A stretch of 64,000 nucleotides of DNA from Streptomyces sp. ISL-36 (GTDB lineage Bacteria > Actinomycetota > Actinomycetes > Streptomycetales > Streptomycetaceae): the NCBI RefSeq assembly GCF_018614205.1, contig NZ_JAGGOS010000009.1:1-64000 (forward strand). Direction: 5' to 3'. How positions within the stretch are numbered: position 1 is the first letter of the stretch; every line of letters begins with the position of its first letter. This document shows, piece by piece, positions 1 through 64,000 of this stretch. The notes below the pieces were generated by a model. The model searched no databases. It worked only from the letters and a program-made list of their open reading frames with translations, and was not told where the DNA came from. The position numbers and the translations under genes were made by a program.

Positions 1-427
1 GGGCGAACCAGTCGCTGGCCGGCTTCTCCTCCGCCTTCGGCGGCTCCGCCGGAGCGGCCGCCGGGGCAGCGGGTGCCGGCGCCGCGCGCTCCGGTTCCGA
101 GGGCGCCTCCGCGGACGGCGGGGCCGAGGCCCCGGCGTGGGACTCCGCGACCGGCTTGCGGACCACCACGGGCGGGATCGGCCGTGAACCCGGGATGTTG
201 ATCCGGATCCGGGTCGTCAGCGTGGTCTCGGTCTTCGGCTCCTCCGGCCGCTGCGGGGCGGGCGCGGCCGCGGTGTCGGCAGCGTCGTCGGTCCCGTCCT
301 GCGTGGGGTGGAGCGACGGATACTGGCGCGTTCCGTACGGCGGTGTACCCGACGGGTACGCGGCTCCACCGCGCCCCTGGGCGCCGGAGGACGAACTGTC
401 AGTCTCTCGACCAGTTTCACGACTCAA
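1..427 (-). CDS. Unrecognised protein, N-terminal part (cut by window edge)
   Basis: About 142 codons of a gene that continues past the left edge. I start it at a TTG at 427 because GGGAGAA lies 6 nt upstream and the frame then runs open with strong GC3 bias. The visible part is low-complexity: a Ser/Gly-rich start, then PYGTRQYPSLHPTQDG, then a better-ordered stretch TTRIRINIPGSRPIPPVVV, then an Ala/Pro/Glu-rich linker ending in PASDWFA. Such disordered N-termini are common in large Streptomyces membrane proteins, but the part that would define the family is missing. No function is assigned. It lies downstream of mshB and the small membrane protein, same strand, after a 176-nt gap. Confidence 0.6.
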   Translation of the reverse strand, partial: MSRETGRETDSSSSGAQGRGGAAYPSGTPPYGTRQYPSLHPTQDGTDDAADTAAAPAPQRPEEPKTETTLTTRIRINIPGSRPIPPVVVRKPVAESHAGASAPPSAEAPSEPERAAPAPAAPAAAPAEPPKAEEKPASDWFA

Positions 428-603
428 AGCAGGTTCTCCCGGTTGGCTCCACCGCCCGCTCTCTTGCTGGTGCTCGTGTACCCGGGCGGCTCGGCGGCGC
501 GCACCACCATACTGTCCGCCGCCGCCACGCACCCGACGGCCGGGGATCGGGCACAGGGCATTCCGGCCGAAGTCCGGGCACCTCTCCGCTCAAGTCGGCC
601 TGC

Positions 604-948
604 TCACGGGGCCGGTCGCGTCAGCCGCGCCATGGTGGCACACATCACAGCGAGGGCCATACCTCCCAGGAGGTAGAGCATCTCCGCGAATCCACCGCCG
701 AAGACACCGTCACCCTCCGGCCGTCCGAGGCTGAGCAGGATGATGGCGGCGAGCCAGCCGGCTCCGGGGGCCACGATGCCGAGCTGGGTGTCGGTGGCGC
801 GCAGTCCGCCGTAGAAGACGGCCGCGGTGGCGAGCAGGGCGACGGCCAACCCCCCGGGGAACCAGGCGTTCTGGGCGAGCGAGCCCGCCGCTCCGACCAG
901 CGCTCCGAGGACGAGCAGGAGTACGTACCAGACGATCCGGACACTCAT
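604..948 (-). CDS. Small four-helix membrane protein (DUF6113-like)
   Basis: 114 residues, nearly all hydrophobic, with four predicted membrane spans: [44 protein letters not shown] and [17 protein letters not shown]. No signal peptide or catalytic motif is seen. The ATG overlaps the mshB stop by four bases (ATGA), so the two are translationally coupled and sit in one operon. Small proteins of this kind are a constant neighbour of mshB in Streptomyces as far as I recall; the role is unknown, so a part in mycothiol metabolism is only inferred from linkage. Confidence 0.75.
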
Positions 949-1835
949 GCCGTCACGCCCGCGAAGAGGTCGTTCTCGCGCGCGCCCGCCGGTGCGCCCG
1001 GCGTACCGCTGACCAACTGGTAGTACTCCGTGGTGAAGATCGGCTGTCCCAGGTCGTTCGAGAGGGCGAAGAAGGGGCCGTCGACGGCGATTTGCGTGGC
1101 GTGGGCGCGCATCGCGGCGGTCTTGCGCGCCGCCCAGACCGTTCCGCCGTCGATCTCGGTGGTGATGAGCGACGCGTCGACCACACCGGGCAGGTCGCCG
1201 ATCTCCGCGACGCCGGGGAAGTCGGCGCCCTCGGCGCGCAGCCGGGCGAAGCCTGCCTCGGCGACCGGGCGGGGGATCCGGTTCCAGTAGATCTTCGTGA
1301 GGGTGTGGGCGGCGCCGAGATCGGGCCGGTAGGCGGCGTCGGCGGCCAGCTCGGCGGCGCGCATGGCGACCCGGTGGGCCTGGATGTGGTCGGGGTGGCC
1401 GTATCCGCCGTCGGGGTCGTAGGTGATCAGGACCTGCGGGCGGGTCTCGCGGATCACCTCGACGAGGTGCGGGGCGGCGGCGTCGACGTCCGTGTTCCAG
1501 AAGGCGCCCTCACGCCGGTTCTGCTCGGCGCCCATCATTCCGGAGTCGCGGAAGCGGCCGGGGCCGCCGAGGAAGCGGTGGTCGGTGACGCCCAGCTCCT
1601 TCATCGCGGCGGCGAGTTCACCGACGCGGTGGTCGCCGAGCCGGTCCTCCCGGTCGGGTGCGAGGTGGGCGAGTTCGGGCGGGATGACCTCGCCCTCCTC
1701 GCCGAGCGTGCAGGTCACCAGGGTGACGAGCGCGCCCTCTGCCGCGTACCTGGCCATGGTGGCGCCGTTGTTGATCGACTCGTCGTCGGGGTGCGCGTGC
1801 ACCAGGAGCAGACGACGGGCTGGGAGATCCGTCAT
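945..1835 (-). CDS. mshB: MshB, N-acetyl-GlcN-Ins deacetylase (mycothiol synthesis)
   Basis: 296 residues, the usual MshB length. It removes the acetyl group from GlcNAc-inositol, the second committed step of mycothiol synthesis, in the cytoplasm. The PIG-L/LmbE signature HAHPDDE is at residues 13-19 (zinc ligands His15 and Asp18, general base Asp17 by analogy with the mycobacterial enzyme) and the distal GGYGHPDH motif carries His147 and His150, the proton shuttle and third zinc ligand. Mycothiol-conjugate amidase (Mca) is the close paralogue; the short length and neighbourhood favour MshB. The four-base stop/start overlap at 945-948 couples it to the small membrane protein downstream. Confidence 0.93.
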
Positions 1836-1876
1836 GGCCCCACCCTACGAGGCGGGGCCGGTGACCTGCACGGGGC

Positions 1877-2071
1877 TCAGAACTTGAGGCCGCCGATCAT
1901 GCCCGCCACGTTCGTGGTGAGCGTGCTGATGGACGGGGCGATGGAGGAGCTCGCCAGGTAGAACCCGAGGAGCGCGCAGACCGCCGCATGTCCAGCCTTC
2001 AGCCCGGATTTCCGGATCAGCAGGAAGACGACGATCGCCAGCAGCACCACCGCCGAAATCGAGAGTGCCAC
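1877..2071 (-). CDS. Small membrane protein, 64 aa
   Basis: Starts at GTG 2071, seven nt after a strong GGAGGTGA site. Residues 2-18 (ALSISAVVLLAIVVFLL) form one membrane span, a short basic stretch RKSGLKAGHA follows, then a second hydrophobic segment and an amphipathic tail. It ends 41 nt before the mshB start, same strand, so it may lead that operon. It resembles small two-span proteins common in Streptomyces, but I know no assigned function. Confidence 0.7.
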   Translation of the reverse strand: MALSISAVVLLAIVVFLLIRKSGLKAGHAAVCALLGFYLASSSIAPSISTLTTNVAGMIGGLKF

Positions 2072-2237
2072 GGCGGTTCACCTCCACACTTCTTCGGTCG
2101 GATATTCGGTCGGTCAGTTCGGCGAGCATGTGCCAGGTGTCCCCTACCCACCTAGCGCTACGGATCATAACTATGTGTGGCTCCGCATCGATGGTGTACG
2201 GGGGCACAAGGGGGCGCACAGGGCTAGGTTCGGTCGC

Positions 2238-4385
2238 ATGACCTCCAGGCAACAGCGGTCGTTCCCGCTCTCGTTCCCTCGTCAGTACGCCCGGACGCAG
2301 CGCTTCACCCTGGGCGTCCCCCGCTCCTTCACCGTCTCCCCCGACGGTGAACGTGTGGTGTTCTTGCGGTCGTCGTCCGGCACGGACCGCTCGCACGCGC
2401 TGTGGGTCCTCGAACCGGAGAGCGCGGACGGCGAGGCGCGGGAGCGGATCGCGGCGGATCCGCAGGCGCTGCTCGCGGGCGCCGCCGAGGAGTTGTCGGC
2501 CGAGGAGCGGGCCCGGCGGGAGCGGAGCCGGGAGGGCTCGGGCGGGATCGTGGCCTACGCGGTGGACGGGGCCGTGGAGTTGGCGGCGTTCGCGCTGTCG
2601 GGGCGGCTGTACGTGGCGGAGCTGCGGGCGGGGACGGCGGGGGAGCTGCCGGTGCCGGGGCCGGTGATCGATCCCCGGCCGTCTCCGGACGGCCGGCACG
2701 TCGCGTACGTGGCGCGGGGCGCCCTGCGGGTGACGGGCGCCGACGGGGAGGGCGACCGGGCGCTGGCGGAGCCGGAGGACGGCCACACGACGTACGGTCT
2801 GGCGGAGTTCGTGGCGGCCGAGGAGATGGACCGCACGCGGGGCTTCTGGTGGTCGCCGGAGTCGGACCGGCTCCTGGTGGCCCGGGCCGACGACCGGCCG
2901 GTGCGGCGCTGGTGGATCGCGGACCCGGCGCATCCGGACCGGGAGCCGCGGATGGTGGCGTACCCGGCGGCGGGCACGCCCAACGCGGACGTGCGGCTGT
3001 ATCTGGTGGATCTGGCCGGGGAGCGCACGGAGGTCGTGTGGGACCGGGAGCGGTACCCGTATCTGGCGCGGGTGCACTGGTCGCGGGGCGGGGCTCCGCT
3101 GATCCTCGTACAGGCTCGTGACCAGCGCACCCAGCTTCATCTGGCGGTGGACACGGTGACCGGGGCGACCCGGACGGTGCATGTGGACGAGGACCCGGTG
3201 TGGCTGGAGCTGCTGCCGGGGGTGCCCGCCTGGTCTCCGGAGGGACGCCTGGTGCGGATCGCCGACGAGGGCGGGGCGCGGGTTCTCGCGGTCGGGGACC
3301 GGGCGCTGACCGGGGCGCGGCTCCAGGTTCGGGCGGTGCTGGACATCGGGGAGAACGACGTCCTGGTGTCCGCGTCGGCCGGCGAGGAGGCGGCCGAGCC
3401 GGAGACCGGCGAGATCCATGTGTACCGGGTCGACGAGCGGGGGGTGGAGCGGGTCTCGTCGGAGACCGGAATTCACTCGGCGGTGCGGTGCGGTGCGGTG
3501 ACGGTGCTGTCCTCCGCCGTGCCGGACGCGCCGGGGAGCGTGGTGCGGGTGCTGCGGGACGGCGCGGAGATCGCGGTGGTCGCCTCGCACGCGGAGAGGC
3601 CGGTGCTGTCCGCGCGGGTGCGTCTACTGGAGGGGGGCGCACGGCGGATTCCGTGCGCCGTCCTGCTCCCCTCGGGGTACGAGGAAGGTGACGGACTTCT
3701 TCCCGTCCTCATGGATCCGTACGGCGGGCCCCATGGCCAGCGGGTCCTCGCCGCGCACAATCCGCATCTGACGTCCCAGTGGTTCGCCGAGCAGGGCTTC
3801 GCCGTGATCGTGGCGGACGGGCGGGGGTCGCCGGGCCGGTCGCCCGCCTGGGAGAAGGCGATCAAGGACGATCTGACGCCGACCTTGGACGACCAGGTCG
3901 AGGCGCTGCACGCGCTCGCCGGGGAGTTCCCGCTCGATCTGGGCCGGGTGGCCATTCGGGGCTGGTCGTACGGCGGTTATCTGGCCGCGCTCGGGGTGCT
4001 GCGGCGGCCCGACGTCTTCCATGCCGGGATCGCGGGGGCTCCGCTCTCCGATATGCGGCTGTACGACACCCACTACACGGAGCGGTATCTGGGGATGCCG
4101 CAGGAGAGTCCGGAGGTGTACGCGGCGAACTCGCTGGTGACCGACGACGGTCTGTCGGCGCCGGGGAATCCGGCGCGGCCGCTGATGATCATCCATGGTC
4201 TGGCGGACGACAATGTCGTCATGGCCCATACGCTGCGGCTGTCCTCGGCGCTGCTGGCGGCGGGCCGGCCCCATGAGGTGCTGCCGTTGACGGGCGTGAC
4301 GCACATGACGCCGCAGGAGCAGGTGGCGGAGAACCTGCTGCTGCTTCAGGTGGACTTCCTCAAGCGGTCGCTCGGGCTCACCTAA
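2238..4385 (+). CDS. S9 prolyl oligopeptidase, dipeptidyl-peptidase IV-like
   Basis: 715 residues from ATG 2238; the open frame runs further upstream but without a ribosome site or coding bias. An N-terminal beta-propeller (about 20-450) carries EFVAAEEMDR with Glu195-Glu196, the Glu pair that binds the free amino terminus in DPP IV enzymes. The C-terminal alpha/beta-hydrolase domain has GWSYGGY (nucleophile Ser577), HGLADDNV (Asp657) and GVTHM (His689). It should release dipeptides from peptide N-termini. No signal peptide is visible, so it is probably cytoplasmic. It lies just beyond two oligopeptide importers, which suits a role in degrading imported peptides. Confidence 0.9.
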   Translation: MTSRQQRSFPLSFPRQYARTQRFTLGVPRSFTVSPDGERVVFLRSSSGTDRSHALWVLEPESADGEARERIAADPQALLAGAAEELSAEERARRERSREGSGGIVAYAVDGAVELAAFALSGRLYVAELRAGTAGELPVPGPVIDPRPSPDGRHVAYVARGALRVTGADGEGDRALAEPEDGHTTYGLAEFVAAEEMDRTRGFWWSPESDRLLVARADDRPVRRWWIADPAHPDREPRMVAYPAAGTPNADVRLYLVDLAGERTEVVWDRERYPYLARVHWSRGGAPLILVQARDQRTQLHLAVDTVTGATRTVHVDEDPVWLELLPGVPAWSPEGRLVRIADEGGARVLAVGDRALTGARLQVRAVLDIGENDVLVSASAGEEAAEPETGEIHVYRVDERGVERVSSETGIHSAVRCGAVTVLSSAVPDAPGSVVRVLRDGAEIAVVASHAERPVLSARVRLLEGGARRIPCAVLLPSGYEEGDGLLPVLMDPYGGPHGQRVLAAHNPHLTSQWFAEQGFAVIVADGRGSPGRSPAWEKAIKDDLTPTLDDQVEALHALAGEFPLDLGRVAIRGWSYGGYLAALGVLRRPDVFHAGIAGAPLSDMRLYDTHYTERYLGMPQESPEVYAANSLVTDDGLSAPGNPARPLMIIHGLADDNVVMAHTLRLSSALLAAGRPHEVLPLTGVTHMTPQEQVAENLLLLQVDFLKRSLGLT

Positions 4386-4399
4386 GGGCTCCCGCCGGA

Positions 4400-5344
4400 T
4401 CACCACCCGGGTGGAGGCGGGGACGGCGGGGCGGGCGGCCGGGCCGGGGTCCAGGGCGGGGCGGGGGCGGCGGGCTGTTCGCCCCGGCCGGCGAGGACGG
4501 CGAGCACCGCGGCTCCGGCGAGCAGGTCGAAGAGCGAGGTGAGAAGGGAGAGCCGCTCGACGCCGTAGAGCCCGGGGAAACGGCCGAGGAGCTCGTACCG
4601 GGCGGCCAGGGCGAGGCCCATGACGCCCCAGCCGCACAGCAGCGCCCCGGCGACCAGCCCGAGGGGGCGGGCGTAGGGGGGACGGGCGAAGGCGCTGGCC
4701 CCCGCGGTCAGGGCGAGCAGGACCAGGACGGCGGTCAGCCAGCCGGGCGGGGGCGCGAGCAGCGGCGCGAGGACCGAGCGGCCGCCGGTGAACCGGTCGA
4801 CGGTGATCTCGGCGGGGAGTTCGAGCGCCCAGTGGACCTCCCAGGCCGCCCAGACGAGGCCGGAGAGGAGGAGCAGGACGCCCGCGGCGACGGCGGGTCC
4901 CGGGCGGGGACGGGTCGGGAGGGGCTCGTACGCCGAGTCGGCGCTGCGGCGGCCGGCGGCGGCGGTGACGAGGAGCGCGGCGCCGATGGCGAGTTCGAGC
5001 AGCGTGGTGACCAGCGCGGCGGAGCCCGTGGCGGCAGCCCAGAGCCCCGGCAGCCGTACGGCGAGGGTGACGGCTCCGGTGGCGGCGAGCGCGGAGGCGG
5101 CGACCGGGGAGCGGAGAGCGGCGACGGCCGTGGTCACGTAGACGACGATCAGGACCGGATCGAGCCCGGAGGTGGCGGACCGGCCGCGCAGCGGCAGACG
5201 ATGGTCCCCGGCCCAGTACCAGGCGAGATCGGCGGGCGAGCCGGTGGTGACGGCGAGGTCCCGGAGGATCCAGCCGACGGCGATCAGGGCGAGCGCGACA
5301 CAGAGGGCGGCTCCGGTGAGACGTGCTGCGCGAGTCACTGTCAC
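4400..5344 (-). CDS. Polytopic membrane protein, unrecognised
   Basis: 314 residues from GTG 5344. An ATG at 5392 is in frame, but the extra codons include TTG and TTT, out of keeping with the rest, so I prefer the shorter form. It opens with a basic start and a membrane span (LTGAALCVALALIAVGWIL), has about eight hydrophobic segments, a soluble loop near ELPAEITVDRFTGGRS, and a Pro-rich tail of repeated PPAP-type residues. No known transporter or enzyme motif is seen. It is convergent with the S9 peptidase, 14 nt apart. Confidence 0.7.
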   Translation of the reverse strand: MTVTRAARLTGAALCVALALIAVGWILRDLAVTTGSPADLAWYWAGDHRLPLRGRSATSGLDPVLIVVYVTTAVAALRSPVAASALAATGAVTLAVRLPGLWAAATGSAALVTTLLELAIGAALLVTAAAGRRSADSAYEPLPTRPRPGPAVAAGVLLLLSGLVWAAWEVHWALELPAEITVDRFTGGRSVLAPLLAPPPGWLTAVLVLLALTAGASAFARPPYARPLGLVAGALLCGWGVMGLALAARYELLGRFPGLYGVERLSLLTSLFDLLAGAAVLAVLAGRGEQPAAPAPPWTPARPPAPPSPPPPGW

Positions 5345-5408
5345 CACACCGATACTCACGGTCGCGGTCTGCCGAAACAAGGCATTCCGCATACGCCCGC
5401 GAACGGCC

Positions 5409-5444
5409 GGCCGGCCGGGACGACATGGCGCGTCCCGGCCGGCC
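5409..5444. terminator. Hairpin, 14-bp perfect stem
   Basis: Arms 5409-5422 and 5431-5444 pair without mismatch around an 8-nt loop. It lies about 130 nt beyond the last gene of the first peptide transporter operon and upstream of the membrane protein gene, so it most likely ends the transporter transcript. Confidence 0.6.
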
Positions 5445-5574
5445 TACGGCACCCGCACGGCCGTACGCTGACGAGCTTGCCTTGTTCGTATATCGGAGCA
5501 GGGTCGGTGAAGTTGCCTGTGCGTTAACGAATCTGACGGTCGTTCGCGTGATGCCGCGACCGGTTCCTCTGCGG

Positions 5575-7621
<2,047 letters not shown>

Positions 7622-7627
7622 GGGCGT

Positions 7628-8608
7628 CTACCTCAGCTTGGGGTCGAGGGCGTCGCGCACCGCGTCGCCGAGCATGATGAAGGCGAGCACGGTGACGGCC
7701 AGCGCGCCCGCCGGCCAGAGCAGCATGTGCGGGGCGTTGCGGATGTACTGGGAGGCCGAGGAGATGTCGATGCCCCAGGACACGGTCGGCGGCTTGAGGC
7801 CGACGCCGAGGAAGGAGAGGGTCGCCTCCAGGGCGATGTAGGTGCCGAGGGCGATGGTCGCCACGACGATGACGGGCGCGAGCGCGTTCGGTGCGATGTG
7901 GCGCAGCAGCATGCGGGAGTTGGAGGCGCCGAGGGCGCGGGCCGCCTGCACGTAGTCGTTCTGTTTGGCGGTGATGACGGAGCCGCGCGCGATGCGGGAG
8001 AGCTGTGGCCAGCCGAGCAGGACCATGAAGCCGATGACGGGCCAGACGGTGTTGCTGGTGACGACCGAGAGCAGGACGAGTCCGCCGAGGACGACGGGGA
8101 TGGCGAAGAAGACGTCGGTGATCCGGGAGAGGATCCCGTCCCAGCCGCCGCCGAAGAAGCCCGCGAGTCCGCCGAGGACGGAGCCGAGGACGGCGACGCC
8201 GAGGGTGGCGAGGACGCCGACGGTGACGGAGGTCCTGGCGCCGTAGACCGTACGGGTGTAGACGTCGCAGCCCTGGCCGTTGAAGCCGAAAGGGTGGCCG
8301 GGCTGGGAGCCCTCCTGGGCCTTGCCGAGGTCGCAGTCGAGCGGGTCTCCTGAGGCGATCAGGGAGGGCCAGATCGAGATGACGACCAGGAAGAGGATGA
8401 CGAGCGCGGAGACGATGAAGACGGGGTTGCGGCGCAGGTCGTGCCAGGCGTCGGACCACAGGGAGCGGGGTTTGCCGGCGGGTCCTGTGCCCTGCGGGCC
8501 GCCGGGGACCTTCTCCAGGGTCTCGCCCTCGCTCATCGCGAGGTCCACGGCGCCACCGGCGCCGGTGGGCGCGATGGCGGCTCCTTCGTCGTAGTTCGGC
8601 TCAGGCAT
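7628..8608 (-). CDS. Oligopeptide ABC transporter permease, OppC/DppC type (operon 1)
   Basis: 326 residues. A charged N-terminal region of about 50 residues ends in SDAWHDLRRNPVFIVSAL, the usual OppC lead-in to the first span; about six spans follow. The coupling-helix EAA region reads VQAARALGASNSRMLLRHIAPN. It forms the membrane channel with the OppB-type protein. The ATG overlaps the end of the OppB gene by 8 nt, so translation is probably coupled. Confidence 0.9.
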   Translation of the reverse strand: MPEPNYDEGAAIAPTGAGGAVDLAMSEGETLEKVPGGPQGTGPAGKPRSLWSDAWHDLRRNPVFIVSALVILFLVVISIWPSLIASGDPLDCDLGKAQEGSQPGHPFGFNGQGCDVYTRTVYGARTSVTVGVLATLGVAVLGSVLGGLAGFFGGGWDGILSRITDVFFAIPVVLGGLVLLSVVTSNTVWPVIGFMVLLGWPQLSRIARGSVITAKQNDYVQAARALGASNSRMLLRHIAPNALAPVIVVATIALGTYIALEATLSFLGVGLKPPTVSWGIDISSASQYIRNAPHMLLWPAGALAVTVLAFIMLGDAVRDALDPKLR

Positions 8609-9524
8609 AGCGGATCCTCGGGTCGAGTACGGCGTACAGGAGGTCGACGAGCAGGTTGGCCACCAGGAACACCAGGACGAGGACGGTCACGAAGCCGACC
8701 ACGGTCTGGGTGTTCTGGCGGACGATGCCCTGGTAGAGCTGGTAACCGACGCCGTGGATGTTGAAGATCCGCTCGGTGACGATGGCACCTCCCATCAGCG
8801 CGCCGACATCGGTGCCGATGAAGGTCACCACGGGGATCAGCGAGTTGCGCAGCAGATGGCGGGTGATGACCCGGCGGCGCGGCAGGCCCTTGGCGACGGC
8901 GGTACGGACGTAGTCGGCGCGCTTGTTCTCGGCGATCGAGGTCCGGGTGAGCCGGGTGACGTACGCCAGCGAGACGGAGGCGAGGACGAGGCCGGGGACG
9001 ATGAGCTCGTCGACGGGGGCCTCGGGCGAGACGGCCGGTCTGATCCAGCCCCATTTGACGCCGAGGAGGAGCTGGAGGAGCAGGCCGGTGACGAAGGTCG
9101 GGACGGAGATGACGACCAGGGTCAGCAGCAGCACGCCGGTGTCGACGGGGCGGCCGCGGCGCAGACCGGTGACGACGCCGAACGTGATGCCGATGACGAT
9201 CTCGAAGACGATCGCGACGAGGGTGAGGCGGATGGTGACCGGGAAGGCGTTGCCCATCAGCTCGGTGACGGGCTGGCCGTTGAAGGCGGTGCCGAAGTCG
9301 CCGGTGAAGACGTTGCCCATGTAGGTCAGGTATTGCTGCCAGACCGGCTTGTCGAGGCCGAACTCCTTCCTCAGCTGGGCGGCGGTGGCCGGGTCGCAGG
9401 CGCGGTCGCCGCAGAGTCCGGCGACGGGGTCGCCCATCACGTTCACCATCAGGAAGATCAGCAGGGTGGCGCCGAAGAAGACCGGGATCATCTGCAGCAG
9501 ACGCCGGATCACATAACGACCCAT
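8601..9524 (-). CDS. Oligopeptide ABC transporter permease, OppB/DppB type (operon 1)
   Basis: 307 residues starting MGRYVIRRLLQMIPVFFG, the typical OppB start leading into span 1. The extracytoplasmic loop has the GDPVAGLCGDRACDPAT segment with two Cys that are absent from the operon-2 paralogue and might form a disulfide. The EAA loop is ENKRADYVRTAVAKGLPRRR. About six spans in all. It follows the binding-protein gene by 76 nt and overlaps the next permease by 8 nt. Confidence 0.9.
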   Translation of the reverse strand: MGRYVIRRLLQMIPVFFGATLLIFLMVNVMGDPVAGLCGDRACDPATAAQLRKEFGLDKPVWQQYLTYMGNVFTGDFGTAFNGQPVTELMGNAFPVTIRLTLVAIVFEIVIGITFGVVTGLRRGRPVDTGVLLLTLVVISVPTFVTGLLLQLLLGVKWGWIRPAVSPEAPVDELIVPGLVLASVSLAYVTRLTRTSIAENKRADYVRTAVAKGLPRRRVITRHLLRNSLIPVVTFIGTDVGALMGGAIVTERIFNIHGVGYQLYQGIVRQNTQTVVGFVTVLVLVFLVANLLVDLLYAVLDPRIRYA

Positions 9525-9600
9525 GAGGGGCTCCGGGGGTGTGAGGAAGGCGTACGGCCCGGCGCGGGGGGACGCCGGGCCGTGTGCCGCTTCCCTTGCG

Positions 9601-11226
9601 TCAGTCGACCTTGATCTCGTTGTAGACGGGGACGCTGAACGGGTTCAGGGCCACGTTGGAGACCCGCTCCGAGTAGCCGGCGCTGCCGTTCTGGTACCAG
9701 AGCGGAATGGCACCCATGTCGTCCCGCAGGACCTCCTCGGCCTTCTGGAAGGTCTCGATGGCCTTCTTGGTGTCGGGCTCCGCGTTGGCCTGGTCGATGA
9801 GCTTGTCGAACTCGGGGTTCGTCCACTTGCCGTCGTTGGAGGAGGCGTTGGTGTAGTACAGCGGCTGGAGGAAGTTCTGGATGAGCGGGTAGTCCATCTG
9901 CCAGCCGGCCCGGAACGGCCCGGTCATCTTCTGGGTGGTGACCTGGTTGCGGTAGTCGGCGAAGGTGCCGACGGGGTTGCCGACGCAGGCCCTGTTGTTG
10001 CCGAGGGCGTTGTTGATGGAGTTGCAGACGGCGTCCACCCACTCCTTGTGGGAGCCGGTGTCGGCGTTGTAGGAGATCTTCATCGTGCCGCCGGGGATGC
10101 CGCCGCCCTCGGCGACCAGCTTCTTCGCCTCGGCCGCGTCGTACTTGCAGAAGTCTCCGCAGATGTCCTTGTAGCCGCCCTCCTCGCCCAGGACCGGGGA
10201 GGTCCAGTCGACGGCGGGGGTCCGGGTCTTCTGGAAGATCGTCTCGGTGATCTGCTCGCGGTTGATCGCCCGGGAGATGCCCTTGCGGACCTTGTCCCCC
10301 TCGGGGGTGTCCCATGCCTTGTCGTAGAACGGGATGGACAGGGTCTGGATGATGCCGGCGGGGACGTTGATGTACCGATCGCCCAGGTCCGCCTGGACGT
10401 TCTTGAGCTGGGAGGCGGGCACGTCGTCGACGAGGTCGAGGTTTCCGGCCGTCAGGTCGGTGTAGGCGGTGTTGTTGTCGGTGTACACCTTGAGGGTCAC
10501 GCCGCCGTTCTGCGCCTTGTCCTCACCGGGGTAGCCGTCCCACCGCTTCAGGGCCATCTGCGAGCCCTTGGAGTACGAGTCGACGGTGTACGGGCCGTTG
10601 CCGACGGGCTTGGAGAGCCAGGCGGCGTGGTCGTCGAAGAACGCCTTGGGCAGCGGGGCGAAAGCGGCGTAGCCGAGCGTCTCGGGCCAGGTGGAGAACT
10701 TCTGGGAGAGCTTGACCGTGAAGGTCCTGTCGTCCACGACCTTCAGGCCGGACATGGTCTCGGCCTTGGCCTGGCCCTCCTCCGGGTGGACCTGGTCGTA
10801 CCCCTCGATCTGGCCGAAGAAGAAGGCGTTCTTCTGGTTGTTCTTCAGATGGGCGCCGTAGTTCCAAGCGTCGACGAAGGACTTGGCGGTCACCTTCTCG
10901 CCGTTGGAGAAGGTCCAGCCGTTCTTGAGGGTGATCCTGAAGTTGGTCGAGTCGGTCGTCTCGATCTTCTCGGCGAGCATGTCCTTGGCCTCGCCGGTCT
11001 TCGGGTCGTACTGCTTGAGGCCGCGGAAGATCATGGCGAGGACCTTGCCGCCCTGGACCTCGTTGGTGTTCGCCGGCTCCAGCGGGTTCTGCGGATCACC
11101 CCAGGAGGAGCTCACGATCCCGTCGGCGCCACTGCCGCCGCTGTCGTCGCCACCGCCGCAAGCGGTCGCCGCGAGGGCGACCGCGACGGCCGTGGCCGCC
11201 CACTTGGCGTGCGTGGCTCCGCGCAT
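9601..11226 (-). CDS. Oligopeptide-binding lipoprotein, SBP family 5 (operon 1)
   Basis: 541 residues from ATG 11226, 5-6 nt after AGGAGG; the longer frame from 11253 has no site. A lipoprotein signal (basic MRGATHAK, hydrophobic AVALAATAC) puts the lipidated Cys near residue 23, followed by GGGDDSGG. Then comes a typical DppA/OppA fold with a region near WGDPQNPLEPANTNEVQGG and KNGWTFSNGEKVTAKSFVDA. It captures extracellular peptides for the permeases downstream. First gene of operon 1. A binding protein of the same class begins operon 2 at 17336. Confidence 0.9.
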   Translation of the reverse strand: MRGATHAKWAATAVAVALAATACGGGDDSGGSGADGIVSSSWGDPQNPLEPANTNEVQGGKVLAMIFRGLKQYDPKTGEAKDMLAEKIETTDSTNFRITLKNGWTFSNGEKVTAKSFVDAWNYGAHLKNNQKNAFFFGQIEGYDQVHPEEGQAKAETMSGLKVVDDRTFTVKLSQKFSTWPETLGYAAFAPLPKAFFDDHAAWLSKPVGNGPYTVDSYSKGSQMALKRWDGYPGEDKAQNGGVTLKVYTDNNTAYTDLTAGNLDLVDDVPASQLKNVQADLGDRYINVPAGIIQTLSIPFYDKAWDTPEGDKVRKGISRAINREQITETIFQKTRTPAVDWTSPVLGEEGGYKDICGDFCKYDAAEAKKLVAEGGGIPGGTMKISYNADTGSHKEWVDAVCNSINNALGNNRACVGNPVGTFADYRNQVTTQKMTGPFRAGWQMDYPLIQNFLQPLYYTNASSNDGKWTNPEFDKLIDQANAEPDTKKAIETFQKAEEVLRDDMGAIPLWYQNGSAGYSERVSNVALNPFSVPVYNEIKVD

Positions 11227-11341
11227 CAGGTGCCTCCTGAGTGTCCCAACCATGACTGAGAGTTCAATATCACCAGTTATGGGGTGGAATGCACGTCATT
11301 GACGCCCGTACGAGTCCGGATTTCCGGCCCGGACACACGGC

Positions 11342-11376
11342 GAGGGCGCCCGGACCGATGTGGTCCGAGCGCCCTC
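11342..11376. terminator. Hairpin ending transporter operon 2
   Basis: 15-bp stem, arms 11342-11356 and 11362-11376, one non-Watson-Crick pair, 5-nt loop GATGT. It lies 20 nt past the stop of the last ATPase gene of operon 2 and before the promoter region of operon 1, so it separates the two operons. Confidence 0.75.
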
Positions 11377-11396
11377 GTCATCGACAGCGGGGAGAA

Positions 11397-12560
11397 CTAC
11401 GCCGCGTGGACGACGTCCTTCTCCTCGGCGAAGTGGCACGCCGACTCGTGCGCGGCCGGGGTGTCCTGGCCCTGGAAGCGCTCCGGGATCGCGAGGAGCG
11501 GAACCTCGGTGGAGCACTTCTCCTCGGCCTTCCAGCACCGGGTGCGGAAGCGGCAGCCCGACGGCGGGTTGGCCGGCGAGGGGACGTCACCGGTGAGGAT
11601 GATCCGCTCGCGGCCCTCACGGGCCTCGGGGTCCGGAACCGGGACCGCCGACAGCAGCGCCTGGGTGTAGGGGTGCGTCGGGTGGTCGTAGATCTGCGTG
11701 TCCGTACCGATCTCGGCCATCTTGCCGAGGTACATGACGCCGACCCGGTCGGAGATGTGCCGGACGATCGACAGGTCGTGCGCGATGAAGACGTAGGAGA
11801 GGTTGAACTCGTCCTGCAGCTTCTCCATCAGGTTGATGACCTGCGCCTGGACGGAGACGTCCAGGGCCGAGACCGGCTCGTCGCAGATGATGATCTCCGG
11901 GTTGAGCGCGAGGCCTCGGGCGATGCCGATGCGCTGGCGCTGACCGCCGGAGAACTGGTGCGGGTAGCGGTTGATGTACTCGGGGTTCAGACCGACCACA
12001 TCGAGCAGCTCCTGCACCTTGCGGCGCCGGTCGCCCTTCGGGGCCACCTCGGGGTGGATGTCGAAGGGCTCGCCGATGATGTCGCCCACCGTCATACGCG
12101 GGTTGAGCGAGGTGTACGGGTCCTGGAACACCATCTGGATGTTGCGGCGAACGGCCTTCAGGGCACGGCCGGACAGCCGGGTGATGTCCTGGCCCTTGTA
12201 GAAGACCTCGCCCGCGGTCGCCCGCTCCAGGTTCATCAGCAGCTTGGCGACCGTGGACTTGCCACAGCCGGACTCGCCCACGATGCCGAGGGTCTCGCCC
12301 TGGTAGAGGTCGAAGGAGACCCCGTCCACGGCCTTGACCGCGCCGACCTGCTTCTTGAACAGGATGCCCTGGGTCAGCGGGAAGTGCTTGACCAGGTTGC
12401 GCACCTGGAGGATCGGCTCCCCGCGCTCGACCGGTGCCTCGAGGGCGGCTACGGCCTCCGCCTCGGTGGCCGCTTCGACCGTCTCCACCTCGGTGACGTT
12501 CGGAGTCGCGTCCGCGGCCGGGCCCTCGGCCGAAGGTGCAGCCTTGCTGAGCTCAGCCAT
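11397..12560 (-). CDS. Oligopeptide ABC transporter ATPase, OppF type (operon 2, BldK-like)
   Basis: 387 residues from ATG 12560, which overlaps the upstream ATPase stop by 8 nt exactly as in operon 1. After an Ala/Glu-rich extension of about 50 residues come ERGEPILQVRNLVKHF, Walker [10 protein letters not shown], signature [10 protein letters not shown], Walker [13 protein letters not shown] and the C-terminal Cys segment [16 protein letters not shown]. The open frame extends far upstream, but that part is shadow. Last gene of the operon, ended by the hairpin at 11342-11376. The N-terminal extension is the main difference from its operon-1 paralogue. Confidence 0.9.
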   Translation of the reverse strand: MAELSKAAPSAEGPAADATPNVTEVETVEAATEAEAVAALEAPVERGEPILQVRNLVKHFPLTQGILFKKQVGAVKAVDGVSFDLYQGETLGIVGESGCGKSTVAKLLMNLERATAGEVFYKGQDITRLSGRALKAVRRNIQMVFQDPYTSLNPRMTVGDIIGEPFDIHPEVAPKGDRRRKVQELLDVVGLNPEYINRYPHQFSGGQRQRIGIARGLALNPEIIICDEPVSALDVSVQAQVINLMEKLQDEFNLSYVFIAHDLSIVRHISDRVGVMYLGKMAEIGTDTQIYDHPTHPYTQALLSAVPVPDPEAREGRERIILTGDVPSPANPPSGCRFRTRCWKAEEKCSTEVPLLAIPERFQGQDTPAAHESACHFAEEKDVVHAA

Positions 12561-13611
12561 GGATCGTCTCCTTCCAGAAGTGGCAGGCGCTGCCGCGGCC
12601 GGGCAGCTCCGTGCCGTCCTGCTCGGCGACCGGCGCGAGCGCCGGGATCTCCGTGCGGCAGATGTCGTCGGCCTTCGGGCAGCGCGGATTGAAGGCGCAG
12701 CCGGTCGGCACCCGGAGCAGGTTGGGCGGCAGACCCTTGATCGCGTACAGCTCCTGGCCCTTCTGGTCCAGGCGCGGGATCGAGTCGAGCAGACCCCGGG
12801 TGTACGGGTGGGCCGGGCGCTTGTACAGCTCGTGGACGGGGGCGGTCTCGACGATCCGGCCCGCGTACATGACCGCGATCTTGTCCGCGACGTCGGCGAC
12901 GACACCGAGGTCGTGGGTGATCAGGATCAGGCCCATGTTGTATTCCTGCTGGAGCTCCGCGAGGAGGTCCATGACCTGGGCCTGGACCGTCACGTCGAGC
13001 GCCGTGGTGGGCTCGTCCGCGATGATCAGGTCGGGCTCCAGGGCGAGCGCCATGGCGATCATGATGCGCTGGCGCATACCGCCGGAGAACTGGTGGGGGT
13101 AGTCGTCGACCCGGGCCGCGGCGGCCGGGATCTTGACCTTGTCCATCAGCTCGACGGCCTTGAGCTTGGCCTCCTTCTTGGAGAGGCCGTGGTGCACCCG
13201 GAACATCTCGCCGAGCTGGTAGCCGACGGTGAGGACCGGGTTGAGGGAGGACAGCGCGTCCTGGAAGATCATCGCGATCTTGCGGCCGCGGATCCTCCGG
13301 CGCTCCTCGTAGGACATCTTGAGCATGTCCTCGCCGCGGAAGAAGATCTCGCCCTGCGGGATCTTGCCCGGCGGCATGTCGAGGATGCCCATGATGGCCT
13401 GCGCGGTGACGGACTTGCCCGAGCCGGACTCGCCGAGCACGGCGAGCGTCTCCCCCGCGTTCACGCTGTAGTTGACACCGTTGACCGCCTTGGCCACACC
13501 GTCTCGGGTGTGGAACTCCACATGCAGGTCACGGACTTCGAGCAGGGGACCGTTGTAGTCGTCGCCGTCGCGCGGCGCGGGAACGGTCGCGGTCTTGTCG
13601 ATGATGCTCAC
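12553..13611 (-). CDS. Oligopeptide ABC transporter ATPase, OppD type (operon 2, BldK-like)
   Basis: 352 residues starting MSIIDKTATVPAPRDGDDYN, about 20 residues longer at the front than the operon-1 paralogue. Walker A GESGSGKS, signature FSGGMRQRIM, Walker B LIIADEPTTALD, H-loop LITHDLG, C-terminal GCAFNPRCPKADDIC. Energises peptide uptake with the OppF-type partner. 14 nt separate it from the permease gene before it. Confidence 0.9.
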   Translation of the reverse strand: MSIIDKTATVPAPRDGDDYNGPLLEVRDLHVEFHTRDGVAKAVNGVNYSVNAGETLAVLGESGSGKSVTAQAIMGILDMPPGKIPQGEIFFRGEDMLKMSYEERRRIRGRKIAMIFQDALSSLNPVLTVGYQLGEMFRVHHGLSKKEAKLKAVELMDKVKIPAAAARVDDYPHQFSGGMRQRIMIAMALALEPDLIIADEPTTALDVTVQAQVMDLLAELQQEYNMGLILITHDLGVVADVADKIAVMYAGRIVETAPVHELYKRPAHPYTRGLLDSIPRLDQKGQELYAIKGLPPNLLRVPTGCAFNPRCPKADDICRTEIPALAPVAEQDGTELPGRGSACHFWKETIHG

Positions 13612-13625
13612 GTCTTACGCCCTCC

Positions 13626-14585
13626 TCAGCGCAGCTTGGGGTCGAGGGCGTTGCGGACGGCTTCGCCGAGCATGATGAACGCCAGAACGGTGATGCTCAG
13701 CATGATCGACGGGTACAGCAGGATGTGCTGTGCCGTACGGATCTGCTGGACACCGGCGGAGATGTCGACACCCCACGAGATGGTCGGCGCGGAGAGACCC
13801 AGACCCAGGTACGACAGGGTCGCCTCGGCCGAGATGTAGCCGCCGAGCGCGATGGTCGCGACGACGATCACCGGGGCCATGGCGTTCGGCAGGATGTGCC
13901 GGAAGAGGATCCGGGTCGTGCCGGCGCCGAGCGCCTTCGCCGCGTGGACGTAGTCCGCCTGCTTGACGGTGATCACCGCACCGCGCATGACGCGGGTGAT
14001 CTGCGTCCAGCCGAGGAACGCGAGGGCGAAGACGACGACCCACACGGTGCGCTCGGTGAAGGACTGCAGGACGACCATGGCGCCGAGCAGGAACGGGATA
14101 CCGAAGAAGATGTCGGTGACCCGGGAGAGGATCGCGTCCGTGATGCCGCCGAAGTAGCCGGCGATCATGCCCATGATGCCGCCGATGACGGTGACGATCG
14201 CGGTGACGCAGATGCCGACGATGACCGAGGCACGGGTGCCGTGGATCAGGCGGGCGTACACGGAGCGGCCCTGGCCGTCGTAACCGAGCCAGCCCTCGGA
14301 GCCGATCTTGCCCAGCTCCGGCTGGCCCAGGTAGTGGTGGACCAGGTCGCCGGTGGTGGGCGAGGCCCCCGTGAAGAGGGTGGGGAGCGCGGTGATGACC
14401 AGCAGGATGAAGATCAGCACCGACGAGACGAGGAAGTACGGGTTGCGGCGCAGGTCCACCCAGGCGTCGCCCCAGAGGCTGCGAGCCTTTTCCTTCTTCT
14501 GCTCCGGAGCTGCGGGCTCCGCCGCGGAGGGGGGCGCGATGGCGTCCTCGACGGCGGTCACGGCGGTCTTGGTCACGTCAGGCAT
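13626..14585 (-). CDS. Oligopeptide ABC transporter permease, OppC type (operon 2, BldK-like)
   Basis: 319 residues. A soluble charged N-terminus (AAEPAAPEQKKEKARS) leads to LWGDAWVDLRRNPYFLVSS and the first of about six spans; EAA loop VHAAKALGAGTTRILFRHIL. Its ATG overlaps the end of the OppB-type gene by 8 nt. Partner of the permease at 14578-15513 in the inner membrane channel. Confidence 0.9.
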   Translation of the reverse strand: MPDVTKTAVTAVEDAIAPPSAAEPAAPEQKKEKARSLWGDAWVDLRRNPYFLVSSVLIFILLVITALPTLFTGASPTTGDLVHHYLGQPELGKIGSEGWLGYDGQGRSVYARLIHGTRASVIVGICVTAIVTVIGGIMGMIAGYFGGITDAILSRVTDIFFGIPFLLGAMVVLQSFTERTVWVVVFALAFLGWTQITRVMRGAVITVKQADYVHAAKALGAGTTRILFRHILPNAMAPVIVVATIALGGYISAEATLSYLGLGLSAPTISWGVDISAGVQQIRTAQHILLYPSIMLSITVLAFIMLGEAVRNALDPKLR

Positions 14586-15513
14586 AACGGATCCTCGGGT
14601 CCAGGACCGCGTACAGCAGGTCGATGATCAGGCTGGTGGCGAGGTAGACGAGCACCAGGATCGTCACGAGGCCAACCAGTGTGGTGCCCTCGCGGCGGAT
14701 GATCGACTCGTAGATCAGGCCGCCGACGCCCTTGACGTTGAAGATGCCTTCGGTGACGACCGCACCGCCCATCAGGGCGCCGATGTCGGTACCGAGGAAG
14801 GTGACGACGGGGATCATCGAGTTGCGCATCAGGTGGACACCGATGATCCGGCGCTTGGGCAGGCCCTTGGCCACGGCGGTGCGCATGTAGTCGGCGCGCA
14901 GGTTCTCCGCCATGGAGGTACGGGTCAGCCGGGCCACGTACGCCAGCGACAGACCACCGAGGACGATGGCGGGCGCGATCATCTCGGACAGCAGCTGATC
15001 GTTGCTGACGTTCGGCGCGATCCAGCCGAGCTCGAACGCGAAGACCATCTTGATGATGAAGGCGAGGACGAAGACCGGTACCGAGATGATCAGCAGCGTG
15101 AAGATCAGGACCGCGTTGTCGGCCATGCGGCCGGCGCGCAGACCGGCGACGACGCCGAGCGTGATGCCGAAGATCAGCTCGAACGCGAAGGCCAGCGCGG
15201 CGAGTTGAAGCGTGACCGGGAACGCGTCGCCCAGGACCTCGGTGACCGGGCGACCGTTGCGGATCTGGTTGCCGAAGTCGAAGTGAGCGATGATGTTCCA
15301 CATGTAATTGGCGTACTGCTGCAGGATCGGCTGATCCAGCCCCAGTTCGTGTCTGATCTTGGCCACGGTCGCCGGGTTGGCAGCCTTGTCGCCGAACAGA
15401 CCCGCCACGGGGTCGCCGGGCAGGCTGTAGACCATGAGGAAGATCAGCAGGGTTGTCCCGATGAAGACCGGGATCATCTGGAGCAGTCGTCGTACGACAT
15501 AGCGCCCCATCAT
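14578..15513 (-). CDS. Oligopeptide ABC transporter permease, OppB type (operon 2, BldK-like)
   Basis: 311 residues starting MMGRYVVRRLLQMIPVFIG; the second Met (15510) is an equally good start. About six spans, periplasm-facing loop GDPVAGLFGDKAANPATV (without the two Cys seen in operon 1), EAA loop ENLRADYMRTAVAKGLPKRR. It follows the binding-protein gene after a 182-nt gap, the only long gap in the operon, which could hold an internal promoter or an attenuating hairpin. Confidence 0.9.
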   Translation of the reverse strand: MMGRYVVRRLLQMIPVFIGTTLLIFLMVYSLPGDPVAGLFGDKAANPATVAKIRHELGLDQPILQQYANYMWNIIAHFDFGNQIRNGRPVTEVLGDAFPVTLQLAALAFAFELIFGITLGVVAGLRAGRMADNAVLIFTLLIISVPVFVLAFIIKMVFAFELGWIAPNVSNDQLLSEMIAPAIVLGGLSLAYVARLTRTSMAENLRADYMRTAVAKGLPKRRIIGVHLMRNSMIPVVTFLGTDIGALMGGAVVTEGIFNVKGVGGLIYESIIRREGTTLVGLVTILVLVYLATSLIIDLLYAVLDPRIRYA

Positions 15514-15695
15514 GCCTCCGTTGAGATGTGACAGCCGCAGCGCTATGGGCCCTCCCCCGGCAACCGCGCCCCTGTGGGTACGCGGATGTCGTGGAAGGGC
15601 CCCCCAGCCACTGCGTATCGCCTTCGGCGGGGGCCGGCGGACGGTGTGTGGCCGTCGGCCCCTCGCCTTACGGCTAGCGGACTACGCTTGGGTGA

Positions 15696-17336
15696 TTACT
15701 TCTTGTTGACCGTGATCTCTTCGAGAACCGGGTCGCCGTCCTGCGCGTAGCGGACGCCGTTGACGTTCTCGGAGTAGCCCGCGTTGACCTTGTAGTACCA
15801 GAGCGGGATGGAGGGCATCAGGTTGACGAGCTCCTTCTCCACCTCCTGGTAGGCCTTCACCGACTCCTCGAGGGAGGCCGCGGAGTCGGCCGCCGCGATC
15901 TTCGCGTCGAGCGCCGGGTTGGAGAAGTCACCCTGGTTGCCGGACGCGCCCGTCTTGAACAGGTCACGGAGGAAGTTGGCGTTCACCGGGTAGTCGAGCG
16001 TCCAGGCCGAGCGGTACAGGGACTTGACCTGCTTCGCCTTGCGGGCGGCCAGGTCGGCCTGGAAGTCGGCCTTGCTGTCACCGACACACTTCACGCCGGT
16101 GGACTGGGTGATGCTGTTGCAGACGGCGTCGACCCACTCCTTGTGGCCGCCGTCCGCGTTGAACTGGATGGTGATGGCGTTGTTGGGAACGCCACCGCCG
16201 GCCTTGATGAGCTCCTTGGCCTTGGCCGGGTCGAACTTGGTGATGTCGCCCGCGGCGTTCGGCTGGAAGCCGAGGACGCCCTTGGCGACCCAGCCGGTCG
16301 CCGGCTCACGCGTACCCTGCAGCACCGTCTTGGTGATGGTGGCGCGGTCGATCGCCATCGAGAGGCCCTGGATGACCTTCGGGTCGACCTTCTTGGGCTT
16401 CTTCCACTGGTCGGCGTAGAACGCGACCGCGATGGACTGGATCGCCGACTGGTCGGCGTCCACGGCACGGTCACCGAGGTCCTGGTGGTAGACCGGGAGG
16501 TCCTTCGGGCCGACCTGACGGATGACGTCGAGGTTGCCGGACTTCAGGTCCTCGTAGGCGGGCTCGAGGCCGGTGTAGTTCTTGAAGATCACACCGCCGT
16601 TCTTCGCCTTGTTCTCACCCTTGTAGGCGTCGTAACGGACGATCTTGATCTGCTTCTTGTGGTCCCACGACTCGAACTTGTAGGGACCGTTGCCGACCGG
16701 CTTCTCGCCCGCAGCCTTCGGGTTCTTGTAGAAGGACTCCGGCAGCGGCGAGAAGACCTCGTAGCCGAGCTTGTAGGCGAAGTACGGGACCGCGCCCTTG
16801 AGCTCGATGGTGAAGGTCGAGTCGTCGACGATCTTCAGGCCGGTGAGCTTGTCGGCGGTGGGCTTGGCGCCCTCCTTCTCCGGCAGCAGGGCCTCGGAGC
16901 CCTTGATGTCGGAGAACCAGGAGGCGTTGCCCTGCTGGTTGTTGACGTTGGCGGCCCAGTTCCACGCGTCCACGTAGGACTTGGCGGTCACCGGGGTGCC
17001 GTCGTGGAAGGTCCAGCCCTTCTTGAGCTTGACGGTCCACAGCTTGCTGTCCGTGGTCTCCACCGACTCGGCGTTCACCATGGTGAGCTTGCCGTCGGCG
17101 GTGTAGTCCACCAGCTGCGAGAACAGACCGGACAGGACGATCGAGCCGTTGGACTCCATCGTGTCGGCCGGGTGCAGGAGCTTCTCCGGCTCGCCCACCT
17201 CGATCGAGAAGATCCCGTTCGGGTCAACCTCACCCTTGGCGTCGCTGCCGCCGCCGTTACCCCCGCCACAGGCGGTCGCTGCCAGGGCGACGACGATCGC
17301 GCCCACTACCCACTTGGCGCTCTTGGCACCGCGCAT
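15696..17336 (-). CDS. Oligopeptide-binding lipoprotein, BldKB-like (operon 2)
   Basis: 546 residues from ATG 17336, preceded by GAGGAGGAACCC; the frame is open further upstream but without coding bias. Lipoprotein signal MRGAKSAKW then VVALAATAC, lipidated Cys near residue 22, then GGGNGGG. SBP family 5 fold follows (LKKGWTFHDGTPVTAKSYVD). BldKB binds the peptide signal needed for aerial growth in Streptomyces. The gene's place beside typA, the lipoprotein-first operon order and the start of the protein make this the better BldKB candidate of the two in the window, but I cannot align it, so the name is left open. Confidence 0.85.
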   Translation of the reverse strand: MRGAKSAKWVVGAIVVALAATACGGGNGGGSDAKGEVDPNGIFSIEVGEPEKLLHPADTMESNGSIVLSGLFSQLVDYTADGKLTMVNAESVETTDSKLWTVKLKKGWTFHDGTPVTAKSYVDAWNWAANVNNQQGNASWFSDIKGSEALLPEKEGAKPTADKLTGLKIVDDSTFTIELKGAVPYFAYKLGYEVFSPLPESFYKNPKAAGEKPVGNGPYKFESWDHKKQIKIVRYDAYKGENKAKNGGVIFKNYTGLEPAYEDLKSGNLDVIRQVGPKDLPVYHQDLGDRAVDADQSAIQSIAVAFYADQWKKPKKVDPKVIQGLSMAIDRATITKTVLQGTREPATGWVAKGVLGFQPNAAGDITKFDPAKAKELIKAGGGVPNNAITIQFNADGGHKEWVDAVCNSITQSTGVKCVGDSKADFQADLAARKAKQVKSLYRSAWTLDYPVNANFLRDLFKTGASGNQGDFSNPALDAKIAAADSAASLEESVKAYQEVEKELVNLMPSIPLWYYKVNAGYSENVNGVRYAQDGDPVLEEITVNKK

Positions 17337-17490
17337 GGGTTCCTCCTCATGAGTCCACTTGTCACTACAAGAGGGGCACTTCGAGTCTGCCGACACCCCT
17401 GACGGCGATGCACTCAAGTGCCCCGAGTGTGCTCGTGAGTCGGCACTCCCCACAGTGCGTGACCCATTGACCCGAGCTCAATGGAGCCAA

Positions 17491-17530
17491 CTATTAAGTA
17501 CGTCCGGGCTGTAAACCACACTTAAGTGGT
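17491..17530 (-). promoter_or_regulatory. Candidate promoter and palindromic operator of transporter operon 2
   Basis: Read on the minus strand, TAATAG (17496-17491) is a good -10 candidate about 155 nt before the lipoprotein start. 17 bases further upstream the -35 zone (GTGGTT) overlaps a palindrome, ACCACACTTAAGTGGT at 17515-17530, with the perfect core CACTTAAGTG at 17519-17528. The AT-rich core stands out in this DNA and suggests a repressor or activator site. The protein that would bind is not known. Confidence 0.4.
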
Positions 17531-17680
17531 CTCGTTTTGGCAACATCACCAGGGGCCCTAAAACCGAAATCCGGACAAACTGATCACAGACAGACACCCC
17601 CGAAACGGACCGTTAACACACGTTCCGGAGAGCGACGACCGATATCCGGACAGCCCGCCCATGAAATGGATTTGACGAAA

Positions 17681-17717
17681 GGCCCGGGCCCCCACAGTGA
17701 CTGTGGGGGCCCGGGCC
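17681..17717. terminator. Strong terminator of typA
   Basis: A 17-bp perfect stem (17681-17697 with 17701-17717) closed by a 3-nt loop, 64 nt past the typA stop. It is the most stable hairpin I noticed in the window and separates typA from the transporter operon 2 promoter. Confidence 0.85.
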
Positions 17718-17780
17718 CTGTCCTGACACTACGTCAGCTCGATGCGGCGGAGATCACCGATCGGCCGCGCGCGAGTGACC

Positions 17781-19682
17781 TCAGTTGTTCTTGGCGCGCG
17801 AGGCCGTACGGCCGCGCTCCTTCTGGTCCAGGACGACCTTGCGGATACGCACGGCCTCCGGGGTCACCTCGACGCACTCGTCGTCGCGGCAGAACTCCAG
17901 CGACTGCTCCAGCGACAGCTTGCGCGGCGGGACGATCGCCTCGAAGGAGTCGGCGGAGGAGGAGCGCATGTTGGTGAGCTTCTTCTCCTTGGTGATGTTG
18001 ACGTCCATGTCGTCGGCGCGGGAGTTCTCGCCGACGATCATGCCCTCGTACACCTCGGTGCCGGGGTCGACGAACAGCACGCCGCGCTCCTGCAGGTTGG
18101 TCATCGCGAAACCGGTGACCGCGCCGGCCCGGTCGGCGACCAGGGAGCCGTTGTTACGGGTGGTCAGGGTGCCGAACCACGGCTCGTGACCCTCGTGGAT
18201 CGAGTGGGCGATGCCCGTACCGCGGGTGTTGGTCAGGAACTCCGTACGGAAGCCGATCAGGCCACGGGACGGGACGACGAACTCCATGCGGACCCAGCCG
18301 GAGCCGTGGTTGGACATGTTGTCCATGCGGCCCTTGCGGACACCCATGAGCTGCGTGACCGCGCCCATGTGCTCCTCGGGCACGTCGACCGTCAGACGCT
18401 CGACCGGCTCGTGGACCTTGCCGTCGACCTCCTTGGTGACGACCTGCGGCTTGCCGATGGTCAGCTCGAAGCCCTCGCGGCGCATCTGCTCGACCAGGAT
18501 GGCGAGCGCGAGCTCACCACGGCCCTGGACCTCCCAGGCGTCCGGCCGCTCGGTGTCGAGGACACGCAGCGAGACGTTACCGATGAGCTCGCGGTCCAGG
18601 CGGTCCTTCACCTGGCGGGCGGTGACCTTGCGGTCCTTGACCGCGGACTTGGCGTCCGCGCCCTTGCCGGTGCCACCGCGGCCGACGAGCGGCGAGGTGT
18701 TCGTACCGATGGTCATCGAGATGGCGGGCTGGTCGACCGTGATCAGCGGCAGCGCGATCGGGTTCTCCGGGTCGGCCAGCGTCTCACCGATCATGATGTC
18801 GGGGATACCGGCGACGGCGCAGATGTCACCGGGGCCGGCCACCTCGGCCGGCTTGCGGGTGAGCGCCTCGGTCATCATCAGCTCGGTGATGCGGACGTTG
18901 GAGATCGTGCCGTCCCGCTTGATCCACGCGACCGTCTGGCCCTTGCGCAGCTCGCCCTGCTCGACGCGGAGCAGTGCGATACGGCCGAGGAAGTTGTCGG
19001 CGTCGAGGTTGGTGACGTGGGCCTGGAGCGGCGCGGCCTCGTCGTACACCGGGGCCGGGACGTGCTCGAGGATGGTGGAGAAGAACGGCTCCAGGTTGGT
19101 GGAGTCCGCCGGGACCGTGCCGTCCTCCGGCTTGGTCAGCGAGGCGACGCCGTCACGGCCGCAGGCGTAGACGATCGGGAACTCGATCTGGTCCTCGTCC
19201 GCGTCCAGGTCGAGGAAGAGGTCGTAGGTCTCGTTGACGACCTCGTCGATCCGGGAGTCCGGACGGTCGGTCTTGTTGATGCAGAGGATGACGGGCAGGC
19301 GCTGCTGGAGCGCCTTGCGGAGCACGAAGCGAGTCTGCGGAAGCGGGCCCTCGGAGGCGTCGACGAGAAGGACGACCGCGTCCACCATCGACAGACCGCG
19401 CTCGACCTCGCCACCGAAGTCGGCGTGGCCGGGGGTGTCGATGATGTTGATCGTGATCGGGGCCCCGCCGTCCTTGGGGTGGTACTTCACCGCCGTGTTC
19501 TTGGCGAGGATCGTGATGCCCTTCTCACGCTCCAGGTCGTTCGAGTCCATCATGCGGTCGTCGAGGTGCTGGTGGGCGGCGAAGGCACCGGCCTGCTTGA
19601 GCATGGCGTCGACGATGGTCGTCTTGCCATGGTCGACGTGGGCGACGATGGCGACGTTACGGATGTCGTGGCGCGTGGGCAT
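17781..19682 (-). CDS. typA: TypA/BipA ribosome-associated GTPase
   Basis: 633 residues, the usual 600-640 for TypA. G-domain at the N-terminus: G1 AHVDHGKTT (about 14-22), switch-II IDTPGHADFGGEVERG, NKTDRPDSR for base specificity. EF-G-like domains follow, then the BipA-specific C-terminal part (SRGLIGFRTEFLTNTRGTG) and a basic tail KERGRTASRAKNN. It binds the 70S ribosome and helps translation and subunit assembly under stress. Translated from ATG 19682. Monocistronic, ended by the hairpin at 17681-17717. Confidence 0.95.
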   Translation of the reverse strand: MPTRHDIRNVAIVAHVDHGKTTIVDAMLKQAGAFAAHQHLDDRMMDSNDLEREKGITILAKNTAVKYHPKDGGAPITINIIDTPGHADFGGEVERGLSMVDAVVLLVDASEGPLPQTRFVLRKALQQRLPVILCINKTDRPDSRIDEVVNETYDLFLDLDADEDQIEFPIVYACGRDGVASLTKPEDGTVPADSTNLEPFFSTILEHVPAPVYDEAAPLQAHVTNLDADNFLGRIALLRVEQGELRKGQTVAWIKRDGTISNVRITELMMTEALTRKPAEVAGPGDICAVAGIPDIMIGETLADPENPIALPLITVDQPAISMTIGTNTSPLVGRGGTGKGADAKSAVKDRKVTARQVKDRLDRELIGNVSLRVLDTERPDAWEVQGRGELALAILVEQMRREGFELTIGKPQVVTKEVDGKVHEPVERLTVDVPEEHMGAVTQLMGVRKGRMDNMSNHGSGWVRMEFVVPSRGLIGFRTEFLTNTRGTGIAHSIHEGHEPWFGTLTTRNNGSLVADRAGAVTGFAMTNLQERGVLFVDPGTEVYEGMIVGENSRADDMDVNITKEKKLTNMRSSSADSFEAIVPPRKLSLEQSLEFCRDDECVEVTPEAVRIRKVVLDQKERGRTASRAKNN

Positions 19683-19822
19683 GGGTGCTTGCGCTTCTCT
19701 CGGATCGTGGGATGCGGCGTCAGTTCCTCTTACGCCCGCCGGGCGGACGCGCCACGGCTACGTCCTATGGTACGGGGCTGCCGCGCAAGGGGCTTCCCCA
19801 CCCGGATTCGAGAGGGTCTACT

Positions 19823-19866
19823 GGAGGTTTTGGGATGCCTCGGTGGAGGCTTTGGGATGCCTCGGT
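19823..19866. repeat. 22-bp tandem repeat, two copies
   Basis: Copies 19823-19844 and 19845-19866 differ at one base (GGAGG-T/C-TTTGGGATGCCTCGGT). They lie in the 312-nt gap between typA (start 19682) and the next lipoprotein gene (end 19995), both on the minus strand, about 140 nt before the typA start codon. The rest of the gap holds the terminator at 19929-19951 and presumably the typA promoter. Confidence 0.7.
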
Positions 19867-19928
19867 GGTGCGATGCGCTGGGGGTCGCGCGGAGAAACCA
19901 GCCGGGTCAAGGGGCCGGACGTGATCCT

Positions 19929-19951
19929 GCCCGCCGGGATCACCGGCGGGC
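19929..19951. terminator. Hairpin after orphan peptide-binding lipoprotein
   Basis: 9-bp perfect stem (19929-19937 with 19943-19951) and loop GATCA, 44 nt past the stop of the lipoprotein gene at 19995 on the minus strand. Confidence 0.7.
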
Positions 19952-19994
19952 AAGGAACTTGAGCTGCATCTGAGGTTGTGACCTGCTCTTTCCG

Positions 19995-22478
19995 TTATTT
20001 CTCGGTGTTGCGCTCCGCGCCCTTGGCCGTTTCGGGCTTCTTGAACCCGATGTCCTGGTAGCGGGGGGCCGCGAAGCCCCAGGCGCCCGCGTTCACCACT
20101 TCGGGCTTGGCGGCCACCAGCTGGGGGCGCTGATAGAGGGGAATCGATCCGGCGGCGGCCCAGATCCGGGCGTCCGCCTGGCGGACGAGATCGCGGGCCT
20201 CCTCCTCGTCGAGCGCGACCACCGCCTGTTCGAACAGTTGATCGATACGGTCGGTGCCGACCCGCGAGTAGTTCTGCTCGACCAGGAGGGAGCCGTCCGA
20301 GGCCGGCTCGGGCTTGGCGTAGATCGGCCGCGCGTCGGTCGCGGGGAAGGCGGTGGCCGGCCAGGAGTAGAGGGCCAGGTCGTAGTCGCCGGAGGCGATG
20401 TGGTCCTTGAAGAAGCTGTCGTCGGCGACCTTGGTGATCTCGGTCTGGATGCCGACCGCGTCGAGCATCCGGACGATCCTGTCCCCGACCGCCCGGAGCG
20501 ACTCCGAGCCGGGGCCCGAGGGAAGGACGAAGCGCAGGCTGAGCGGCTTGCCGTCCTTGCCCAGGCCCTGGGGGGCGGCGGCCGGGACGGCGGGGGCGGC
20601 GGTGCCGCGGGGGGCGTAGGCGCCGGCGACGCCGCGGTCGGACAGGCCCGCGTCCGGGGCCTTGGCCTCCATGGCGGCACCGCGGTCGGTGTCGAGGGAG
20701 GCCGCCTGGCGGAGCAGGGCCACGTTCTGGAGCGCGGCGCCGGGGGCCGGGGCGAGGATGGTGGTGCCGCTCTCGGGGCCCGCGGGGCCGATGGCGGGCT
20801 CGCCGGCCTTGCCGTCCACGCGGGCGGCGGTACCGCCCGGCTTGTCGTCGCCGACGATGTAGAGGCCGTCGTTCGAGGCGACGTCGGCCTCAGGCTTCCC
20901 GGCCTTGTCGGACGTGCCCGCGGGCTTCTTCTCGGCCGTCCCCTTCTTCTCGGCCGTCTCCTTCTTGTCGGCGGCCGTCTCGGCGCCCTGCTTCTCGGCG
21001 GCCTTCTTCTCGGCCGCCTCCTTCTCGGCGGCCTGCTTCCCCGCCTCACTGCCGGCCTTCGTCCCGGCCGGCTTCTTGTTCGCGCCGCCCGGCACCCACC
21101 CCGCGTCCGCGAGCAGCGCCCGCGCCTCCTCGGTGTCCTGGTCGCCGAGAGCGTCGCTGCTGTCCGCGTACGCCGCCTGTCCGGCCAGCGCCAGATGGCT
21201 GCCCGGCGGCTTGGCCGGCAGCCCGAGCGGCTTGAGTACGGATTCGGCCAATTCCTGCCGGTCGATGGCCCGGGCCACCGCCCTGCGCACCCGCTCGTCG
21301 GCCAGCGGACCGGACTCTCCGTTGAGCGAGAGCTGGGTGTACGCGGGCTCCAGCGACTTGCGCACCACGAGCCTCCCGAGCCCGCTCTGCTCGGTCGCGT
21401 ACCGCGCGATGGCCTGCTGGTTCTTCTCCCGGGCGGCCCGGACGACCTCCGCCCGCTCCTCGTCGGACCCGTACGCCAAGGCCCACGACCTGAGCGCCGC
21501 CGAGGGGGTGATCGCCGCGCCGGGGCCGTGTGCGAGCGCCTGTCCGCCGCTTTTTCCGGCGCGGGCGTCCCGTACCGCGAGCGCGATGCGCTCCGCGGCG
21601 GCCCGGTCGATCTCGGCCAGATCGAGGGTGCCGGCGGCGAGCGCGGCGACCCGGTCGGCGCGAGGCACCGCCCTGAGGACGAGCTCGTCGAGCTTGGCGG
21701 GCTGACCCCACCACCGCGGGTTGCGGGCCAGCGTGACGGTGCCGGCCTTGCGATCGGCCGCCTTGAGGAGGAACGGTCCTGCGGTCGACTTCAGCGTGGT
21801 GCGCGCGCCGTCGTTGAAGCTGTTCGGGGCCCCCATCACCTCCTTCGGGTAGAGAGGGGTGAAGAGGGACTGCCAGTCGGCGTAGGGCTTGGCGAAGGTG
21901 ACCCGTACCTCCAGGTCGTTCTTGCCGCGCTCGATCTTCTCGATCCGCTCGTAGCCGGCGTTGCGCGCGGTCCAGTAGGCGGTGTCCCGGCCGTTCAGCG
22001 CCCGCCACTGCGCGACGAAGTCGGGGGCGCCGATCTCGCGGCCGTCGCTCCAGACCGCCTGCTGGTTGAGCTTGTAGAGGACGACCTGCTTGGGCTCGGT
22101 CTCGACCACCTGGGCGGACTCCAGGTAGTCCGGGTTGCGCTGCGGCCGCCCGCGCCCGTCGAGGGTGTAGAGCGAAGGGAGTACGGCTCCGGCGACGCGG
22201 GAGGTGGATCCGTCGGCGTCGGCCTGGAAGGCGTTCAGGGTGGTGGGCATCGCGTCCATCGCCCAGCGCAGCGTGCCGCCGTCGGCGACCCTGTCCCGCG
22301 CGGCGGGCGCGTGGTCCGGCCCGGCGGCCGGGGCCTCGTCGGCTCCGTCCGCGGAGCTGCAGCCGGCCAGGACGGAGACGGCGAGCACCGCGCTGGTGAG
22401 GGTGGCGGCGGAGCGGAGCGTGCGGGAGCGGGGGCTCCTGGAGCATGTCCTCCCGCGAGGGGCGCCGACCTGGGCCAT
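19995..22478 (-). CDS. Orphan SBP family 5 lipoprotein with Lys/Glu/Ala-rich insert
   Basis: 827 residues, far longer than the usual 500-600 of the family. Signal peptide with lipobox (TSAVLAVSVLAGC) near residues 27-40, then an OppA/DppA-like body (LRWAMDAMPTTLNAFQADAD; VVLYKLNQQAVWSDGREI). Around residues 465-640 a low-complexity insert made of AEKK/AAEK-type units and an Ala/Pro/Gly-rich part interrupts the fold; the C-terminal lobe resumes with LSLRFVLPSGPGSESLRAVG. No permease or ATPase is adjacent, so it either shares a transporter with the nearby Opp systems or acts alone, as suggested for LpqW-type proteins of mycobacteria. Start ATG 22478 behind GAAGGGG. Confidence 0.85.
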   Translation of the reverse strand: MAQVGAPRGRTCSRSPRSRTLRSAATLTSAVLAVSVLAGCSSADGADEAPAAGPDHAPAARDRVADGGTLRWAMDAMPTTLNAFQADADGSTSRVAGAVLPSLYTLDGRGRPQRNPDYLESAQVVETEPKQVVLYKLNQQAVWSDGREIGAPDFVAQWRALNGRDTAYWTARNAGYERIEKIERGKNDLEVRVTFAKPYADWQSLFTPLYPKEVMGAPNSFNDGARTTLKSTAGPFLLKAADRKAGTVTLARNPRWWGQPAKLDELVLRAVPRADRVAALAAGTLDLAEIDRAAAERIALAVRDARAGKSGGQALAHGPGAAITPSAALRSWALAYGSDEERAEVVRAAREKNQQAIARYATEQSGLGRLVVRKSLEPAYTQLSLNGESGPLADERVRRAVARAIDRQELAESVLKPLGLPAKPPGSHLALAGQAAYADSSDALGDQDTEEARALLADAGWVPGGANKKPAGTKAGSEAGKQAAEKEAAEKKAAEKQGAETAADKKETAEKKGTAEKKPAGTSDKAGKPEADVASNDGLYIVGDDKPGGTAARVDGKAGEPAIGPAGPESGTTILAPAPGAALQNVALLRQAASLDTDRGAAMEAKAPDAGLSDRGVAGAYAPRGTAAPAVPAAAPQGLGKDGKPLSLRFVLPSGPGSESLRAVGDRIVRMLDAVGIQTEITKVADDSFFKDHIASGDYDLALYSWPATAFPATDARPIYAKPEPASDGSLLVEQNYSRVGTDRIDQLFEQAVVALDEEEARDLVRQADARIWAAAGSIPLYQRPQLVAAKPEVVNAGAWGFAAPRYQDIGFKKPETAKGAERNTEK

Positions 22479-22690
22479 GACTTGTACCCCTTCGTCCAGT
22501 TTTATGGCATATGGCGATGATCACACCTATTGCTCATACACTGAAAAGGAAGAAGCGGGCCCGGCGACGGCGACACGGCGGCACGGCGGAGAAACGCCAC
22601 CCATGCGGCCGAACCGGCGGACGGCGGGCGCCCCGGACGGGTGGAATCCGTGCACATGGCTTCACAAGCGGGATGTGACGCGCAACACTC

Positions 22691-22724
22691 TCCCCCAAGG
22701 TCGGCTTCGCTCGGCCGAGGGGGA
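22691..22724. repeat. Intergenic inverted repeat of common Streptomyces type
   Basis: TCCCCC (22691-22696) pairs with GGGGGA (22719-22724) around an inner stem TCGGC/GCCGA with a TTCGCTCG loop. Hairpins with a C-run, a CGGCTTCGCTCG centre and a G-run are scattered through Streptomyces intergenic DNA. It lies in the 294-nt divergent gap between the lipoprotein gene and the dehydrogenase operon. Confidence 0.5.
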
Positions 22725-22772
22725 CCCCCAGCGCGTGTTCGCCACCCGCAATCGCGGAAGTGAGGGCAATCG

Positions 22773-23003
22773 ATGTCCCTTCAGGACGATCTGGCGGCCG
22801 TCAAGCGCTGCCTCGAGGACCTGGTCCGCACGGTCGGACAACTGGAACGCAGCATCACGGCGGAAGGGGGCGTCGTCCCCTCGTCGCCGACCACGAGCCG
22901 GCCCGAGAATCTCGTGACGATCCCCGACACGCCCTACGACAGCGGGCTGTGGACCGACACGGATGACGAGGGTCTGGGAGCACGCGACCGGCACGCGCCC
23001 TAG
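22773..23003 (+). CDS. Small acidic protein leading the dehydrogenase operon
   Basis: 76 residues from ATG 22773 behind GTGAGG. The first half (SLQDDLAAVKRCLEDLVRTVGQ) has heptad spacing and should form a coiled coil or amphipathic helix; the second half is Ser/Thr/Asp-rich with NLVTIPDTPYDSGLWTDTDDEG and looks disordered. No Pfam family comes to mind. It ends 9 nt before the membrane-anchor gene and so is part of the same transcript. It may be an assembly factor or small extra subunit; that is inference from position only. Confidence 0.7.
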   Translation: MSLQDDLAAVKRCLEDLVRTVGQLERSITAEGGVVPSSPTTSRPENLVTIPDTPYDSGLWTDTDDEGLGARDRHAP

Positions 23004-23012
23004 GAGACCTCG

Positions 23013-23849
23013 TTGGCCACAGGAACCGAACCACCCTCCACCGGAAGGGGGGTGTCCGCCTCCGGGGTCCACTCCCCCACCCGTGCGGCCATCGCCCCCC
23101 GCCATCTGCGGACCGACCGCTGGTGGCTGGCTCCCGCCGCCACCGCCGCCGGACTGCTCGCCTTCATCGCCTACTCCACCTGGCGCGCCTTCGCCAACAG
23201 CGACTATTACGCCGCGCCCTACGTCTCGCCGTTCTACTCGCCGTGCCTGGCGGAGAACTGCGTCCCGATGAAGGACGGGCCCAACTGGGAGATCTTCGGC
23301 AGCTGGTGGGGCCTCTCCCCCGCTCTGCTGATCCTGGTCTTCCCGCTCGGCTTCCGGCTGACCTGTTACTACTACCGCAAGGCGTACTACCGCGGCTTCT
23401 GGGCCTCGCCCCCGGCCTGCGCGGTCGCCGAACCGCACTCCGCCTACACCGGCGAGACGCGCTTCCCGCTGATCCTGCAGAACCTCCACCGCTACTTCTT
23501 CTACGCCGCCCTCCCGGTCGCCGCGATCCTCACCTACGACACGGTGCTTGCGTTCCGGGACGCCTCCTACGCCTGGGGCCACGCGGGGCTCGGCACGGTC
23601 GTCTTCCTCGTCAACATCGTGCTGATCTGGGCGTACACCCTCTCCTGCCACTCCTGCCGGCACATCGTCGGCGGCCGGCTGCGGAACTTCTCCCGCCATC
23701 CCGTGCGCTACCGGATGTGGAGCCTCGTCGGGCGGCTGAACGCCCGTCATATGCTCCTCGCCTGGTCCTCGTTGATCAGCGTCGCGCTCTGCGACCTGTA
23801 CGTGTATCTGCTCGCCACCGGTACCTTCGACGACCCGAGGATCTTCTGA
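23013..23849 (+). CDS. Succinate dehydrogenase/fumarate reductase membrane anchor (cytochrome b)
   Basis: 278 residues from TTG 23013, six nt after AGGAG. About five membrane spans: LAPAATAAGLLAFIAY, GLSPALLILVFPLGFRL, FFYAALPVAAILTY, GLGTVVFLVNIVLIWAY and LLAWSSLISVALCDLYVY. Histidines in LQNLHRYF, WGHAGLG and SCHSCRH are placed to bind haem b. Gene order anchor - flavoprotein - Fe-S protein is that of the one-subunit-anchor (B-type, sdhCAB) enzymes. The CLAENC and CHSC Cys clusters are unusual. It anchors the complex and passes electrons to or from menaquinone. One base separates it from the flavoprotein gene. Confidence 0.85.
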   Translation: MATGTEPPSTGRGVSASGVHSPTRAAIAPRHLRTDRWWLAPAATAAGLLAFIAYSTWRAFANSDYYAAPYVSPFYSPCLAENCVPMKDGPNWEIFGSWWGLSPALLILVFPLGFRLTCYYYRKAYYRGFWASPPACAVAEPHSAYTGETRFPLILQNLHRYFFYAALPVAAILTYDTVLAFRDASYAWGHAGLGTVVFLVNIVLIWAYTLSCHSCRHIVGGRLRNFSRHPVRYRMWSLVGRLNARHMLLAWSSLISVALCDLYVYLLATGTFDDPRIF

Positions 23850-23850
23850 C

Positions 23851-25746
23851 ATGACGCAGGTCGAACGGCAGCAGTGGGACGTGGTCGTGGTCGGCGCGGG
23901 CGGCGCGGGGCTGCGGGCCGCGATCGAGGCGCGCGAGCGGGGCGCCCGTACGGCCGTGATCTGCAAGTCCCTCTTCGGCAAGGCCCATACGGTGATGGCC
24001 GAGGGCGGCATCGCCGCCTCCATGGCCAACGCCAATCCTCACGACACCTGGCAGATCCACTTCCGCGACACCATGCGCGGCGGGAAGTTCCTCAACCAGT
24101 GGCGGATGGCGGAGCTGCACGCGCGCGAGGCCCCGGACCGGGTGTGGGAGCTGGAGACCTGGGGCGCCCTCTTCGACCGTACGGCCGACGGCCGGATCTC
24201 CCAGCGCAACTTCGGTGGACACGAGTACCCGCGGCTCGCCCATGTCGGCGACCGGACGGGCCTGGAGCTGATCCGCACCCTCCAGCAGAAGACCGTCGCC
24301 CTGCAGCAGGAGGACTTCCACGAGACCGGGGAGTACGACTCCGGCCTGAAGGTCTTCCAGGAGTGCACGGTCACGCGCGTCCTGAAGGACGAAGCGGGCC
24401 GGGTGAGCGGGGTCTTCTGCTACGAGCGGGAGACCGGGCGCTTCTTCGTCCTGGAGGCCCCCGCGGTCATCCTCGCGACCGGCGGGATCGGCAAGTCCTT
24501 CAAGGTGACGTCGAACTCGTGGGAGTACACCGGCGACGGGCACGCGCTGGCGCTGCTGGCGGGCGCGCCGCTGGTGAACATGGAGTTCGTCCAGTTCCAT
24601 CCGACCGGCATGGTCTGGCCGCCGTCCGTGAAGGGGATCCTGGTCACCGAGTCCGTACGCGGCGACGGCGGCGTGCTGCGGAACTCCGAGGGCAAGCGGT
24701 TCATGTTCGACTACGTCCCCGACGTCTTCAAGGACAAGTACGCGCAGACGGAGGAGGAGGGCGACCGCTGGTACGAGGACCCGGACAACAACCGGCGCCC
24801 GCCCGAGCTGCTGCCGCGCGACGAGGTGGCGCGGGCCATCAACGCCGAGGTGAAGGCGGGGCGGGGATCGCCGCACGGCGGGGTGTTCCTCGACGTGTCG
24901 ACACGGATGCCGGCCGAGGTGATCAAGCGGCGGCTTCCGTCGATGTACCACCAGTTCAAGGAGCTGGCGGACGTGGACATCACGGCGGAGGCGATGGAGG
25001 TCGGGCCGACCTGCCACTACGTGATGGGCGGTGTCGCGGTCGACTCGGACACGGCGGCGACGGTCGGCGTGCCGGGGCTCTTCGCGGCCGGTGAGGTCGC
25101 GGGCGGCATGCACGGCTCCAACCGGCTCGGCGGCAACTCGCTCTCCGACCTGTTGGTCTTCGGGCGGCGGGCGGGGCTCCACGCCGCCGAGTACGCGGCG
25201 GGGGCGGGGCGCCCGGCGGTCTCCCCGGCCGCGGTGGACGCGGCGGCGGCCGAGGCGCTGGCCCCCTTCGGGGCGGGTGAGGCGGCCGTGGCCGAGGGCC
25301 CCGTGGAGAACCCGTACACCCTCCACCAGGAGCTGCAGCAGACCATGCACGACCTCGTCGGCATCATCCGGCGCGAGGGCGAGATGACCGAGGCCCTGGA
25401 ACGGATCGCCGAGCTGCGCCGGCGGGCGCGGCGGGCCGGGGTCGAGGGGCACCGGCAGTTCAATCCCGGCTGGCACCTGGCACTGGACCTGCGGAACATG
25501 CTGCTGGTGAGCGAGTGCGTGGCGCTGGCGGCGCTGGAGCGCACCGAGAGCCGGGGCGGACACACCCGTGAGGACTGTCCCTCGATGGACCGGGCCTGGC
25601 GTCCGGTGAATCTGCTGTGCCGCGCGGGGGACGACGGTGTCGTCCTGGAACGGACGCGTACCGACCCCATCCGTCCGGACCTGCTCGCCCTCTTCGAGAA
25701 GGAGGAGCTGGTCAAATACCTCGCCGAAGAGGAGCTCTACGAGTGA
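23851..25746 (+). CDS. sdhA: Succinate dehydrogenase/fumarate reductase flavoprotein subunit
   Basis: 631 residues. FAD-binding VVVVGAGGAGLRAAIEA at the N-terminus; KAHTVMAEGGIAAS holds the His that carries covalent FAD in this family; the substrate region includes GGHEYPR, EFVQFHPTGM and the C-terminal CHYVMGGV...NRLGGNSLSDLLVFG. It oxidises succinate (or reduces fumarate) at the cytoplasmic face. The direction of catalysis cannot be told from sequence. Its stop codon overlaps the Fe-S gene start (GTGA at 25743-25746). Confidence 0.93.
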   Translation: MTQVERQQWDVVVVGAGGAGLRAAIEARERGARTAVICKSLFGKAHTVMAEGGIAASMANANPHDTWQIHFRDTMRGGKFLNQWRMAELHAREAPDRVWELETWGALFDRTADGRISQRNFGGHEYPRLAHVGDRTGLELIRTLQQKTVALQQEDFHETGEYDSGLKVFQECTVTRVLKDEAGRVSGVFCYERETGRFFVLEAPAVILATGGIGKSFKVTSNSWEYTGDGHALALLAGAPLVNMEFVQFHPTGMVWPPSVKGILVTESVRGDGGVLRNSEGKRFMFDYVPDVFKDKYAQTEEEGDRWYEDPDNNRRPPELLPRDEVARAINAEVKAGRGSPHGGVFLDVSTRMPAEVIKRRLPSMYHQFKELADVDITAEAMEVGPTCHYVMGGVAVDSDTAATVGVPGLFAAGEVAGGMHGSNRLGGNSLSDLLVFGRRAGLHAAEYAAGAGRPAVSPAAVDAAAAEALAPFGAGEAAVAEGPVENPYTLHQELQQTMHDLVGIIRREGEMTEALERIAELRRRARRAGVEGHRQFNPGWHLALDLRNMLLVSECVALAALERTESRGGHTREDCPSMDRAWRPVNLLCRAGDDGVVLERTRTDPIRPDLLALFEKEELVKYLAEEELYE

Positions 25747-26513
25747 GCAGCTATCAGGCCGCCTTCAAGGTGTGGCGGGGCGACACGGACGGCGGCGGAC
25801 TCAGGGACTTCACGGTCGAGGTGAACGACGGCGAGGTCGTCCTCGACATCATCCACCGGTTGCAGGCCACACAGGCTCCGGATCTGGCGGTGCGCTGGAA
25901 CTGCAAGGCGGGCAAGTGCGGTTCGTGCTCGGCCGAGATCAACGGGCGGCCGCGACTGCTGTGCATGACCCGGATGTCGGTCTTCGACCGGGCGGAGACG
26001 ATCACCGTGACCCCGCTGCGGGCCTTTCCCGTGGTGCGCGATCTGGTGACGGACGTGTCCTTCAACTACGCGAAGGCGCGGGAGGTCCCGGCGTTCGTGC
26101 CGCCGGAGGGGCTCGCCCCGGGCGAGTACCGGATGGGTCAGCGGGACGTGGAGCGCTCGCAGGAGTTCCGCAAGTGCATCGAGTGCTTCCTGTGTCAGGA
26201 CACCTGTCATGTGGTGCGGGACCACGAGGAGAACAAGACGGCGTTCGCCGGGCCGCGTTTCCTGATGCGGGTGGCGGAGCTGGACATGCACCCCCTGGAC
26301 GCGGCCGCGGAGGCGGGCCTCGACCGGAAGCGGACGGCGCAGGAGGAGCACGGGCTCGGGTACTGCAACATCACGAAGTGCTGTACGGAGGTGTGCCCGG
26401 AGGGCATCAAGATCACCGACAACGCGCTGATCCCGCTGAAGGAGCGGGCCGTGGACCGGAAGTACGACCCGCTGGTGTGGCTGGGGAACAAGATCCGGAG
26501 GCGGGGCGTGTGA
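25743..26513 (+). CDS. sdhB: Succinate dehydrogenase/fumarate reductase iron-sulfur subunit
   Basis: 256 residues from GTG 25743; the longer open frame starting at 25617 lies inside the flavoprotein gene. 2Fe-2S cysteines Cys54, 59, 62 and 74 (CKAGKCGSC, LLC); ferredoxin-like 4Fe-4S/3Fe-4S cysteines Cys145, 148, 151, 155 (CIECFLCQDTC) and Cys208, 213/214, 218 (CNITKCCTEVCP). The CFLC spacing supplies the full set for a 4Fe-4S cluster. It relays electrons between the flavin and the haem anchor. The last codons and the stop are the first unit of a 26-bp tandem repeat. Confidence 0.93.
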   Translation: MSSYQAAFKVWRGDTDGGGLRDFTVEVNDGEVVLDIIHRLQATQAPDLAVRWNCKAGKCGSCSAEINGRPRLLCMTRMSVFDRAETITVTPLRAFPVVRDLVTDVSFNYAKAREVPAFVPPEGLAPGEYRMGQRDVERSQEFRKCIECFLCQDTCHVVRDHEENKTAFAGPRFLMRVAELDMHPLDAAAEAGLDRKRTAQEEHGLGYCNITKCCTEVCPEGIKITDNALIPLKERAVDRKYDPLVWLGNKIRRRGV

Positions 26514-26574
26514 ACCGGGCGCGTAGGCGCGGCGTGTAGACCGGGCGCGCGGGCAGGGCGTGTGAACCGGCGTG
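26505..26574. repeat. 26-bp tandem repeat across a stop codon, three copies
   Basis: GGCGTGTGAACCGGGCGCG at 26505-26523 recurs at 26531-26549 (TAGA for TGAA) and 26557-26574 (shortened at the end), a constant 26 bp apart. The first copy contains the iron-sulfur subunit stop codon. Confidence 0.8.
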
Positions 26575-26591
26575 CAGGCGGGGCCGGCCGG

Positions 26592-27611
26592 TCAGTGCCA
26601 GCCCTCGCGGTAGGCCTGCCAGTCCCCCTCCTTCGCGGCGAAGTCGACGTAGAGCGCGACGCCGAAGCGTTCGCGTGCGGGGTCCGTGCGGCCCAGGCCC
26701 AGCCGGGTGCCGCGGACGGCGGCCGCGACCGTCTCCGCCGACTCGTGGTGGCCGAGGTCGTCCTCGTGGAAGAACGGCAGCCCCATCAACAGGTCGGTGG
26801 ACTCGGGCGTGACTTCGAGGGCGAGGCTGGTCTGTTGGGCGACATAGCCGCCATACAGGCTCTCCAGCGGCATCCAGGTGTCGTACGACATCACGGCGAT
26901 CTGGTCCACGCGGCGGGCGACCTGCCCGAAGAACTCCTGGGACCACCACTTCTCGCTGTCGCTCACCGCGCCGAGGGCCGAGTGCGCGCCCGGCAGCGGG
27001 TCGATCTGGTGGGCGGCGACGGAGAGCGGCGCCCTGCGGGCCCTCGTCAGCTCTCCCAGGTCGTCGAGGAGGGAGAGGTAGTGGCGGTCGTCCGAGTGGA
27101 GGGGCTCCAGGTCAAAGTGGACGCCGTCGAAGCCGGCGTCCAGGATCTGCCGGGCGGAGACCACGACGGCCGCCCGGGACGCGGCGTTCTCCAGGCGCAG
27201 TCCGTCCGGGCCCTCGGTGGCCAGGATGTCTCCCAGCCACGCGTGCACCCGTATCCCCGGCATCGTCCGGTGCACGGTCTCGATCAGCCACTTCGCGCGC
27301 GGGTAGCGCGTCGCGGGGAGCGTTCCGTCGTGCTCCAGCGGGCCCGCGTGGACGTAGAGGTCGCGTATCCCGGTCCCCTTGATCCGGGCCGCGAAGGCGG
27401 TGAGGTCGGCGTCCTTCTTCCGGCCGTCCACCCAGGCGTGGCCGAGCCAGATGGCGTCCTTCCCGCGGGTCTTCGTCCCTTCGCGGAGATCCCCCGCGTA
27501 GTTCACCCGCAGGGCGAGGGCGCTGCCGGCCGGCGGCACGACCAGGAGAAGGACGAGGCCGAGAGCGACCCACCGCCCCCGCCGCCACCAGCCCCGTACG
27601 CGTGCGTTCAC
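26592..27611 (-). CDS. Membrane-anchored GH18-like (chitinase-fold) protein
   Basis: 339 residues from GTG 27611; a GTG at 27623 is also possible. A single N-terminal span (RWVALGLVLLLVVPPAGSALAL) acts as anchor or signal. The body looks like a TIM barrel: LGHAWVDGRKKDAD, the strand DAGFDGVHFDLEPL that matches the GH18 DGxxxDxE strand with Glu in the acid position, VMSYDTWMP for the substrate strand, and GLPFFHEDD. No carbohydrate-binding module. Substrate unknown; GH18-fold proteins also include non-catalytic binders. Convergent with the dehydrogenase operon and divergent from the TPM-domain gene. Confidence 0.75.
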   Translation of the reverse strand: MNARVRGWWRRGRWVALGLVLLLVVPPAGSALALRVNYAGDLREGTKTRGKDAIWLGHAWVDGRKKDADLTAFAARIKGTGIRDLYVHAGPLEHDGTLPATRYPRAKWLIETVHRTMPGIRVHAWLGDILATEGPDGLRLENAASRAAVVVSARQILDAGFDGVHFDLEPLHSDDRHYLSLLDDLGELTRARRAPLSVAAHQIDPLPGAHSALGAVSDSEKWWSQEFFGQVARRVDQIAVMSYDTWMPLESLYGGYVAQQTSLALEVTPESTDLLMGLPFFHEDDLGHHESAETVAAAVRGTRLGLGRTDPARERFGVALYVDFAAKEGDWQAYREGWH

Positions 27612-27737
27612 CCGAGCCCCCACGTTCTCCGTCGTCGTGATCCCCACCGTAGAGGCGGCCACCGACAGTGACGCCGGGGACCTGTACAGGGGTTCCGCCC
27701 GGTCGCGAGTGAACAGATCGGGACATAACCTCCCCAT

Positions 27738-29873
27738 GTGACGCGAACAGCCACCCGAGCCCCTCTCCGGGTCCTTCTCGCGGTGCTGGTGGCGGCGTGG
27801 TGGCCGGCCGGGCCCGCCGTTCACAGCGCCCATGCCGACGACCCCGTCGTGCTCTCCCGCGAGGGGCAGGTCACGGACAGGGTGGGTGCGCTGGGCGACC
27901 GCCGCAGCGCGGTCACCCAGGCTCTGGACCGGCTCTACGACGACCGGCGGGTCCAGCTCTTCGTCGTCTACGTACGGGACTTCTCCGGGCGATCGGGCCA
28001 GAGCTGGGCCGACGCCACGGCCGAGCGCAACGGTCTGGGCACCAACGACGTCCTGCTCGCGGTGGCCACCCACGACCGTCAGTACGGCTATTCGGCCGAT
28101 CCCGCCTCGCGGTTCACGCAGGCTCAGCTCGACGACGTGGCCCGGACCGCGATCGAGCCCGCGCTGCGGCAGAACGACTGGGCCGGTGCCGCGATCGGGG
28201 CGGCGAACGGCGTCGACGCCGTCCTCGCCGGCCTGCCGGTGCCCGTTCCCACGATCACACCCGGCGCCGCGGACCCCGGCGGCGCGGGCGACGGGGGAAG
28301 CTCGGCGACGGACTTCATCCTTCCGGTCGTCCTCGTCGGCGGGGCGGGGGCCGTGGCGGCGTACGCGTACACCCGACGGCGCCGGCGGACCGAGACCCGC
28401 ACCACACCGGGTGGCGGACAGGGCTGGGGCGCGCCGAAGGAGCCCGCGCTCCCCCCGCTGGGCGAGCTGGACGGACGGGCCCGGCAGGAGCTGGTGACCA
28501 CGGACGACGCCGTCCGTACCAGTCAGGAGGAACTCGGCTTCGCGACCGCCCAGTTCGGCGAGGAGGCGGTGAAGCCGTTCACGGAGGCGGTCGGGTTCGC
28601 GCAGGCGGAGCTGACGGCCGCGTTCCGGCTGCGGCAGCAGCTCGACGACGCCTTCCCTGAGGACGACGCCACCCGCCGCTCGATGCTCGACGAGATCGTC
28701 AGGCGGTGCGGCGCGGCGAACGCGCGGCTGGACGCGGAGGCGGAGGACTTCGACCGGTTGCGGGCGCTTGAGCGCAATGCCCCGGAGGCGCTGACCGCGG
28801 CCGAGGCCGCGTTCCGCGAACAGACCGGTCGGGTCGGCACGGCGGAGGCGACGCTGGCCGCGATGCGGGGGCGGTACGCCGAGTCCGCGGCGTCACCCGT
28901 CGCGAGCGACGTGGAACAGGCCAAGGACCGGCTGGTCTTCGCGACGACCCATCTCGACCGGGCGCGGCAGAGCGTCGACGCGGGCGACAACGGCGCCGCG
29001 GCCGTCCACATCCGGGCCGCCGAGGGCGCCGTCGACCAGGCGGCCCGGCTCAGCGAGGCCGTGGACCGGCGGGCCCGGGAGCTCGCCGAGGCGGTCGGCA
29101 GGCTGCCGACCGCGCTCAGCGAGACCGAGGCCGACCTCGCCGATGCGCGCGGGCTGCTCCAGGGCACGGCCGAGGGGGTCCCCACCGCCGATCTCCAGGG
29201 CCGTATCGCCCGGGCGGAGGCCGTCGTGGCCGATGTCCGCAGGACCGTGGACGCGGGCCGCTACGACCCGATCGACGCGCTGCGCCGGGTCGAGGAGGCG
29301 GACGGCGCGCTCGACGAGGCCCTGGAGGGCGCACGGGAGCGCGAGTCGGGCACGCGGCGAGCGCGTGCGCTCCTCGACCAGGCGATGCTGACGGCCCGTT
29401 CGGCGATCGGCGCGGCAACCGACTACATCACGACGCATCGCGGGGCCGTCGGCAGCGAGGCCCGTACCCGCCTGGCCGAGGGCCGGCGCCGGCTGGAGGA
29501 GGCGGAAGCGCTCGCCGCCGCCGAGGACCCGCAGGGGGCGCTGGCCGAGGCCCGGCAGGCGGACGCGCTGGCCCGGCGGGCGCAGGACCTCGCCGAGCAG
29601 GACGTACGGACGTATGGGAACCCGAACGGCATGGGCGGTGTAACAGGGGTGGGAGGAGGAGGTGGCGGCGGGCTCGGCGGTGCGGTGCTCGGCGGCATCA
29701 TCCTCGGCGGACTGTTCGGCGGCGGAAGGGGAGGCGGCCATGGCGGGGGGTTCGGTGGGGGTTTCGGCGGCGGTGGCGGATTCGGGGGCGGCGGGTTCGG
29801 CGGGGGCGGCGGACCCGGCAGTTTCGGCGGCGGGGGGACCCGCGGCCGGCTGGGCGGCGGCGGCCGTTTCTGA
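27738..29873 (+). CDS. Secreted/membrane TPM-domain protein with coiled coil and Gly-rich tail
   Basis: 711 residues from GTG 27738. Signal peptide (RVLLAVLVAAWWPAGPAVHSAHA), then a TPM (YgcG/Psb32-like) domain at about 38-155 (LYDDRRVQLFVVYVRDFSG, GTNDVLLAVATHDRQYGY), a Pro/Gly linker, one membrane span near 195-212 (FILPVVLVGGAGAVAAYAY) followed by RRRRR, then about 420 residues of long Ala/Glu/Arg-rich helices predicted as coiled coil, and a tail of GGGFGG-type repeats. TPM domain should lie outside, coiled coil inside. Followed 35 nt later by pspA, which suggests a joint role in membrane stress. Confidence 0.85.
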   Translation: MTRTATRAPLRVLLAVLVAAWWPAGPAVHSAHADDPVVLSREGQVTDRVGALGDRRSAVTQALDRLYDDRRVQLFVVYVRDFSGRSGQSWADATAERNGLGTNDVLLAVATHDRQYGYSADPASRFTQAQLDDVARTAIEPALRQNDWAGAAIGAANGVDAVLAGLPVPVPTITPGAADPGGAGDGGSSATDFILPVVLVGGAGAVAAYAYTRRRRRTETRTTPGGGQGWGAPKEPALPPLGELDGRARQELVTTDDAVRTSQEELGFATAQFGEEAVKPFTEAVGFAQAELTAAFRLRQQLDDAFPEDDATRRSMLDEIVRRCGAANARLDAEAEDFDRLRALERNAPEALTAAEAAFREQTGRVGTAEATLAAMRGRYAESAASPVASDVEQAKDRLVFATTHLDRARQSVDAGDNGAAAVHIRAAEGAVDQAARLSEAVDRRARELAEAVGRLPTALSETEADLADARGLLQGTAEGVPTADLQGRIARAEAVVADVRRTVDAGRYDPIDALRRVEEADGALDEALEGARERESGTRRARALLDQAMLTARSAIGAATDYITTHRGAVGSEARTRLAEGRRRLEEAEALAAAEDPQGALAEARQADALARRAQDLAEQDVRTYGNPNGMGGVTGVGGGGGGGLGGAVLGGIILGGLFGGGRGGGHGGGFGGGFGGGGGFGGGGFGGGGGPGSFGGGGTRGRLGGGGRF

Positions 29874-29908
29874 CCCTGACAGGCCCTTCGCGTTCAAGGA
29901 GAAGAAGC

Positions 29909-30616
29909 ATGACCAAGCAGACCGTCCTCGGCCGTGTCGCCCAGCTGGCGAGGGCCAACATCAACGCCCTGCTGGACCAGGCAGAGGACCCGCAGAAGAT
30001 GCTCGACCAGCTGATCCGCGACTACACGAACAACATCGCGGAGGCGGAGCAGGCGGTGGCGACGACCATCGGCAATCTGCGGCTGATGGAGCAGGACCAC
30101 CGGGAGGACGTGGACGCGGCCGAGGAGTGGGGTGTCAAGGCCCTGGCCGCGAGCCGGAAGGCGGACGGCTTGCGGGCCGGTGGGCAGACGGCGGACGCGG
30201 ACCGGTTCGACAACCTGGCGAAGGTGGCGCTGGGGCGCCAGCTCCAGTCGGAGAAGGAGGCGAAGGCGGCGGAACCGACGATCGCCTCGCAGACGGAGGT
30301 CGTGGAGAAGCTCAAGAGCGGCCTGGACCAGATGAGGACCAAGCTGGGCGAGCTGAAGGCGAAGCGCGACGAGCTGGTGGCGCGGGCCAAGTCCGCGCAG
30401 GCGCAGAACCAGATGATGGACGCGGTGAAGAACATCGACGTCCTGGACCCGACGAGCGAGCTGAGCCGGTTCGAGGACAAGGTGCGGCGCGAGGAGGCGA
30501 GGGCGATGGGCAAGCAGGAGCTGGCGGCCTCCTCGCTGGACGCCCAGTTCGAGCAGTTGGACGCCCTCGGCGACAGCGCGGAGGTCGAGGCCCGGCTCGC
30601 GGCGCTCAAGGGGTAG
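29909..30616 (+). CDS. pspA: PspA/IM30 (Vipp1) family membrane-stress protein
   Basis: 235 residues, almost all helical. MTKQTVLGRVAQLARANINALLDQ is the amphipathic lead; AEDPQKMLDQLIRDYTNNI is the family signature; long charged coiled-coil helices follow (SEKEAKAAEPTIASQTEVV; KRDELVARAKSAQAQNQMMD). PspA forms oligomers on the inner face of the membrane and protects it from leakage. RBS AAGGAG 8 nt before ATG. It shares a transcript with the TPM-domain gene and ends at the hairpin 30632-30676. Confidence 0.9.
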   Translation: MTKQTVLGRVAQLARANINALLDQAEDPQKMLDQLIRDYTNNIAEAEQAVATTIGNLRLMEQDHREDVDAAEEWGVKALAASRKADGLRAGGQTADADRFDNLAKVALGRQLQSEKEAKAAEPTIASQTEVVEKLKSGLDQMRTKLGELKAKRDELVARAKSAQAQNQMMDAVKNIDVLDPTSELSRFEDKVRREEARAMGKQELAASSLDAQFEQLDALGDSAEVEARLAALKG

Positions 30617-30631
30617 GCGCCCCGCGGCCCT

Positions 30632-30676
30632 CCCCGCGGGCCCGGGCTGCGACGGTGCTCGGCCGGGCCCGCGGGG
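30632..30676. terminator. Bidirectional terminator between pspA and SpoIIE-type gene
   Basis: 14-bp perfect stem (30632-30645 with 30663-30676) and 17-nt loop, in the 74-nt gap between convergent stops. Confidence 0.75.
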
Positions 30677-30690
30677 TGGTGCGGCGGTGG

Positions 30691-33285
30691 TCAGAACATG
30701 CTCAGCAGCTGTTCCACGGTCGGTTCGGTGCTGCCGTCGCCGTCCGGCAGGGGCAGTTCGAACCAGACGGTCTTGCCGCGGGGGGTGCGGCGCGAGCCCC
30801 AGGCGGCGCTGAGGAGCCCGACCAACTGCAGTCCGCGTCCGCCCTCGTCGGTGTCCCGGGCCCGGCGGCGCCTGGGCTGGACCAGTCCGGCGTCCCAGAC
30901 CTCGCAGACCAGGGTGCGGTCGCGCAGCAGCCGCAGCCGTATCTCACCCTCGCCGTAGCGCAGGGCGTTGGTGACCAGTTCGCTGACGAGCAGTTCGACC
31001 GTGTCCACCAGCGGTTCGAGGTCCCAGGCGGTGAGCTGGGCGCGGGCCAGTTCACGGGCCCGGCCGACCGAGCGGGGTTCCCTCGGCAGCCGCCAGTCCC
31101 CCACCGCGTCGCAGGGAAGCCCCTGGATGCGGGCCATGAGCAGGGCGATGTCGTCCTCGCCGTGCTGGGTGTCGAGGGTGGTCAGGACGTGGTCACAGAC
31201 GTCCTCCAGGGGGCGGGCGGGGTCGGTGAGCGCGCTGCGGAACGCGCTCAGTCCCTCGTCGAGGGGGTGGTCGCGGGACTCGACCAGTCCGTCGGTGTAG
31301 AGGGCGAGCAGCGAGCCCTCGGGCAGCTCGACCTCCACCTCCTCGAAGGGTTCGCCGCCGACGCCGAGCGGCATCCCGGGCGGCACGTCGAGGAGGAGGG
31401 CCTGTTCGCCGGGTTCGACGAGGACCGGCGGCAGATGGCCGGCGTTGGCGAAGGTGCAGCGCCGGGTGACGGGGTCGTAGACGGCGTAGACGCAGGTGGC
31501 GAGGTAGACCTCGGAGAGTTCCGGTCCTCGGGCCTTGTGGGCGCGGGCGCTCTGCTGGGCGCCCGCGGGGGCGCCGAGGCCGCGGGCGATCTCGTCCAGG
31601 TGGGAGAGGACCTCGGCGGGTTCGAGGTCGAGCTGGGCGAGGGTGCGGACGGCGGTGCGCAGTTCGCCCATGGCGACGGCGGCGCGCAGCCCGCGGCCCA
31701 TGACGTCGCCGATGACGAGCGCGGTGCGGTGGCCGGGGAGTTCGATGACGTCGAACCAGTCGCCGCCGACCTCGGTGGCCGTGGTGCCGGGGAGATAGCG
31801 GCAGGCGATGTCCAGGCCGGCCGCCTCGGGGTCGCCGGGCGGGAGCAGGCTGCGCTGCAGGATGAGGGCCCGCTCGTGCTCGCGGCGGTAGAGGCGGGCG
31901 TTGTCGATGCAGACCGCGGCGCGGGCGGCCAGTTCGACGGCGAGGGCCCGGTCCCGCTCGCCGAAGGGCTCGCTGCCCTTGGTGCGGGAGAACTGGACGA
32001 GGCCGACGACGGTGTCGTGGGCGACCATCGGGACGACGAGGGTGGACTGGACGAGGCTGCCGTCGGCGCCCGGCACCGTCCGTACGCGTCCGGTGCGCAG
32101 CGCTCCGGCGCAGGGGGAGTTGAAGGGATAGCGGTGGACGGACCCGACCTCGACGGGGCCGGTGCCGGTGGGGCCGGTGCCGCAACAGCTGTCGTCGGAG
32201 CCGGGGACCGTGGGGGTGCCCGGGTTCCTGAGCGGGGTGTCGGAGACGGCGCTCGCGAAGGCGACCCGGCGGAGTTCGGCGCTGCCCGCTCCGTAGCCCA
32301 CGTCGTGGGAGCTCCCCCAGCGTCCGGGCGGGGCCTCGTCGCCGGTGAGCAGGCCCTGGTAGAGGTCGACGGAGGCGAGGTCGCAGAAGCCGGGGACGGC
32401 GACGTCGAGGAGTTCGCGGGCGGTGGCCTCCAGGTCGAGGGAGTTGCCGATGCGGGCGCCCGCCTCGTTGAGCAGTGCCAGGTTGCGGCGGGCGTTGGCG
32501 GCCTCGCGGGCGGCGTTGTGGCGGCGGGTCACGTCGATGCCGAGTCCGGCGACGCCGATGGGCCGGCCGGTGCCGCTGTGCACGCGGTAGAGGTTGATCG
32601 ACCAGTGGCGCCGGTCGTGGGAGCCGGGCGGGGCGCCGACGATCTGGAGCTCGGTGACGGCGTCGCCGGTCTCCAGGACGCGCTGGAGGGCGGCGGTCAT
32701 CCGCTCGGCCTCGGGGCGCGCGAGGTAGTCGTGGACGGTGCGGCCCCGGTGGTCGTCGGCCGAGCCGCCGAAGACGGTGGCGAAGCGCTGGTTGGCGCGC
32801 TGCACGGTGAGGTCGGTACCGAAGAGGAGAAACCCGAAGGGCGATTGGCCGAAAATGGCCTGCGAGGCGGCGAGGTCGGTCTCGATGCGCCGCAGGGCGC
32901 GTACGTCCACGACGATGCACAGCGCGGCCCGCTCGCCTGCCGGTGTCTCGCTCGGCATGACGTACATCTCGGCGATCCCCTCGCGCCGGGTCTGGCCCGG
33001 GATGCTGAAGGGGACGAGGCCCGTCCATTCCTTGCCGTCGAGGATCTCCGCGACCTGGCGGCGGCCACGCTCGCGCAGGTCGGGAGGCATGAAGGCCTCG
33101 ACCGGGTCCTTGCCCATCGCCTCCTGGGCGGGCACACCGAAGAGGTCGACGGCCCGTCGGCTCCACTGGTCGACGAGCCCGTCGGGCCCTATCGAGAAGG
33201 AGGCGACACGGATGTAGTCATAGATCGAGCCGGGCGGGCTGCTCTGCCACACGACGCCGCTCGCCGACTCAGGTATCTCGCTCAC
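30691..33285 (-). CDS. Multi-sensor SpoIIE-type PP2C phosphatase with HATPase domain
   Basis: 864 residues from GTG 33285, behind GGAGGGGA. Two PAS domains (about 18-130 and 132-260; FGQSPFGFLLFGTDLTVQRA), a GAF domain (about 270-465), a SpoIIE/PP2C phosphatase domain (about 480-715; GGDWFDVIELPG, VIGDVMGRGLRAAV, LALYTDGLVE, EDDIALLMAR carry the metal-binding Asp residues) and an RsbW-like HATPase domain (LVSELVTNALRYG, DEGGRGLQLVGLL). It should dephosphorylate an anti-anti-sigma protein on sensing a signal, and may also act as its kinase. A CC pair in the GAF region (SDDSCCGTG) is a possible metal or redox site. Confidence 0.9.
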   Translation of the reverse strand: MSEIPESASGVVWQSSPPGSIYDYIRVASFSIGPDGLVDQWSRRAVDLFGVPAQEAMGKDPVEAFMPPDLRERGRRQVAEILDGKEWTGLVPFSIPGQTRREGIAEMYVMPSETPAGERAALCIVVDVRALRRIETDLAASQAIFGQSPFGFLLFGTDLTVQRANQRFATVFGGSADDHRGRTVHDYLARPEAERMTAALQRVLETGDAVTELQIVGAPPGSHDRRHWSINLYRVHSGTGRPIGVAGLGIDVTRRHNAAREAANARRNLALLNEAGARIGNSLDLEATARELLDVAVPGFCDLASVDLYQGLLTGDEAPPGRWGSSHDVGYGAGSAELRRVAFASAVSDTPLRNPGTPTVPGSDDSCCGTGPTGTGPVEVGSVHRYPFNSPCAGALRTGRVRTVPGADGSLVQSTLVVPMVAHDTVVGLVQFSRTKGSEPFGERDRALAVELAARAAVCIDNARLYRREHERALILQRSLLPPGDPEAAGLDIACRYLPGTTATEVGGDWFDVIELPGHRTALVIGDVMGRGLRAAVAMGELRTAVRTLAQLDLEPAEVLSHLDEIARGLGAPAGAQQSARAHKARGPELSEVYLATCVYAVYDPVTRRCTFANAGHLPPVLVEPGEQALLLDVPPGMPLGVGGEPFEEVEVELPEGSLLALYTDGLVESRDHPLDEGLSAFRSALTDPARPLEDVCDHVLTTLDTQHGEDDIALLMARIQGLPCDAVGDWRLPREPRSVGRARELARAQLTAWDLEPLVDTVELLVSELVTNALRYGEGEIRLRLLRDRTLVCEVWDAGLVQPRRRRARDTDEGGRGLQLVGLLSAAWGSRRTPRGKTVWFELPLPDGDGSTEPTVEQLLSMF

Positions 33286-33429
33286 GCGACCGTCCCCTCC
33301 AGCTCACCGCACCGGACCGGCCATGCCCGCAGTATTCAGCACTACGGCCCCCGACGGCACGACGTTCACGATCACAGGGTGGTCTCGTTCATTTCAAGCC
33401 GAGCCCGTGGTGATCGTCCTTACCTTCCT

Positions 33430-33852
33430 TTACTCACCAGGGAGGGCCAGCTCGAACCACACCGTCTTGCCCGTTCTGCCTTTGCGCGTTCCCCAGCGGC
33501 GTGCGGAACAAGCCACCAGCTGGAGTCCGCGGCCCCCCTCGTCATCGGGTCCGGCGGCGCGTTCGGTGGGCGGATCCGGAAGCGGATCGGAGATCTCCAC
33601 GAGCAGGGCGGGGCGGTGGGCGGTGTCGCCCCCCTCGGGCTGGAGGTGGACCAGCCGGACCCCGATCGGGCCGGAGGCATAGCGCAGGGAATTGGTCACC
33701 AGCTCGCTCACCAGCAGAACGGTGACGTCCCCCACGGCGGCGTCGATCTTCCACTCCCGGAGAGTGTCGCGCACCACGTGACGTGCCGTGCGTACGGCAT
33801 TGGCCTCCGCCGGGAAGTTCCACTCGGCGCAGTCGCCTTCGGTGTCGATCAC
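33430..33852 (-). CDS. RsbW-like ATP-binding anti-sigma kinase, orphan
   Basis: 140 residues from GTG 33852. A single HATPase_c_2 domain: AEWNFPAEANAVRTARHVV, N-box LLVSELVTNSLRYA, G-boxes VEISDPLPDPP and DEGGRGLQLVACSARRWG. Proteins like this are abundant in Streptomyces and usually lack a linked sigma gene. A partner anti-anti-sigma factor is not in the window. It follows the SpoIIE-type gene on the same strand 144 nt upstream, with which it shares its HATPase sequence, so the two may work on the same partner. Confidence 0.85.
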   Translation of the reverse strand: MIDTEGDCAEWNFPAEANAVRTARHVVRDTLREWKIDAAVGDVTVLLVSELVTNSLRYASGPIGVRLVHLQPEGGDTAHRPALLVEISDPLPDPPTERAAGPDDEGGRGLQLVACSARRWGTRKGRTGKTVWFELALPGE

Positions 33853-33993
33853 GCCCGATCACTTCCCAGCCGAGCACCAGCAGATAGGCCCGCGTCCTAT
33901 TTCGTGGGGTTAATCAGGACATACCCGATATTCAGGGCGGGATATCGCTGGGAGGGAAGGAGGGGCGCACGGTGGCACGAACGGCGTACGCCT

Positions 33994-34425
33994 TCAGCCG
34001 CGCACTCCGTCCACCGGGACGGCCGGCAGTCGCAGGCCGGCCTCGGCCACGGCGGGCCGGTCCTGGTCGAGCCAGTCGACGGAGTCCAGCTCGTGCCGGG
34101 ACAGCCAGCGCAGTTCGTCGTGGTCCTGCAGCGGGCGCGGCTCGCCGGAGAGCAGTCGGGCGGTCCACACCTGGAGGACATAGCCGGGCTTGAGGGGCCA
34201 CTCGCCGGGGATCCGCTCCAGCGGCTCGGTCTCCACGCCGAGTTCCTCACGCAACTCCCGGACCAGGGCTCCCTCGGCGCTCTCGCCCGGCTCCAGCTTG
34301 CCGCCGGGCAGCTCCCAGCGGCCCGCGAGCTCGGCGGGGGCGCTGCGGCGCGCGGCCAGCAGGCGCCCCCGGTCGTACACGGCTCCGGCGACCACGACGA
34401 CGTGGTCAGCGCTGCGATCTGTCAT
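33994..34425 (-). CDS. Nudix (MutT/CTP-pyrophosphohydrolase-like) hydrolase
   Basis: 143 residues. The Nudix box is GGKLEPGESAEGALVRELRE followed by ELG, complete with the catalytic Glu residues. ELPGGK and the WPLKPGYVLQVW segment are like MutT-type (d)NTP or CTP pyrophosphatases that clear oxidised or non-canonical nucleotides. ATG 34425 has no clear ribosome site. It follows the SPOR-like gene by 24 nt on the same strand. Confidence 0.88.
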   Translation of the reverse strand: MTDRSADHVVVVAGAVYDRGRLLAARRSAPAELAGRWELPGGKLEPGESAEGALVRELREELGVETEPLERIPGEWPLKPGYVLQVWTARLLSGEPRPLQDHDELRWLSRHELDSVDWLDQDRPAVAEAGLRLPAVPVDGVRG

Positions 34426-34449
34426 GGACCGGAGCGTAACCCGCGCGGG

Positions 34450-34629
34450 TCAGAGCGCGGGCTGGCCGATGCGCTCCACCCAGTAGAGCTGCTTGTGTCC
34501 GCGGTCGTCGAGACTGTCGGCGACCTTCTGGGCCTCGTCCTTTGTCGCGTACCGCCCGACCCGATAGCGGTTGCCGTTGTCGTCCTGCCGTATGACCAGC
34601 CAGGGCAGGACAGGGCCACTGTCGGTCAT
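34450..34629 (-). CDS. 59-residue SPOR-like protein
   Basis: A short gene easily missed: ATG 34629 behind GGAGGGAGAA, TGA at 34450. The product reads MTDSGPVLPWLVIRQDDNGN, then RYRVGRYATKDEAQKVADSL, then DDRGHKQLYWVERIGQPAL. This is the beta-alpha-beta pattern of half a SPOR domain, with strand YRVGRY, helix DEAQKVADSL and strand LYWVERI. SPOR domains bind denuded peptidoglycan at septa, but a free 59-residue form without a signal peptide is probably cytoplasmic. Ends 25 nt before the Nudix gene. Confidence 0.75.
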   Translation of the reverse strand: MTDSGPVLPWLVIRQDDNGNRYRVGRYATKDEAQKVADSLDDRGHKQLYWVERIGQPAL

Positions 34630-35013
34630 CAGGCTTCTCCCTCCGCCGGTACGGGCATCTCCAACGATCTCCAGGAAACCGCGATGCGCATATGCCGGAG
34701 CTTACGCCTGACCTTTACACAGCGGATACGGATTTTCACAAAGAGGTACGGATCCGGCTGGGAAACGACGGAGGGAGGCCGAAGGGCGGGCCCCGGAGGC
34801 GGCCTTGGGCGCGGCCGGGACCGACACCAGGACGGGGTCGGCGATGCCCGGACGTCCCTTCGCCGTCGGGCAGGCCTCGCGGACCTGAGACGCCGTCACG
34901 TCGCACGGGGGCAGGGCGGTGCACCGCAGTCCGGGATCGCCTCAGGGTGTCGGGCGTGGGCGCACCATGACCCCCGGATCACACGGCTCGGGCGTACCCG
35001 TAGCGCCCAGCGG
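34630..35013. other. 384-nt gap, no gene found
   Basis: Between the SPOR-like gene and the GntR gene, both on the minus strand. Open frames exist on both strands but are short, lack ribosome sites and carry biased, Pro/Arg-rich translations. The first 100 nt are less GC-rich (ACACAGCGGATACGG) and may hold the promoter of the SPOR/Nudix pair. I see no repeat, hairpin or RNA gene. Confidence 0.5.
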
Positions 35014-35766
35014 TCACCGCACCGGCAGGTGATAGGCGATGCGGTAGCGGTCGGCGGGGACGACCACGTCGGCGGTCTCCACCGCCCTCCCCGAGGCGTA
35101 GTACGTCCGCTCGACCACCATCACCACATGGCCGGGTACGCCCCCGAGCGCCAGGAGCTCTTCCGCGAGGCCGGGGCGGGCGCCGACCTCCTCCACCACG
35201 TTGTCGACGACGACATCGATGGCCGCCATCCGCTCGACGACCCCGCAGCCGCCCAGCGGCCCCTCCTCGGGGAGCATCACCGGCGTGCGGCCGGTGACCG
35301 AGAGCGGCTCCCAGGAGGTGGAGAGCATCATCGGCTCACCCGCGTCCCGGTAGACGTACCGCGTGCGCATCACCCGCTCCCCCGGCTCGATGCCGAGCCG
35401 GGAGGCCACGACGGCGCTGGCCGGTTCCTGCTCGCTGCTGGACTCCCAGGTGCCCCGCGCCCCGTCGGCCGCCTGCTCCTGCCGGAAGGGGTTGGCCCCG
35501 GTCGGCGGGCGGTATCCGGAGCGCGCGATCCGGCGCGGCACCGGCCTCTCCCGTACATACGTCCCCGAGCCCGAGCGGCCCTCGACGAGCCCCTCGGCCA
35601 TCAGGACCTTGCGGGCCTCCAGCGCCACCGTGTCCGAGACCCCGTACTCCTCGCGGATGCGGGCCTGCGAGGGGAGGCGGGTGTGCGGCGGCAGCGAGCC
35701 GTTGGCGATCTTCTCCCGGAGATCGCTCGCCACACGCAGATAGGCGGGCTGCTCACCGAACGTCAC
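35014..35766 (-). CDS. GntR/HutC-family transcription regulator
   Basis: 250 residues from GTG 35766 (MTFGEQPAYLRV). N-terminal winged helix (LREKIANGSLPPHTRLPSQA, ..VSDTVALEARKVLMAEG, SGSGTYV) and a C-terminal UTRA effector domain (ERVMRTRYVYRDAGEPMMLS; VERTYYASGRAVETADVVVP). HutC-type regulators sense small metabolites such as sugar phosphates. It is divergent from the chitinase and shares a 225-nt intergenic region with it. The sequence as I recall it for DasR is different, so this is probably not DasR itself; it could still control the neighbouring promoters. Confidence 0.88.
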   Translation of the reverse strand: MTFGEQPAYLRVASDLREKIANGSLPPHTRLPSQARIREEYGVSDTVALEARKVLMAEGLVEGRSGSGTYVRERPVPRRIARSGYRPPTGANPFRQEQAADGARGTWESSSEQEPASAVVASRLGIEPGERVMRTRYVYRDAGEPMMLSTSWEPLSVTGRTPVMLPEEGPLGGCGVVERMAAIDVVVDNVVEEVGARPGLAEELLALGGVPGHVVMVVERTYYASGRAVETADVVVPADRYRIAYHLPVR

Positions 35767-35916
35767 TGGACACTCCCCTCAGGTTGACGGACAGCTACAG
35801 ATTGACAACCGTCGGTCGCCACCCGCAAGCATGGGCCAAAGTTTCACTCGAAGTGATGAGTTGCCTGTACGTCAGCTCTTACCGCAGGTATAGCCGCCGA
35901 ACTCGCAGCCGAAGCC

Positions 35917-35945
35917 TTGACCGTAATGGTCCAGACCAATACTTT
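35917..35945 (+). promoter_or_regulatory. Chitinase promoter with DasR-type operator (dre) in the spacer
   Basis: TTGACC (35917-35922), 17 nt, TACTTT (35940-35945). The spacer and flanks carry AATGGTCCAGACCAAT (35925-35940), which matches the dre consensus (ACTGGTCTAGACCACT) in its whole TGGTC-AGACCA core. In S. coelicolor DasR represses chitin and GlcNAc genes through this site and lets go when glucosamine phosphates bind. Here the operator would block RNA polymerase directly. Transcription should start near 35952 and leave a leader of about 40 nt before the ATG. Confidence 0.75.
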
Positions 35946-35991
35946 CCTGTGAGCACAGCTCCCTTCCGGCACCCGCACAGGAACGAGCCTC

Positions 35992-37398
35992 ATGCGTCGA
36001 CGAACCCTTTCCCGGCTGACGATCGCCGCGGTCTCCCTCGGCCTCGTGGCCGCCCTCGCCCCCTCCGCCGGCGCCGACCCGGCCGCCGGACCCACCGCCA
36101 GCCGCGCCGCCGGAGCCGCCTCCCGCGCCGACGGCGCCGCACAGGCCGGCGACCAGGGACGCGCGCCGTACAAGCGCGTCGGCTACTTCACCCAATGGGG
36201 CGTCTACGGGCGGAACTTCCAGGTCAAGGACCTGGAGACCAGCGGCACCGCGGCGAAGCTCACCCACATCAACTACGCCTTCGGCAACGTGAGTCCGCAG
36301 GGCACATGCTTCACCGGCAACATCCCCGGTGAAGCCGACGCCTGGGCCGACTACGCCCGCCCCCTCGACGCGGCCGGCTCGGTGGACGGCGTCGCCGACA
36401 CCGCCGACCAGCCCCTCGCCGGCAACTTCAACCAGCTGCGCGAGCTCAAGGCCAAGCACCCCGGCCTGAAGGTCATGATCTCGCTGGGAGGTTGGAGCTG
36501 GTCCACCCACTTCTCGGATGCCGCCCGCACCGCCGCCTCCCGCAAGGCGTTCGTCTCCTCCTGCATCGACCTCTACATCAAGGGCAACCTGCCCGTCGAC
36601 GGCGCCAGGGGCGGCGCGGGAGCCGCCGCCGGGCTCTTCGACGGCATCGACCTCGACTGGGAGTGGCCCGCGTCCGCCGGTGACGCCGACACCGTCTTCC
36701 GGCCGGAGGACAAGCAGAACTTCACCGCTCTCGTACGGGAGTTCCGCATCCAGCTCGACGCGTACGCGAAGACCGGGCGGCGGAACGGCGGTGGCGAGCG
36801 CAAGCACTACGAGCTGACCGCCTTCGTCCCGACCGCCCCCGCCAAGATCGACGCGGGCTTCGAGGTCCGCAAGATCATGCGGGACCTGGACTTCGTCAAT
36901 CTGCAGGGGTACGACTTCCACGGCTCCTGGGAGTCCACCACGGCCCAGCAGTCCGCCCTGTTCGCGCGGGACGACTTCAGCGTCGACCAGACCGTCGGCG
37001 ACTGGCTGCGGCGCGGCGCTCCGGCCCGCAAGCTCGTGGTCGGCATGCCGTTCTACGGGCAGGGCTGGACGGGCGTCACGGGCGGCGGCGACGGCCTCGG
37101 CCGGCCCGCCACCGGTCCGGCCCCGGCCACCTGGGCCAACGGCTACGAGGACTACAAGGCGCTCAAGAAGCTCGCCGACTCTGGCTCGTACGCCGTGCAC
37201 CGCGACCGGCGGAACGGGCACGCCTGGCTCTTCGACGGCACGACCCTGTGGACGTACGACGATCCGCAGGTACTGCGGACGAAGTCGGCGTACGTACGGG
37301 CCAAGGGGCTCGGCGGCGCGATGTTCTGGTCGCTGGACGGGGACACCCCGGACGGCGAACTGATCACGGCCGTCGACCGGGGTCTCGGCCGCCGCTGA
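35992..37398 (+). CDS. Secreted family 18 chitinase, single domain
   Basis: 468 residues. Signal peptide (RRRTLSRLTIAAVSLGLVAA to about residue 28), an Ala-rich linker to about 55, then one GH18 domain: KRVGYFTQWGVYGRNF, LKVMISLGGWSW, catalytic strand FDGIDLDWEWP with Asp222 and the acid Glu224, LQGYDFHGSWE, VVGMPFYGQGW, and AMFWSLDGDTPDGEL near the end. There is no carbohydrate-binding or fibronectin module, unlike many Streptomyces chitinases. It hydrolyses chitin outside the cell. Controlled by the promoter/operator at 35917-35945. The end of the gene lies inside a 43-bp tandem repeat. Confidence 0.93.
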   Translation: MRRRTLSRLTIAAVSLGLVAALAPSAGADPAAGPTASRAAGAASRADGAAQAGDQGRAPYKRVGYFTQWGVYGRNFQVKDLETSGTAAKLTHINYAFGNVSPQGTCFTGNIPGEADAWADYARPLDAAGSVDGVADTADQPLAGNFNQLRELKAKHPGLKVMISLGGWSWSTHFSDAARTAASRKAFVSSCIDLYIKGNLPVDGARGGAGAAAGLFDGIDLDWEWPASAGDADTVFRPEDKQNFTALVREFRIQLDAYAKTGRRNGGGERKHYELTAFVPTAPAKIDAGFEVRKIMRDLDFVNLQGYDFHGSWESTTAQQSALFARDDFSVDQTVGDWLRRGAPARKLVVGMPFYGQGWTGVTGGGDGLGRPATGPAPATWANGYEDYKALKKLADSGSYAVHRDRRNGHAWLFDGTTLWTYDDPQVLRTKSAYVRAKGLGGAMFWSLDGDTPDGELITAVDRGLGRR

Positions 37399-37497
37399 GG
37401 CGCGTGACCTCACCGTCGACCGGGGTCTCGGCCGCCGCTGAGGCGCGTGACCTCACCGTCGACCGGGGTCTCGGCCGCCGCTGAGGCGCGTGACCTC
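37370..37497. repeat. 43-bp tandem repeat over the chitinase stop codon, three copies
   Basis: Copies begin at 37370, 37413 and 37456 and appear identical except for the last base of copy 3. Each contains the final chitinase codons (VDRGLGRR), the TGA and about 15 nt beyond. Since 43 is not a multiple of 3 and copy 1 holds the stop, the protein is not altered. Confidence 0.92.
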
Positions 37498-37516
37498 TGA
37501 CGTGCCGTGACACGGC

Positions 37517-37552
37517 CCGGGGCCGGGCCTCCCCCAGGAGACCCGGCCCCGG
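37517..37552. terminator. Bidirectional terminator, chitinase and DUF4190 gene
   Basis: 11-bp perfect stem (37517-37527 with 37542-37552) and 14-nt loop in the gap between convergent stops at 37398 and 37578, just past the 43-bp repeats. Confidence 0.7.
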
Positions 37553-37577
37553 CCGCGTCGCACACCCGCGAGGTGAC

Positions 37578-38819
37578 TCAGACCGAGGTGCCGTCCCCCG
37601 AGGGGCCACCCTCCGCTGGGCCACCGTCCGAGGACCCCGAGCGCTGCGCCGTGAGCCCGAGCGCCTCGCGCACGTCGGCCCCGAGGTCGGCGCGCAGGAC
37701 CTCGAACGCCGTGTCGTAGTGCTCCCAGTAGGCGTCGGCGTCAGCGGCTTGGGCCAGCGCCTTCCACTCCTTGGCGGCGGCGTCCAGCTCCTTGAGCAAC
37801 TCGGCGACCGGAGCGGCGGACGCGCCGGTCCAGTGATGCGCCCGAAGGTCCTTGCCGGCCTGCTCGACCGACGCGTGGACCTCCGTCGCCCACGCCTTGT
37901 TGGCGGCCGGATCCGCGTCGACGTCCTCCTCGGGCTCCGCCGTCACGGCGATCTCGATCGGGTTGACGGCCTTCAGGAAGCGCACCTGGTCGGCGCCGAG
38001 CTTCGACCCGTCGCTGCGCAGCGAGCCCTTGATCGGCTCACCGCCGTCGACGACGTACGAGCAGGTCACCGTGCGGTCACCGGCCCGCCAACTCTGGCTG
38101 GTCGGCAGGAAGTAGTAGGTCCAGACGTCGTCGGGGATCGCCCAGGTGTCCAGCGCGTACGCGTTGCCGATCTCCTCGCAGCGGTCCTCCGCGATGTCGT
38201 CGATCCGGTCCTCGCCCGGCCACTTGTCGTAGAGGGTGATCAGGAAGGTGCCGGTGACCTCGCCCTCGTGCGGCTTCACGCAGTCGACGACCTCGACGTC
38301 CGAGGTGACGGCCTCCAGTTCGCCGTCGACGTCGTAGCAGTCGCCGGTACGCAGAGAGAAGGCGGACGACGAGCGGGACGCCTCGTCCATGCCCTTCCTG
38401 AAACTCTTCCACGCCTCGCCGAAACCACCGGTCACCAGGCCGACGACCAACAGGAGACAGCTGATCGAGGACAGGACGATGCCCGCGATCGCCAGTCCCT
38501 TGCCGGTCTGGTTCTTCTTCCGGATCTGCGGCAGCGCGATCAGCCCGAAGACCAGGCCGAGGGGTGGGAGACAGCAGACGACGCCGGAGACCAGGGAGGC
38601 GATCGCCAGTCCGTTGGTGGTCCGCGGCGGGGTCCCGTAGGGCCCCGGGCCGAGGCCTGGTCCGAGACCGGCTCCAGGGCCGTACGGGGCGTAGGGGCCG
38701 GGGTTGTACGGCCCTGGCCCGGGAGCGGGCCAGCCCTGCTGCGGCGGCTGGGAATCCTGAGGCGGTGGCGTGGGCTCCACGAGTACGGTGCTCCTGTTGG
38801 GGGCGGGCGGTACGAACAT
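37578..38819 (-). CDS. DUF4190 / septum-formation-family membrane protein
   Basis: 413 residues from ATG 38819 (MFVPPAPNRSTVLVEP); an ATG at 38837 is in frame. A Pro/Gly-rich N-terminus is followed by a DUF4190 region with two spans (NGLAIASLVSGVVCCLPPLG and KGLAIAGIVLSSISCLLLVV). The outer part has a Septum_form-like domain: LRTGDCYDVDGE, VVDCVKPHEGEVTGTFLI, DRCEEIGNAY, VTCSYVVD, with four Cys likely paired. The tail is helical and Ala/Glu-rich. The family name comes from one actinobacterial protein and says little about function. Divergent from the serpin gene (45 nt). Confidence 0.8.
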   Translation of the reverse strand: MFVPPAPNRSTVLVEPTPPPQDSQPPQQGWPAPGPGPYNPGPYAPYGPGAGLGPGLGPGPYGTPPRTTNGLAIASLVSGVVCCLPPLGLVFGLIALPQIRKKNQTGKGLAIAGIVLSSISCLLLVVGLVTGGFGEAWKSFRKGMDEASRSSSAFSLRTGDCYDVDGELEAVTSDVEVVDCVKPHEGEVTGTFLITLYDKWPGEDRIDDIAEDRCEEIGNAYALDTWAIPDDVWTYYFLPTSQSWRAGDRTVTCSYVVDGGEPIKGSLRSDGSKLGADQVRFLKAVNPIEIAVTAEPEEDVDADPAANKAWATEVHASVEQAGKDLRAHHWTGASAAPVAELLKELDAAAKEWKALAQAADADAYWEHYDTAFEVLRADLGADVREALGLTAQRSGSSDGGPAEGGPSGDGTSV

Positions 38820-38864
38820 GCGAACGGGCGCGCGCATCGTACGCGGTGAGGGGACGGGGACGGT

Positions 38865-40064
38865 ATGCGGGTGGCAACCCCGACGATTCGGGCGGTGAAC
38901 GGGCTGACCGCGCGATGGGCCGGCACGCTCGCCGGTGAGGGCGGCGTCCTGTCCGCGACCGGCGTCTGGCCGCTGCTCGCCTTCCTCGCGGACGGCGCGG
39001 CCGGCCCGGCGCGCACCGAGCTGGAGGACGCCCTCGGCATGCGGGCGGCCGAGGCGGCGGAGGGGGCGCGCGGGCTGCTCGGGGCGCTGGGCGCGATGCG
39101 CGGTTCGGCGTCCGCGATCGGCCTGTGGGCGGGGCCCGATCTCGCTCTGCACGAGCGGTGGGTGACGGGCCTCCCGGAGGCAACCCTGGGCCGGTTCACC
39201 GGCGACGCGCAGAAGGACGGGCAGATCCTGGATGCCTGGGCCTCGGAGCGTACGGGCGGGCTGGTCCCGGTGATGCCCGTCGTCGTGGACGCGGGCACGA
39301 AGCTGGTGCTGGCCGCCGCCCAGGCCGTGCGGACGCGCTGGCTGCAGCCCTTCGTGGAGAGCGACATGGCGCCGGAGTACGGCCCTTGGGCCGGCCGCTG
39401 TCTGGCCGGTCTGCGGCGCGGGACCTCACTCCTGGACCGGGTCGGGGTGGCTCGTACGGCTGCCGGCCCACTCACCGTCCTCAAGGTGCTCGGCGACACG
39501 GGCGTCGACGTCCACCTCCTCCTCGGAGAGGAGGAGACACCGCCGGGCGCGGTCCTGCGGGGCGGGCTGGACGCCCTTGCGGGCGGCTGCCCGACCGTGC
39601 CGGGCGACCTCCTCCCCCTCGGCGAGCCCGGCCCGGGTCTGAACGTCCGTAACATGCGCAGCTCCCACCGCGAGCCCACCCTCTCGGTCACCACCTCCCC
39701 CTTCTCTCTGACCGCCGACCACGATCTGCTGGCGAACGCCGGGCTCTTCGGGCTCACCGCGGCCATGGACGACGGGTACGGTCACTTCCCCGGTGTCAGC
39801 GGCTTTCCCCTCGCGATCGCTTCCGCCCGCCAGACGGCGCTGGCCCGGTTCGACGCGACGGGCTTCGAGGCGGCTTCGGTGACGGCGATGGAGGCGGTCG
39901 CGGGCGGCATACCGGACCTGCCGTACGTGACCCGGAGCATCGACCTCGACTTCGACCGGCCTTTCGGCTTCCTGACCGTGCACCGCACCTCACGGCTGGT
40001 GCTGACGGCGGGGTGGGTGGCCGAGCCGGTGGAGTACGTCTTCGAGGACGACGACGCGGCCTGA
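38865..40064 (+). CDS. Serpin-family protease inhibitor homologue
   Basis: 399 residues, the usual serpin length, with no signal peptide, so probably cytoplasmic. The best-conserved part is C-terminal: hinge-like GFEAASVTAMEAVAGGIPD, then LDFDRPFGFLTVHRTSRLVL and TAGWV, the breach strands of serpins. VLSATGVWPLLAFLADGA matches the helix that opens the serpin core. Serpins trap serine proteases when their reactive loop is cut. The candidate loop is around residues 335-360, but the P1 residue cannot be fixed without alignment. Convergent with a secreted subtilase that could be its target or unrelated. Confidence 0.82.
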   Translation: MRVATPTIRAVNGLTARWAGTLAGEGGVLSATGVWPLLAFLADGAAGPARTELEDALGMRAAEAAEGARGLLGALGAMRGSASAIGLWAGPDLALHERWVTGLPEATLGRFTGDAQKDGQILDAWASERTGGLVPVMPVVVDAGTKLVLAAAQAVRTRWLQPFVESDMAPEYGPWAGRCLAGLRRGTSLLDRVGVARTAAGPLTVLKVLGDTGVDVHLLLGEEETPPGAVLRGGLDALAGGCPTVPGDLLPLGEPGPGLNVRNMRSSHREPTLSVTTSPFSLTADHDLLANAGLFGLTAAMDDGYGHFPGVSGFPLAIASARQTALARFDATGFEAASVTAMEAVAGGIPDLPYVTRSIDLDFDRPFGFLTVHRTSRLVLTAGWVAEPVEYVFEDDDAA

Positions 40065-40080
40065 CCTGGGTGACACATGA

Positions 40081-40114
40081 CGGGGGGCGGTCGCCCGCCG
40101 GCGACCGCCCCCCG
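40081..40114. terminator. Bidirectional terminator, serpin and subtilase
   Basis: 14-bp perfect stem (40081-40094 with 40101-40114), loop CCGCCG, 17 nt past the serpin stop and about 90 nt past the subtilase stop on the other strand. Confidence 0.8.
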
Positions 40115-40140
40115 CTCCACTGACACTCAGTCAGTGATTC

Positions 40141-40204
40141 GCTCACTCACTCACTCACTCACTTACTCACTGACTGACTCACTCACTCACTTGCTCACTC
40201 GCTC
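40141..40204. repeat. ACTC tetranucleotide microsatellite, 16 units
   Basis: 64 nt in register as 4-nt units, ten of them ACTC and the rest single-base variants (GCTC, ACTT, ACTG). It runs up to and into the stop codon of the subtilase (40203). Its composition is far from the local G+C average. Confidence 0.9.
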
Positions 40205-41774
40205 AGAACTGCAGCGCCCAGGAGTCGATCTTCCCGGTGTCGTAGTTCGCGTTGTCGCTGACCCGCAGCTTCCACGTGCCGTTCGCGACCTCGGAGGAGG
40301 CGTTGACCGTGTACGTGGTGTTGATGTTGTCGGCGCTGCCGCCGGTGCCGTAGCCCTTCAGCGTGTACGCCGTGCCGTCGGGGGCGATCAGCTGGACCTG
40401 GAGGTCACCGATGTAGGTGTGAACGATGTTCACAGGCACCTGCAGGGCGGAGGGCGCGTTGCCGGTGATGCCGCTGACGGTGACCGGGGACTCGACGGTC
40501 GCGTTGTCGGCGATGGCGTAGTCGGCGGTGTTCTCGAACTTCTTGCCGGGCGGCGGGGTGGTGCCGCCTCCGACGAAGAGCAGCTTGTTCGGGGAACCGG
40601 TGCCCGGGCTGGTCACCACGTTCGGGGTGGCGGCGTTGGTCAGCGCGGTCGAGACCTGGGCCGGGGTGGCCGTCGGGTTGTCGCCGAGGTAGACCGCGGC
40701 GGCGCCGGCGACGTGCGGGGTGGCCATCGACGTACCGGAGATGGTGTTGGTGGCCGAGTCGCTGGAGTTCCAGGCCGAGGTGATGGAGGAGCCGGGGGCG
40801 AAGATGTCCAGGACGCTGCCGTAGTTGGAGAAGCTGGAGCGGGCGTCGGAGCTGGTGGTCGAGCCGACCGTGATGGCCTCGGAGACCCGCGCCGGCGAGT
40901 AGTTGGAGGCGTTGGAGCTGTCGTTGCCCGCCGCGACGGCGTACGTGACGCCCGAGGCGATCGAGTTGCGGACGGCCGTGTCGAGGGCGGAGTCGATGCC
41001 TCCGCCGAGGCTCATGTTGGCGACGGCCGGCTTGACGGCGTTGCGGGTCACCCAGTCGATGCCGGCGACGACCTGCTCGGTGGTGCCGGAGCCCGAGTTG
41101 TCGAGGACGCGGACGCCGACGATCTTGGCCTTCTTGGCGACACCGTAGGAGGATCCGGCGACGGTGCCGGCGACGTGCGTGCCGTGGCCGTGGCCGTCCT
41201 GCGCGGTGTTGTCGTTGTCGATGGCGTCGTAGCCGTTGGCGGCCCGCCCGCCGAAGTCGCTGTGGGAGATCCGTACACCGGTGTCGATGATGTACGCCGT
41301 CACGCCCTGGCCGGCGGTGTCCGGGTAGGTGTAGCTCTGGTTGAGCGGAAGAGCCTTCTGGTCGATCCGGTCCAGGCCCCAGGACGGCGGCGAGGGCTGC
41401 GTGCCGCTGATCTTGAAGACGCGGTTCTGCACGACGGACTCGACCGCCGGGTCGGCGGCGAGCTTCTTCGCCTGCGCCTCGGAGAGCTCCACGGAGTAGC
41501 CGTTGAGCGCCGAGGTGTACGTCTTCTTGATCTTCGCGCCGTACTCGGCCGCGACCGCCCGGCCCTTCGAGGTCTCCGCCTGGGCGGACTCGTCGAGGGT
41601 GACGATGTAGCTGCCCGCGATCGTTCCGGGGGCTCCGGCGTTCTGGATGACACCTTCCGGGGCGGCCTCGGCCGCGGTGGCCGGGAGGGCGGAGGCGGCG
41701 CCGAGAGCCATGGCGGCGACGGCTATGGCACTGGCCACGGCGAGTCTGCGCCGCGAGTCACGCATCACTGACAT
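40203..41774 (-). CDS. Secreted subtilisin-like (proteinase K class) protease with P domain
   Basis: 523 residues from ATG 41774 behind GAGGAGG. Signal peptide (about 1-35, ends ALPATAAEA), I9 propeptide inhibitor (about 50-125; [12 protein letters not shown] to [13 protein letters not shown]), S8 domain with Asp164 (IIDTGV), His197 (HGTHVAGT), Asn in AAGNDS and Ser349 (GTSMATPH), then a Pro linker ([11 protein letters not shown]) and a C-terminal P/HomB domain ([20 protein letters not shown]). Typical of secreted Streptomyces proteases active as cells starve and develop. Monocistronic; the stop is next to a tetranucleotide repeat. A serpin homologue is convergent. Confidence 0.93.
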
Positions 41775-41963
41775 GTGAGGGATCCTCCTCATTGGTGGTG
41801 CGTTGCTGTGGGGGTAGGCAGGGGCATGTCAAAGCAGCGTGAGGTGTCCACGCCGTTTCGAACGTCCGGCTGCCGAGCGAAAGATTGGCGGATCCATAGG
41901 AATCGCACAAGAGTCACGAGCGTTCCGCAACACTCACGCCACCCCGCTGCCATGCTGACGTCC

Positions 41964-43106
41964 ATGACGGCCTATGTGTGTCCCCGATGCGGTGTTCACG
42001 CCCCGGCGGATGCCCTCACCTGGTGTTGTCCGCAGTGCCGCGGCCCCTGGGACCTGGATTTCACCAGTGCGCCGATGTCACTCACGTCCCTTGCGTCACG
42101 TGTGAATTCATTGTGGCGTTACGAGGAGGCGCTGCCGCTGGCGACCGAGATCCCCCATGTGACGCTCGGCGAGGGCCGCACGCCCCTCGTCCCGCTCGAC
42201 GCCACGGCCACCGGATCGGTTTCGGCCAAACTCGACTTCCTCATGCCGACGTTGTCCTTCAAGGACCGCGGCGCGGTCATGCTCGCCGAGCTCGCCCGCC
42301 GTCTCGCGAAGGGCGGGGGCGGCGTGCGCCGCGTACTCGCCGACAGCAGCGGCAACGCGGGAACGGCGATCGCCGCGTACTGCGCGCGGGCGGGCCTCGA
42401 CTGCGCGGTCTACGTACCGGAAAGCACCTCACCCAAGAAGCTGGAGCAGATCCGCGCGCACGGAGCCCGCCCGACCCTCGTCCCCGGCGACCGGGAGGCC
42501 ACCGCGCGGGCGGCCCGGGCGGCCGCCGACGAGCCCGGCACCTTCTACGCCTCGCACGTGTACAACCCGCACTTCCTGCACGGCACGAAGACGTACGTCT
42601 ATGAGCTCTGGGAGGAGCTCGGCGGCCGGCTCCCGGACACGATCGTGGTCCCGGTGGGCAACGGCACGCTGCTGCTGGGGGCCGCGCTGGCGGTGGACGA
42701 GCTGTACGGCCACGGGCTCGTCGACAGGCGCCCGCCGCTGGTCGCCGTACAGGCCGAGGCGGTCTCGCCGCTGGCCGCGGCCTTCCACGCGGGTGCCGAC
42801 GAGCTCCTCGCGCCGGCAGCCGCCCGCCCCACCCTCGCCGAGGGCATCGCGATCCCGAATCCGCCCCGCGCCCGCCAGATCCTGCGGGCGGTACGCGGGT
42901 CGGGCGGGACCTTCCTGACCGTGACGGAGGATCAGCTCCGGGCCGCCCAACGGGACCTGGCCCGCCGCGGACTGTTCGTCGAGTCGACGGGGGTGGCCTG
43001 CTGGGCTGCCGTACGCGCGGCGCCGCAGCCGGGCCTGACCGTCGTACCGCTGTGCGGGGCGGGCGCCAAGACGGGCCTCAGTCCGTCCAGTACGTATCGT
43101 GCTTGA
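41964..43106 (+). CDS. Threonine-synthase-like PLP enzyme
   Basis: 380 residues from ATG 41964 (an ATG at 41952 is in frame). It opens with a zinc-ribbon-like CPRCGVHAPADALTWCCPQC, seen in archaeal-type threonine synthases. Then the fold-type II PLP domain: PTLSFKDRGAVM with the Schiff-base Lys, SSGNAGTAIAAY, phosphate loop PVGNGTLLLGA. C-terminal FVESTGVACWAAV fits. Threonine synthase turns O-phosphohomoserine into threonine, but isolated paralogues like this may have other substrates. Its end overlaps the convergent cupin gene by 29 nt. Confidence 0.82.
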   Translation: MTAYVCPRCGVHAPADALTWCCPQCRGPWDLDFTSAPMSLTSLASRVNSLWRYEEALPLATEIPHVTLGEGRTPLVPLDATATGSVSAKLDFLMPTLSFKDRGAVMLAELARRLAKGGGGVRRVLADSSGNAGTAIAAYCARAGLDCAVYVPESTSPKKLEQIRAHGARPTLVPGDREATARAARAAADEPGTFYASHVYNPHFLHGTKTYVYELWEELGGRLPDTIVVPVGNGTLLLGAALAVDELYGHGLVDRRPPLVAVQAEAVSPLAAAFHAGADELLAPAAARPTLAEGIAIPNPPRARQILRAVRGSGGTFLTVTEDQLRAAQRDLARRGLFVESTGVACWAAVRAAPQPGLTVVPLCGAGAKTGLSPSSTYRA

Positions 43107-43560
43107 GGAAGAACGCGGTCCGCTCCTCGTCGGTCATCTGCGCGACCGTCCCGACCTTCTCGAAGTACTCCTCGCGGGGCGCTCCCGGCGCGAAGAGGAT
43201 CAGAAACGACGCGGGATCGTCGGATTCGTTGTGGAAGGCGTGCAGCCCTCCGGTCGGCACGTAGAGGAAGTCCCCCTTCTTCGCGTCGACCCACCGGTCG
43301 CCGTCGTAGAGCCGGACGGTCCCGTCGAGGATGAAGAAGCTCTCGGAGATCGTCTTGTGGAAGTGGGTGGAGGGGCCACCGGCCCTGGGGGTCATGTCGA
43401 CCCGGTAGAGGCCGAACTCGCCGCCGGTCGAGGCGGTGGTGGCCAGATAGTGCGTCTGCGTCCCGTTGGCGACGGTGAGCTCGGCGGGGGCGTCGGCGGG
43501 CCGGAAGGAGGCGCTGATCTCGCCCTTCTCGCCGTGGTAGCGGGCTTCGGGGTAGGACAT
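43078..43560 (-). CDS. Cupin-domain protein
   Basis: 160 residues from ATG 43560 behind GGAGAT. Cupin motif 1 THFHKTISESFFILDGTVRL (two His and one Glu for metal) and motif 2 GDFLYVPTGGLHAFHNESDD with the third His. One cupin barrel, cytoplasmic, resembles quercetinase or isomerase-like small cupins; substrate not predictable. Divergent from the SnoaL gene, from which it is 110 nt away. Confidence 0.83.
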   Translation of the reverse strand: MSYPEARYHGEKGEISASFRPADAPAELTVANGTQTHYLATTASTGGEFGLYRVDMTPRAGGPSTHFHKTISESFFILDGTVRLYDGDRWVDAKKGDFLYVPTGGLHAFHNESDDPASFLILFAPGAPREEYFEKVGTVAQMTDEERTAFFLKHDTYWTD

Positions 43561-43670
43561 GGTGATCTCCGTTCGTCGTCATCGACTCTCGGCCATGACT
43601 CCCCGATGAGAAAATGGGAGAACCGGACAACAGCAGCACACCACCCGGATCCGAACCACGGAGGTGGATC

Positions 43671-44099
43671 ATGGGAGAGGCACGCGAGGTCATGGACCGC
43701 CTGACCGAGGCGCTGACCACGAAACCGGACCTGGAGGCCATCGCCGACCTCTTCGCCGAGGATGCCGTGGCGGTCACCCCGGACGGCGGCGAGATGGAGG
43801 GACGCGAGGCCATCGTCGCGTACTGGCGCACGATGACCGAAGCGATACCGGAGGCCACGTTCACGACGCTGTACAGCTTCGAAACCGATGACACGGCCAT
43901 CGACGAAGGCGTCTTCAGCGGCCGGAACACGGGCCCGATCCAGTTCCCGACCGGCGAGACCCTGCCCGCCACCGGCAAGGAGATCCGCATCCGGGGCGTC
44001 GATCTCGCCCAGGTCGCGGACGGTCGGATCGTGAGCTACCGGCTCTACTTCGACCAGATGGAGTTCCTGGGCCAGCTGGGCCTGCTCCCGGAGGCATAG
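43671..44099 (+). CDS. SnoaL-like / NTF2-fold protein
   Basis: 142 residues from ATG 43671, 7 nt after GGAGGT; earlier in-frame starts lack a site. LEAIADLFAEDAVAVTPDGG, GREAIVAYWRTMTEAIPEA and RGVDLAQVADGRIVSYRLYFDQMEFLGQLGL are typical of ester-cyclase/SnoaL-like proteins. The family covers polyketide cyclases and many small-molecule isomerases. It is divergent from a cupin, which suggests a small metabolic pair. The stop codon is the first unit of a degenerate repeat. Confidence 0.83.
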   Translation: MGEAREVMDRLTEALTTKPDLEAIADLFAEDAVAVTPDGGEMEGREAIVAYWRTMTEAIPEATFTTLYSFETDDTAIDEGVFSGRNTGPIQFPTGETLPATGKEIRIRGVDLAQVADGRIVSYRLYFDQMEFLGQLGLLPEA

Positions 44100-44166
44100 G
44101 CCCCGGCCACGCCGGTTCCTCCCCGGAGGCATGGCTCGACCGCGCCGGTTCCTGCCCGGAGGCGCC
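44088..44166. repeat. Degenerate 33-35 bp tandem repeat at the SnoaL gene end
   Basis: Units start CCGGAGGC at 44088, 44123 and 44156; units 1 and 2 share most positions up to GCCGGTTCCT, unit 3 is partial. Unit 1 includes the stop codon (GCATAG). CGCCGGTTCCTCCCCGG near 44110 is also inverted near 44165-44181, forming a long imperfect hairpin that may terminate transcription. The rest of the gap to 44498 holds only the T-arm-like element below. Confidence 0.7.
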
Positions 44167-44371
44167 CCCGGGGAGGAACGGCGCTGCTCCGCCTGCCTGC
44201 GAAGTGGTGGGACCGGCCACCGCTGCTCCGCCGGTCCCGCGAACGTGGCGCGGACTGGCCACCGCGATGGAGATACCCCGATCCCGCCCTCACCGTCCCG
44301 GATCTGCACATGGTGGTGAACCGTGCGCTGTGCACCGTCACCTGTGCGCTGTGCTGAGCGGCTGTGTGATC

Positions 44372-44386
44372 GGGGAATCGAACCCC
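44372..44386 (-). other. tRNA T-arm-like sequence, possible tRNA or att remnant
   Basis: On the minus strand GGGGTTCGATTCCCC is a perfect T-stem and loop with the GTTCRA signature. No acceptor stem, D-arm or CCA could be built around it; an upstream hairpin GGACCGG/CCGGTCC has an 8-nt loop, not an anticodon loop. It could be the 3' end of a decayed tRNA or an attachment-site scar, or chance. Confidence 0.3.
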
Positions 44387-44498
44387 TGCGCTGCTCTCCA
44401 CGCGCCAGGCAGGACCGGATTGACCGCCGGTCCACGGCTTGTGCACGCCTCCGTGACGACTACCTGCTCCCCATCGAGCACGCTGCTCGGTCCAGTGC

Positions 44499-44969
44499 TC
44501 AGTCCAGCAGATCGACCTCCCAGTTCGACCGCTGGATCAGTACGTCGATCTCGCGGATCTCCCGGGCCAGCACATCCGCCTGCGCGCGCAGCTCCGCGAC
44601 GGGGAGCGCCGAGAGCATCTTCAGCTCGGACCGCAGCTGCCGGACCATGCCGTGCTGATCCCGCCCGGCGGCCGCGTCGGCCGCCGCGTTGATCACGGCG
44701 TGCCGCAACCGCAGCACGTCCCTCCGTGCCAGCGCGTCCGTGAGGGTGCCGCCGCCGTCGATGACCGCCTGGGCGTTGGTCCGGTTGATCCGCCGGATCA
44801 ACGCTTCGAGGTCGTCCAGCACCTCCCCGGCCTCGGCCAGCAGCCGGGCCGCGTCCTCCGCCGGCGCTTCGCCCTCCTGGTACCGGGCGTTGCCGACCAC
44901 GCGGGCCCGCAGCTGCTCCACCCGACGGGCCGCGTCCGCACGCAGCGCCAGCGCCTCGGCAAGCTTCAA
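44499..44969 (-). CDS. DIP1984-family protein
   Basis: 156 residues from TTG 44969, 8 nt after GGAGGT. Starts MKLAEALALRADAARRVEQL, then ARVVGNARYQEGEAPAEDAARL and INRTNAQAVIDGGGTLTDAL, which I recognise as the DIP1984 family (DUF6847). Nearly all helical, charged, no signal peptide. Members are sometimes labelled septicolysin, a pore-forming toxin name that I would not carry over on sequence alone. Isolated gene with a tRNA-like fragment behind it and a pseudogene in front. Confidence 0.8.
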   Translation of the reverse strand: MKLAEALALRADAARRVEQLRARVVGNARYQEGEAPAEDAARLLAEAGEVLDDLEALIRRINRTNAQAVIDGGGTLTDALARRDVLRLRHAVINAAADAAAGRDQHGMVRQLRSELKMLSALPVAELRAQADVLAREIREIDVLIQRSNWEVDLLD

Positions 44970-45146
44970 GGGTCCGTACCTCCGTCACGTTCGGTCCGGA
45001 CGAGGTATGCCCTGCGCGCCTCGACCCGCTGCCTGGGGCCGCCACCTGAACGGCGCCGCCGGACGCGGTCCGCTTGCCCCACATGGGCGGGCCACCGCGA
45101 TGGCAGGGTGTTTTATCCCGGTAGGCAACAATCTTGCGGTGATAGT

Positions 45147-45580
45147 GCGGGCACCTTCTGGAACCCGTCGTGGACCACCGCGCCCGGAGCGGTCATCACC
45201 ACCCACATCTGTGACCTGGCCCGCTCGGCGCAGGCCATCGGCAGCGGCGAACTCCTCTCGCCCCGCTCCTACCGCACTCTGCTGAACCCGGGCACGGTCG
45301 GCCTCGGCCAGGCGACCGCCACCTGCCCCGCCACGATCTGCCTCCGGCAGACCGAGGCCAGGCACTTCGGCCTCGGTGTCATCGTGATCAACGGCTGGGT
45401 GCTGCAGAACCCGTGGTTCTCGGCTACGCGGCGATCCAGGCGTATCTCCCGTCCGAACGCCTCGCCATCGCCGTCTCCGCCACCCAGACCGCGGACACCC
45501 CCGAGGGCAACATGGCCGAACAGGTCGCCCGGCGCATCGCGGCCGCACTCACCCCGGAGACCCCGCTGGCGCTCACCTGA
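45147..45580 (+). pseudogene. Beta-lactamase-family (serine hydrolase) pseudogene, C-terminal part
   Basis: In frame from about 45147: AGTFWNPSWTTAPGAVITTH, CDLARSAQAIGSGELLSP, LLNPGTVGLGQA, RHFGLGVIVINGWVLQNP. At about 45421 a base is missing and the frame shifts; it then continues GYAAIQAYLPSERLAIAVSA and ends NMAEQVARRIAAALT with TGA at 45580. This is the end of a penicillin-binding/beta-lactamase-like hydrolase. The N-terminal two thirds with the SxxK motif are gone. The 177 nt before it, up to the DIP1984 start, hold no gene. Confidence 0.75.
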
Positions 45581-45590
45581 CTCCCCGGCA

Positions 45591-46523
45591 TCAGCCGCGG
45601 ACGTCCGATCCCAGGGTGAGCGACGTCTCGAATTCCACTCGGTTCAGCTTCTCCGGGTTGCGGACGTAGTAGAGGCCGGTGATCCGGGCGTCCTCGACAC
45701 AGGCCGCCATGACGCCGTCCATCTCCCCGTCCAGGTGTACGAGGAGTGCCGGGTTGCCATTGACCACGGTGGGAGCGACGGTGATCGGGAGTTCGTTCCT
45801 GCCGAGACCGCCGAGCATGAAGCGGGCCACCTTGTCGGCGCCGGAGATCGGCCGCGGCGCGGCCTTCTTGAGGCCACCGCCGTCGCTCATGAGGACGACC
45901 TCGGGGGCGAGCACGTCGAGGAGACTCTGCGGGTCCCCGGTCGCGAGGGCGCGCTGGAACGACTCCAGAGCCGCCCGGGTCTCGCTCGCGGAGACCACCC
46001 GGCGGGGGCGGCGGGCATCGACATGCTGGCGTGCGCGGTGCGCGATCTGCCGTACCGCCACGGGGCTCTTGTCGACGGCGGCCGCTATCTCGTCGTAGCT
46101 GACGTCGAAGGCCTCACGCAGCACGAAGACGGCGCGTTCCGTCGGGGACAGCGTCTCGAGGACGAGCATCATCGCCATCGACACGCTCTCGGCGAGCTCG
46201 ACGTCCTCGGCCACGTCCGGCGCCGTGAGCAGCGGCTCGGGCAGCCACTGCCCGACGTACGCCTCCTTGCGGCGCTTCATCGAGCGCAGCCGGTTGAGCG
46301 ACTGGCGGGTCGTGATCCGGACGAGGTAGGCACGGTGGTCGCGCACCTGCTCCAGGTCGACCTTGACCCACCGCAGCCAGGTCTCCTGGAGGACGTCCTC
46401 GGCGTCGGCGGCCGATCCGAGCATCTCGTAGGCGACGGTGAAGAGCAGGTTGCGGTGGGCGACGAAAGTCTCGGTCGCCGGGTCGGTGGCGTCGTGGTCG
46501 GAGGCCTTCGGTCGTGGATCCAC
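45591..46523 (-). CDS. ECF41-type sigma factor with SnoaL C-terminal domain (SigJ-like)
   Basis: 310 residues from GTG 46523 behind AAGGAA. Sigma region 2 FVAHRNLLFTVAYEMLGSAA and DAEDVLQETWLRWV; region 4 LSPTERAVFVLREAFDVSYD, AVDKSPVAVRQIAHRARQ. The linker has WLPEP and the C-terminal NTF2/SnoaL domain has SDGGG and NPEKL, the three hallmarks of ECF41, whose extension both aids and inhibits activity instead of an anti-sigma factor. These are typically next to an oxidoreductase or carboxymuconolactone decarboxylase gene, as here. It lies 85 nt after the oxidoreductase gene. Confidence 0.9.
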   Translation of the reverse strand: MDPRPKASDHDATDPATETFVAHRNLLFTVAYEMLGSAADAEDVLQETWLRWVKVDLEQVRDHRAYLVRITTRQSLNRLRSMKRRKEAYVGQWLPEPLLTAPDVAEDVELAESVSMAMMLVLETLSPTERAVFVLREAFDVSYDEIAAAVDKSPVAVRQIAHRARQHVDARRPRRVVSASETRAALESFQRALATGDPQSLLDVLAPEVVLMSDGGGLKKAAPRPISGADKVARFMLGGLGRNELPITVAPTVVNGNPALLVHLDGEMDGVMAACVEDARITGLYYVRNPEKLNRVEFETSLTLGSDVRG

Positions 46524-46608
46524 GGCAGATTCCTTTTCGTCTTCGGCGGTTCTAAGCGACCCGCCAGTTCGGTGCGATCGAGAGGGGCACCCGACCACGT
46601 GTGCCTCG

Positions 46609-47814
46609 CTATGCTGCCGGTTCGGCGAGGGCCGGGGCCTCGCCGCGCTCGCCCTGCAGCAGCCGCTGGCGCTGGTCGCCTCCTGAAACGCGGTGCAAGC
46701 CGTACGAACCGGGCTTGCCCGCCTCGTCGGCCAGGTGCTTGACGGTGCCCTTGCACACGAACTCCTTGAGCTTCGCGCCCGGGCGACCGTCGATGTGGAA
46801 CCACAGGGCGACGTCGTTCCTGTGGGCGAACTGGAAGATACCGGCGCCCCGGCCCAGGCTGATGCACTGACCGGCGAACACCTGGTTGAGGGTCGAGGGC
46901 TGCTCTCCCGCAATCCGGCTGAGCACCGTGTCGGCGGCCCGCGCGCCCAGGGGCATCGCGGCCTGGCAGCTCATCCGCGCCGGCAGGTTCGACGGTGCGG
47001 CCGAGTCGCCGGCCGCGACGATGCGCGCGTCGTCCACGCTGGTCAGCGTCTCGTCCGTGACGAGGCGGCCCAGGGCGTCGGTGGTCAGCCCGCTGCGCGC
47101 GGCCAGGTCCGGCACGCCGAACCCCGCGGTCCAGACGGTCACGGCGCTCGGCAGCTCGCGGCCGTCGCCGAGCCGCACGGCATCGCGGGTCACCGCCGTC
47201 ACCTTCGTGCCGGAGCCGTCGATGACCGTCACACCGAGCTTGGCCAGCCGCCTGGCGACGGAGCGGCGGCCGCGGGTGTGCAGGTACGGGCCGAGAACGC
47301 CGCCGCACACCAGGGTCACCGCGTGTCCGGCCTCCGCCAGCTCGGCGGCGGTCTCGATGCCGGTCGGACCGGCGCCGACCACCGTCACCGCCGCCTCCCC
47401 GGGCACCGCGTCGAGGACCGGCCGAAGCCGCTGCGCATCCTCGAGGGTGGCGATCGGGTAGGCGAACTCGGCCGCTCCGGGCACGCTCGGGTCGGCGCTG
47501 CCGCTGCCCACCGCGTAGATCAGGTAGTCGTAACGGACCGCGCCGCCGGCCGCCAGCGTCACACCGCGCCCGTCCGCGTCGATCCGCGTCACGGTGTCGA
47601 CCACCAGCCGGACCCCCTGGCCCAGGACGTCCCGGTAGTCGACGACGGCGTCGTCGGACCCGCCCACCAGCTGGTGCAGGCGGATCCGCTCGACGAACTT
47701 CGGGCGCGGGTTGATCAACGTCACGGTCACATCGCCACGCTGCGTCAGGCGATTGGCGGCCATGACACCGGCGTATCCGCCGCCGATGACGACGACATCG
47801 GTGTTCTCGGTCAT
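46609..47814 (-). CDS. NAD(P)/FAD-dependent oxidoreductase, target and partner of the ECF41 sigma
   Basis: 401 residues from ATG 47814 behind GGAGGAGA. FAD-binding VVVIGGGYAGVMAANRL at the start; NAD-binding VTVVGAGPTGIETAAELAEA near 160; C-terminal FAD ADTVLSRIAGEQPS region. Resembles NDH-2/FSP1-like type II NADH dehydrogenases, without an obvious membrane anchor. The C-terminal 20 residues (GDQRQRLLQGERGEAPALAE) are disordered. Forms a probable operon with the sigma factor. Confidence 0.88.
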   Translation of the reverse strand: MTENTDVVVIGGGYAGVMAANRLTQRGDVTVTLINPRPKFVERIRLHQLVGGSDDAVVDYRDVLGQGVRLVVDTVTRIDADGRGVTLAAGGAVRYDYLIYAVGSGSADPSVPGAAEFAYPIATLEDAQRLRPVLDAVPGEAAVTVVGAGPTGIETAAELAEAGHAVTLVCGGVLGPYLHTRGRRSVARRLAKLGVTVIDGSGTKVTAVTRDAVRLGDGRELPSAVTVWTAGFGVPDLAARSGLTTDALGRLVTDETLTSVDDARIVAAGDSAAPSNLPARMSCQAAMPLGARAADTVLSRIAGEQPSTLNQVFAGQCISLGRGAGIFQFAHRNDVALWFHIDGRPGAKLKEFVCKGTVKHLADEAGKPGSYGLHRVSGGDQRQRLLQGERGEAPALAEPAA

Positions 47815-47848
47815 GGTGTCTCCTCCGATTGCAGGGGTTCGGCCTCAA

Positions 47849-47875
47849 GACACCGCATGACGGATCCCTGTGACA
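47849..47875 (-). promoter_or_regulatory. Candidate ECF41-type promoter
   Basis: On the minus strand TGTCACA (47875-47869), 16 nt, TGTC (47852-47849), ending 35 nt before the oxidoreductase ATG. From memory the ECF41 consensus is TGTCACA-N16-CGTC, so this differs at one base. It implies that the sigma factor transcribes its own operon. Confidence 0.6.
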
Positions 47876-48011
47876 TCACGTGACGCAGGTCACTCCACCT
47901 GGACCCGCGAGACCGACCGGAGAAACCAGGAAGGGCCCGGACCGGACGGCCCGACCCCTTTCCCCACCAAGCACGTCCAGCACCGCCATGCCGCAGCGAG
48001 AAGATCTCCAG

Positions 48012-48854
48012 CTACGGGCGGACCGTGATCCGGTCGACGTCGATCTGCTTCGGATACACCTTGCTGAACTCAGTGAAGGGGTCGGTCTCCGCGTACGTGT
48101 TCACAACTACCCGACCGAGGCGCTGACGGTCCGATGGGCCCAGCTCCTGCCAAGGACGGACGACTTCCAGGAACTGTCGGGTTCTGTTGTGCCATTCGGC
48201 CCACGGTTCGAGGGCCTCTTCCGTCTGGTCCTCCGTAAGCGCGGCGCACGTGTCGTTGACCCCCCACGCCAGACTTCGGTAGCTCGTAGGGTTGCCGCCG
48301 TAGAAGACATGAAAGGCATAACTGGATGACGTCCCTCCCCGAGAAGCCTTCACATTCACGGCGGGGCTCTGTTCCACGTCCTGGAACCGGGTCGCGCGGA
48401 GCGTAACGCGGGAATGGGCAGACCCATTGCGGAATGTGAAGGTCGGGCGGAAGTCCTCGTAGCACGAGGTGACAGCGAACGCCACACTCGCGCCGTCACT
48501 GTCAGCTACGACATCGACCCAATATTCCGGCCTGGGCGAGAACGTGCTGTAGGTGAGATCTCCGCCGTTGGGCGTACGGCGGTACAACGGCGCCCCGAGG
48601 ACCGCTCGGAAGCTTTCCAGTGTGTGGCCGGCGCGCAGTCGCCCCAGCTTGGCGTACTCGATCGACCGCCAGTCGTCCTTGGCTCTCCATTCGACAACCG
48701 ACACGACAGCAGTCGTGAGGGTGCTGATCGCGGTTACCAGCCCGGCGGCGAAGAGTACGACCTTAGAGGGGAGACTGCGCCCGGTCAGCCGGTCGAAGCG
48801 TTCCGCGAGACTGCCCTGGCGCCGCCGTCGTTCCTGGCCGTCGTCCGATCCCAT
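48012..48854 (-). CDS. Membrane-anchored protein, unrecognised (ETEC_3214-like)
   Basis: 280 residues from ATG 48854. A basic N-terminus (GQERRRRQGSLAERFDRLTG), one span (SKVVLFAAGLVTAISTLTTA), and an extracytoplasmic body with EYAKLGRLRAGHTLESFRAV LG and APLYRRTP. This arrangement reminds me of proteins labelled ETEC_3214-domain, whose function is unknown. Codon use is less GC-biased than its neighbours (TTC/TCG/CGA/AGA mix), which fits recent acquisition. No operon partner. Confidence 0.7.
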   Translation of the reverse strand: MGSDDGQERRRRQGSLAERFDRLTGRSLPSKVVLFAAGLVTAISTLTTAVVSVVEWRAKDDWRSIEYAKLGRLRAGHTLESFRAVLGAPLYRRTPNGGDLTYSTFSPRPEYWVDVVADSDGASVAFAVTSCYEDFRPTFTFRNGSAHSRVTLRATRFQDVEQSPAVNVKASRGGTSSSYAFHVFYGGNPTSYRSLAWGVNDTCAALTEDQTEEALEPWAEWHNRTRQFLEVVRPWQELGPSDRQRLGRVVVNTYAETDPFTEFSKVYPKQIDVDRITVRP

Positions 48855-48915
48855 GCCCGGAGATTAGGGGCCGACCAATCGGTCGGACGACGACGCTCCG
48901 ATCTACTGTCCTGAG

Positions 48916-48953
48916 CTGTCCTGAGCCGAAGATCTCCTGACGGTTCAGGACAG
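48916..48953. terminator. Hairpin after the GNAT gene
   Basis: 12-bp stem with one G-U pair (48916-48927 with 48942-48953), loop of 14 nt, 6 nt past the stop at 48959 on the minus strand. The left arm is itself part of a direct repeat TGTCCTGAGC. Confidence 0.6.
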
Positions 48954-48958
48954 AACAC

Positions 48959-49501
48959 CTAGCCCTTCGAGTCCGGCTTCCAGTCCTGGGCGAGGAGCCC
49001 GAGCAGCACCTCGTCCAGGAACTCGCCCATCACCCAGGCCGAGGAGCGCAGCACGCCCTCGCGGACGAAGCCGTTGTGCTCGGCGGAGCGCAGCATCGCG
49101 GCGTTGTCCGACAGCGTCTCGATCTGCAGCCGCTGCAGGCCGCGCACGACGAAACCGTAGTGGCACAGCGCCCCGACCACGTCGGTGCCGTAGCCCTTGC
49201 CGCGCGAGGACGGCAGCAGCCCCAGCCCGATGTGCGCGGACCGGTTGTGATTGTCGATGCCCCACAGCGTCGCGGTGCCGACCAGCGTGCCGCCGTCCAG
49301 CTCCACCACGGAGAACGGGACGTGCCCCTGCTCCTTGTCGTCCACCACGAGCCGCGGATCCTTCGAGCCGGGCGTGATCGGCCGCCACGGGCCGCCTTCG
49401 GCCCGCGAGGCATTGACCACGTCGTCGTAGAGCTCGGCCCGCAGGACCGGGATGTCGTCCTCGTGCCGGGCCCTCAGCCCGACCTTGTTGCCCTTCAGCA
49501 T
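48959..49501 (-). CDS. GNAT-family N-acetyltransferase
   Basis: 180 residues from ATG 49501 behind AGGAAG. MLKGNKVGLRARHEDDIPVL, HIGLGLLPSSRGKGYGTDVV (acetyl-CoA pyrophosphate loop RGKGYG) and LQIETLSDNAAMLRSAEHNG, RimJ/RimL-like. Acetylates an amino group of a protein, peptide or small molecule; substrate unknown. Ends at the hairpin 48916-48953. Confidence 0.87.
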   Translation of the reverse strand: MLKGNKVGLRARHEDDIPVLRAELYDDVVNASRAEGGPWRPITPGSKDPRLVVDDKEQGHVPFSVVELDGGTLVGTATLWGIDNHNRSAHIGLGLLPSSRGKGYGTDVVGALCHYGFVVRGLQRLQIETLSDNAAMLRSAEHNGFVREGVLRSSAWVMGEFLDEVLLGLLAQDWKPDSKG

Positions 49502-49555
49502 GCAGGCTTCCTATCCGACCGGGCCGGCCTTCGGCAACCGAATAGGAGGCCGGCT

Positions 49556-49640
49556 CACTTGCCCGACGAACGCCAGGAAGTGCTCGACTTTGCCCTCGTA
49601 GCGCCTGTGCTGGCGGCAGCCATTGAGCCGGGACAGTAGG
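49556..49640 (-). pseudogene. IS5-type transposase C-terminal remnant
   Basis: On the minus strand CRQHRRYEGKVEHFLAFVG (49562-49619) is like the last helix of IS5-family transposases (RRYERKAEHFLAF). The terminal CTLICYRRL part is replaced by unrelated sequence, and nothing of the DDE core is seen. A scar of insertion-sequence activity between the GNAT and VOC genes. Confidence 0.45.
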
Positions 49641-49650
49641 CCCGACGGGC

Positions 49651-50025
49651 TCAGTGGAAGCAGAGGCAGAACGGATGGCCGGCCGGGTCCGCGTAGACCC
49701 GCCAGTTGGCCCCCGGGCGGAGCTGGTCCGTCCGCTCCAGCACGGTCGCACCGAGGGCGAGCGCCCGCTTCTCCTCTCCGTCGAGATCGTCCACGTCGAA
49801 GTCCAGGTGGAGCTGCTGCGGGCGCTCGTGGCCGGGCCATTCGGGCGGTCGGTAGCCGTCCACCCGCTGGAAGGCCAGCGGGGTGCCCTCGAACCCGTGC
49901 ACCTCGACCCAGTCGGCATCCTCCGGGTCCGCGACCACCCGGCCACCGAGCAGATCCGCGTAGAACTCCGCAAGCCGTACCGGTTCAGCGCAGTCCAGCG
50001 CGACCGCCTGCAGCTTTCGAATCAC
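49651..50025 (-). CDS. VOC-superfamily (glyoxalase-like) protein
   Basis: 124 residues from GTG 50025, which has GAGGGG 8 nt upstream; GTG 50034 would leave no spacing. MIRKLQAVALDCAEPVRLAE, FYADLLGGRVVADPED, QLHLDFDVDD and ADPAGHPFCLC are typical of actinobacterial VOC proteins. Metal ligands (His in QLHLD, Glu absent at the usual end) are incomplete, so it may bind rather than transform a ligand. Confidence 0.85.
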   Translation of the reverse strand: MIRKLQAVALDCAEPVRLAEFYADLLGGRVVADPEDADWVEVHGFEGTPLAFQRVDGYRPPEWPGHERPQQLHLDFDVDDLDGEEKRALALGATVLERTDQLRPGANWRVYADPAGHPFCLCFH

Positions 50026-50278
50026 TTCCGACACCCCTCACTCTTCGGCCGCTTCCGCGACTCCAGTACGGGAGGGGTCGTACCCGCCACCGCGGCGGGC
50101 ATGCGCGGCGACACGCGGACCGCCACCGGGCCCGAGCAAGGCACGGTCCCACCCCATGCCATCCCAGCACGGGAAAATCAGCGGCCCACCCCGAAAGGCC
50201 GGACCCCTTCCGATGACTGTGTACGACTGTCCTGCGGACTGAACGCGGACTGGCCGGCGTGCGGAGGCAGAGAAATCC

Positions 50279-50701
50279 ATGGCGCACGGCCGGACCTGCA
50301 ACGAGACTGCGCAGGTGAGCGACCGCTACCCCTGTCCCTGCTGCGGGCACCGCGTGCTGGACGAGATGCCCGGCTCGTACGAGATCTGCCCCGTCTGCTT
50401 CTGGGAGGACGATGGGGTCCAGTTCCGCTGGCCGACCATGGACGGCGGGGCGAACAAGGTCTCCCTCATCGAGGCCCAGCGCAACTATCAGGACTTCGGT
50501 GCCTGCGACCAGCACGGCCGACGGTACGTCCGCCCTCCGGCCGAGGACGAGCCGCTCGACCCTGCCTGGCGCCCCATCGACCTGACGCGCGACTCCTTCG
50601 AGGACTGGGAAGCCGACGACCGCGCCCCGTGGCCCGACGACCGCTCGGTGCTCTGCTGGTGGCTCCCCACCTTCTGGCGCCGCGACCACCCGGCGTCATG
50701 A
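50279..50701 (+). CDS. CPCC-family cysteine-rich protein
   Basis: 140 residues from ATG 50279. SDRYPCPCCGHRVLDEMPGS followed by YEICPVCFWEDDG is a zinc-ribbon-like CPxCG/CPVC pair, the Cys_rich_CPCC family. The rest (VSLIEAQRNYQDFGACDQH; EDEPLDPAWRP) is also family-typical. Function is not known. The 253 nt before it hold no gene. Its stop overlaps the ATG of the pseudogene that follows (ATGA). Confidence 0.85.
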   Translation: MAHGRTCNETAQVSDRYPCPCCGHRVLDEMPGSYEICPVCFWEDDGVQFRWPTMDGGANKVSLIEAQRNYQDFGACDQHGRRYVRPPAEDEPLDPAWRPIDLTRDSFEDWEADDRAPWPDDRSVLCWWLPTFWRRDHPAS

Positions 50702-51090
50702 CCTCCCACATCGAGCGACTCGTCCAGCAGCTCGATGGCGAAGCCGGCGCGTCCAACCGGGTCGGCAGGGCCCTGTACACCCCGCTGTTCCTCACGGCCG
50801 CCCCGCGCCCGGTCAACATCGCCCGGTTCCAGTTTCTCGACCCCACGAGCCGGGATTTCTTCCCCGACTGGGAAGCCTCCCTGAACACCACCGTCTCGCC
50901 GTTACGGACGGAAGCCGGACGCGCCGCACGACGCGGAACTCACCACCTTGATCGGCGAACTGGTCATCCGCGACGACGAGTTCCGACTCGCCTGGGCCAA
51001 ACACAACGTGCGGCTGCACCACATTTGGCCGCAAGCCCTTCCACCACCCGCCGAAAGGCAGCACGCGACGATCTGGAAGCTCACCTGGCA
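50698..51090 (+). pseudogene. MmyB-type regulator fragment, frameshifted
   Basis: From ATG 50698: SHIERLVQQLDGEAGASNRV, GRALYTPLF, NIARFQFLDPTSRDFFPDWE, the ligand-binding domain of HTH/MmyB regulators. Near 50925 the frame moves and continues HDAELTTLIGELVIRDDEFR and WAKHNVRLHH; near 51030 it moves again (KPFHHPPKGS). The N-terminal helix-turn-helix is missing. Two frameshifts and the truncation make it inactive. Confidence 0.7.
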
Positions 51091-51129
51091 TTACGCGGCG
51101 CTGTCATCACCCCGCCACGGACGACAGGA

Positions 51130-51167
51130 ATCCAGCACGGTGCGAGTTCATCCAGCACATCCAGCAC
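51130..51167. repeat. ATCCAGCAC repeats, left of toxin-antitoxin pair
   Basis: ATCCAGCAC at 51130, 51150 and 51159; the first is extended to ATCCAGCACGGTG, which recurs on the other side of the operon at 51794-51806. Confidence 0.65.
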
Positions 51168-51187
51168 CAGGCGGCCTGACCAAGATG

Positions 51188-51213
51188 GTGTACACATGGC
51201 ACACTCGGTACAC
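51188..51213. promoter_or_regulatory. Candidate autoregulatory operator of the toxin-antitoxin operon
   Basis: Inverted repeat GTGTAC (51188-51193) and GTACAC (51208-51213), 14 nt apart, ending 8 nt before the antitoxin ATG. Phd/YefM antitoxins bind such palindromes at their own promoter. Confidence 0.5.
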
Positions 51214-51221
51214 TTGAGCGC

Positions 51222-51491
51222 ATGACACAGCCGCTGCCCATAGAGTCCATCCGCGACGTGCGCGCACACCTGGCTGAGGTCGTGGAGCGCGCGGATCGCG
51301 ACGACGTACCCACAGTGATCACGCGCCGAGGCAAGGAAGTCGCCGCCGTCGTCTCCATCGAGGTGCTGCGCAAGTACCAGGAGTGGGAAGAACGCGAGAT
51401 CAACCGGATCATCGACGAGCGCATGGCCAACCCGGCTCCCGGCATCCCGATCGAGGACATCATGAGGGAGACGCTGGCGCGAGGTGAGTGA
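51222..51491 (+). CDS. Phd/YefM-family antitoxin
   Basis: 89 residues from ATG 51222. PIESIRDVRAHLAEVVERAD, VPTVITRRGKEVAAVVSIEV is the Phd/YefM DNA-binding and dimer fold; the C-terminal helix EREINRIIDERMANPAPGIP and DIMRETLARGE would wrap the toxin. It neutralises the toxin and represses the operon. Its stop overlaps the toxin start by 8 nt. Confidence 0.9.
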   Translation: MTQPLPIESIRDVRAHLAEVVERADRDDVPTVITRRGKEVAAVVSIEVLRKYQEWEEREINRIIDERMANPAPGIPIEDIMRETLARGE

Positions 51492-51759
51492 GTACCGAAG
51501 TGAGTACCGAACCGTCTTCCGGCCAGAGGCGCAGGCCGAACTTCGGAAGATCCCACGCGACATGGCGCTGCGCATCCTGGCCAAGCTGACCGACCTGGAG
51601 AGCGACCCCCTCGGCTTCAACACCACCGCGCTCGTGTCGCAGCCGGAACGCCGTCGACTGCGAGTCGGCGACTACCGCGTCGTCTACACGATCGACAACG
51701 GGGAACTCGTGGTGTGGGTCGTACACGTCGGGCGTCGCTCCACCGTTTACGACACCTGA
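51484..51759 (+). CDS. RelE/ParE-family toxin
   Basis: 91 residues from GTG 51484. SEYRTVFRPEAQAELRKIPR, LRILAKLTDLESDPLGFN, RRLRVGDYRVVYTIDNGELV and VVHVGRRSTVYDT match RelE/YoeB-type mRNA interferases, with the Arg-rich RLRVGDYRVVY core and C-terminal Tyr. Cuts mRNA in the ribosome in this family. Translationally coupled to the antitoxin and followed by a terminator at 51814-51843. Confidence 0.9.
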   Translation: MSEYRSEYRTVFRPEAQAELRKIPRDMALRILAKLTDLESDPLGFNTTALVSQPERRRLRVGDYRVVYTIDNGELVVWVVHVGRRSTVYDT

Positions 51760-51782
51760 CGCCGACTGACTGGCGTCAGAAT

Positions 51783-51806
51783 ATCCAGCACCCATCCAGC
51801 ACGGTG
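51783..51806. repeat. ATCCAGCAC repeats, right of toxin-antitoxin pair
   Basis: ATCCAGCAC at 51783 and ATCCAGCACGGTG at 51794-51806, direct copies of the elements at 51130-51167. Confidence 0.65.
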
Positions 51807-51813
51807 ACGACAA

Positions 51814-51843
51814 AGGGGCCGACTCCGGGAGGAGTCGACCCCT
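51814..51843. terminator. Terminator of the toxin-antitoxin operon
   Basis: 13-bp stem with one mismatch (51814-51826 with 51831-51843), loop GGGA, about 55 nt past the toxin stop. The remaining 200 nt to the helicase stop carry no gene; a short frame on the minus strand ends FRFNV-stop as ychF does. Confidence 0.7.
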
Positions 51844-52044
51844 TCTGACCTGCATGCTTGACGAATCACTTAGCGCGCAGTATCGAAACGACTACACATT
51901 GAAGCGGAATGCCTGCGAGCCGATCCTGACCTGCGACGGAGCCTCACTCGGGGCTCTGACCTGGGGTTTCCTCGTTGGCACGCGTTGACTCCAGACAGCT
52001 GTTCACGGGTGTCCCGCGGACTGTCTGCGGACCGTGGGACACCC

Positions 52045-54225
52045 TCACTCGGATGACGTGGGCCTCTCGTCCGTCATACCCAGACGAGCCTGTTCCTCCT
52101 CGACGATCCGACGTGCCAGCTCCGTGTCCGACACGTCGACCGCGTCCGGGGTGGCTTCGGCCACGGCGCTGCGGCGGGCATAGGCATCGAACAGGCGCGT
52201 CTTGGTTTCCAGCATCTTCACCATGCGTTCGTCCACGCCTCCGGTGGCGAGGAGACGGTGCACGCGAACCGGCCTGACCTGGCCCATACGGTGGGCCCGG
52301 GCCACCGCCTGATGTTCGATGGTCGGCTTGATCTGGGGTTCGCAGATGACGACGACGGAAGCGGCCTGCATGTTGAGGCCGACGCCCGCTGCCTGGATCT
52401 GCCCCAGGAGCACCGCCGGGCCCTGGACACCGGCGAAGTCGTCGACGATCTCCTGGCGGCGCTGGGCCGGGACGCCGCCGGTCAACGGACCGAACACGGG
52501 AGCGGCCCTGGCGGTTTCGGCCGCGAGGGCCTCCTTCACCACGGCCAGTACGTCCTTGAAGGTGGAGAAGACCACCGTCTTCTGCCCGTTCTCGCCGGCC
52601 TCCTGAACGATCTCCCGAAGCCGTTCCAGCTTGGCCGACTTCTCGGGGCGCATGTACGCGGCCCTGCGCATGGCCATGAAGTTGCCCGCGCGCACGGCTT
52701 CGCGGTACGCCTCCTCGTCCGAAGCACTCAGCTCCTCCCACTCGTCGGTCTGCTGAAGGCTCGGGAGTTCCGTCAGCACGTCCTCCTGGTTGCGCCGCAG
52801 GTAGACCGGGGCCACAGCCTTGCGAAAGGCGACCGATCCGGCCAACGCGTCCCGTTCACCGAGGGAGTCCGCGACGTCGCCGTCGAGCATCCGGACCAAG
52901 TTGCGGAACTCCACGACCCTGTTCTCCATCGGGGTTCCGGTCATGAAAAGGGTGCGCTCGCAACGCTCCGCCCACAGGCCGACCGCCTGGGACCGCTTGG
53001 CCTTCGGGTTCTTCACGGAGTGCGCTTCGTCGACCACCAGCAGCCCGACCTCCCCACCGCCCGGAGCGGGAAAGCCGCGCAGCGCGTCGAACGTGGTCAC
53101 CCCGACGCCACCCCGCCCCTTCCAGTCGGCGAACGCGTAGTGCCGGTCGGGACCGTGGAGCACCATGACGCGCAGGGCGCTGCGGGCCTCGATCTCCCGT
53201 GTCCAGTTCACGAGGACGCTCGCGGGGCAGACGACCATGAAGTGACTCTGTCCCTCGGCGGCCAGGTGGGCGAGGACGGCGATCGCCTGGATGGTTTTCC
53301 CGAGGCCCATCTCGTCGCCGAGTATCACCTTGCGCTGCGCAAGCGCGAACCGTGCGCCGAACGCCTGGTAGCCGCGCAGGGAGACCCGCCGGTGCGTGTC
53401 GTCGAGGTGCTGGGTCCGTACCCGCTCTGCAACCTCGTCCGGCAAAAACCCCTCTGCGGCAGCCGCGTCCGGCGGCCGTCCGGAGATCTCGGCGAGCAGG
53501 CTGTAGTACTCGGCGGAGCGGAGTTCGAAGTCCACCCAGGCCGCAACGTCGGACGAAGGACCCCGGAGCAGGTCCACCGACGCCTGGGCGAGCAGCTCGG
53601 GCAGGCCGGCCTGCTCCGCCTCGTCCACCAGCGACCGGGTCGCGGCGACCGCCGCCCACGCGCGAGCCCTCTTCTCCCGGCCGGCCAGAAGCATACGGAC
53701 CCTTCCGGCGGCCGGCCTCGCGTCGGCCAGCAACGGACCGAGCCGTTCCGTCAGGGCGGTGGCCTTGTCGACCGCACGCCGGGCCTCCGGGCCGGCCTCC
53801 ACCAGTACGTGCGGGGCCATGACGAGCGCGGTGGTGCGCGGTTCCGGCCGGTCCACGTCGATGTGGACGGCCACGGTCTCGTGCACGGCCACGGAAAGCC
53901 GGCGGGCGGCGGCGAGCATCTGGTCGACGGTGCGCTGCCCGACACCGGGAATCTGCCGCAGCTGGTAGGGGCCCGCTTCAAGAACACTGCCCAGGGTGCG
54001 CAGTCCGCTCTTCTCGACGCTCCCCAGCCGCAGCCGCCCTTCGGTGACGTCCTGCAGCCGGGCGACGGGAAGGGCGTCGAGCTCCCGCTTCACCGCCGCA
54101 TCGTGGAGCGGTTTCAGTGCTGCCCTTACCGCCCCCACTGCCCTTCCGTGGTCACCGACCACTGTCTGCGCCGCCTCGTACAGTCGCGCTCCCCTCTCGA
54201 CCGTGTCCCGCTCGCCACGCCCCAC
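52045..54225 (-). CDS. SNF2-family DEAD/H ATPase (HepA-like helicase)
   Basis: 726 residues from GTG 54225 (in-frame extension to 54327 is biased and shares the VapB promoter). An N-terminal helical part has a helix-hairpin-helix (YQLRQIPGVGQRTVDQML). SNF2 motifs: I GDEMGLGKTIQ, Ia VVCPASVLVNW, II VVDEAHSVKN, III FMTGTPMEN, IV VVFSTFKDVL, V QIQAAGVGLNMQAA, VI HQAVARAHRMGQVRPVRVHR. A dsDNA translocase that may remodel protein-DNA or RNA polymerase complexes. No methylase or nuclease is linked, so it is not an obvious restriction or defence gene. Divergent from a VapBC-like pair. Confidence 0.88.
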   Translation of the reverse strand: MGRGERDTVERGARLYEAAQTVVGDHGRAVGAVRAALKPLHDAAVKRELDALPVARLQDVTEGRLRLGSVEKSGLRTLGSVLEAGPYQLRQIPGVGQRTVDQMLAAARRLSVAVHETVAVHIDVDRPEPRTTALVMAPHVLVEAGPEARRAVDKATALTERLGPLLADARPAAGRVRMLLAGREKRARAWAAVAATRSLVDEAEQAGLPELLAQASVDLLRGPSSDVAAWVDFELRSAEYYSLLAEISGRPPDAAAAEGFLPDEVAERVRTQHLDDTHRRVSLRGYQAFGARFALAQRKVILGDEMGLGKTIQAIAVLAHLAAEGQSHFMVVCPASVLVNWTREIEARSALRVMVLHGPDRHYAFADWKGRGGVGVTTFDALRGFPAPGGGEVGLLVVDEAHSVKNPKAKRSQAVGLWAERCERTLFMTGTPMENRVVEFRNLVRMLDGDVADSLGERDALAGSVAFRKAVAPVYLRRNQEDVLTELPSLQQTDEWEELSASDEEAYREAVRAGNFMAMRRAAYMRPEKSAKLERLREIVQEAGENGQKTVVFSTFKDVLAVVKEALAAETARAAPVFGPLTGGVPAQRRQEIVDDFAGVQGPAVLLGQIQAAGVGLNMQAASVVVICEPQIKPTIEHQAVARAHRMGQVRPVRVHRLLATGGVDERMVKMLETKTRLFDAYARRSAVAEATPDAVDVSDTELARRIVEEEQARLGMTDERPTSSE

Positions 54226-54367
54226 GCTTCCCGCCCCTCTCCGGCCCTCCCCGCATCCTCCCACCGCCCCCGGCCTCGACGGGCGTTCGCAGCTCCCTGC
54301 GGACCGACCGAACCCCGGCTCGGTCATTCACACCCTCGGACTTGCGACCGCCGGTAGGATCGGCACC

Positions 54368-54619
54368 ATGAGCGGTAGTAGGAAGTATTCGATCAGCCTG
54401 CCCGAGGATCTCGCCGAGGCCGTACGCGCCCATGTCGGGCCCGGCGGTTTCTCCGCCTACGTCGCCGAGGCTCTCGAACAGAAGGTCGCCATGGACAAGC
54501 TGCGGGAGATCGTCGCCGACTTCGAGACCGACAACGAAGCCCTCACCCGCGAGGAGGTCGAGGCGGCCCGGGCGCTGCTGCGCCACGACCACCGGCAGGC
54601 CGGCGGGGCCGCCGCCTGA
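54368..54619 (+). CDS. VapB-like antitoxin
   Basis: 83 residues from ATG 54368. KYSISLPEDLAEAVRAHVGP and GGFSAYVAEALEQKVAMDKL form a ribbon-helix-helix, the DNA-binding part; the acidic tail ETDNEALTREEVEAARALLR should cover the toxin. The stop overlaps the toxin ATG by one base. About 140 nt separate it from the divergent helicase gene, so both promoters probably lie there. Confidence 0.85.
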   Translation: MSGSRKYSISLPEDLAEAVRAHVGPGGFSAYVAEALEQKVAMDKLREIVADFETDNEALTREEVEAARALLRHDHRQAGGAAA

Positions 54620-55011
54620 TGCCCGGAACCCTCCTGCTCGACAGCGAAGGACTCTCGAAGCTCTACCGCAAGGACCGCACCGTCGCGGCTCTGGTCCAGG
54701 CGGCGTCGGAGGAGGGCGTCCGCGTCGCCACGAGCGCCATGACCACGCTAGAGGCCGACTACGAGCGCATCCACCCGGCCCGCATCAAGTGGGTCCTCTC
54801 CCGTATCGACGTTCACGACGTCACCAAGGAGATCACCGACCAGGCCGCCGCGCTCCTGCGCGCCCATCACCTGCACGGCCACAAGTACGCCATCGATGCC
54901 GCCTTCGCCGTCATCGCCCGCAACGCACCCCGGCCGGTCACTCTCCTCACGTCCGACCCCGAGGATCTGACACTCCTTTGCCGCCCTTCCGTGGAGGTCG
55001 TCAAGGTCTGA
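54619..55011 (+). CDS. PIN-domain (VapC-like) toxin
   Basis: 130 residues. Acidic active-site residues Asp8 (LLLDSEGLSKLY), Glu45 (MTTLEADYE), Asp93 (KYAIDAAFAVIA) and Asp113 (LTSDPEDLTLL) make the Mg2+ site of PIN ribonucleases. VapC toxins cut tRNA or rRNA when freed from VapB. It ends at the shared terminator before ychF. Confidence 0.87.
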   Translation: MPGTLLLDSEGLSKLYRKDRTVAALVQAASEEGVRVATSAMTTLEADYERIHPARIKWVLSRIDVHDVTKEITDQAAALLRAHHLHGHKYAIDAAFAVIARNAPRPVTLLTSDPEDLTLLCRPSVEVVKV

Positions 55012-55080
55012 GGCTGCCTCACGCCGACCAGACCTGCCGCCGCCCCACATCGCGGGCAAGGACTCCACACGGACAGACGC

Positions 55081-55116
55081 CTGTGCCCGACCCACCAACA
55101 GGCGGGTCGGGCACAG
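55081..55116. terminator. Bidirectional terminator, vapC-like and ychF
   Basis: 13-bp perfect stem (55081-55093 with 55104-55116), 10-nt loop, between convergent stops at 55011 and 55131. Confidence 0.82.
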
Positions 55117-55130
55117 TTCTTGACGAGACG

Positions 55131-56219
<1,089 letters not shown>

Positions 56220-56404
56220 GTTGGCGACTTCCCTAGCGGTGTGGAGGGGGTGTGGATGGTGGGCCGATCCCCCAGTTTACGGGCGGTGCGAACCGGCCGA
56301 CGACGCGCTCTCAACGGCGGTCTTCGGCCGAAGTGGGCGGCAACGTCACCCAAAGGGCGTGTCCCGGGCCGGTACGCCGCCCCATCCCGACCTACGTTGG
56401 TGGG

Positions 56405-57028
56405 GTGGAGCAGCACAGGACAAGTCAGCCCCAAGGCCGCCGGCGGCCGCAAACCCCTCTCACGCCGCCCGGTGCACTCGTCGAAGGCGCCTCCGTCTAT
56501 CGCGTCGCCGCCCGTACCGGGCAGCCGGGCCGCGGTCGGGTCGAGCGGGCCGTGCCCGTACGCCCCGTACGGGCACGGCCCGTGCCGCCCGTCGTCCTCG
56601 CCGTGCGGCGGCTGCCCAACCCGCGGCTGACCGGCCTCGGCGCTGGGCTCTTCGCCTCCGCCACGATGCTGGTGCTCGGCTTCCTCGACTGGCTGATCCT
56701 CGACGGCCAGCCGATCGTCTACGGCCTGCTGTTCCTGCCGGTCAGCGCCCTGACCGCGCTCTGGGTCCGCACGGCCGACCTCGTCACGGCACCGATCAGC
56801 GTCCCGATCGCCTTCGCCGTCGGCGTGGTGCCCATCTCCGGCGGCACAGCGGGCTTCGGCGGACAGGCGATGGCCGTCGTCACCGCCCTCGCCGTCCACG
56901 CAGGCTGGCTCTACGGCGGCACGCTCGTCGCCGGGCTGATCGCCAGCGTCCGCAAGGTACGGGACATGGGGCGCCGACAGCGTGCCGCCGCTCTGCGCGG
57001 CCAGGCGGCCCGCCGCCCCGCTCCCTAG
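56405..57028 (+). CDS. DUF6542 membrane protein
   Basis: 207 residues from GTG 56405. A disordered, basic N-terminal half (about 75 residues, with repeated PVRPVRARPV) precedes four spans: LTGLGAGLFASATMLVLGFL, IVYGLLFLPVSALTALWV, PISVPIAFAVGVVPI and AMAVVTALAVHAGWLYGG. The tail is basic (KVRDMGRRQRAAALRG). Common neighbour of ychF and ppgK in Streptomyces. Function not known. Confidence 0.8.
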   Translation: MEQHRTSQPQGRRRPQTPLTPPGALVEGASVYRVAARTGQPGRGRVERAVPVRPVRARPVPPVVLAVRRLPNPRLTGLGAGLFASATMLVLGFLDWLILDGQPIVYGLLFLPVSALTALWVRTADLVTAPISVPIAFAVGVVPISGGTAGFGGQAMAVVTALAVHAGWLYGGTLVAGLIASVRKVRDMGRRQRAAALRGQAARRPAP

Positions 57029-57135
57029 TAGACGGACCGTTCCGCCCCCGGTCGGCAGGCCGCCCGCCGCCCCGCCCCTTAGACGGAGCCCCGCTGCTCC
57101 CAGGCCCCCAGTCGCCGTGCCCCGTCGGACACGAC

Positions 57136-57879
57136 CTAACGCGCCGCCGCCGCCATCGCCGCGCCCACGATGCCCGCGTTGTTCTGCAGCTCCGCCGGGA
57201 CGATCTCCGCCCTGATCCCCTCGATCAGCGGCAGGAACCGGTCCGCCTTGCGGCTCACTCCCCCGCCGATGATGAACAGCTCCGGCGAGAACAGCATCTC
57301 CACATGGGCCAGGTACTTCTGCACGCGTCGCGTCGCCCAGTGCTCCCAGGTGAGGTCCTCGTCCTCCTTCGCCTTGGTGGAGGCCCGCTTCTCCGCGTCG
57401 TGCCCCTTCAGCTCCAGGTGGCCCAGCTCCGTGTTGGGCACGAGCCGGCCGTCGACGAAGAGGGCCGAGCCGATGCCCGTCCCCAGCGTCAGCAGGATCA
57501 CCGTGCCCTTGCGGCCCCGGCCCGCCCCGAAGGTCATCTCGGCGACGCCGGCCGCGTCCGCGTCGTTCAGGACCGTCACCGGCAGGCCGCCCAGGCGGTC
57601 GCCGAGCAGCTTGCCCGCGTCGACGCCGATCCAGCCCTTGTCGACGTTGGCCGCCGTACGGATCGTCGAGCCGGTGACCACACCGGGGAAGGTCACCCCG
57701 ACCGGGCCCTGCCAGCCGAAGTTCTCCACCACCTCCGCGACACAGCCCGCCACACCGTCGGGTGTGGCGGGCTGCGGGGTCAGTACCTTGTGGCGCGTCT
57801 CGGTCAGGTCGCCTCGCTCCAGATCCACGGGAGCGCCTTTGATTCCCGAGCCGCCGATGTCCACTCCGAAGACGTTCAT
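57136..57879 (-). CDS. ppgK: Polyphosphate glucokinase
   Basis: 247 residues. ROK/hexokinase fold: phosphate-1 VFGVDIGGSGIKGAPVDL, catalytic Asp in LNDADAAGVAEMTFGAG, adenosine/phosphate-2 LLTLGTGIGSALFVDG, NTELGHLELKG, and IGGGVSRKADRFLPL. Phosphorylates glucose with polyphosphate (or ATP). It is 34 nt after the ispH stop on the same strand and probably co-transcribed. Confidence 0.94.
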   Translation of the reverse strand: MNVFGVDIGGSGIKGAPVDLERGDLTETRHKVLTPQPATPDGVAGCVAEVVENFGWQGPVGVTFPGVVTGSTIRTAANVDKGWIGVDAGKLLGDRLGGLPVTVLNDADAAGVAEMTFGAGRGRKGTVILLTLGTGIGSALFVDGRLVPNTELGHLELKGHDAEKRASTKAKEDEDLTWEHWATRRVQKYLAHVEMLFSPELFIIGGGVSRKADRFLPLIEGIRAEIVPAELQNNAGIVGAAMAAAAR

Positions 57880-57913
57880 GGACCCAACGGTAGGGGGAAA
57901 CGCCGGCCGAAAG

Positions 57914-58921
57914 TCACTTCTCGAGGAGTGCCGCCGCCTCGGCGCGCAGATCCTTGTTGCGGAGCTCCTTGGGGAGCGAGAACGTCAGGGACTCGTCGGC
58001 GGTCTTGACGATCTCCACGTCTCCGTAGCCGCGCTCGGAGAGCCAGGCCAGCACTTCCTCGACCAGGACGTCCGGGACGGAAGCTCCGGAGGAGAGACCG
58101 ACGGTCGTGACGCCCTCCAGCCAGGCCTCGTCGATCTCGCTCGCGAAGTCGACCAGGTACGCGGCCGGTACGCCGGCCTGCTTGGCGACCTCGACCATAC
58201 GGATCGAGTTCGAGGAGTTCTTCGAGCCGACGACGATCACCAGCTCGGCCTCGCCCGCGAGCTCCTTGATGGCCGTCTGGCGGTTCTGGGTGGCGTAGCA
58301 GATGTCGCTGGACGGCGGGGAGATCAGCTGCGGGAACTTCTCCTGCAGCGCGTCCACCGTCTCCATGGTCTCGTCGACCGAGAGCGTCGTCTGGGAGAGC
58401 CAGACGACCTTGGAGGGGTCGCGCACCTCGACCGCGGCCACGTCCTCCGGGCCGTCGACCAGCTGGATGTGGTCGGGGGCCTCGCCGGAGGTGCCGATGA
58501 CCTCCTCGTGGCCCTCGTGGCCGATCAGCAGGATGTCGAAGTCCGCCTCGGCGTACCGCACGGCCTCCTTGTGCACCTTGGTGACCAGCGGGCAGGTCGC
58601 GTCGATGGTCGCCAGACGGCCCTGCCGGGCCTCCTCGTGGACGGTGGGGGCCACGCCGTGCGCCGAGAACATCACGATGTTGCCCGGGGGAACCTCGGTC
58701 GCCTGGTCGACGAAGATGGCGCCCTTCCGCTCCAGGGTCTGTACGACGTACTTGTTGTGCACGATCTCGTGGCGGACGTAGATCGGCGCGCCGTACTGTT
58801 CCAGGGCCTTCTCCACGGCGATCACGGCACGGTCCACGCCCGCGCAGTAGCCACGGGGAGCGGCGAGCAGGACACGCTTCGGACGGGGGGTCGCGGGCGT
58901 CGACGCGGGCGTAGCAGTCAT
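57914..58921 (-). CDS. ispH: IspH (LytB), HMBPP reductase
   Basis: 335 residues from ATG 58921 (ATG 58930 also possible). Cys ligands of the 4Fe-4S cluster in [21 protein letters not shown] and [10 protein letters not shown]; active-site Glu in [10 protein letters not shown] and SAHGVAP. Final step of the MEP pathway: HMBPP to IPP and DMAPP. Divergent from the APC permease, with a gap of about 55 nt. Confidence 0.95.
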
Positions 58922-58980
58922 GCGTCCCATCGTAAGGCCGCGTCACCCTACGGCCGTCTGCGGCCGCGTCGCTCGGGCGG

Positions 58981-60354
58981 ATGATCCGCACCGTGGCCGA
59001 GACTGAGCGCATGGCCGAGGAAGCACAGGTGGCGGAGCACACCGGACTGCGACGGAACCTTGGGTTCCGCGATCTTGTCGTCTACGGGCTGCTCTTCATC
59101 GCGCCCATGGCACCCGTCGGTGTCTTCGGCACCCTGGACGCGAAGTCGCACGGCGCGGTGGCGCTGGTGTACGTCGTCGCCACGGTCGCGATGGCGTTCA
59201 CGGCGTACAGCTATGCGCAGATGGTACGGGTCGCCCCGCTGGCGGGCTCCGTCTTCACCTACGCCCGCAAGGGTCTCGGCGACGGCCCGGGGTTCATCGC
59301 CGGGTGGATGGCGATGCTCGACTACATGCTGATCCCGGCCGTGGCGTACCTCTTCTCGGGGATCGCGATGGAGGCGCTGATCCCGGCGGTGGACCGGTGG
59401 GTGTGGACCGGGATCGCGGTGGTGATCACGACCCTGCTCAACCTGTGGGGTGTACGGGCGGCGGCGCGGGTCGGATTCGCGGTGCTCGCCATGGAGATCG
59501 TGGTGCTGCTGACCTTCATGGTCTCGGCGGTGGTCGTTCTCGTACGGGACGGGGCGCGGCGCGACTGGTGGTCGCCGCTGACCGGCGACACCTCGTTCTC
59601 GACGGCGGCCGTGGTGGGCGCGGTGTCGGTGGCCGTGCTGTCGTACCTGGGCTTCGACGCGATCGCCTCGTTCGCGGAGGAGGTCACCGGGGGGTCGGCG
59701 AAGGTGGCCCGGGCGGTGCTGTTCTGTCTGGCGCTCGCGGGCGTGCTCTTCGTGGCCCAGACCTATCTGGTGGCGCTCCTCGAACCGCTGTCGTCGGCGG
59801 AGCTGGCGGCCGATCCGGCGAAGCAGGGCTCCGCGTTCTACGACGCGGTGGACGTGTCGGTGGGGACCTGGCTGCACGATCTGGTCGCGGTGTCCAAGGC
59901 GATCGGCGCGGCCTTCGCCGCGCTGGCGGGGCAGGCGGCCGCGGGCCGGCTGCTCTTCGCCATGGCCAGGGAGCGGCGGATGCCGCATGTGCTGGCCCGT
60001 ACGGACTCGGGCGTGCCGCGGCTCGCCCTGCTGCTCGCCGCGGCGGTGACGATGGTGGCGGCGGTGTGGGCGGCGCAGCGGGACGACGGCCTCGACCACC
60101 TGGTCTCGGTGGTCGACATCGGGGCGCTGACGGCGTTCGTGCTGCTGCACGCGAGCGTGGTGGGGTGGTTCGCGGTACGGAGGATGGAGGGGCCGCCGCA
60201 CTGGCTGCGGCATGTGGTCATGCCTGTGGTGGGGGCGGTGATCCTGGTGGCGGTGATCGTGGAGGCGGCGACGTCGGCACAGATCGTGGGCGTGGTGTGG
60301 CTCGGGGTGGGTCTCGTGGTGCTGGCGGTGCAGGGCACGACCAGGCGGGCGTGA
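58981..60354 (+). CDS. APC-family amino acid permease
   Basis: 457 residues from ATG 58981; GTG 58993 and ATG 59011 are also in frame and none has a good ribosome site. About 12 spans. GLRRNLGFRDLVVYGLLFIA PMAPVGVFG is the APC consensus start with the unwound span 1; YAQMVRVAPLAGSVFTYARK and LGFDAIASFAEEV (span 6-like) fit. Imports amino acids or amines; substrate not predictable, some relatives are putrescine/ethanolamine importers. Confidence 0.88.
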   Translation: MIRTVAETERMAEEAQVAEHTGLRRNLGFRDLVVYGLLFIAPMAPVGVFGTLDAKSHGAVALVYVVATVAMAFTAYSYAQMVRVAPLAGSVFTYARKGLGDGPGFIAGWMAMLDYMLIPAVAYLFSGIAMEALIPAVDRWVWTGIAVVITTLLNLWGVRAAARVGFAVLAMEIVVLLTFMVSAVVVLVRDGARRDWWSPLTGDTSFSTAAVVGAVSVAVLSYLGFDAIASFAEEVTGGSAKVARAVLFCLALAGVLFVAQTYLVALLEPLSSAELAADPAKQGSAFYDAVDVSVGTWLHDLVAVSKAIGAAFAALAGQAAAGRLLFAMARERRMPHVLARTDSGVPRLALLLAAAVTMVAAVWAAQRDDGLDHLVSVVDIGALTAFVLLHASVVGWFAVRRMEGPPHWLRHVVMPVVGAVILVAVIVEAATSAQIVGVVWLGVGLVVLAVQGTTRRA

Positions 60355-60388
60355 GACGGCGCCCTGCCGGGCATCTGCCGGTCGGTCA

Positions 60389-60407
60389 GGGCCGGGCGCC
60401 CCGGCCC
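60389..60407. terminator. Hairpin after the APC permease gene
   Basis: 8-bp perfect stem (60389-60396 with 60400-60407), loop CGC, 35 nt past the stop. The 14-bp repeats begin right after it. Confidence 0.6.
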
Positions 60408-60491
60408 GGGCGGTCCGGTCCGGGCGGTCCGATCCGGGCGGTCCGATCCGGGCGGTCCGATCCGGGCGGTCCGATCCGGGCGGTCCGATCC
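60408..60491. repeat. 14-bp tandem repeat, six copies
   Basis: Unit GGGCGGTCCGATCC repeated from 60408, 60422, 60436, 60450, 60464 and 60478, the first with G for A, then a partial seventh. It lies in the 329-nt gap between the permease and xseA; the rest of the gap (to 60683) shows only GC-rich sequence and presumably the xseA promoter. Confidence 0.92.
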
Positions 60492-60683
60492 GGGCGCGCC
60501 TAGGTCCGGGCGGCGCGCGGCCCTGTCAGGGCCGGCCGGTGCCCTGCGGGTGCGGTCCGGTCGGGACAGAGGCCGGTGCCCTCCCGGCCCCCGGCCCCTA
60601 CCGGCAGTGCGGGTGGGTCCCCCTCGGTGGGCGTACGTCCCCAGGCGCCCCCGGTTGTCCCACCCGGCCACTACGCTCGGCGC

Positions 60684-61904
60684 ATGGGTCTCACTACGTC
60701 CGCCGAAGCGCCGCTGCCCGTCGGAGAGGTCTCCCGGCTCATCGGGGGGTGGATCGACCGGCTCGGAGCCGTGTGGGTCGAGGGGCAGATCACGCAGCTC
60801 TCGCGGCGGCCCGGTGCCGGGGTCGTGTTCCTGACGCTCCGGGATCCGTCGTACGACATCTCCATCGGTGTCACCTGCTACCGCCAGGTCTTCGACGCCG
60901 TCGCCGACATCGTCTCCGAGGGCGCCCGGGTCGTTGTGCACGCCAAGCCCGAGTGGTACGCGCCGCGCGGGCAGCTGTCCCTGCGGGCGGTGGAGATCAA
61001 GCCGGTCGGCATCGGGGAGCTGCTCGCCCGCCTGGAGCAGCTGAAGCGGAGCCTGGGCGCCGAAGGCCTGTTCGCGCTCGACCGCAAGAAGCCGCTGCCC
61101 TTCCTCCCCCAGCTCGTCGGCCTGGTCTGCGGACGCGCCTCCGCCGCCGAGCGGGACGTCCTGGAGAACGCGCGGCGCCGCTGGCCCGCCGTCCGGTTCG
61201 AGGTGCGCAATGTCGCCGTCCAGGGGGTGAAGGCGGTGCCCCAGGTCGTCCAGGCCGTGAAGGAGCTGGACGAGCACGACGGGGTGGACGTGATCATCGT
61301 GGCCCGGGGGGGCGGCAGCGTGGAGGATCTGCTGCCGTTCTCGGACGAGCAGCTGATCCGGGCGGTCGCCGGCTGCCGTACGCCGGTGGTCTCCGCGATC
61401 GGCCACGAACCCGACGCGCCACTGCTCGACCTGGTCGCCGACCTGCGGGCCTCCACGCCGACGGACGCCGCCAAGAAGGTCGTACCGGATGTCGGGGAGG
61501 AGCTGGACCGGGTCCAGGGGTTGCGGGAGCGGGCGCTGCGGACCGTGCGGGGGCTGCTCGACCGGGAGGAGCGGGGGCTGGCGCACGCGCTCGCGCGGCC
61601 CGTCATGGAGCATCCGCAGCGGATGGTGGAGCTGCGCGAGGACGAGCTCGACGCGCTGCTCGCGCGCAGCCGCCGGACCCTGGGGCACCTGCTCGACCGG
61701 GCCGACTCGGAGCTGTCGCACACCCGGGCCCGGGTCCGGGCGCTGTCGCCCGCGGCGACGATGGAGCGCGGGTACGCGGTGCTCCAGCGGGCCGACGGGA
61801 CGGTCGTGCGTTCCCCTGAGGAGGTCGCGGTCGACGAGGAGCTGCGGGCCAGGGTCGCTGCGGGCGAGTTCGCGGTGCGGCGCGTTGTCGGGCCCGGCGC
61901 ATAG
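60684..61904 (+). CDS. xseA: Exodeoxyribonuclease VII large subunit
   Basis: 406 residues from ATG 60684. N-terminal OB fold ([40 protein letters not shown]), catalytic core ([54 protein letters not shown]), then a coiled coil and the C-terminal [15 protein letters not shown] segment. Cuts single-stranded DNA into oligonucleotides together with XseB. 10 nt before xseB. Confidence 0.95.
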
Positions 61905-61914
61905 GGTGGTTTCC

Positions 61915-62136
61915 ATGGCAGCCACCACGGAAGAGGCGCTCGGGTACGAGCAGGCACGCGACGAGTTGATCGAGGTCGTTCGACGCCTTGAGACGGGCGG
62001 GACGACTCTGGAGGAGTCGCTCGCGCTCTGGGAGCGCGGAGAGGAATTGGCGAAGGTCTGCCGGCGTTGGCTGGAGGGTGCGCGGGCCCGCCTGGACGCC
62101 GCCATCTCGACGGCCGAGGCCGAAGAGGACGAGTAG
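61915..62136 (+). CDS. xseB: Exodeoxyribonuclease VII small subunit
   Basis: 73 residues from ATG 61915. [20 protein letters not shown] and [20 protein letters not shown] are the XseB signature, a helical hairpin; the tail is acidic (STAEAEEDE). Several copies bind the XseA coiled coil. The site GGTGG is weak, so it probably depends on xseA translation. Confidence 0.93.
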
Positions 62137-62165
62137 GGCGGGAGGGGCGGACACCGGGAGATGTG

Positions 62166-62185
62166 AACCGGATCACTATCCGGTT
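62166..62185. promoter_or_regulatory. Perfect palindrome upstream of the nitroreductase gene
   Basis: AACCGGAT-CACT-ATCCGGTT, 8-bp arms and 4-nt centre, 30 nt past the xseB stop and 8 nt before the -35 box candidate. It could be an operator for the downstream promoter or a short terminator for xseAB; there is no T-run, so I lean to an operator. Confidence 0.5.
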
Positions 62186-62192
62186 GAGATAG

Positions 62193-62222
62193 TTGAAAAT
62201 TAACCAATCGCCGCCGTACGGT
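62193..62222 (+). promoter_or_regulatory. Candidate promoter of the nitroreductase gene
   Basis: TTGAAA (62193-62198), 18 nt, TACGGT (62217-62222). The unusually AT-rich stretch AGTTGAAAATTAACCA lies here. Start of transcription would be near 62229, giving a leader of about 37 nt. Confidence 0.5.
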
Positions 62223-62265
62223 GAGGGCATCGCTTGATCCCCTTGCAGTCCGGAAGGTACGCAGC

Positions 62266-62856
62266 ATGTCCCTCGCCCTTGACCCCGCCGCCCAGGACCT
62301 CCTCTTCCGTGAGGCCCGTACCGCCAACACCTTCACCGACGAGCCGGTGACCGACGAGCAGGTCCAGGCGATCTACGACCTGGTGAAGTTCGGCCCCACC
62401 GCCTTCAACCAGTCGCCGCTGCGCATCACGCTGGTCCGCTCCGCCGAGGCCCGCGAGCGCCTGGTGAAGCACATGGCCGAGGGCAACCAGCCGAAGACCG
62501 CCGCCGCCCCGCTGGTCGCGATCCTCTCCGCCGACAACGAGTTCCACGAGGAGCTCCCGGCCCTGTTCCCGCACTTCCCGCAGGCCAAGGACGCGTTCTT
62601 CGCCGAGCGCCCGGTCCGCGAGAGCGCCGCGCTCCTCAACGCCTCCCTCCAGGCCGCGTACTTCATCATCGGCGTCCGCGCCGCCGGCCTCGCCGCCGGC
62701 CCGATGACCGGCCTCGACTTCGCCGGCGTCCAGAAGGAGTTCCTGGACGACGACCACACCCCGCTCATGGTCGTCAACATCGGCAAGCCGGGCGAGGACG
62801 CCTGGTTCCCCCGCTCCCCGCGCCTGGCCTACGACGAGGTCGTCACCACCGTCTGA
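62266..62856 (+). CDS. Nitroreductase-family protein, RutE-like (malonic semialdehyde reductase type)
   Basis: 196 residues from ATG 62266 behind GGAAGG. ALDPAAQDLLFREARTANTF, DLVKFGPTAFNQSPLRITLV, LLNASLQAAYFIIGVRAAGL and GPMTGLDFAGVQKEFL are the FMN-binding RutE/HadB type. It reduces malonic semialdehyde or similar compounds with NADPH. No other rut gene is near, so the physiological substrate is open. Ended by the hairpin at 62867-62905. Confidence 0.88.
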   Translation: MSLALDPAAQDLLFREARTANTFTDEPVTDEQVQAIYDLVKFGPTAFNQSPLRITLVRSAEARERLVKHMAEGNQPKTAAAPLVAILSADNEFHEELPALFPHFPQAKDAFFAERPVRESAALLNASLQAAYFIIGVRAAGLAAGPMTGLDFAGVQKEFLDDDHTPLMVVNIGKPGEDAWFPRSPRLAYDEVVTTV

Positions 62857-62866
62857 GCCACGACGC

Positions 62867-62905
62867 GAGAAGACCCCCGCGCACCTCGGTGCCGGGGGTC
62901 TTCTC
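62867..62905. terminator. Terminator of the nitroreductase gene
   Basis: 13-bp perfect stem (62867-62879 with 62893-62905), 13-nt loop, 11 nt past the stop. Also lies beyond the convergent DUF4245 gene. Confidence 0.82.
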
Positions 62906-62933
62906 CGTATCCACGCCTGCGCCATCCCTGCTC

Positions 62934-62987
62934 GTGCCGGGATCCGCGCCTGTGCCGGGATCCGCGCCTGTGCCGGGATCCGCCCCT
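62934..62987. repeat. 18-bp tandem repeat, three copies
   Basis: GTGCCGGGATCCGCGCCT at 62934, 62952 and 62970; the last differs by one base. Ends 7 nt before the stop of the DUF4245 gene on the minus strand. Confidence 0.9.
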
Positions 62988-62993
62988 CCGCGC

Positions 62994-63527
62994 TCAGGCC
63001 TTGTGGGGCCTCAGCGCGCCGGCCATCTCCGCCAGCCGCTCGAACGAGGCCGTACCCGTCACCACGGTCGTCGCCCCGCCCTCGGTGCGCACCAGGGCGT
63101 CGTACTTCGGTCCCTCCCAGCGCTGCCAGACCTGACCCGCCACCGTCTGGGTCTTCCCGGAGTTCTTGGCCTGCTGGGTGACGTCGGGGACGTACTTCTT
63201 CGGCTCCGCCGTCGACTGGTGGATCGCCACGTACTGCGTGTCCGGGTCGAGGAAACCCAGCTGCCACGCGTCGGCGTTCTCGCGCTTGTACGAGACCACG
63301 GTCGCCTTCCAGCCCTCCCCGAGCCCCTCGGGGGCCAGCACCGGGTACGGCGCCGCCCGCTGGGCCGTGATGAGCTCGACGCGGTAGTCCTTCGCCTTCA
63401 CCGGGTCCGCGTGCTCGTCGTGCGGGATGAAGAAATACATCACGCCCGCCGCCACCATGATCACCGCCAGGGACTGGAACATCCCGCGGACCGTCTGCCT
63501 GCCTCGCATACCTGCCACGCCCCCCAT
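62994..63527 (-). CDS. DUF4245 membrane-anchored protein
   Basis: 177 residues from ATG 63527; GTG 63518 and ATG 63509 are also in frame. A short basic N-terminus (RGRQTVRGMFQSL), one span (AVIMVAAGVMYFFIP) and an extracytoplasmic domain with YRVELITAQRAAPYPVLAPE, AIHQSTAEPKKYV and WQRWEGPKYDALVR, the DUF4245 pattern. Conserved beside glpX in actinobacteria; role unknown. Divergent from glpX by 118 nt. Confidence 0.85.
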   Translation of the reverse strand: MGGVAGMRGRQTVRGMFQSLAVIMVAAGVMYFFIPHDEHADPVKAKDYRVELITAQRAAPYPVLAPEGLGEGWKATVVSYKRENADAWQLGFLDPDTQYVAIHQSTAEPKKYVPDVTQQAKNSGKTQTVAGQVWQRWEGPKYDALVRTEGGATTVVTGTASFERLAEMAGALRPHKA

Positions 63528-63645
63528 GGTCGCATCATGGTGTTGTGCTCATCCGTGGGGCCCTCTGCTCAATATGTCGACGTACCGATAGAGTCGCAGG
63601 ACCCTCTTCACTTCCGGCCGTCGCCGTACAGAAAGGTGCGCTCCG

Positions 63646-64000
63646 ATGACCGAGCATCACTTGCCGTCCGAGCTCGAGGTCTCTCCCGAGGCCCCCGACC
63701 GCAACCTGGCCCTGGAGCTGGTGCGTGTCACCGAGGCCGCCGCCATGGCCGCCGGCCGCTGGGTCGGCCGCGGCGACAAGATCGGCGCGGACGGCGCGGC
63801 GGTCAACGCCATGCGGACCCTGATCTCCACCGTCTCGATGAACGGCGTCGTCGTCATCGGCGAGGGGGAGAAGGACGAAGCCCCCATGCTCTTCAACGGC
63901 GAGCGCGTCGGCGACGGGACCGGCGCCGAGTGCGACATCGCCGTGGACCCGATCGACGGCACCACGCTCAACGCCAAGGGCATGCCGAACGCCATCGCCG
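63646..64000 (+). CDS. glpX: GlpX, class II fructose-1,6-bisphosphatase (cut by window edge)
   Basis: 118 codons visible from ATG 63646 behind [60 protein letters not shown] (metal-binding Glu) and [11 protein letters not shown]. Hydrolyses fructose-1,6-bisphosphate in gluconeogenesis; usually the only FBPase in actinobacteria. Confidence 0.95.

Follow-up and report, generated by a model that had tools for sequence, protein, structure and literature searches.

A TPM protein gene and pspA form an operon-like pair

Outside mycobacteria and corynebacteria, how is PspA recruited to the membrane in actinobacteria that do not have its known partners? The window analysed here, a stretch of 64,000 nucleotides from Streptomyces sp. 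ISL-36, contains a pspA gene preceded by a gene for a TPM-domain protein. The pair and its synteny markers are located as follows:

25617..26513, + strand, succinate dehydrogenase-type iron-sulphur gene (Pfam Fer2_3/Fer4_8), flanking the locus in relatives too
27738..29873, + strand, TPM-protein gene with a GTG start, 711 aa (ORF list)
29909..30616, + strand, pspA, PspA/IM30 family, 235 aa (PF04012, E 1.1e-38)
30691..33285, - strand, convergent PAS-GAF-SpoIIE-HATPase gene (Pfam), adjoining the locus in relatives too

The pspA gene lies downstream of the TPM gene on the same strand at a spacing of 35 nt, which supports the operon-like arrangement proposed in the initial annotation. Its product belongs to the PspA/IM30 family (133.5 bits against PF04012 over residues 6-234 in the Pfam scan, cut-off 33.9), and both the TPM protein and PspA are the sole matches of their families at E <= 0.001 in the assembly (216 contigs). 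The SpoIIE-type gene is outside the operon and serves as a synteny marker, as does the succinate dehydrogenase-type gene on the opposite side of the pair. The ORF preceding the TPM gene in the window is divergent and has no Pfam match.

No signature partner of the PspBC, ClgR-PspMN or Lia type is found beside the window pspA, whose neighbours are the TPM gene and the SpoIIE-type gene. Similarly, neither YdjG nor a flotillin-like YdjI is present beside the pair, which is flanked by the convergent SpoIIE-type gene and the divergent Pfam-less ORF, and at seven non-Streptomyces pair loci the Pfam scan of nine nearby genes gave no SPFH/band-7 domain. The claim that the module does without the known PspBC/RsbT sensors thus holds for the genes adjoining the pair and is confined to those neighbours. 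No Rfam match was found in 25500-33400.

Architecture of the TPM protein

The layout first read from the sequence, namely an outside TPM domain, one span, an inside helical part and a Gly-rich tail, is supported by Pfam, hydropathy and an AlphaFold2 model. The parts are:

27738..27836, + strand, putative signal peptide, residues 1-33 (hydropathy, segment 13-31; Ala33 invariant in the 16-row alignment A1)
27870..28220, + strand, TPM domain, residues 45-161 (PF04536, E 1.3e-19)
28332..28394, + strand, predicted membrane span, residues 199-219 (hydropathy 196-214; model helix 199-219, with low pLDDT there)
28458..29618, + strand, predicted cytoplasmic helical part, residues 241-627, ~390 residues (AlphaFold2 model)
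29421..29480, + strand, most conserved helix-loop-helix of the cytoplasmic part, DYITTHRGAVGSEARTRLAE (alignment A1)
29625..29870, + strand, Gly-rich tail, residues 630-711 (composition; AlphaFold2 pLDDT < 50)

Signal-peptide cleavage is likely to occur after AHA, the site itself being a prediction. The signal peptide and the span together place the TPM domain, in all probability, outside the cell, and a cluster of Arg residues on the C-terminal side of the span follows the positive-inside pattern. The TPM domain scores 70.9 bits against PF04536, above the curated cut-off of 22.1 (Pfam scan), and is mostly modelled at pLDDT > 90. The model has the TPM fold, matching seven solved TPM entries at Z 15.7-17.7. 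One alternative is that the TPM domain works enzymatically, as a phosphatase or ATPase, and so sends a signal to PspA. The domain is predicted to lie outside the membrane, where ATP is scarce. Phosphatase activity is also called unlikely (PMC12419801), and we consider the enzymatic reading very improbable.

The TPM-domain model matches TLP18.3 (Z 17.0) and Psb32 (Z 16.9), its region matches the mycobacterial respiratory supercomplex chains 8hcr_J and 6adq_J (Z 12.0), and its closest solved relative by sequence is 2kpt, the N-terminal domain of cg2496. The structural matches would fit a factor that helps in the assembly or quality control of membrane complexes, e.g., respiratory ones, with a Psb32/TLP18.3-like TPM domain acting outside and PspA stabilising inside. 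A chaperone-like assembly role of TPM with PspA is proposed by Ravi 2024 (PMC11237479), and the window locus adjoins succinate dehydrogenase-type genes. However, none of the nine nearby genes at the seven non-Streptomyces pair loci is respiratory, and a common fold does not prove a common function, so that we regard such a factor as unlikely.

The 400-residue inside coiled coil of the initial annotation is upheld as helical and inside but not as one continuous coiled coil, which was rejected on both the full-protein and the stand-alone models. In the full-protein AlphaFold2 model, 10-residue blocks over residues 241-627 are mostly at pLDDT > 90 with a minimum of 77, and residues 238-630 modelled alone reach 94.2. 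The model divides this part into helices that fold back on each other, ten of them 22-59 residues long and one of only 7, and it is predicted to form tandem helical bundles. A match to an NCBIfam polysaccharide chain-length family (E 0.0037, far under the cut-off), a sub-threshold match to DUF2564 and weak PDB matches outside the TPM domain were taken as coil or composition matches.

Comparison of this part with solved structures brings in another alternative, a scaffold for the envelope or septum that resembles EzrA, i.e., a membrane-anchored arch of helical repeats of which PspA would be a client, dispensable in some lineages. EzrA 4uy3 is the top row of the VIA-align list (Z 14.3, rmsd 3.5, 187/194 residues) and the longer EzrA 4uxv is third (Z 11.1, rmsd 23 over 374), but, as the tool itself notes, a best Z of ~14 is also seen between mostly helical models that are unrelated. 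The Foldseek match to EzrA is not significant (E 0.69). Pfam includes an EzrA model, and the Pfam scan up to E 0.1 does not report it, so that the helical part is not a member of this family by sequence.

The last 80 residues of the TPM protein are 65% Gly. The tail carries a hydrophobic GGAVLGGIILGG patch and a C-terminal GGGGRF, both of which are retained in most aligned rows. A special role of this tail toward PspA, as once suggested, is weakened because short TPM proteins from other families of the phylum share such tails. Among 22 given loci, 18 have a complete matching ORF, and 17 of these 18 end in a Gly-rich tail (at least 30% Gly in the last 50 residues); by coordinates, 0/18 lie on the same contig as any of the PspAs listed. 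On this count we rejected the idea that such tails are peculiar to the partners of PspA.

Conservation of the pair

The gene pair is present in 63 of the 79 named near relatives (best of 558 relatives), with contig ends accounting for 12 of the 16 misses. These 79 named loci represent the best 80 of the 558 and are near kin, almost all Streptomyces. Within the genus, coordinates place the two genes side by side in 57 of the 74 genomes that bear TPM. In the phylum sample, where at most 4 candidates were scored per genome, relatives of the TPM protein occur in 24/246 genomes. The pair was found in 11 of these 24 genomes, representing 8 family codes, and the relative and a PspA are apart in 12, four of which are coil-only Streptomyces. 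Among the loci compared, paired PspAs are 53-90% identical to the window PspA, whereas unpaired PspAs show 24-31% identity over most of their length, or match in short pieces or not at all.

The pair is conserved across Streptomyces and several other actinobacterial families. The initial annotation had named absence of conserved pairing in related genomes among the outcomes that would speak against it, and this absence did not occur, since pairing is kept among relatives, in the genus and in 8 families. It could still be argued that the two genes are neighbours by descent alone, with no functional link, and either gene can indeed persist without the other. Yet the pair is kept in 8 family codes while the flanking genes differ between families, where examined, and for Bacillus there are experimental reports that a TPM protein and PspA act as partners (PMC8581546). 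Mere descent is therefore a highly unlikely explanation.

Promoter-like element upstream of the TPM gene

One further feature precedes the pair:

27701..27731, + strand, promoter-like element GGTCGCG-N16-CATANNCT, ending 6 nt upstream of the GTG start, leaderless-type

The element has one match in the window against 0.02 expected. It was matched at 78/231 loci (many of which overlap), and all the matches span 31 nt although N14-20 was allowed. The pattern TCGCG-N12-22-TANCCT occurs in 44 of the 68 regions upstream of the TPM gene against a shuffled mean of 0.1. The GTG start at 27738 is backed by the element, because it ends 6 nt upstream at a spacing that is fixed in relatives. The simple sigma-E pattern GGAAC-N15-17-CGTC was found in 0/68 of these upstream regions, and sigma-E control like that of the other Streptomyces PspA locus was rejected on this result.

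Repeated losses at one Streptomyces locus

On the best tree, PspA at one Streptomyces locus shows at least eight changes of state. This tree was made by a quick method; 36 of its 97 inner branches are open, and it carries a warning that two long branches of the outgroup come together. Of the 66 proteins with an adjoining PspA (including four outgroup rows from other families), 65 have the TPM domain (at least 80 bits), versus 7 of the 34 without, and the median Gly count of the tail is 44 with an adjoining PspA versus 13 without in this 100-protein count. Where PspA is missing, the TPM domain is mostly gone and the Gly repeat is mostly short, and the helical part and the strictly spaced promoter remain. 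After correction for descent, the association of PspA with TPM shows 3.2 of 6 independent pairs in the same direction and 0 in the opposite (median p 0.25, not significant). For the tail, the pairs split 1.7 to 0 when the cut is placed at 20 Gly and 1.8 to 1.0 when it is 25 or 30 Gly, also not significant, with the cut-offs (20, 25, 30 and 35 Gly) set after the values were known.

Strict co-loss of TPM with PspA was rejected. Seven proteins (L119, L131 and L174-L178) retain TPM without PspA, and the reverse is seen in L183, which retains PspA and has lost most of the TPM domain. A long Gly tail is retained in six PspA-less proteins. Left out of the 100-protein count were 12 named loci ending at contig ends, L101 and L168, whose tails are not in frame, L164, which holds a run of N, L217 (unreadable), L198, L213 and L214 (ends short or truncated), and L173, L180, L181 and L182 (disrupted, cut, or no readable tail). 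Since L173, L181 and L182 are among the excluded loci, they add three cases of TPM without an adjacent PspA outside the count: L181 and L182 have no adjoining PspA, and in L173 PspA is far away. What is new here is the repeated change of PspA state at one Streptomyces locus, together with the fate of the TPM domain, the Gly repeat, the helical part and the promoter.

A coil-only relative was found in 25 of 47 genomes chosen for the absence of TPM and paired PspA, these 47 being hand-picked among genomes of the genus that had no TPM match and whose single PspA match, among the matches listed, resembled the other class in score and in query range. The window protein is itself part of the alignment behind the TPM and coil profiles. 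The helical part must have another role too, because these 25 genomes keep it. In the four coil-only proteins inspected, the DYITTHRGAVGSEARTRLAE helix-loop-helix is retained with small changes. That the helical part and the promoter element outlast TPM and paired PspA favours the EzrA-like scaffold, as do the closest solved relative, 2kpt (cg2496), and the listing of Rv2345/Cg2496 as potential ZipA-like division proteins in a review that itself calls this role still to be validated (PMC3989709). Weighed against the Foldseek and Pfam results above, the scaffold is a tentative and rather doubtful reading. An extended version, in which the protein would be an actinobacterial EzrA counterpart, its membrane-anchored helical arch serving septum or wall growth and, in the full form, an outside TPM sensor and a Gly tail licensing PspA assembly there, is quite unlikely in our opinion. 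If it were true, PspA, TPM and the Gly repeat would together be a stress cassette that can come off a permanent scaffold, and the coil-only orthologues would represent this scaffold once the cassette had been lost.

A possible PspA recruitment module

We have observed the architecture, the gene pair, its conservation and the repeated losses, and our preferred reading of them, with a probability of roughly one half, is a two-gene PspA recruitment module in which the TPM protein acts as membrane anchor and recruiter of PspA. The TPM protein would enter the membrane as a type I protein, and its outside domain would bind or monitor a target on the outer side of the membrane. Inside, the helical part and the Gly-rich tail would offer a docking platform for PspA made from the same transcript, holding it at the membrane and seeding PspA oligomers. 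The tasks shared in Bacillus by YdjG, YdjH and the flotillin-like YdjI might here be combined in one protein. That the window protein binds PspA, and through which part, is presumed, and envelope stress is a putative signal.

Several observations count against a recruiter. In Bacillus, PspA seems to reach YdjG or YdjH via the adapter YdjI (PMC9239133), and no such adapter is among the nearby genes examined here. L183 keeps PspA without most of the TPM domain and seven TPM proteins lack PspA; six PspA-less proteins have a long Gly tail; the links of PspA with TPM and with the tail are not significant after descent correction; the helical part persists in the 25 coil-only genomes; and the relative and PspA are apart in 12 of 24 phylum genomes.

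As a recruitment module, the TPM-PspA pair would be a compact candidate PspA receptor in antibiotic-producing bacteria. Streptomyces provides a natural series of the full pair, the pair without TPM, TPM without PspA and the bare helical part, and these repeated losses offer a way to test the role of each part. The pair also joins three literatures, on photosystem II assembly TPM proteins, on Bacillus YdjH-PspA and on the unvalidated ZipA-like Rv2345/Cg2496.

Comparison with known systems

The Streptomyces sco2168-sco2167 locus is a PspA operon with a sigma-E site (PMC6767563). The PspA family and the genus are common to both loci, whereas here a TPM gene precedes pspA, a convergent gene follows and the sigma-E pattern is missing from all 68 upstream regions. 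In the literature searched, no paper names TPM domain-containing proteins together with Streptomyces.

EzrA is a membrane-anchored protein with cytoplasmic helical repeats, a description that would also fit the window protein, and the fold match is suggestive only. The window protein differs in its outside TPM domain, and EzrA is not known to have an outside domain; the two show no sequence match. The short TPM proteins, which we take to be YgcG-type, have the TPM domain and the Gly-rich tail (17/18) in common with the window protein. In contrast, they are of ~290-355 residues without a long helical part, and their tails end in Trp in 17/18, whereas the window protein ends in Phe.

The f3 family presumably contains Mycobacterium, and its protein is presumably the Rv2345 orthologue, judging from a glycyl-tRNA-synthetase-like neighbour in one of its genomes (L188) and from gene order. 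Five f3 genomes have the same TPM-span-helical-tail layout (alignment A1), but their relatives are not beside pspA, unlike the Streptomyces gene.

TPM combined with a long coiled coil has been described among the partners of PspA, and the YdjH-type partner is defined by TPM, a span and a low-complexity or coiled-coil part, encoded with pspA (PMC11237479). The window pair has this layout, with TPM, span, helical part and adjoining pspA. Bacillus YdjH interacts with PspA by two-hybrid, is needed for PspA membrane foci and contributes to its anchoring at the membrane (PMC8581546). In Bacillus subtilis pspA-ydjGHI, the PspA partner is a membrane protein described with a TPM domain (PMC11237479), and the Streptomyces locus encodes a candidate partner of this kind. 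They differ in that the Streptomyces locus has two genes, TPM first, with no YdjG or YdjI among the nearby genes examined, and in that the window protein, compared with YdjH, carries a helical part of ~390 residues. Such a pairing has been described before in other bacteria, and the actinobacterial form consists of two genes.

Architecture of the gene pair

The initial annotation described a protein with a TPM domain, one membrane span, a 400-residue coiled coil and a Gly-rich tail, encoded in an operon with PspA. The TPM domain, the single span, the Gly-rich tail and the adjacent PspA gene are all evident from Pfam, hydropathy and composition. The features of the locus are as follows.

27701-27731, + strand, promoter-like element GGTCGCG-N16-CATANNCT, ending 6 nt upstream of the GTG
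27738-29873, + strand, TPM gene, open reading frame of 711 aa with a GTG start
29909-30616, + strand, pspA, open reading frame of 235 aa
30691-33285, - strand, convergent PAS-GAF-SpoIIE phosphatase-HATPase gene, adjoining the locus in many Streptomyces

The TPM gene and pspA are separated by 35 nt. The 711-aa protein matches PF04536 (TPM) at residues 45-161 (E = 1.3e-19) and the 235-aa protein matches PF04012 (PspA/IM30; E = 1.1e-38), each family having one match across the window's assembly (E ≤ 0.001). Hydropathy reveals a signal-peptide-like segment at residues 13-31 and a single span at 196-214 beside an Arg cluster, and Gly makes up 65% of the final 80 residues. Since Ala33 is also invariant in a 16-row alignment, the signal peptide is likely cleaved, which would place the TPM domain outside and the remainder of the protein inside. 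The SpoIIE-type protein is a possible sensor neighbour that is not co-transcribed. We consider it about an even chance (probability near 0.5) that the TPM protein is a membrane anchor that holds PspA below the outside TPM domain; the PspA-binding part would be the tail or the helical part.

Predicted structure of the TPM protein

With the window protein and 29 relatives as input, AlphaFold2 gave a mean pLDDT of 81.4, confident for the TPM domain and for helices at residues 241-627 and not for the linker and the tail. Residues 238-630 modelled alone (pLDDT 94.2, pTM 0.71) form several successive helices rather than a single long coil. The TPM-domain model matches BA41, TLP18.3, Psb32, cg2496 and others with Z of 15.7-17.7. 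The chains 8hcr_J and 6adq_J of mycobacterial respiratory supercomplex structures also match this domain (Z = 12.0), a lead toward an assembly-factor role for outside TPM-like domains in actinobacteria.

VIA-align ranks EzrA 4uy3 first for the helical part (Z = 14.3, rmsd 3.5, 187 residues), and the longer EzrA structure 4uxv comes third (Z = 11.1, rmsd 23 over 374). The EzrA likeness of the modelled helices is suggestive rather than established, because Foldseek gives E = 0.69 for both structures and, by the note of VIA-align itself, the best Z of unrelated, mostly helical models is also about 14. Together with the listing of Rv2345/Cg2496 among potential ZipA-like proteins in a passage of PMC3989709, this match makes a division or wall role the leading rival to PspA anchoring.

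Conservation of the pair and two PspA classes

Among 246 genomes of the phylum sample, a TPM-protein relative was found in 24 (two of them, G025 and G045, on weak hits), PspA in 105 and the TPM domain in 51. Coordinates place the two genes side by side and in the same direction in 11 of these 24 genomes, from 8 family codes (G107, G028, G008, G062, G225, G214, G051, G075, G009, G236 and G000, the last being the window's genome). The relative and PspA lie apart in 12, four of which (G023, G128, G182 and G193) are Streptomyces that gave no TPM match; the remaining genome, G025, lacks a PspA match. In G225 another open frame, of 484 residues and weakly related to the helical part (L032, G225:C1:2712382-2713506; E = 1.1e-7), is found apart from the TPM-PspA pair, which hints at a wider family.

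Named records comprise 79 loci, nearly all Streptomyces, the best of 558 relatives in the scan. PspA lies downstream in 63 of these 79, and in 12 of the other 16 the contig stops inside the TPM gene. Assemblies probably break at the Gly-rich repeat, and a draft genome can therefore seem to lack PspA when it does not. The pairing is conserved in actinobacteria, the check proposed with the initial annotation. Nine nearby genes examined at seven pair loci outside Streptomyces differ (photolyase, trypsin-PDZ protease, IS110 transposase, helicase, arginase-like and others), so that conservation attaches to the pair and not to its surroundings.

PspA proteins fall into two classes. In the fetched loci, those beside the TPM gene (paired-type) share 53-90% identity with the window PspA, whereas those elsewhere align at 24-31% along most of their length, align in short stretches only, or give no match at 1e-4. 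Among the matches listed, most Streptomyces of the genus sample have a PspA that scores lower and covers another query range, and genomes holding a paired-type PspA, other than the window's, have at least two PspA matches. We infer that the other class is that of sco2168, the PspA named in a sigma-E paper (PMC6767563, in part). No second PspA was found in the window's genome; it may truly have been lost, or it may fall in a gap of the assembly, which is in 216 contigs.

Of 199 genus genomes, 74 have TPM and 197 have PspA among the matches listed. On the same basis, paired-type PspA lies within 4 kb on the same strand in 57 of the 74, on a different contig in seven (close to a contig end in G364 and G401) and far from the TPM gene in one (G257); none is listed for the remaining nine. 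Of these, G312 proved on inspection to have an adjacent PspA (L179, which is partly inverted and lies at a contig end), and the TPM locus of G323 stops at a contig end. Two genomes have listed paired-type PspA without a TPM hit: in G352 it is near a contig start, and in G408 TPM is mostly deleted with PspA kept.

A promoter-like element upstream of the TPM gene

The window contains a single copy of the element GGTCGCG-N16-CATANNCT, against 0.02 expected. The element is matched in 78 of 231 loci, many of them overlapping, and always spans 31 nt even though N14-20 was allowed. CATANCCT is present in 52 of 68 upstream regions (shuffled mean 0.45) and TCGCG-N12-22-TANCCT in 44 (shuffled mean 0.1); the sigma-E pattern is found in none of the 68. 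The usual -35 half is TTGAC, from which the -35-like half of this element differs. The arrangement fits a leaderless transcript. A divergent open reading frame (26592-27731, - strand; no Pfam match at 1e-5) in its longest form begins nearly at the TPM start codon; it probably starts at a more internal codon, which would leave space for the element. Many coil-only orthologues, which have lost TPM and PspA, retain the element.

Natural losses at the Streptomyces locus

In four named loci (L119, L131, L169 and L172) the TPM gene can be read as far as its stop, downstream DNA is visible and the pspA gene is absent. L131 retains a clear pspA remnant (28 residues, 89% identity), those of L119 and L172 are short and weak (E = 0.003 and 0.004), and none was found in the downstream DNA of L169. 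L119 and L131 keep a whole TPM domain, L169 has lost part of it and L172 all of it.

The locus can be recognised by its succinate dehydrogenase-type and SpoIIE-type marker genes. TPM without PspA occurs with both markers in L174-L177 and L182 (the SpoIIE-type match of L182 is distant, 38%) and with the succinate dehydrogenase-type marker alone in L178 and L181, and L183, with the SpoIIE-type marker, keeps PspA with TPM mostly deleted. In further genomes the marker locus holds the helical part alone. Of 47 genomes chosen for having neither TPM nor paired PspA, 25 hold a coil-only relative (one by a weak hit). Among 28 readable coil-only proteins, four from the phylum sample included, no PspA was found in the 1.5-kb flanks, and at least one marker gene lies beside 27. 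Because it occurs without PspA and TPM, the helical part also has a role of its own, apart from PspA.

In a 100-protein set, 65 of the 66 proteins with adjacent PspA carry TPM (80 bits or more), versus 7 of the 34 without adjacent PspA; the tail Gly counts of the two groups have medians of 44 (22-56) and 13 (7-43). On the helical-part tree, the state of PspA requires 8 changes, that of TPM 6 and that of the tail 3-6 depending on the cut-off. These counts are directionless; the PspA changes would be losses, since the pair is present across most of the tree and in the outgroup rows. Across six independent pairs on starred branches, PspA and TPM gave 3.2 same, 0 opposite and 2.8 no difference (median P = 0.25), the direction expected if TPM erodes after PspA loss, though not statistically shown. 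PspA and the tail gave 1.7, 0 and 4.3 at a cut of 20 Gly, and 1.8, 1.0 and 3.2 at 25 or 30; for the tail the expected direction thus depends on the cut-off and is likewise not statistically shown. Among TPM-bearing genus genomes, the median TPM profile score is 53.1 without listed paired PspA (n = 8, G323 included and G312 left out) versus 71.5 with adjacent PspA (n = 57; P = 0.011, descent ignored).

Comparison with known PspA systems

No text on the TPM-PspA pair in Streptomyces was found in the open-licence literature searched. In the relevant passages of Ravi et al. 2024 (PMC11237479), the conserved PspA partner in ydj-type systems is a TPM domain joined to a low-complexity or long coiled-coil region, with a suggested chaperone-like role. 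Passages of Scholz et al. 2021 (PMC8581546) report that YdjH interacts with PspA and with YdjI and that PspA foci are lost without YdjG or YdjH, and part of a separate study indicates that YdjI seems to bring PspA to YdjG or YdjH (PMC9239133). The concept of a TPM-PspA partnership is thus already in print, and the chief value of the pair lies in its natural losses, which form a testable series.
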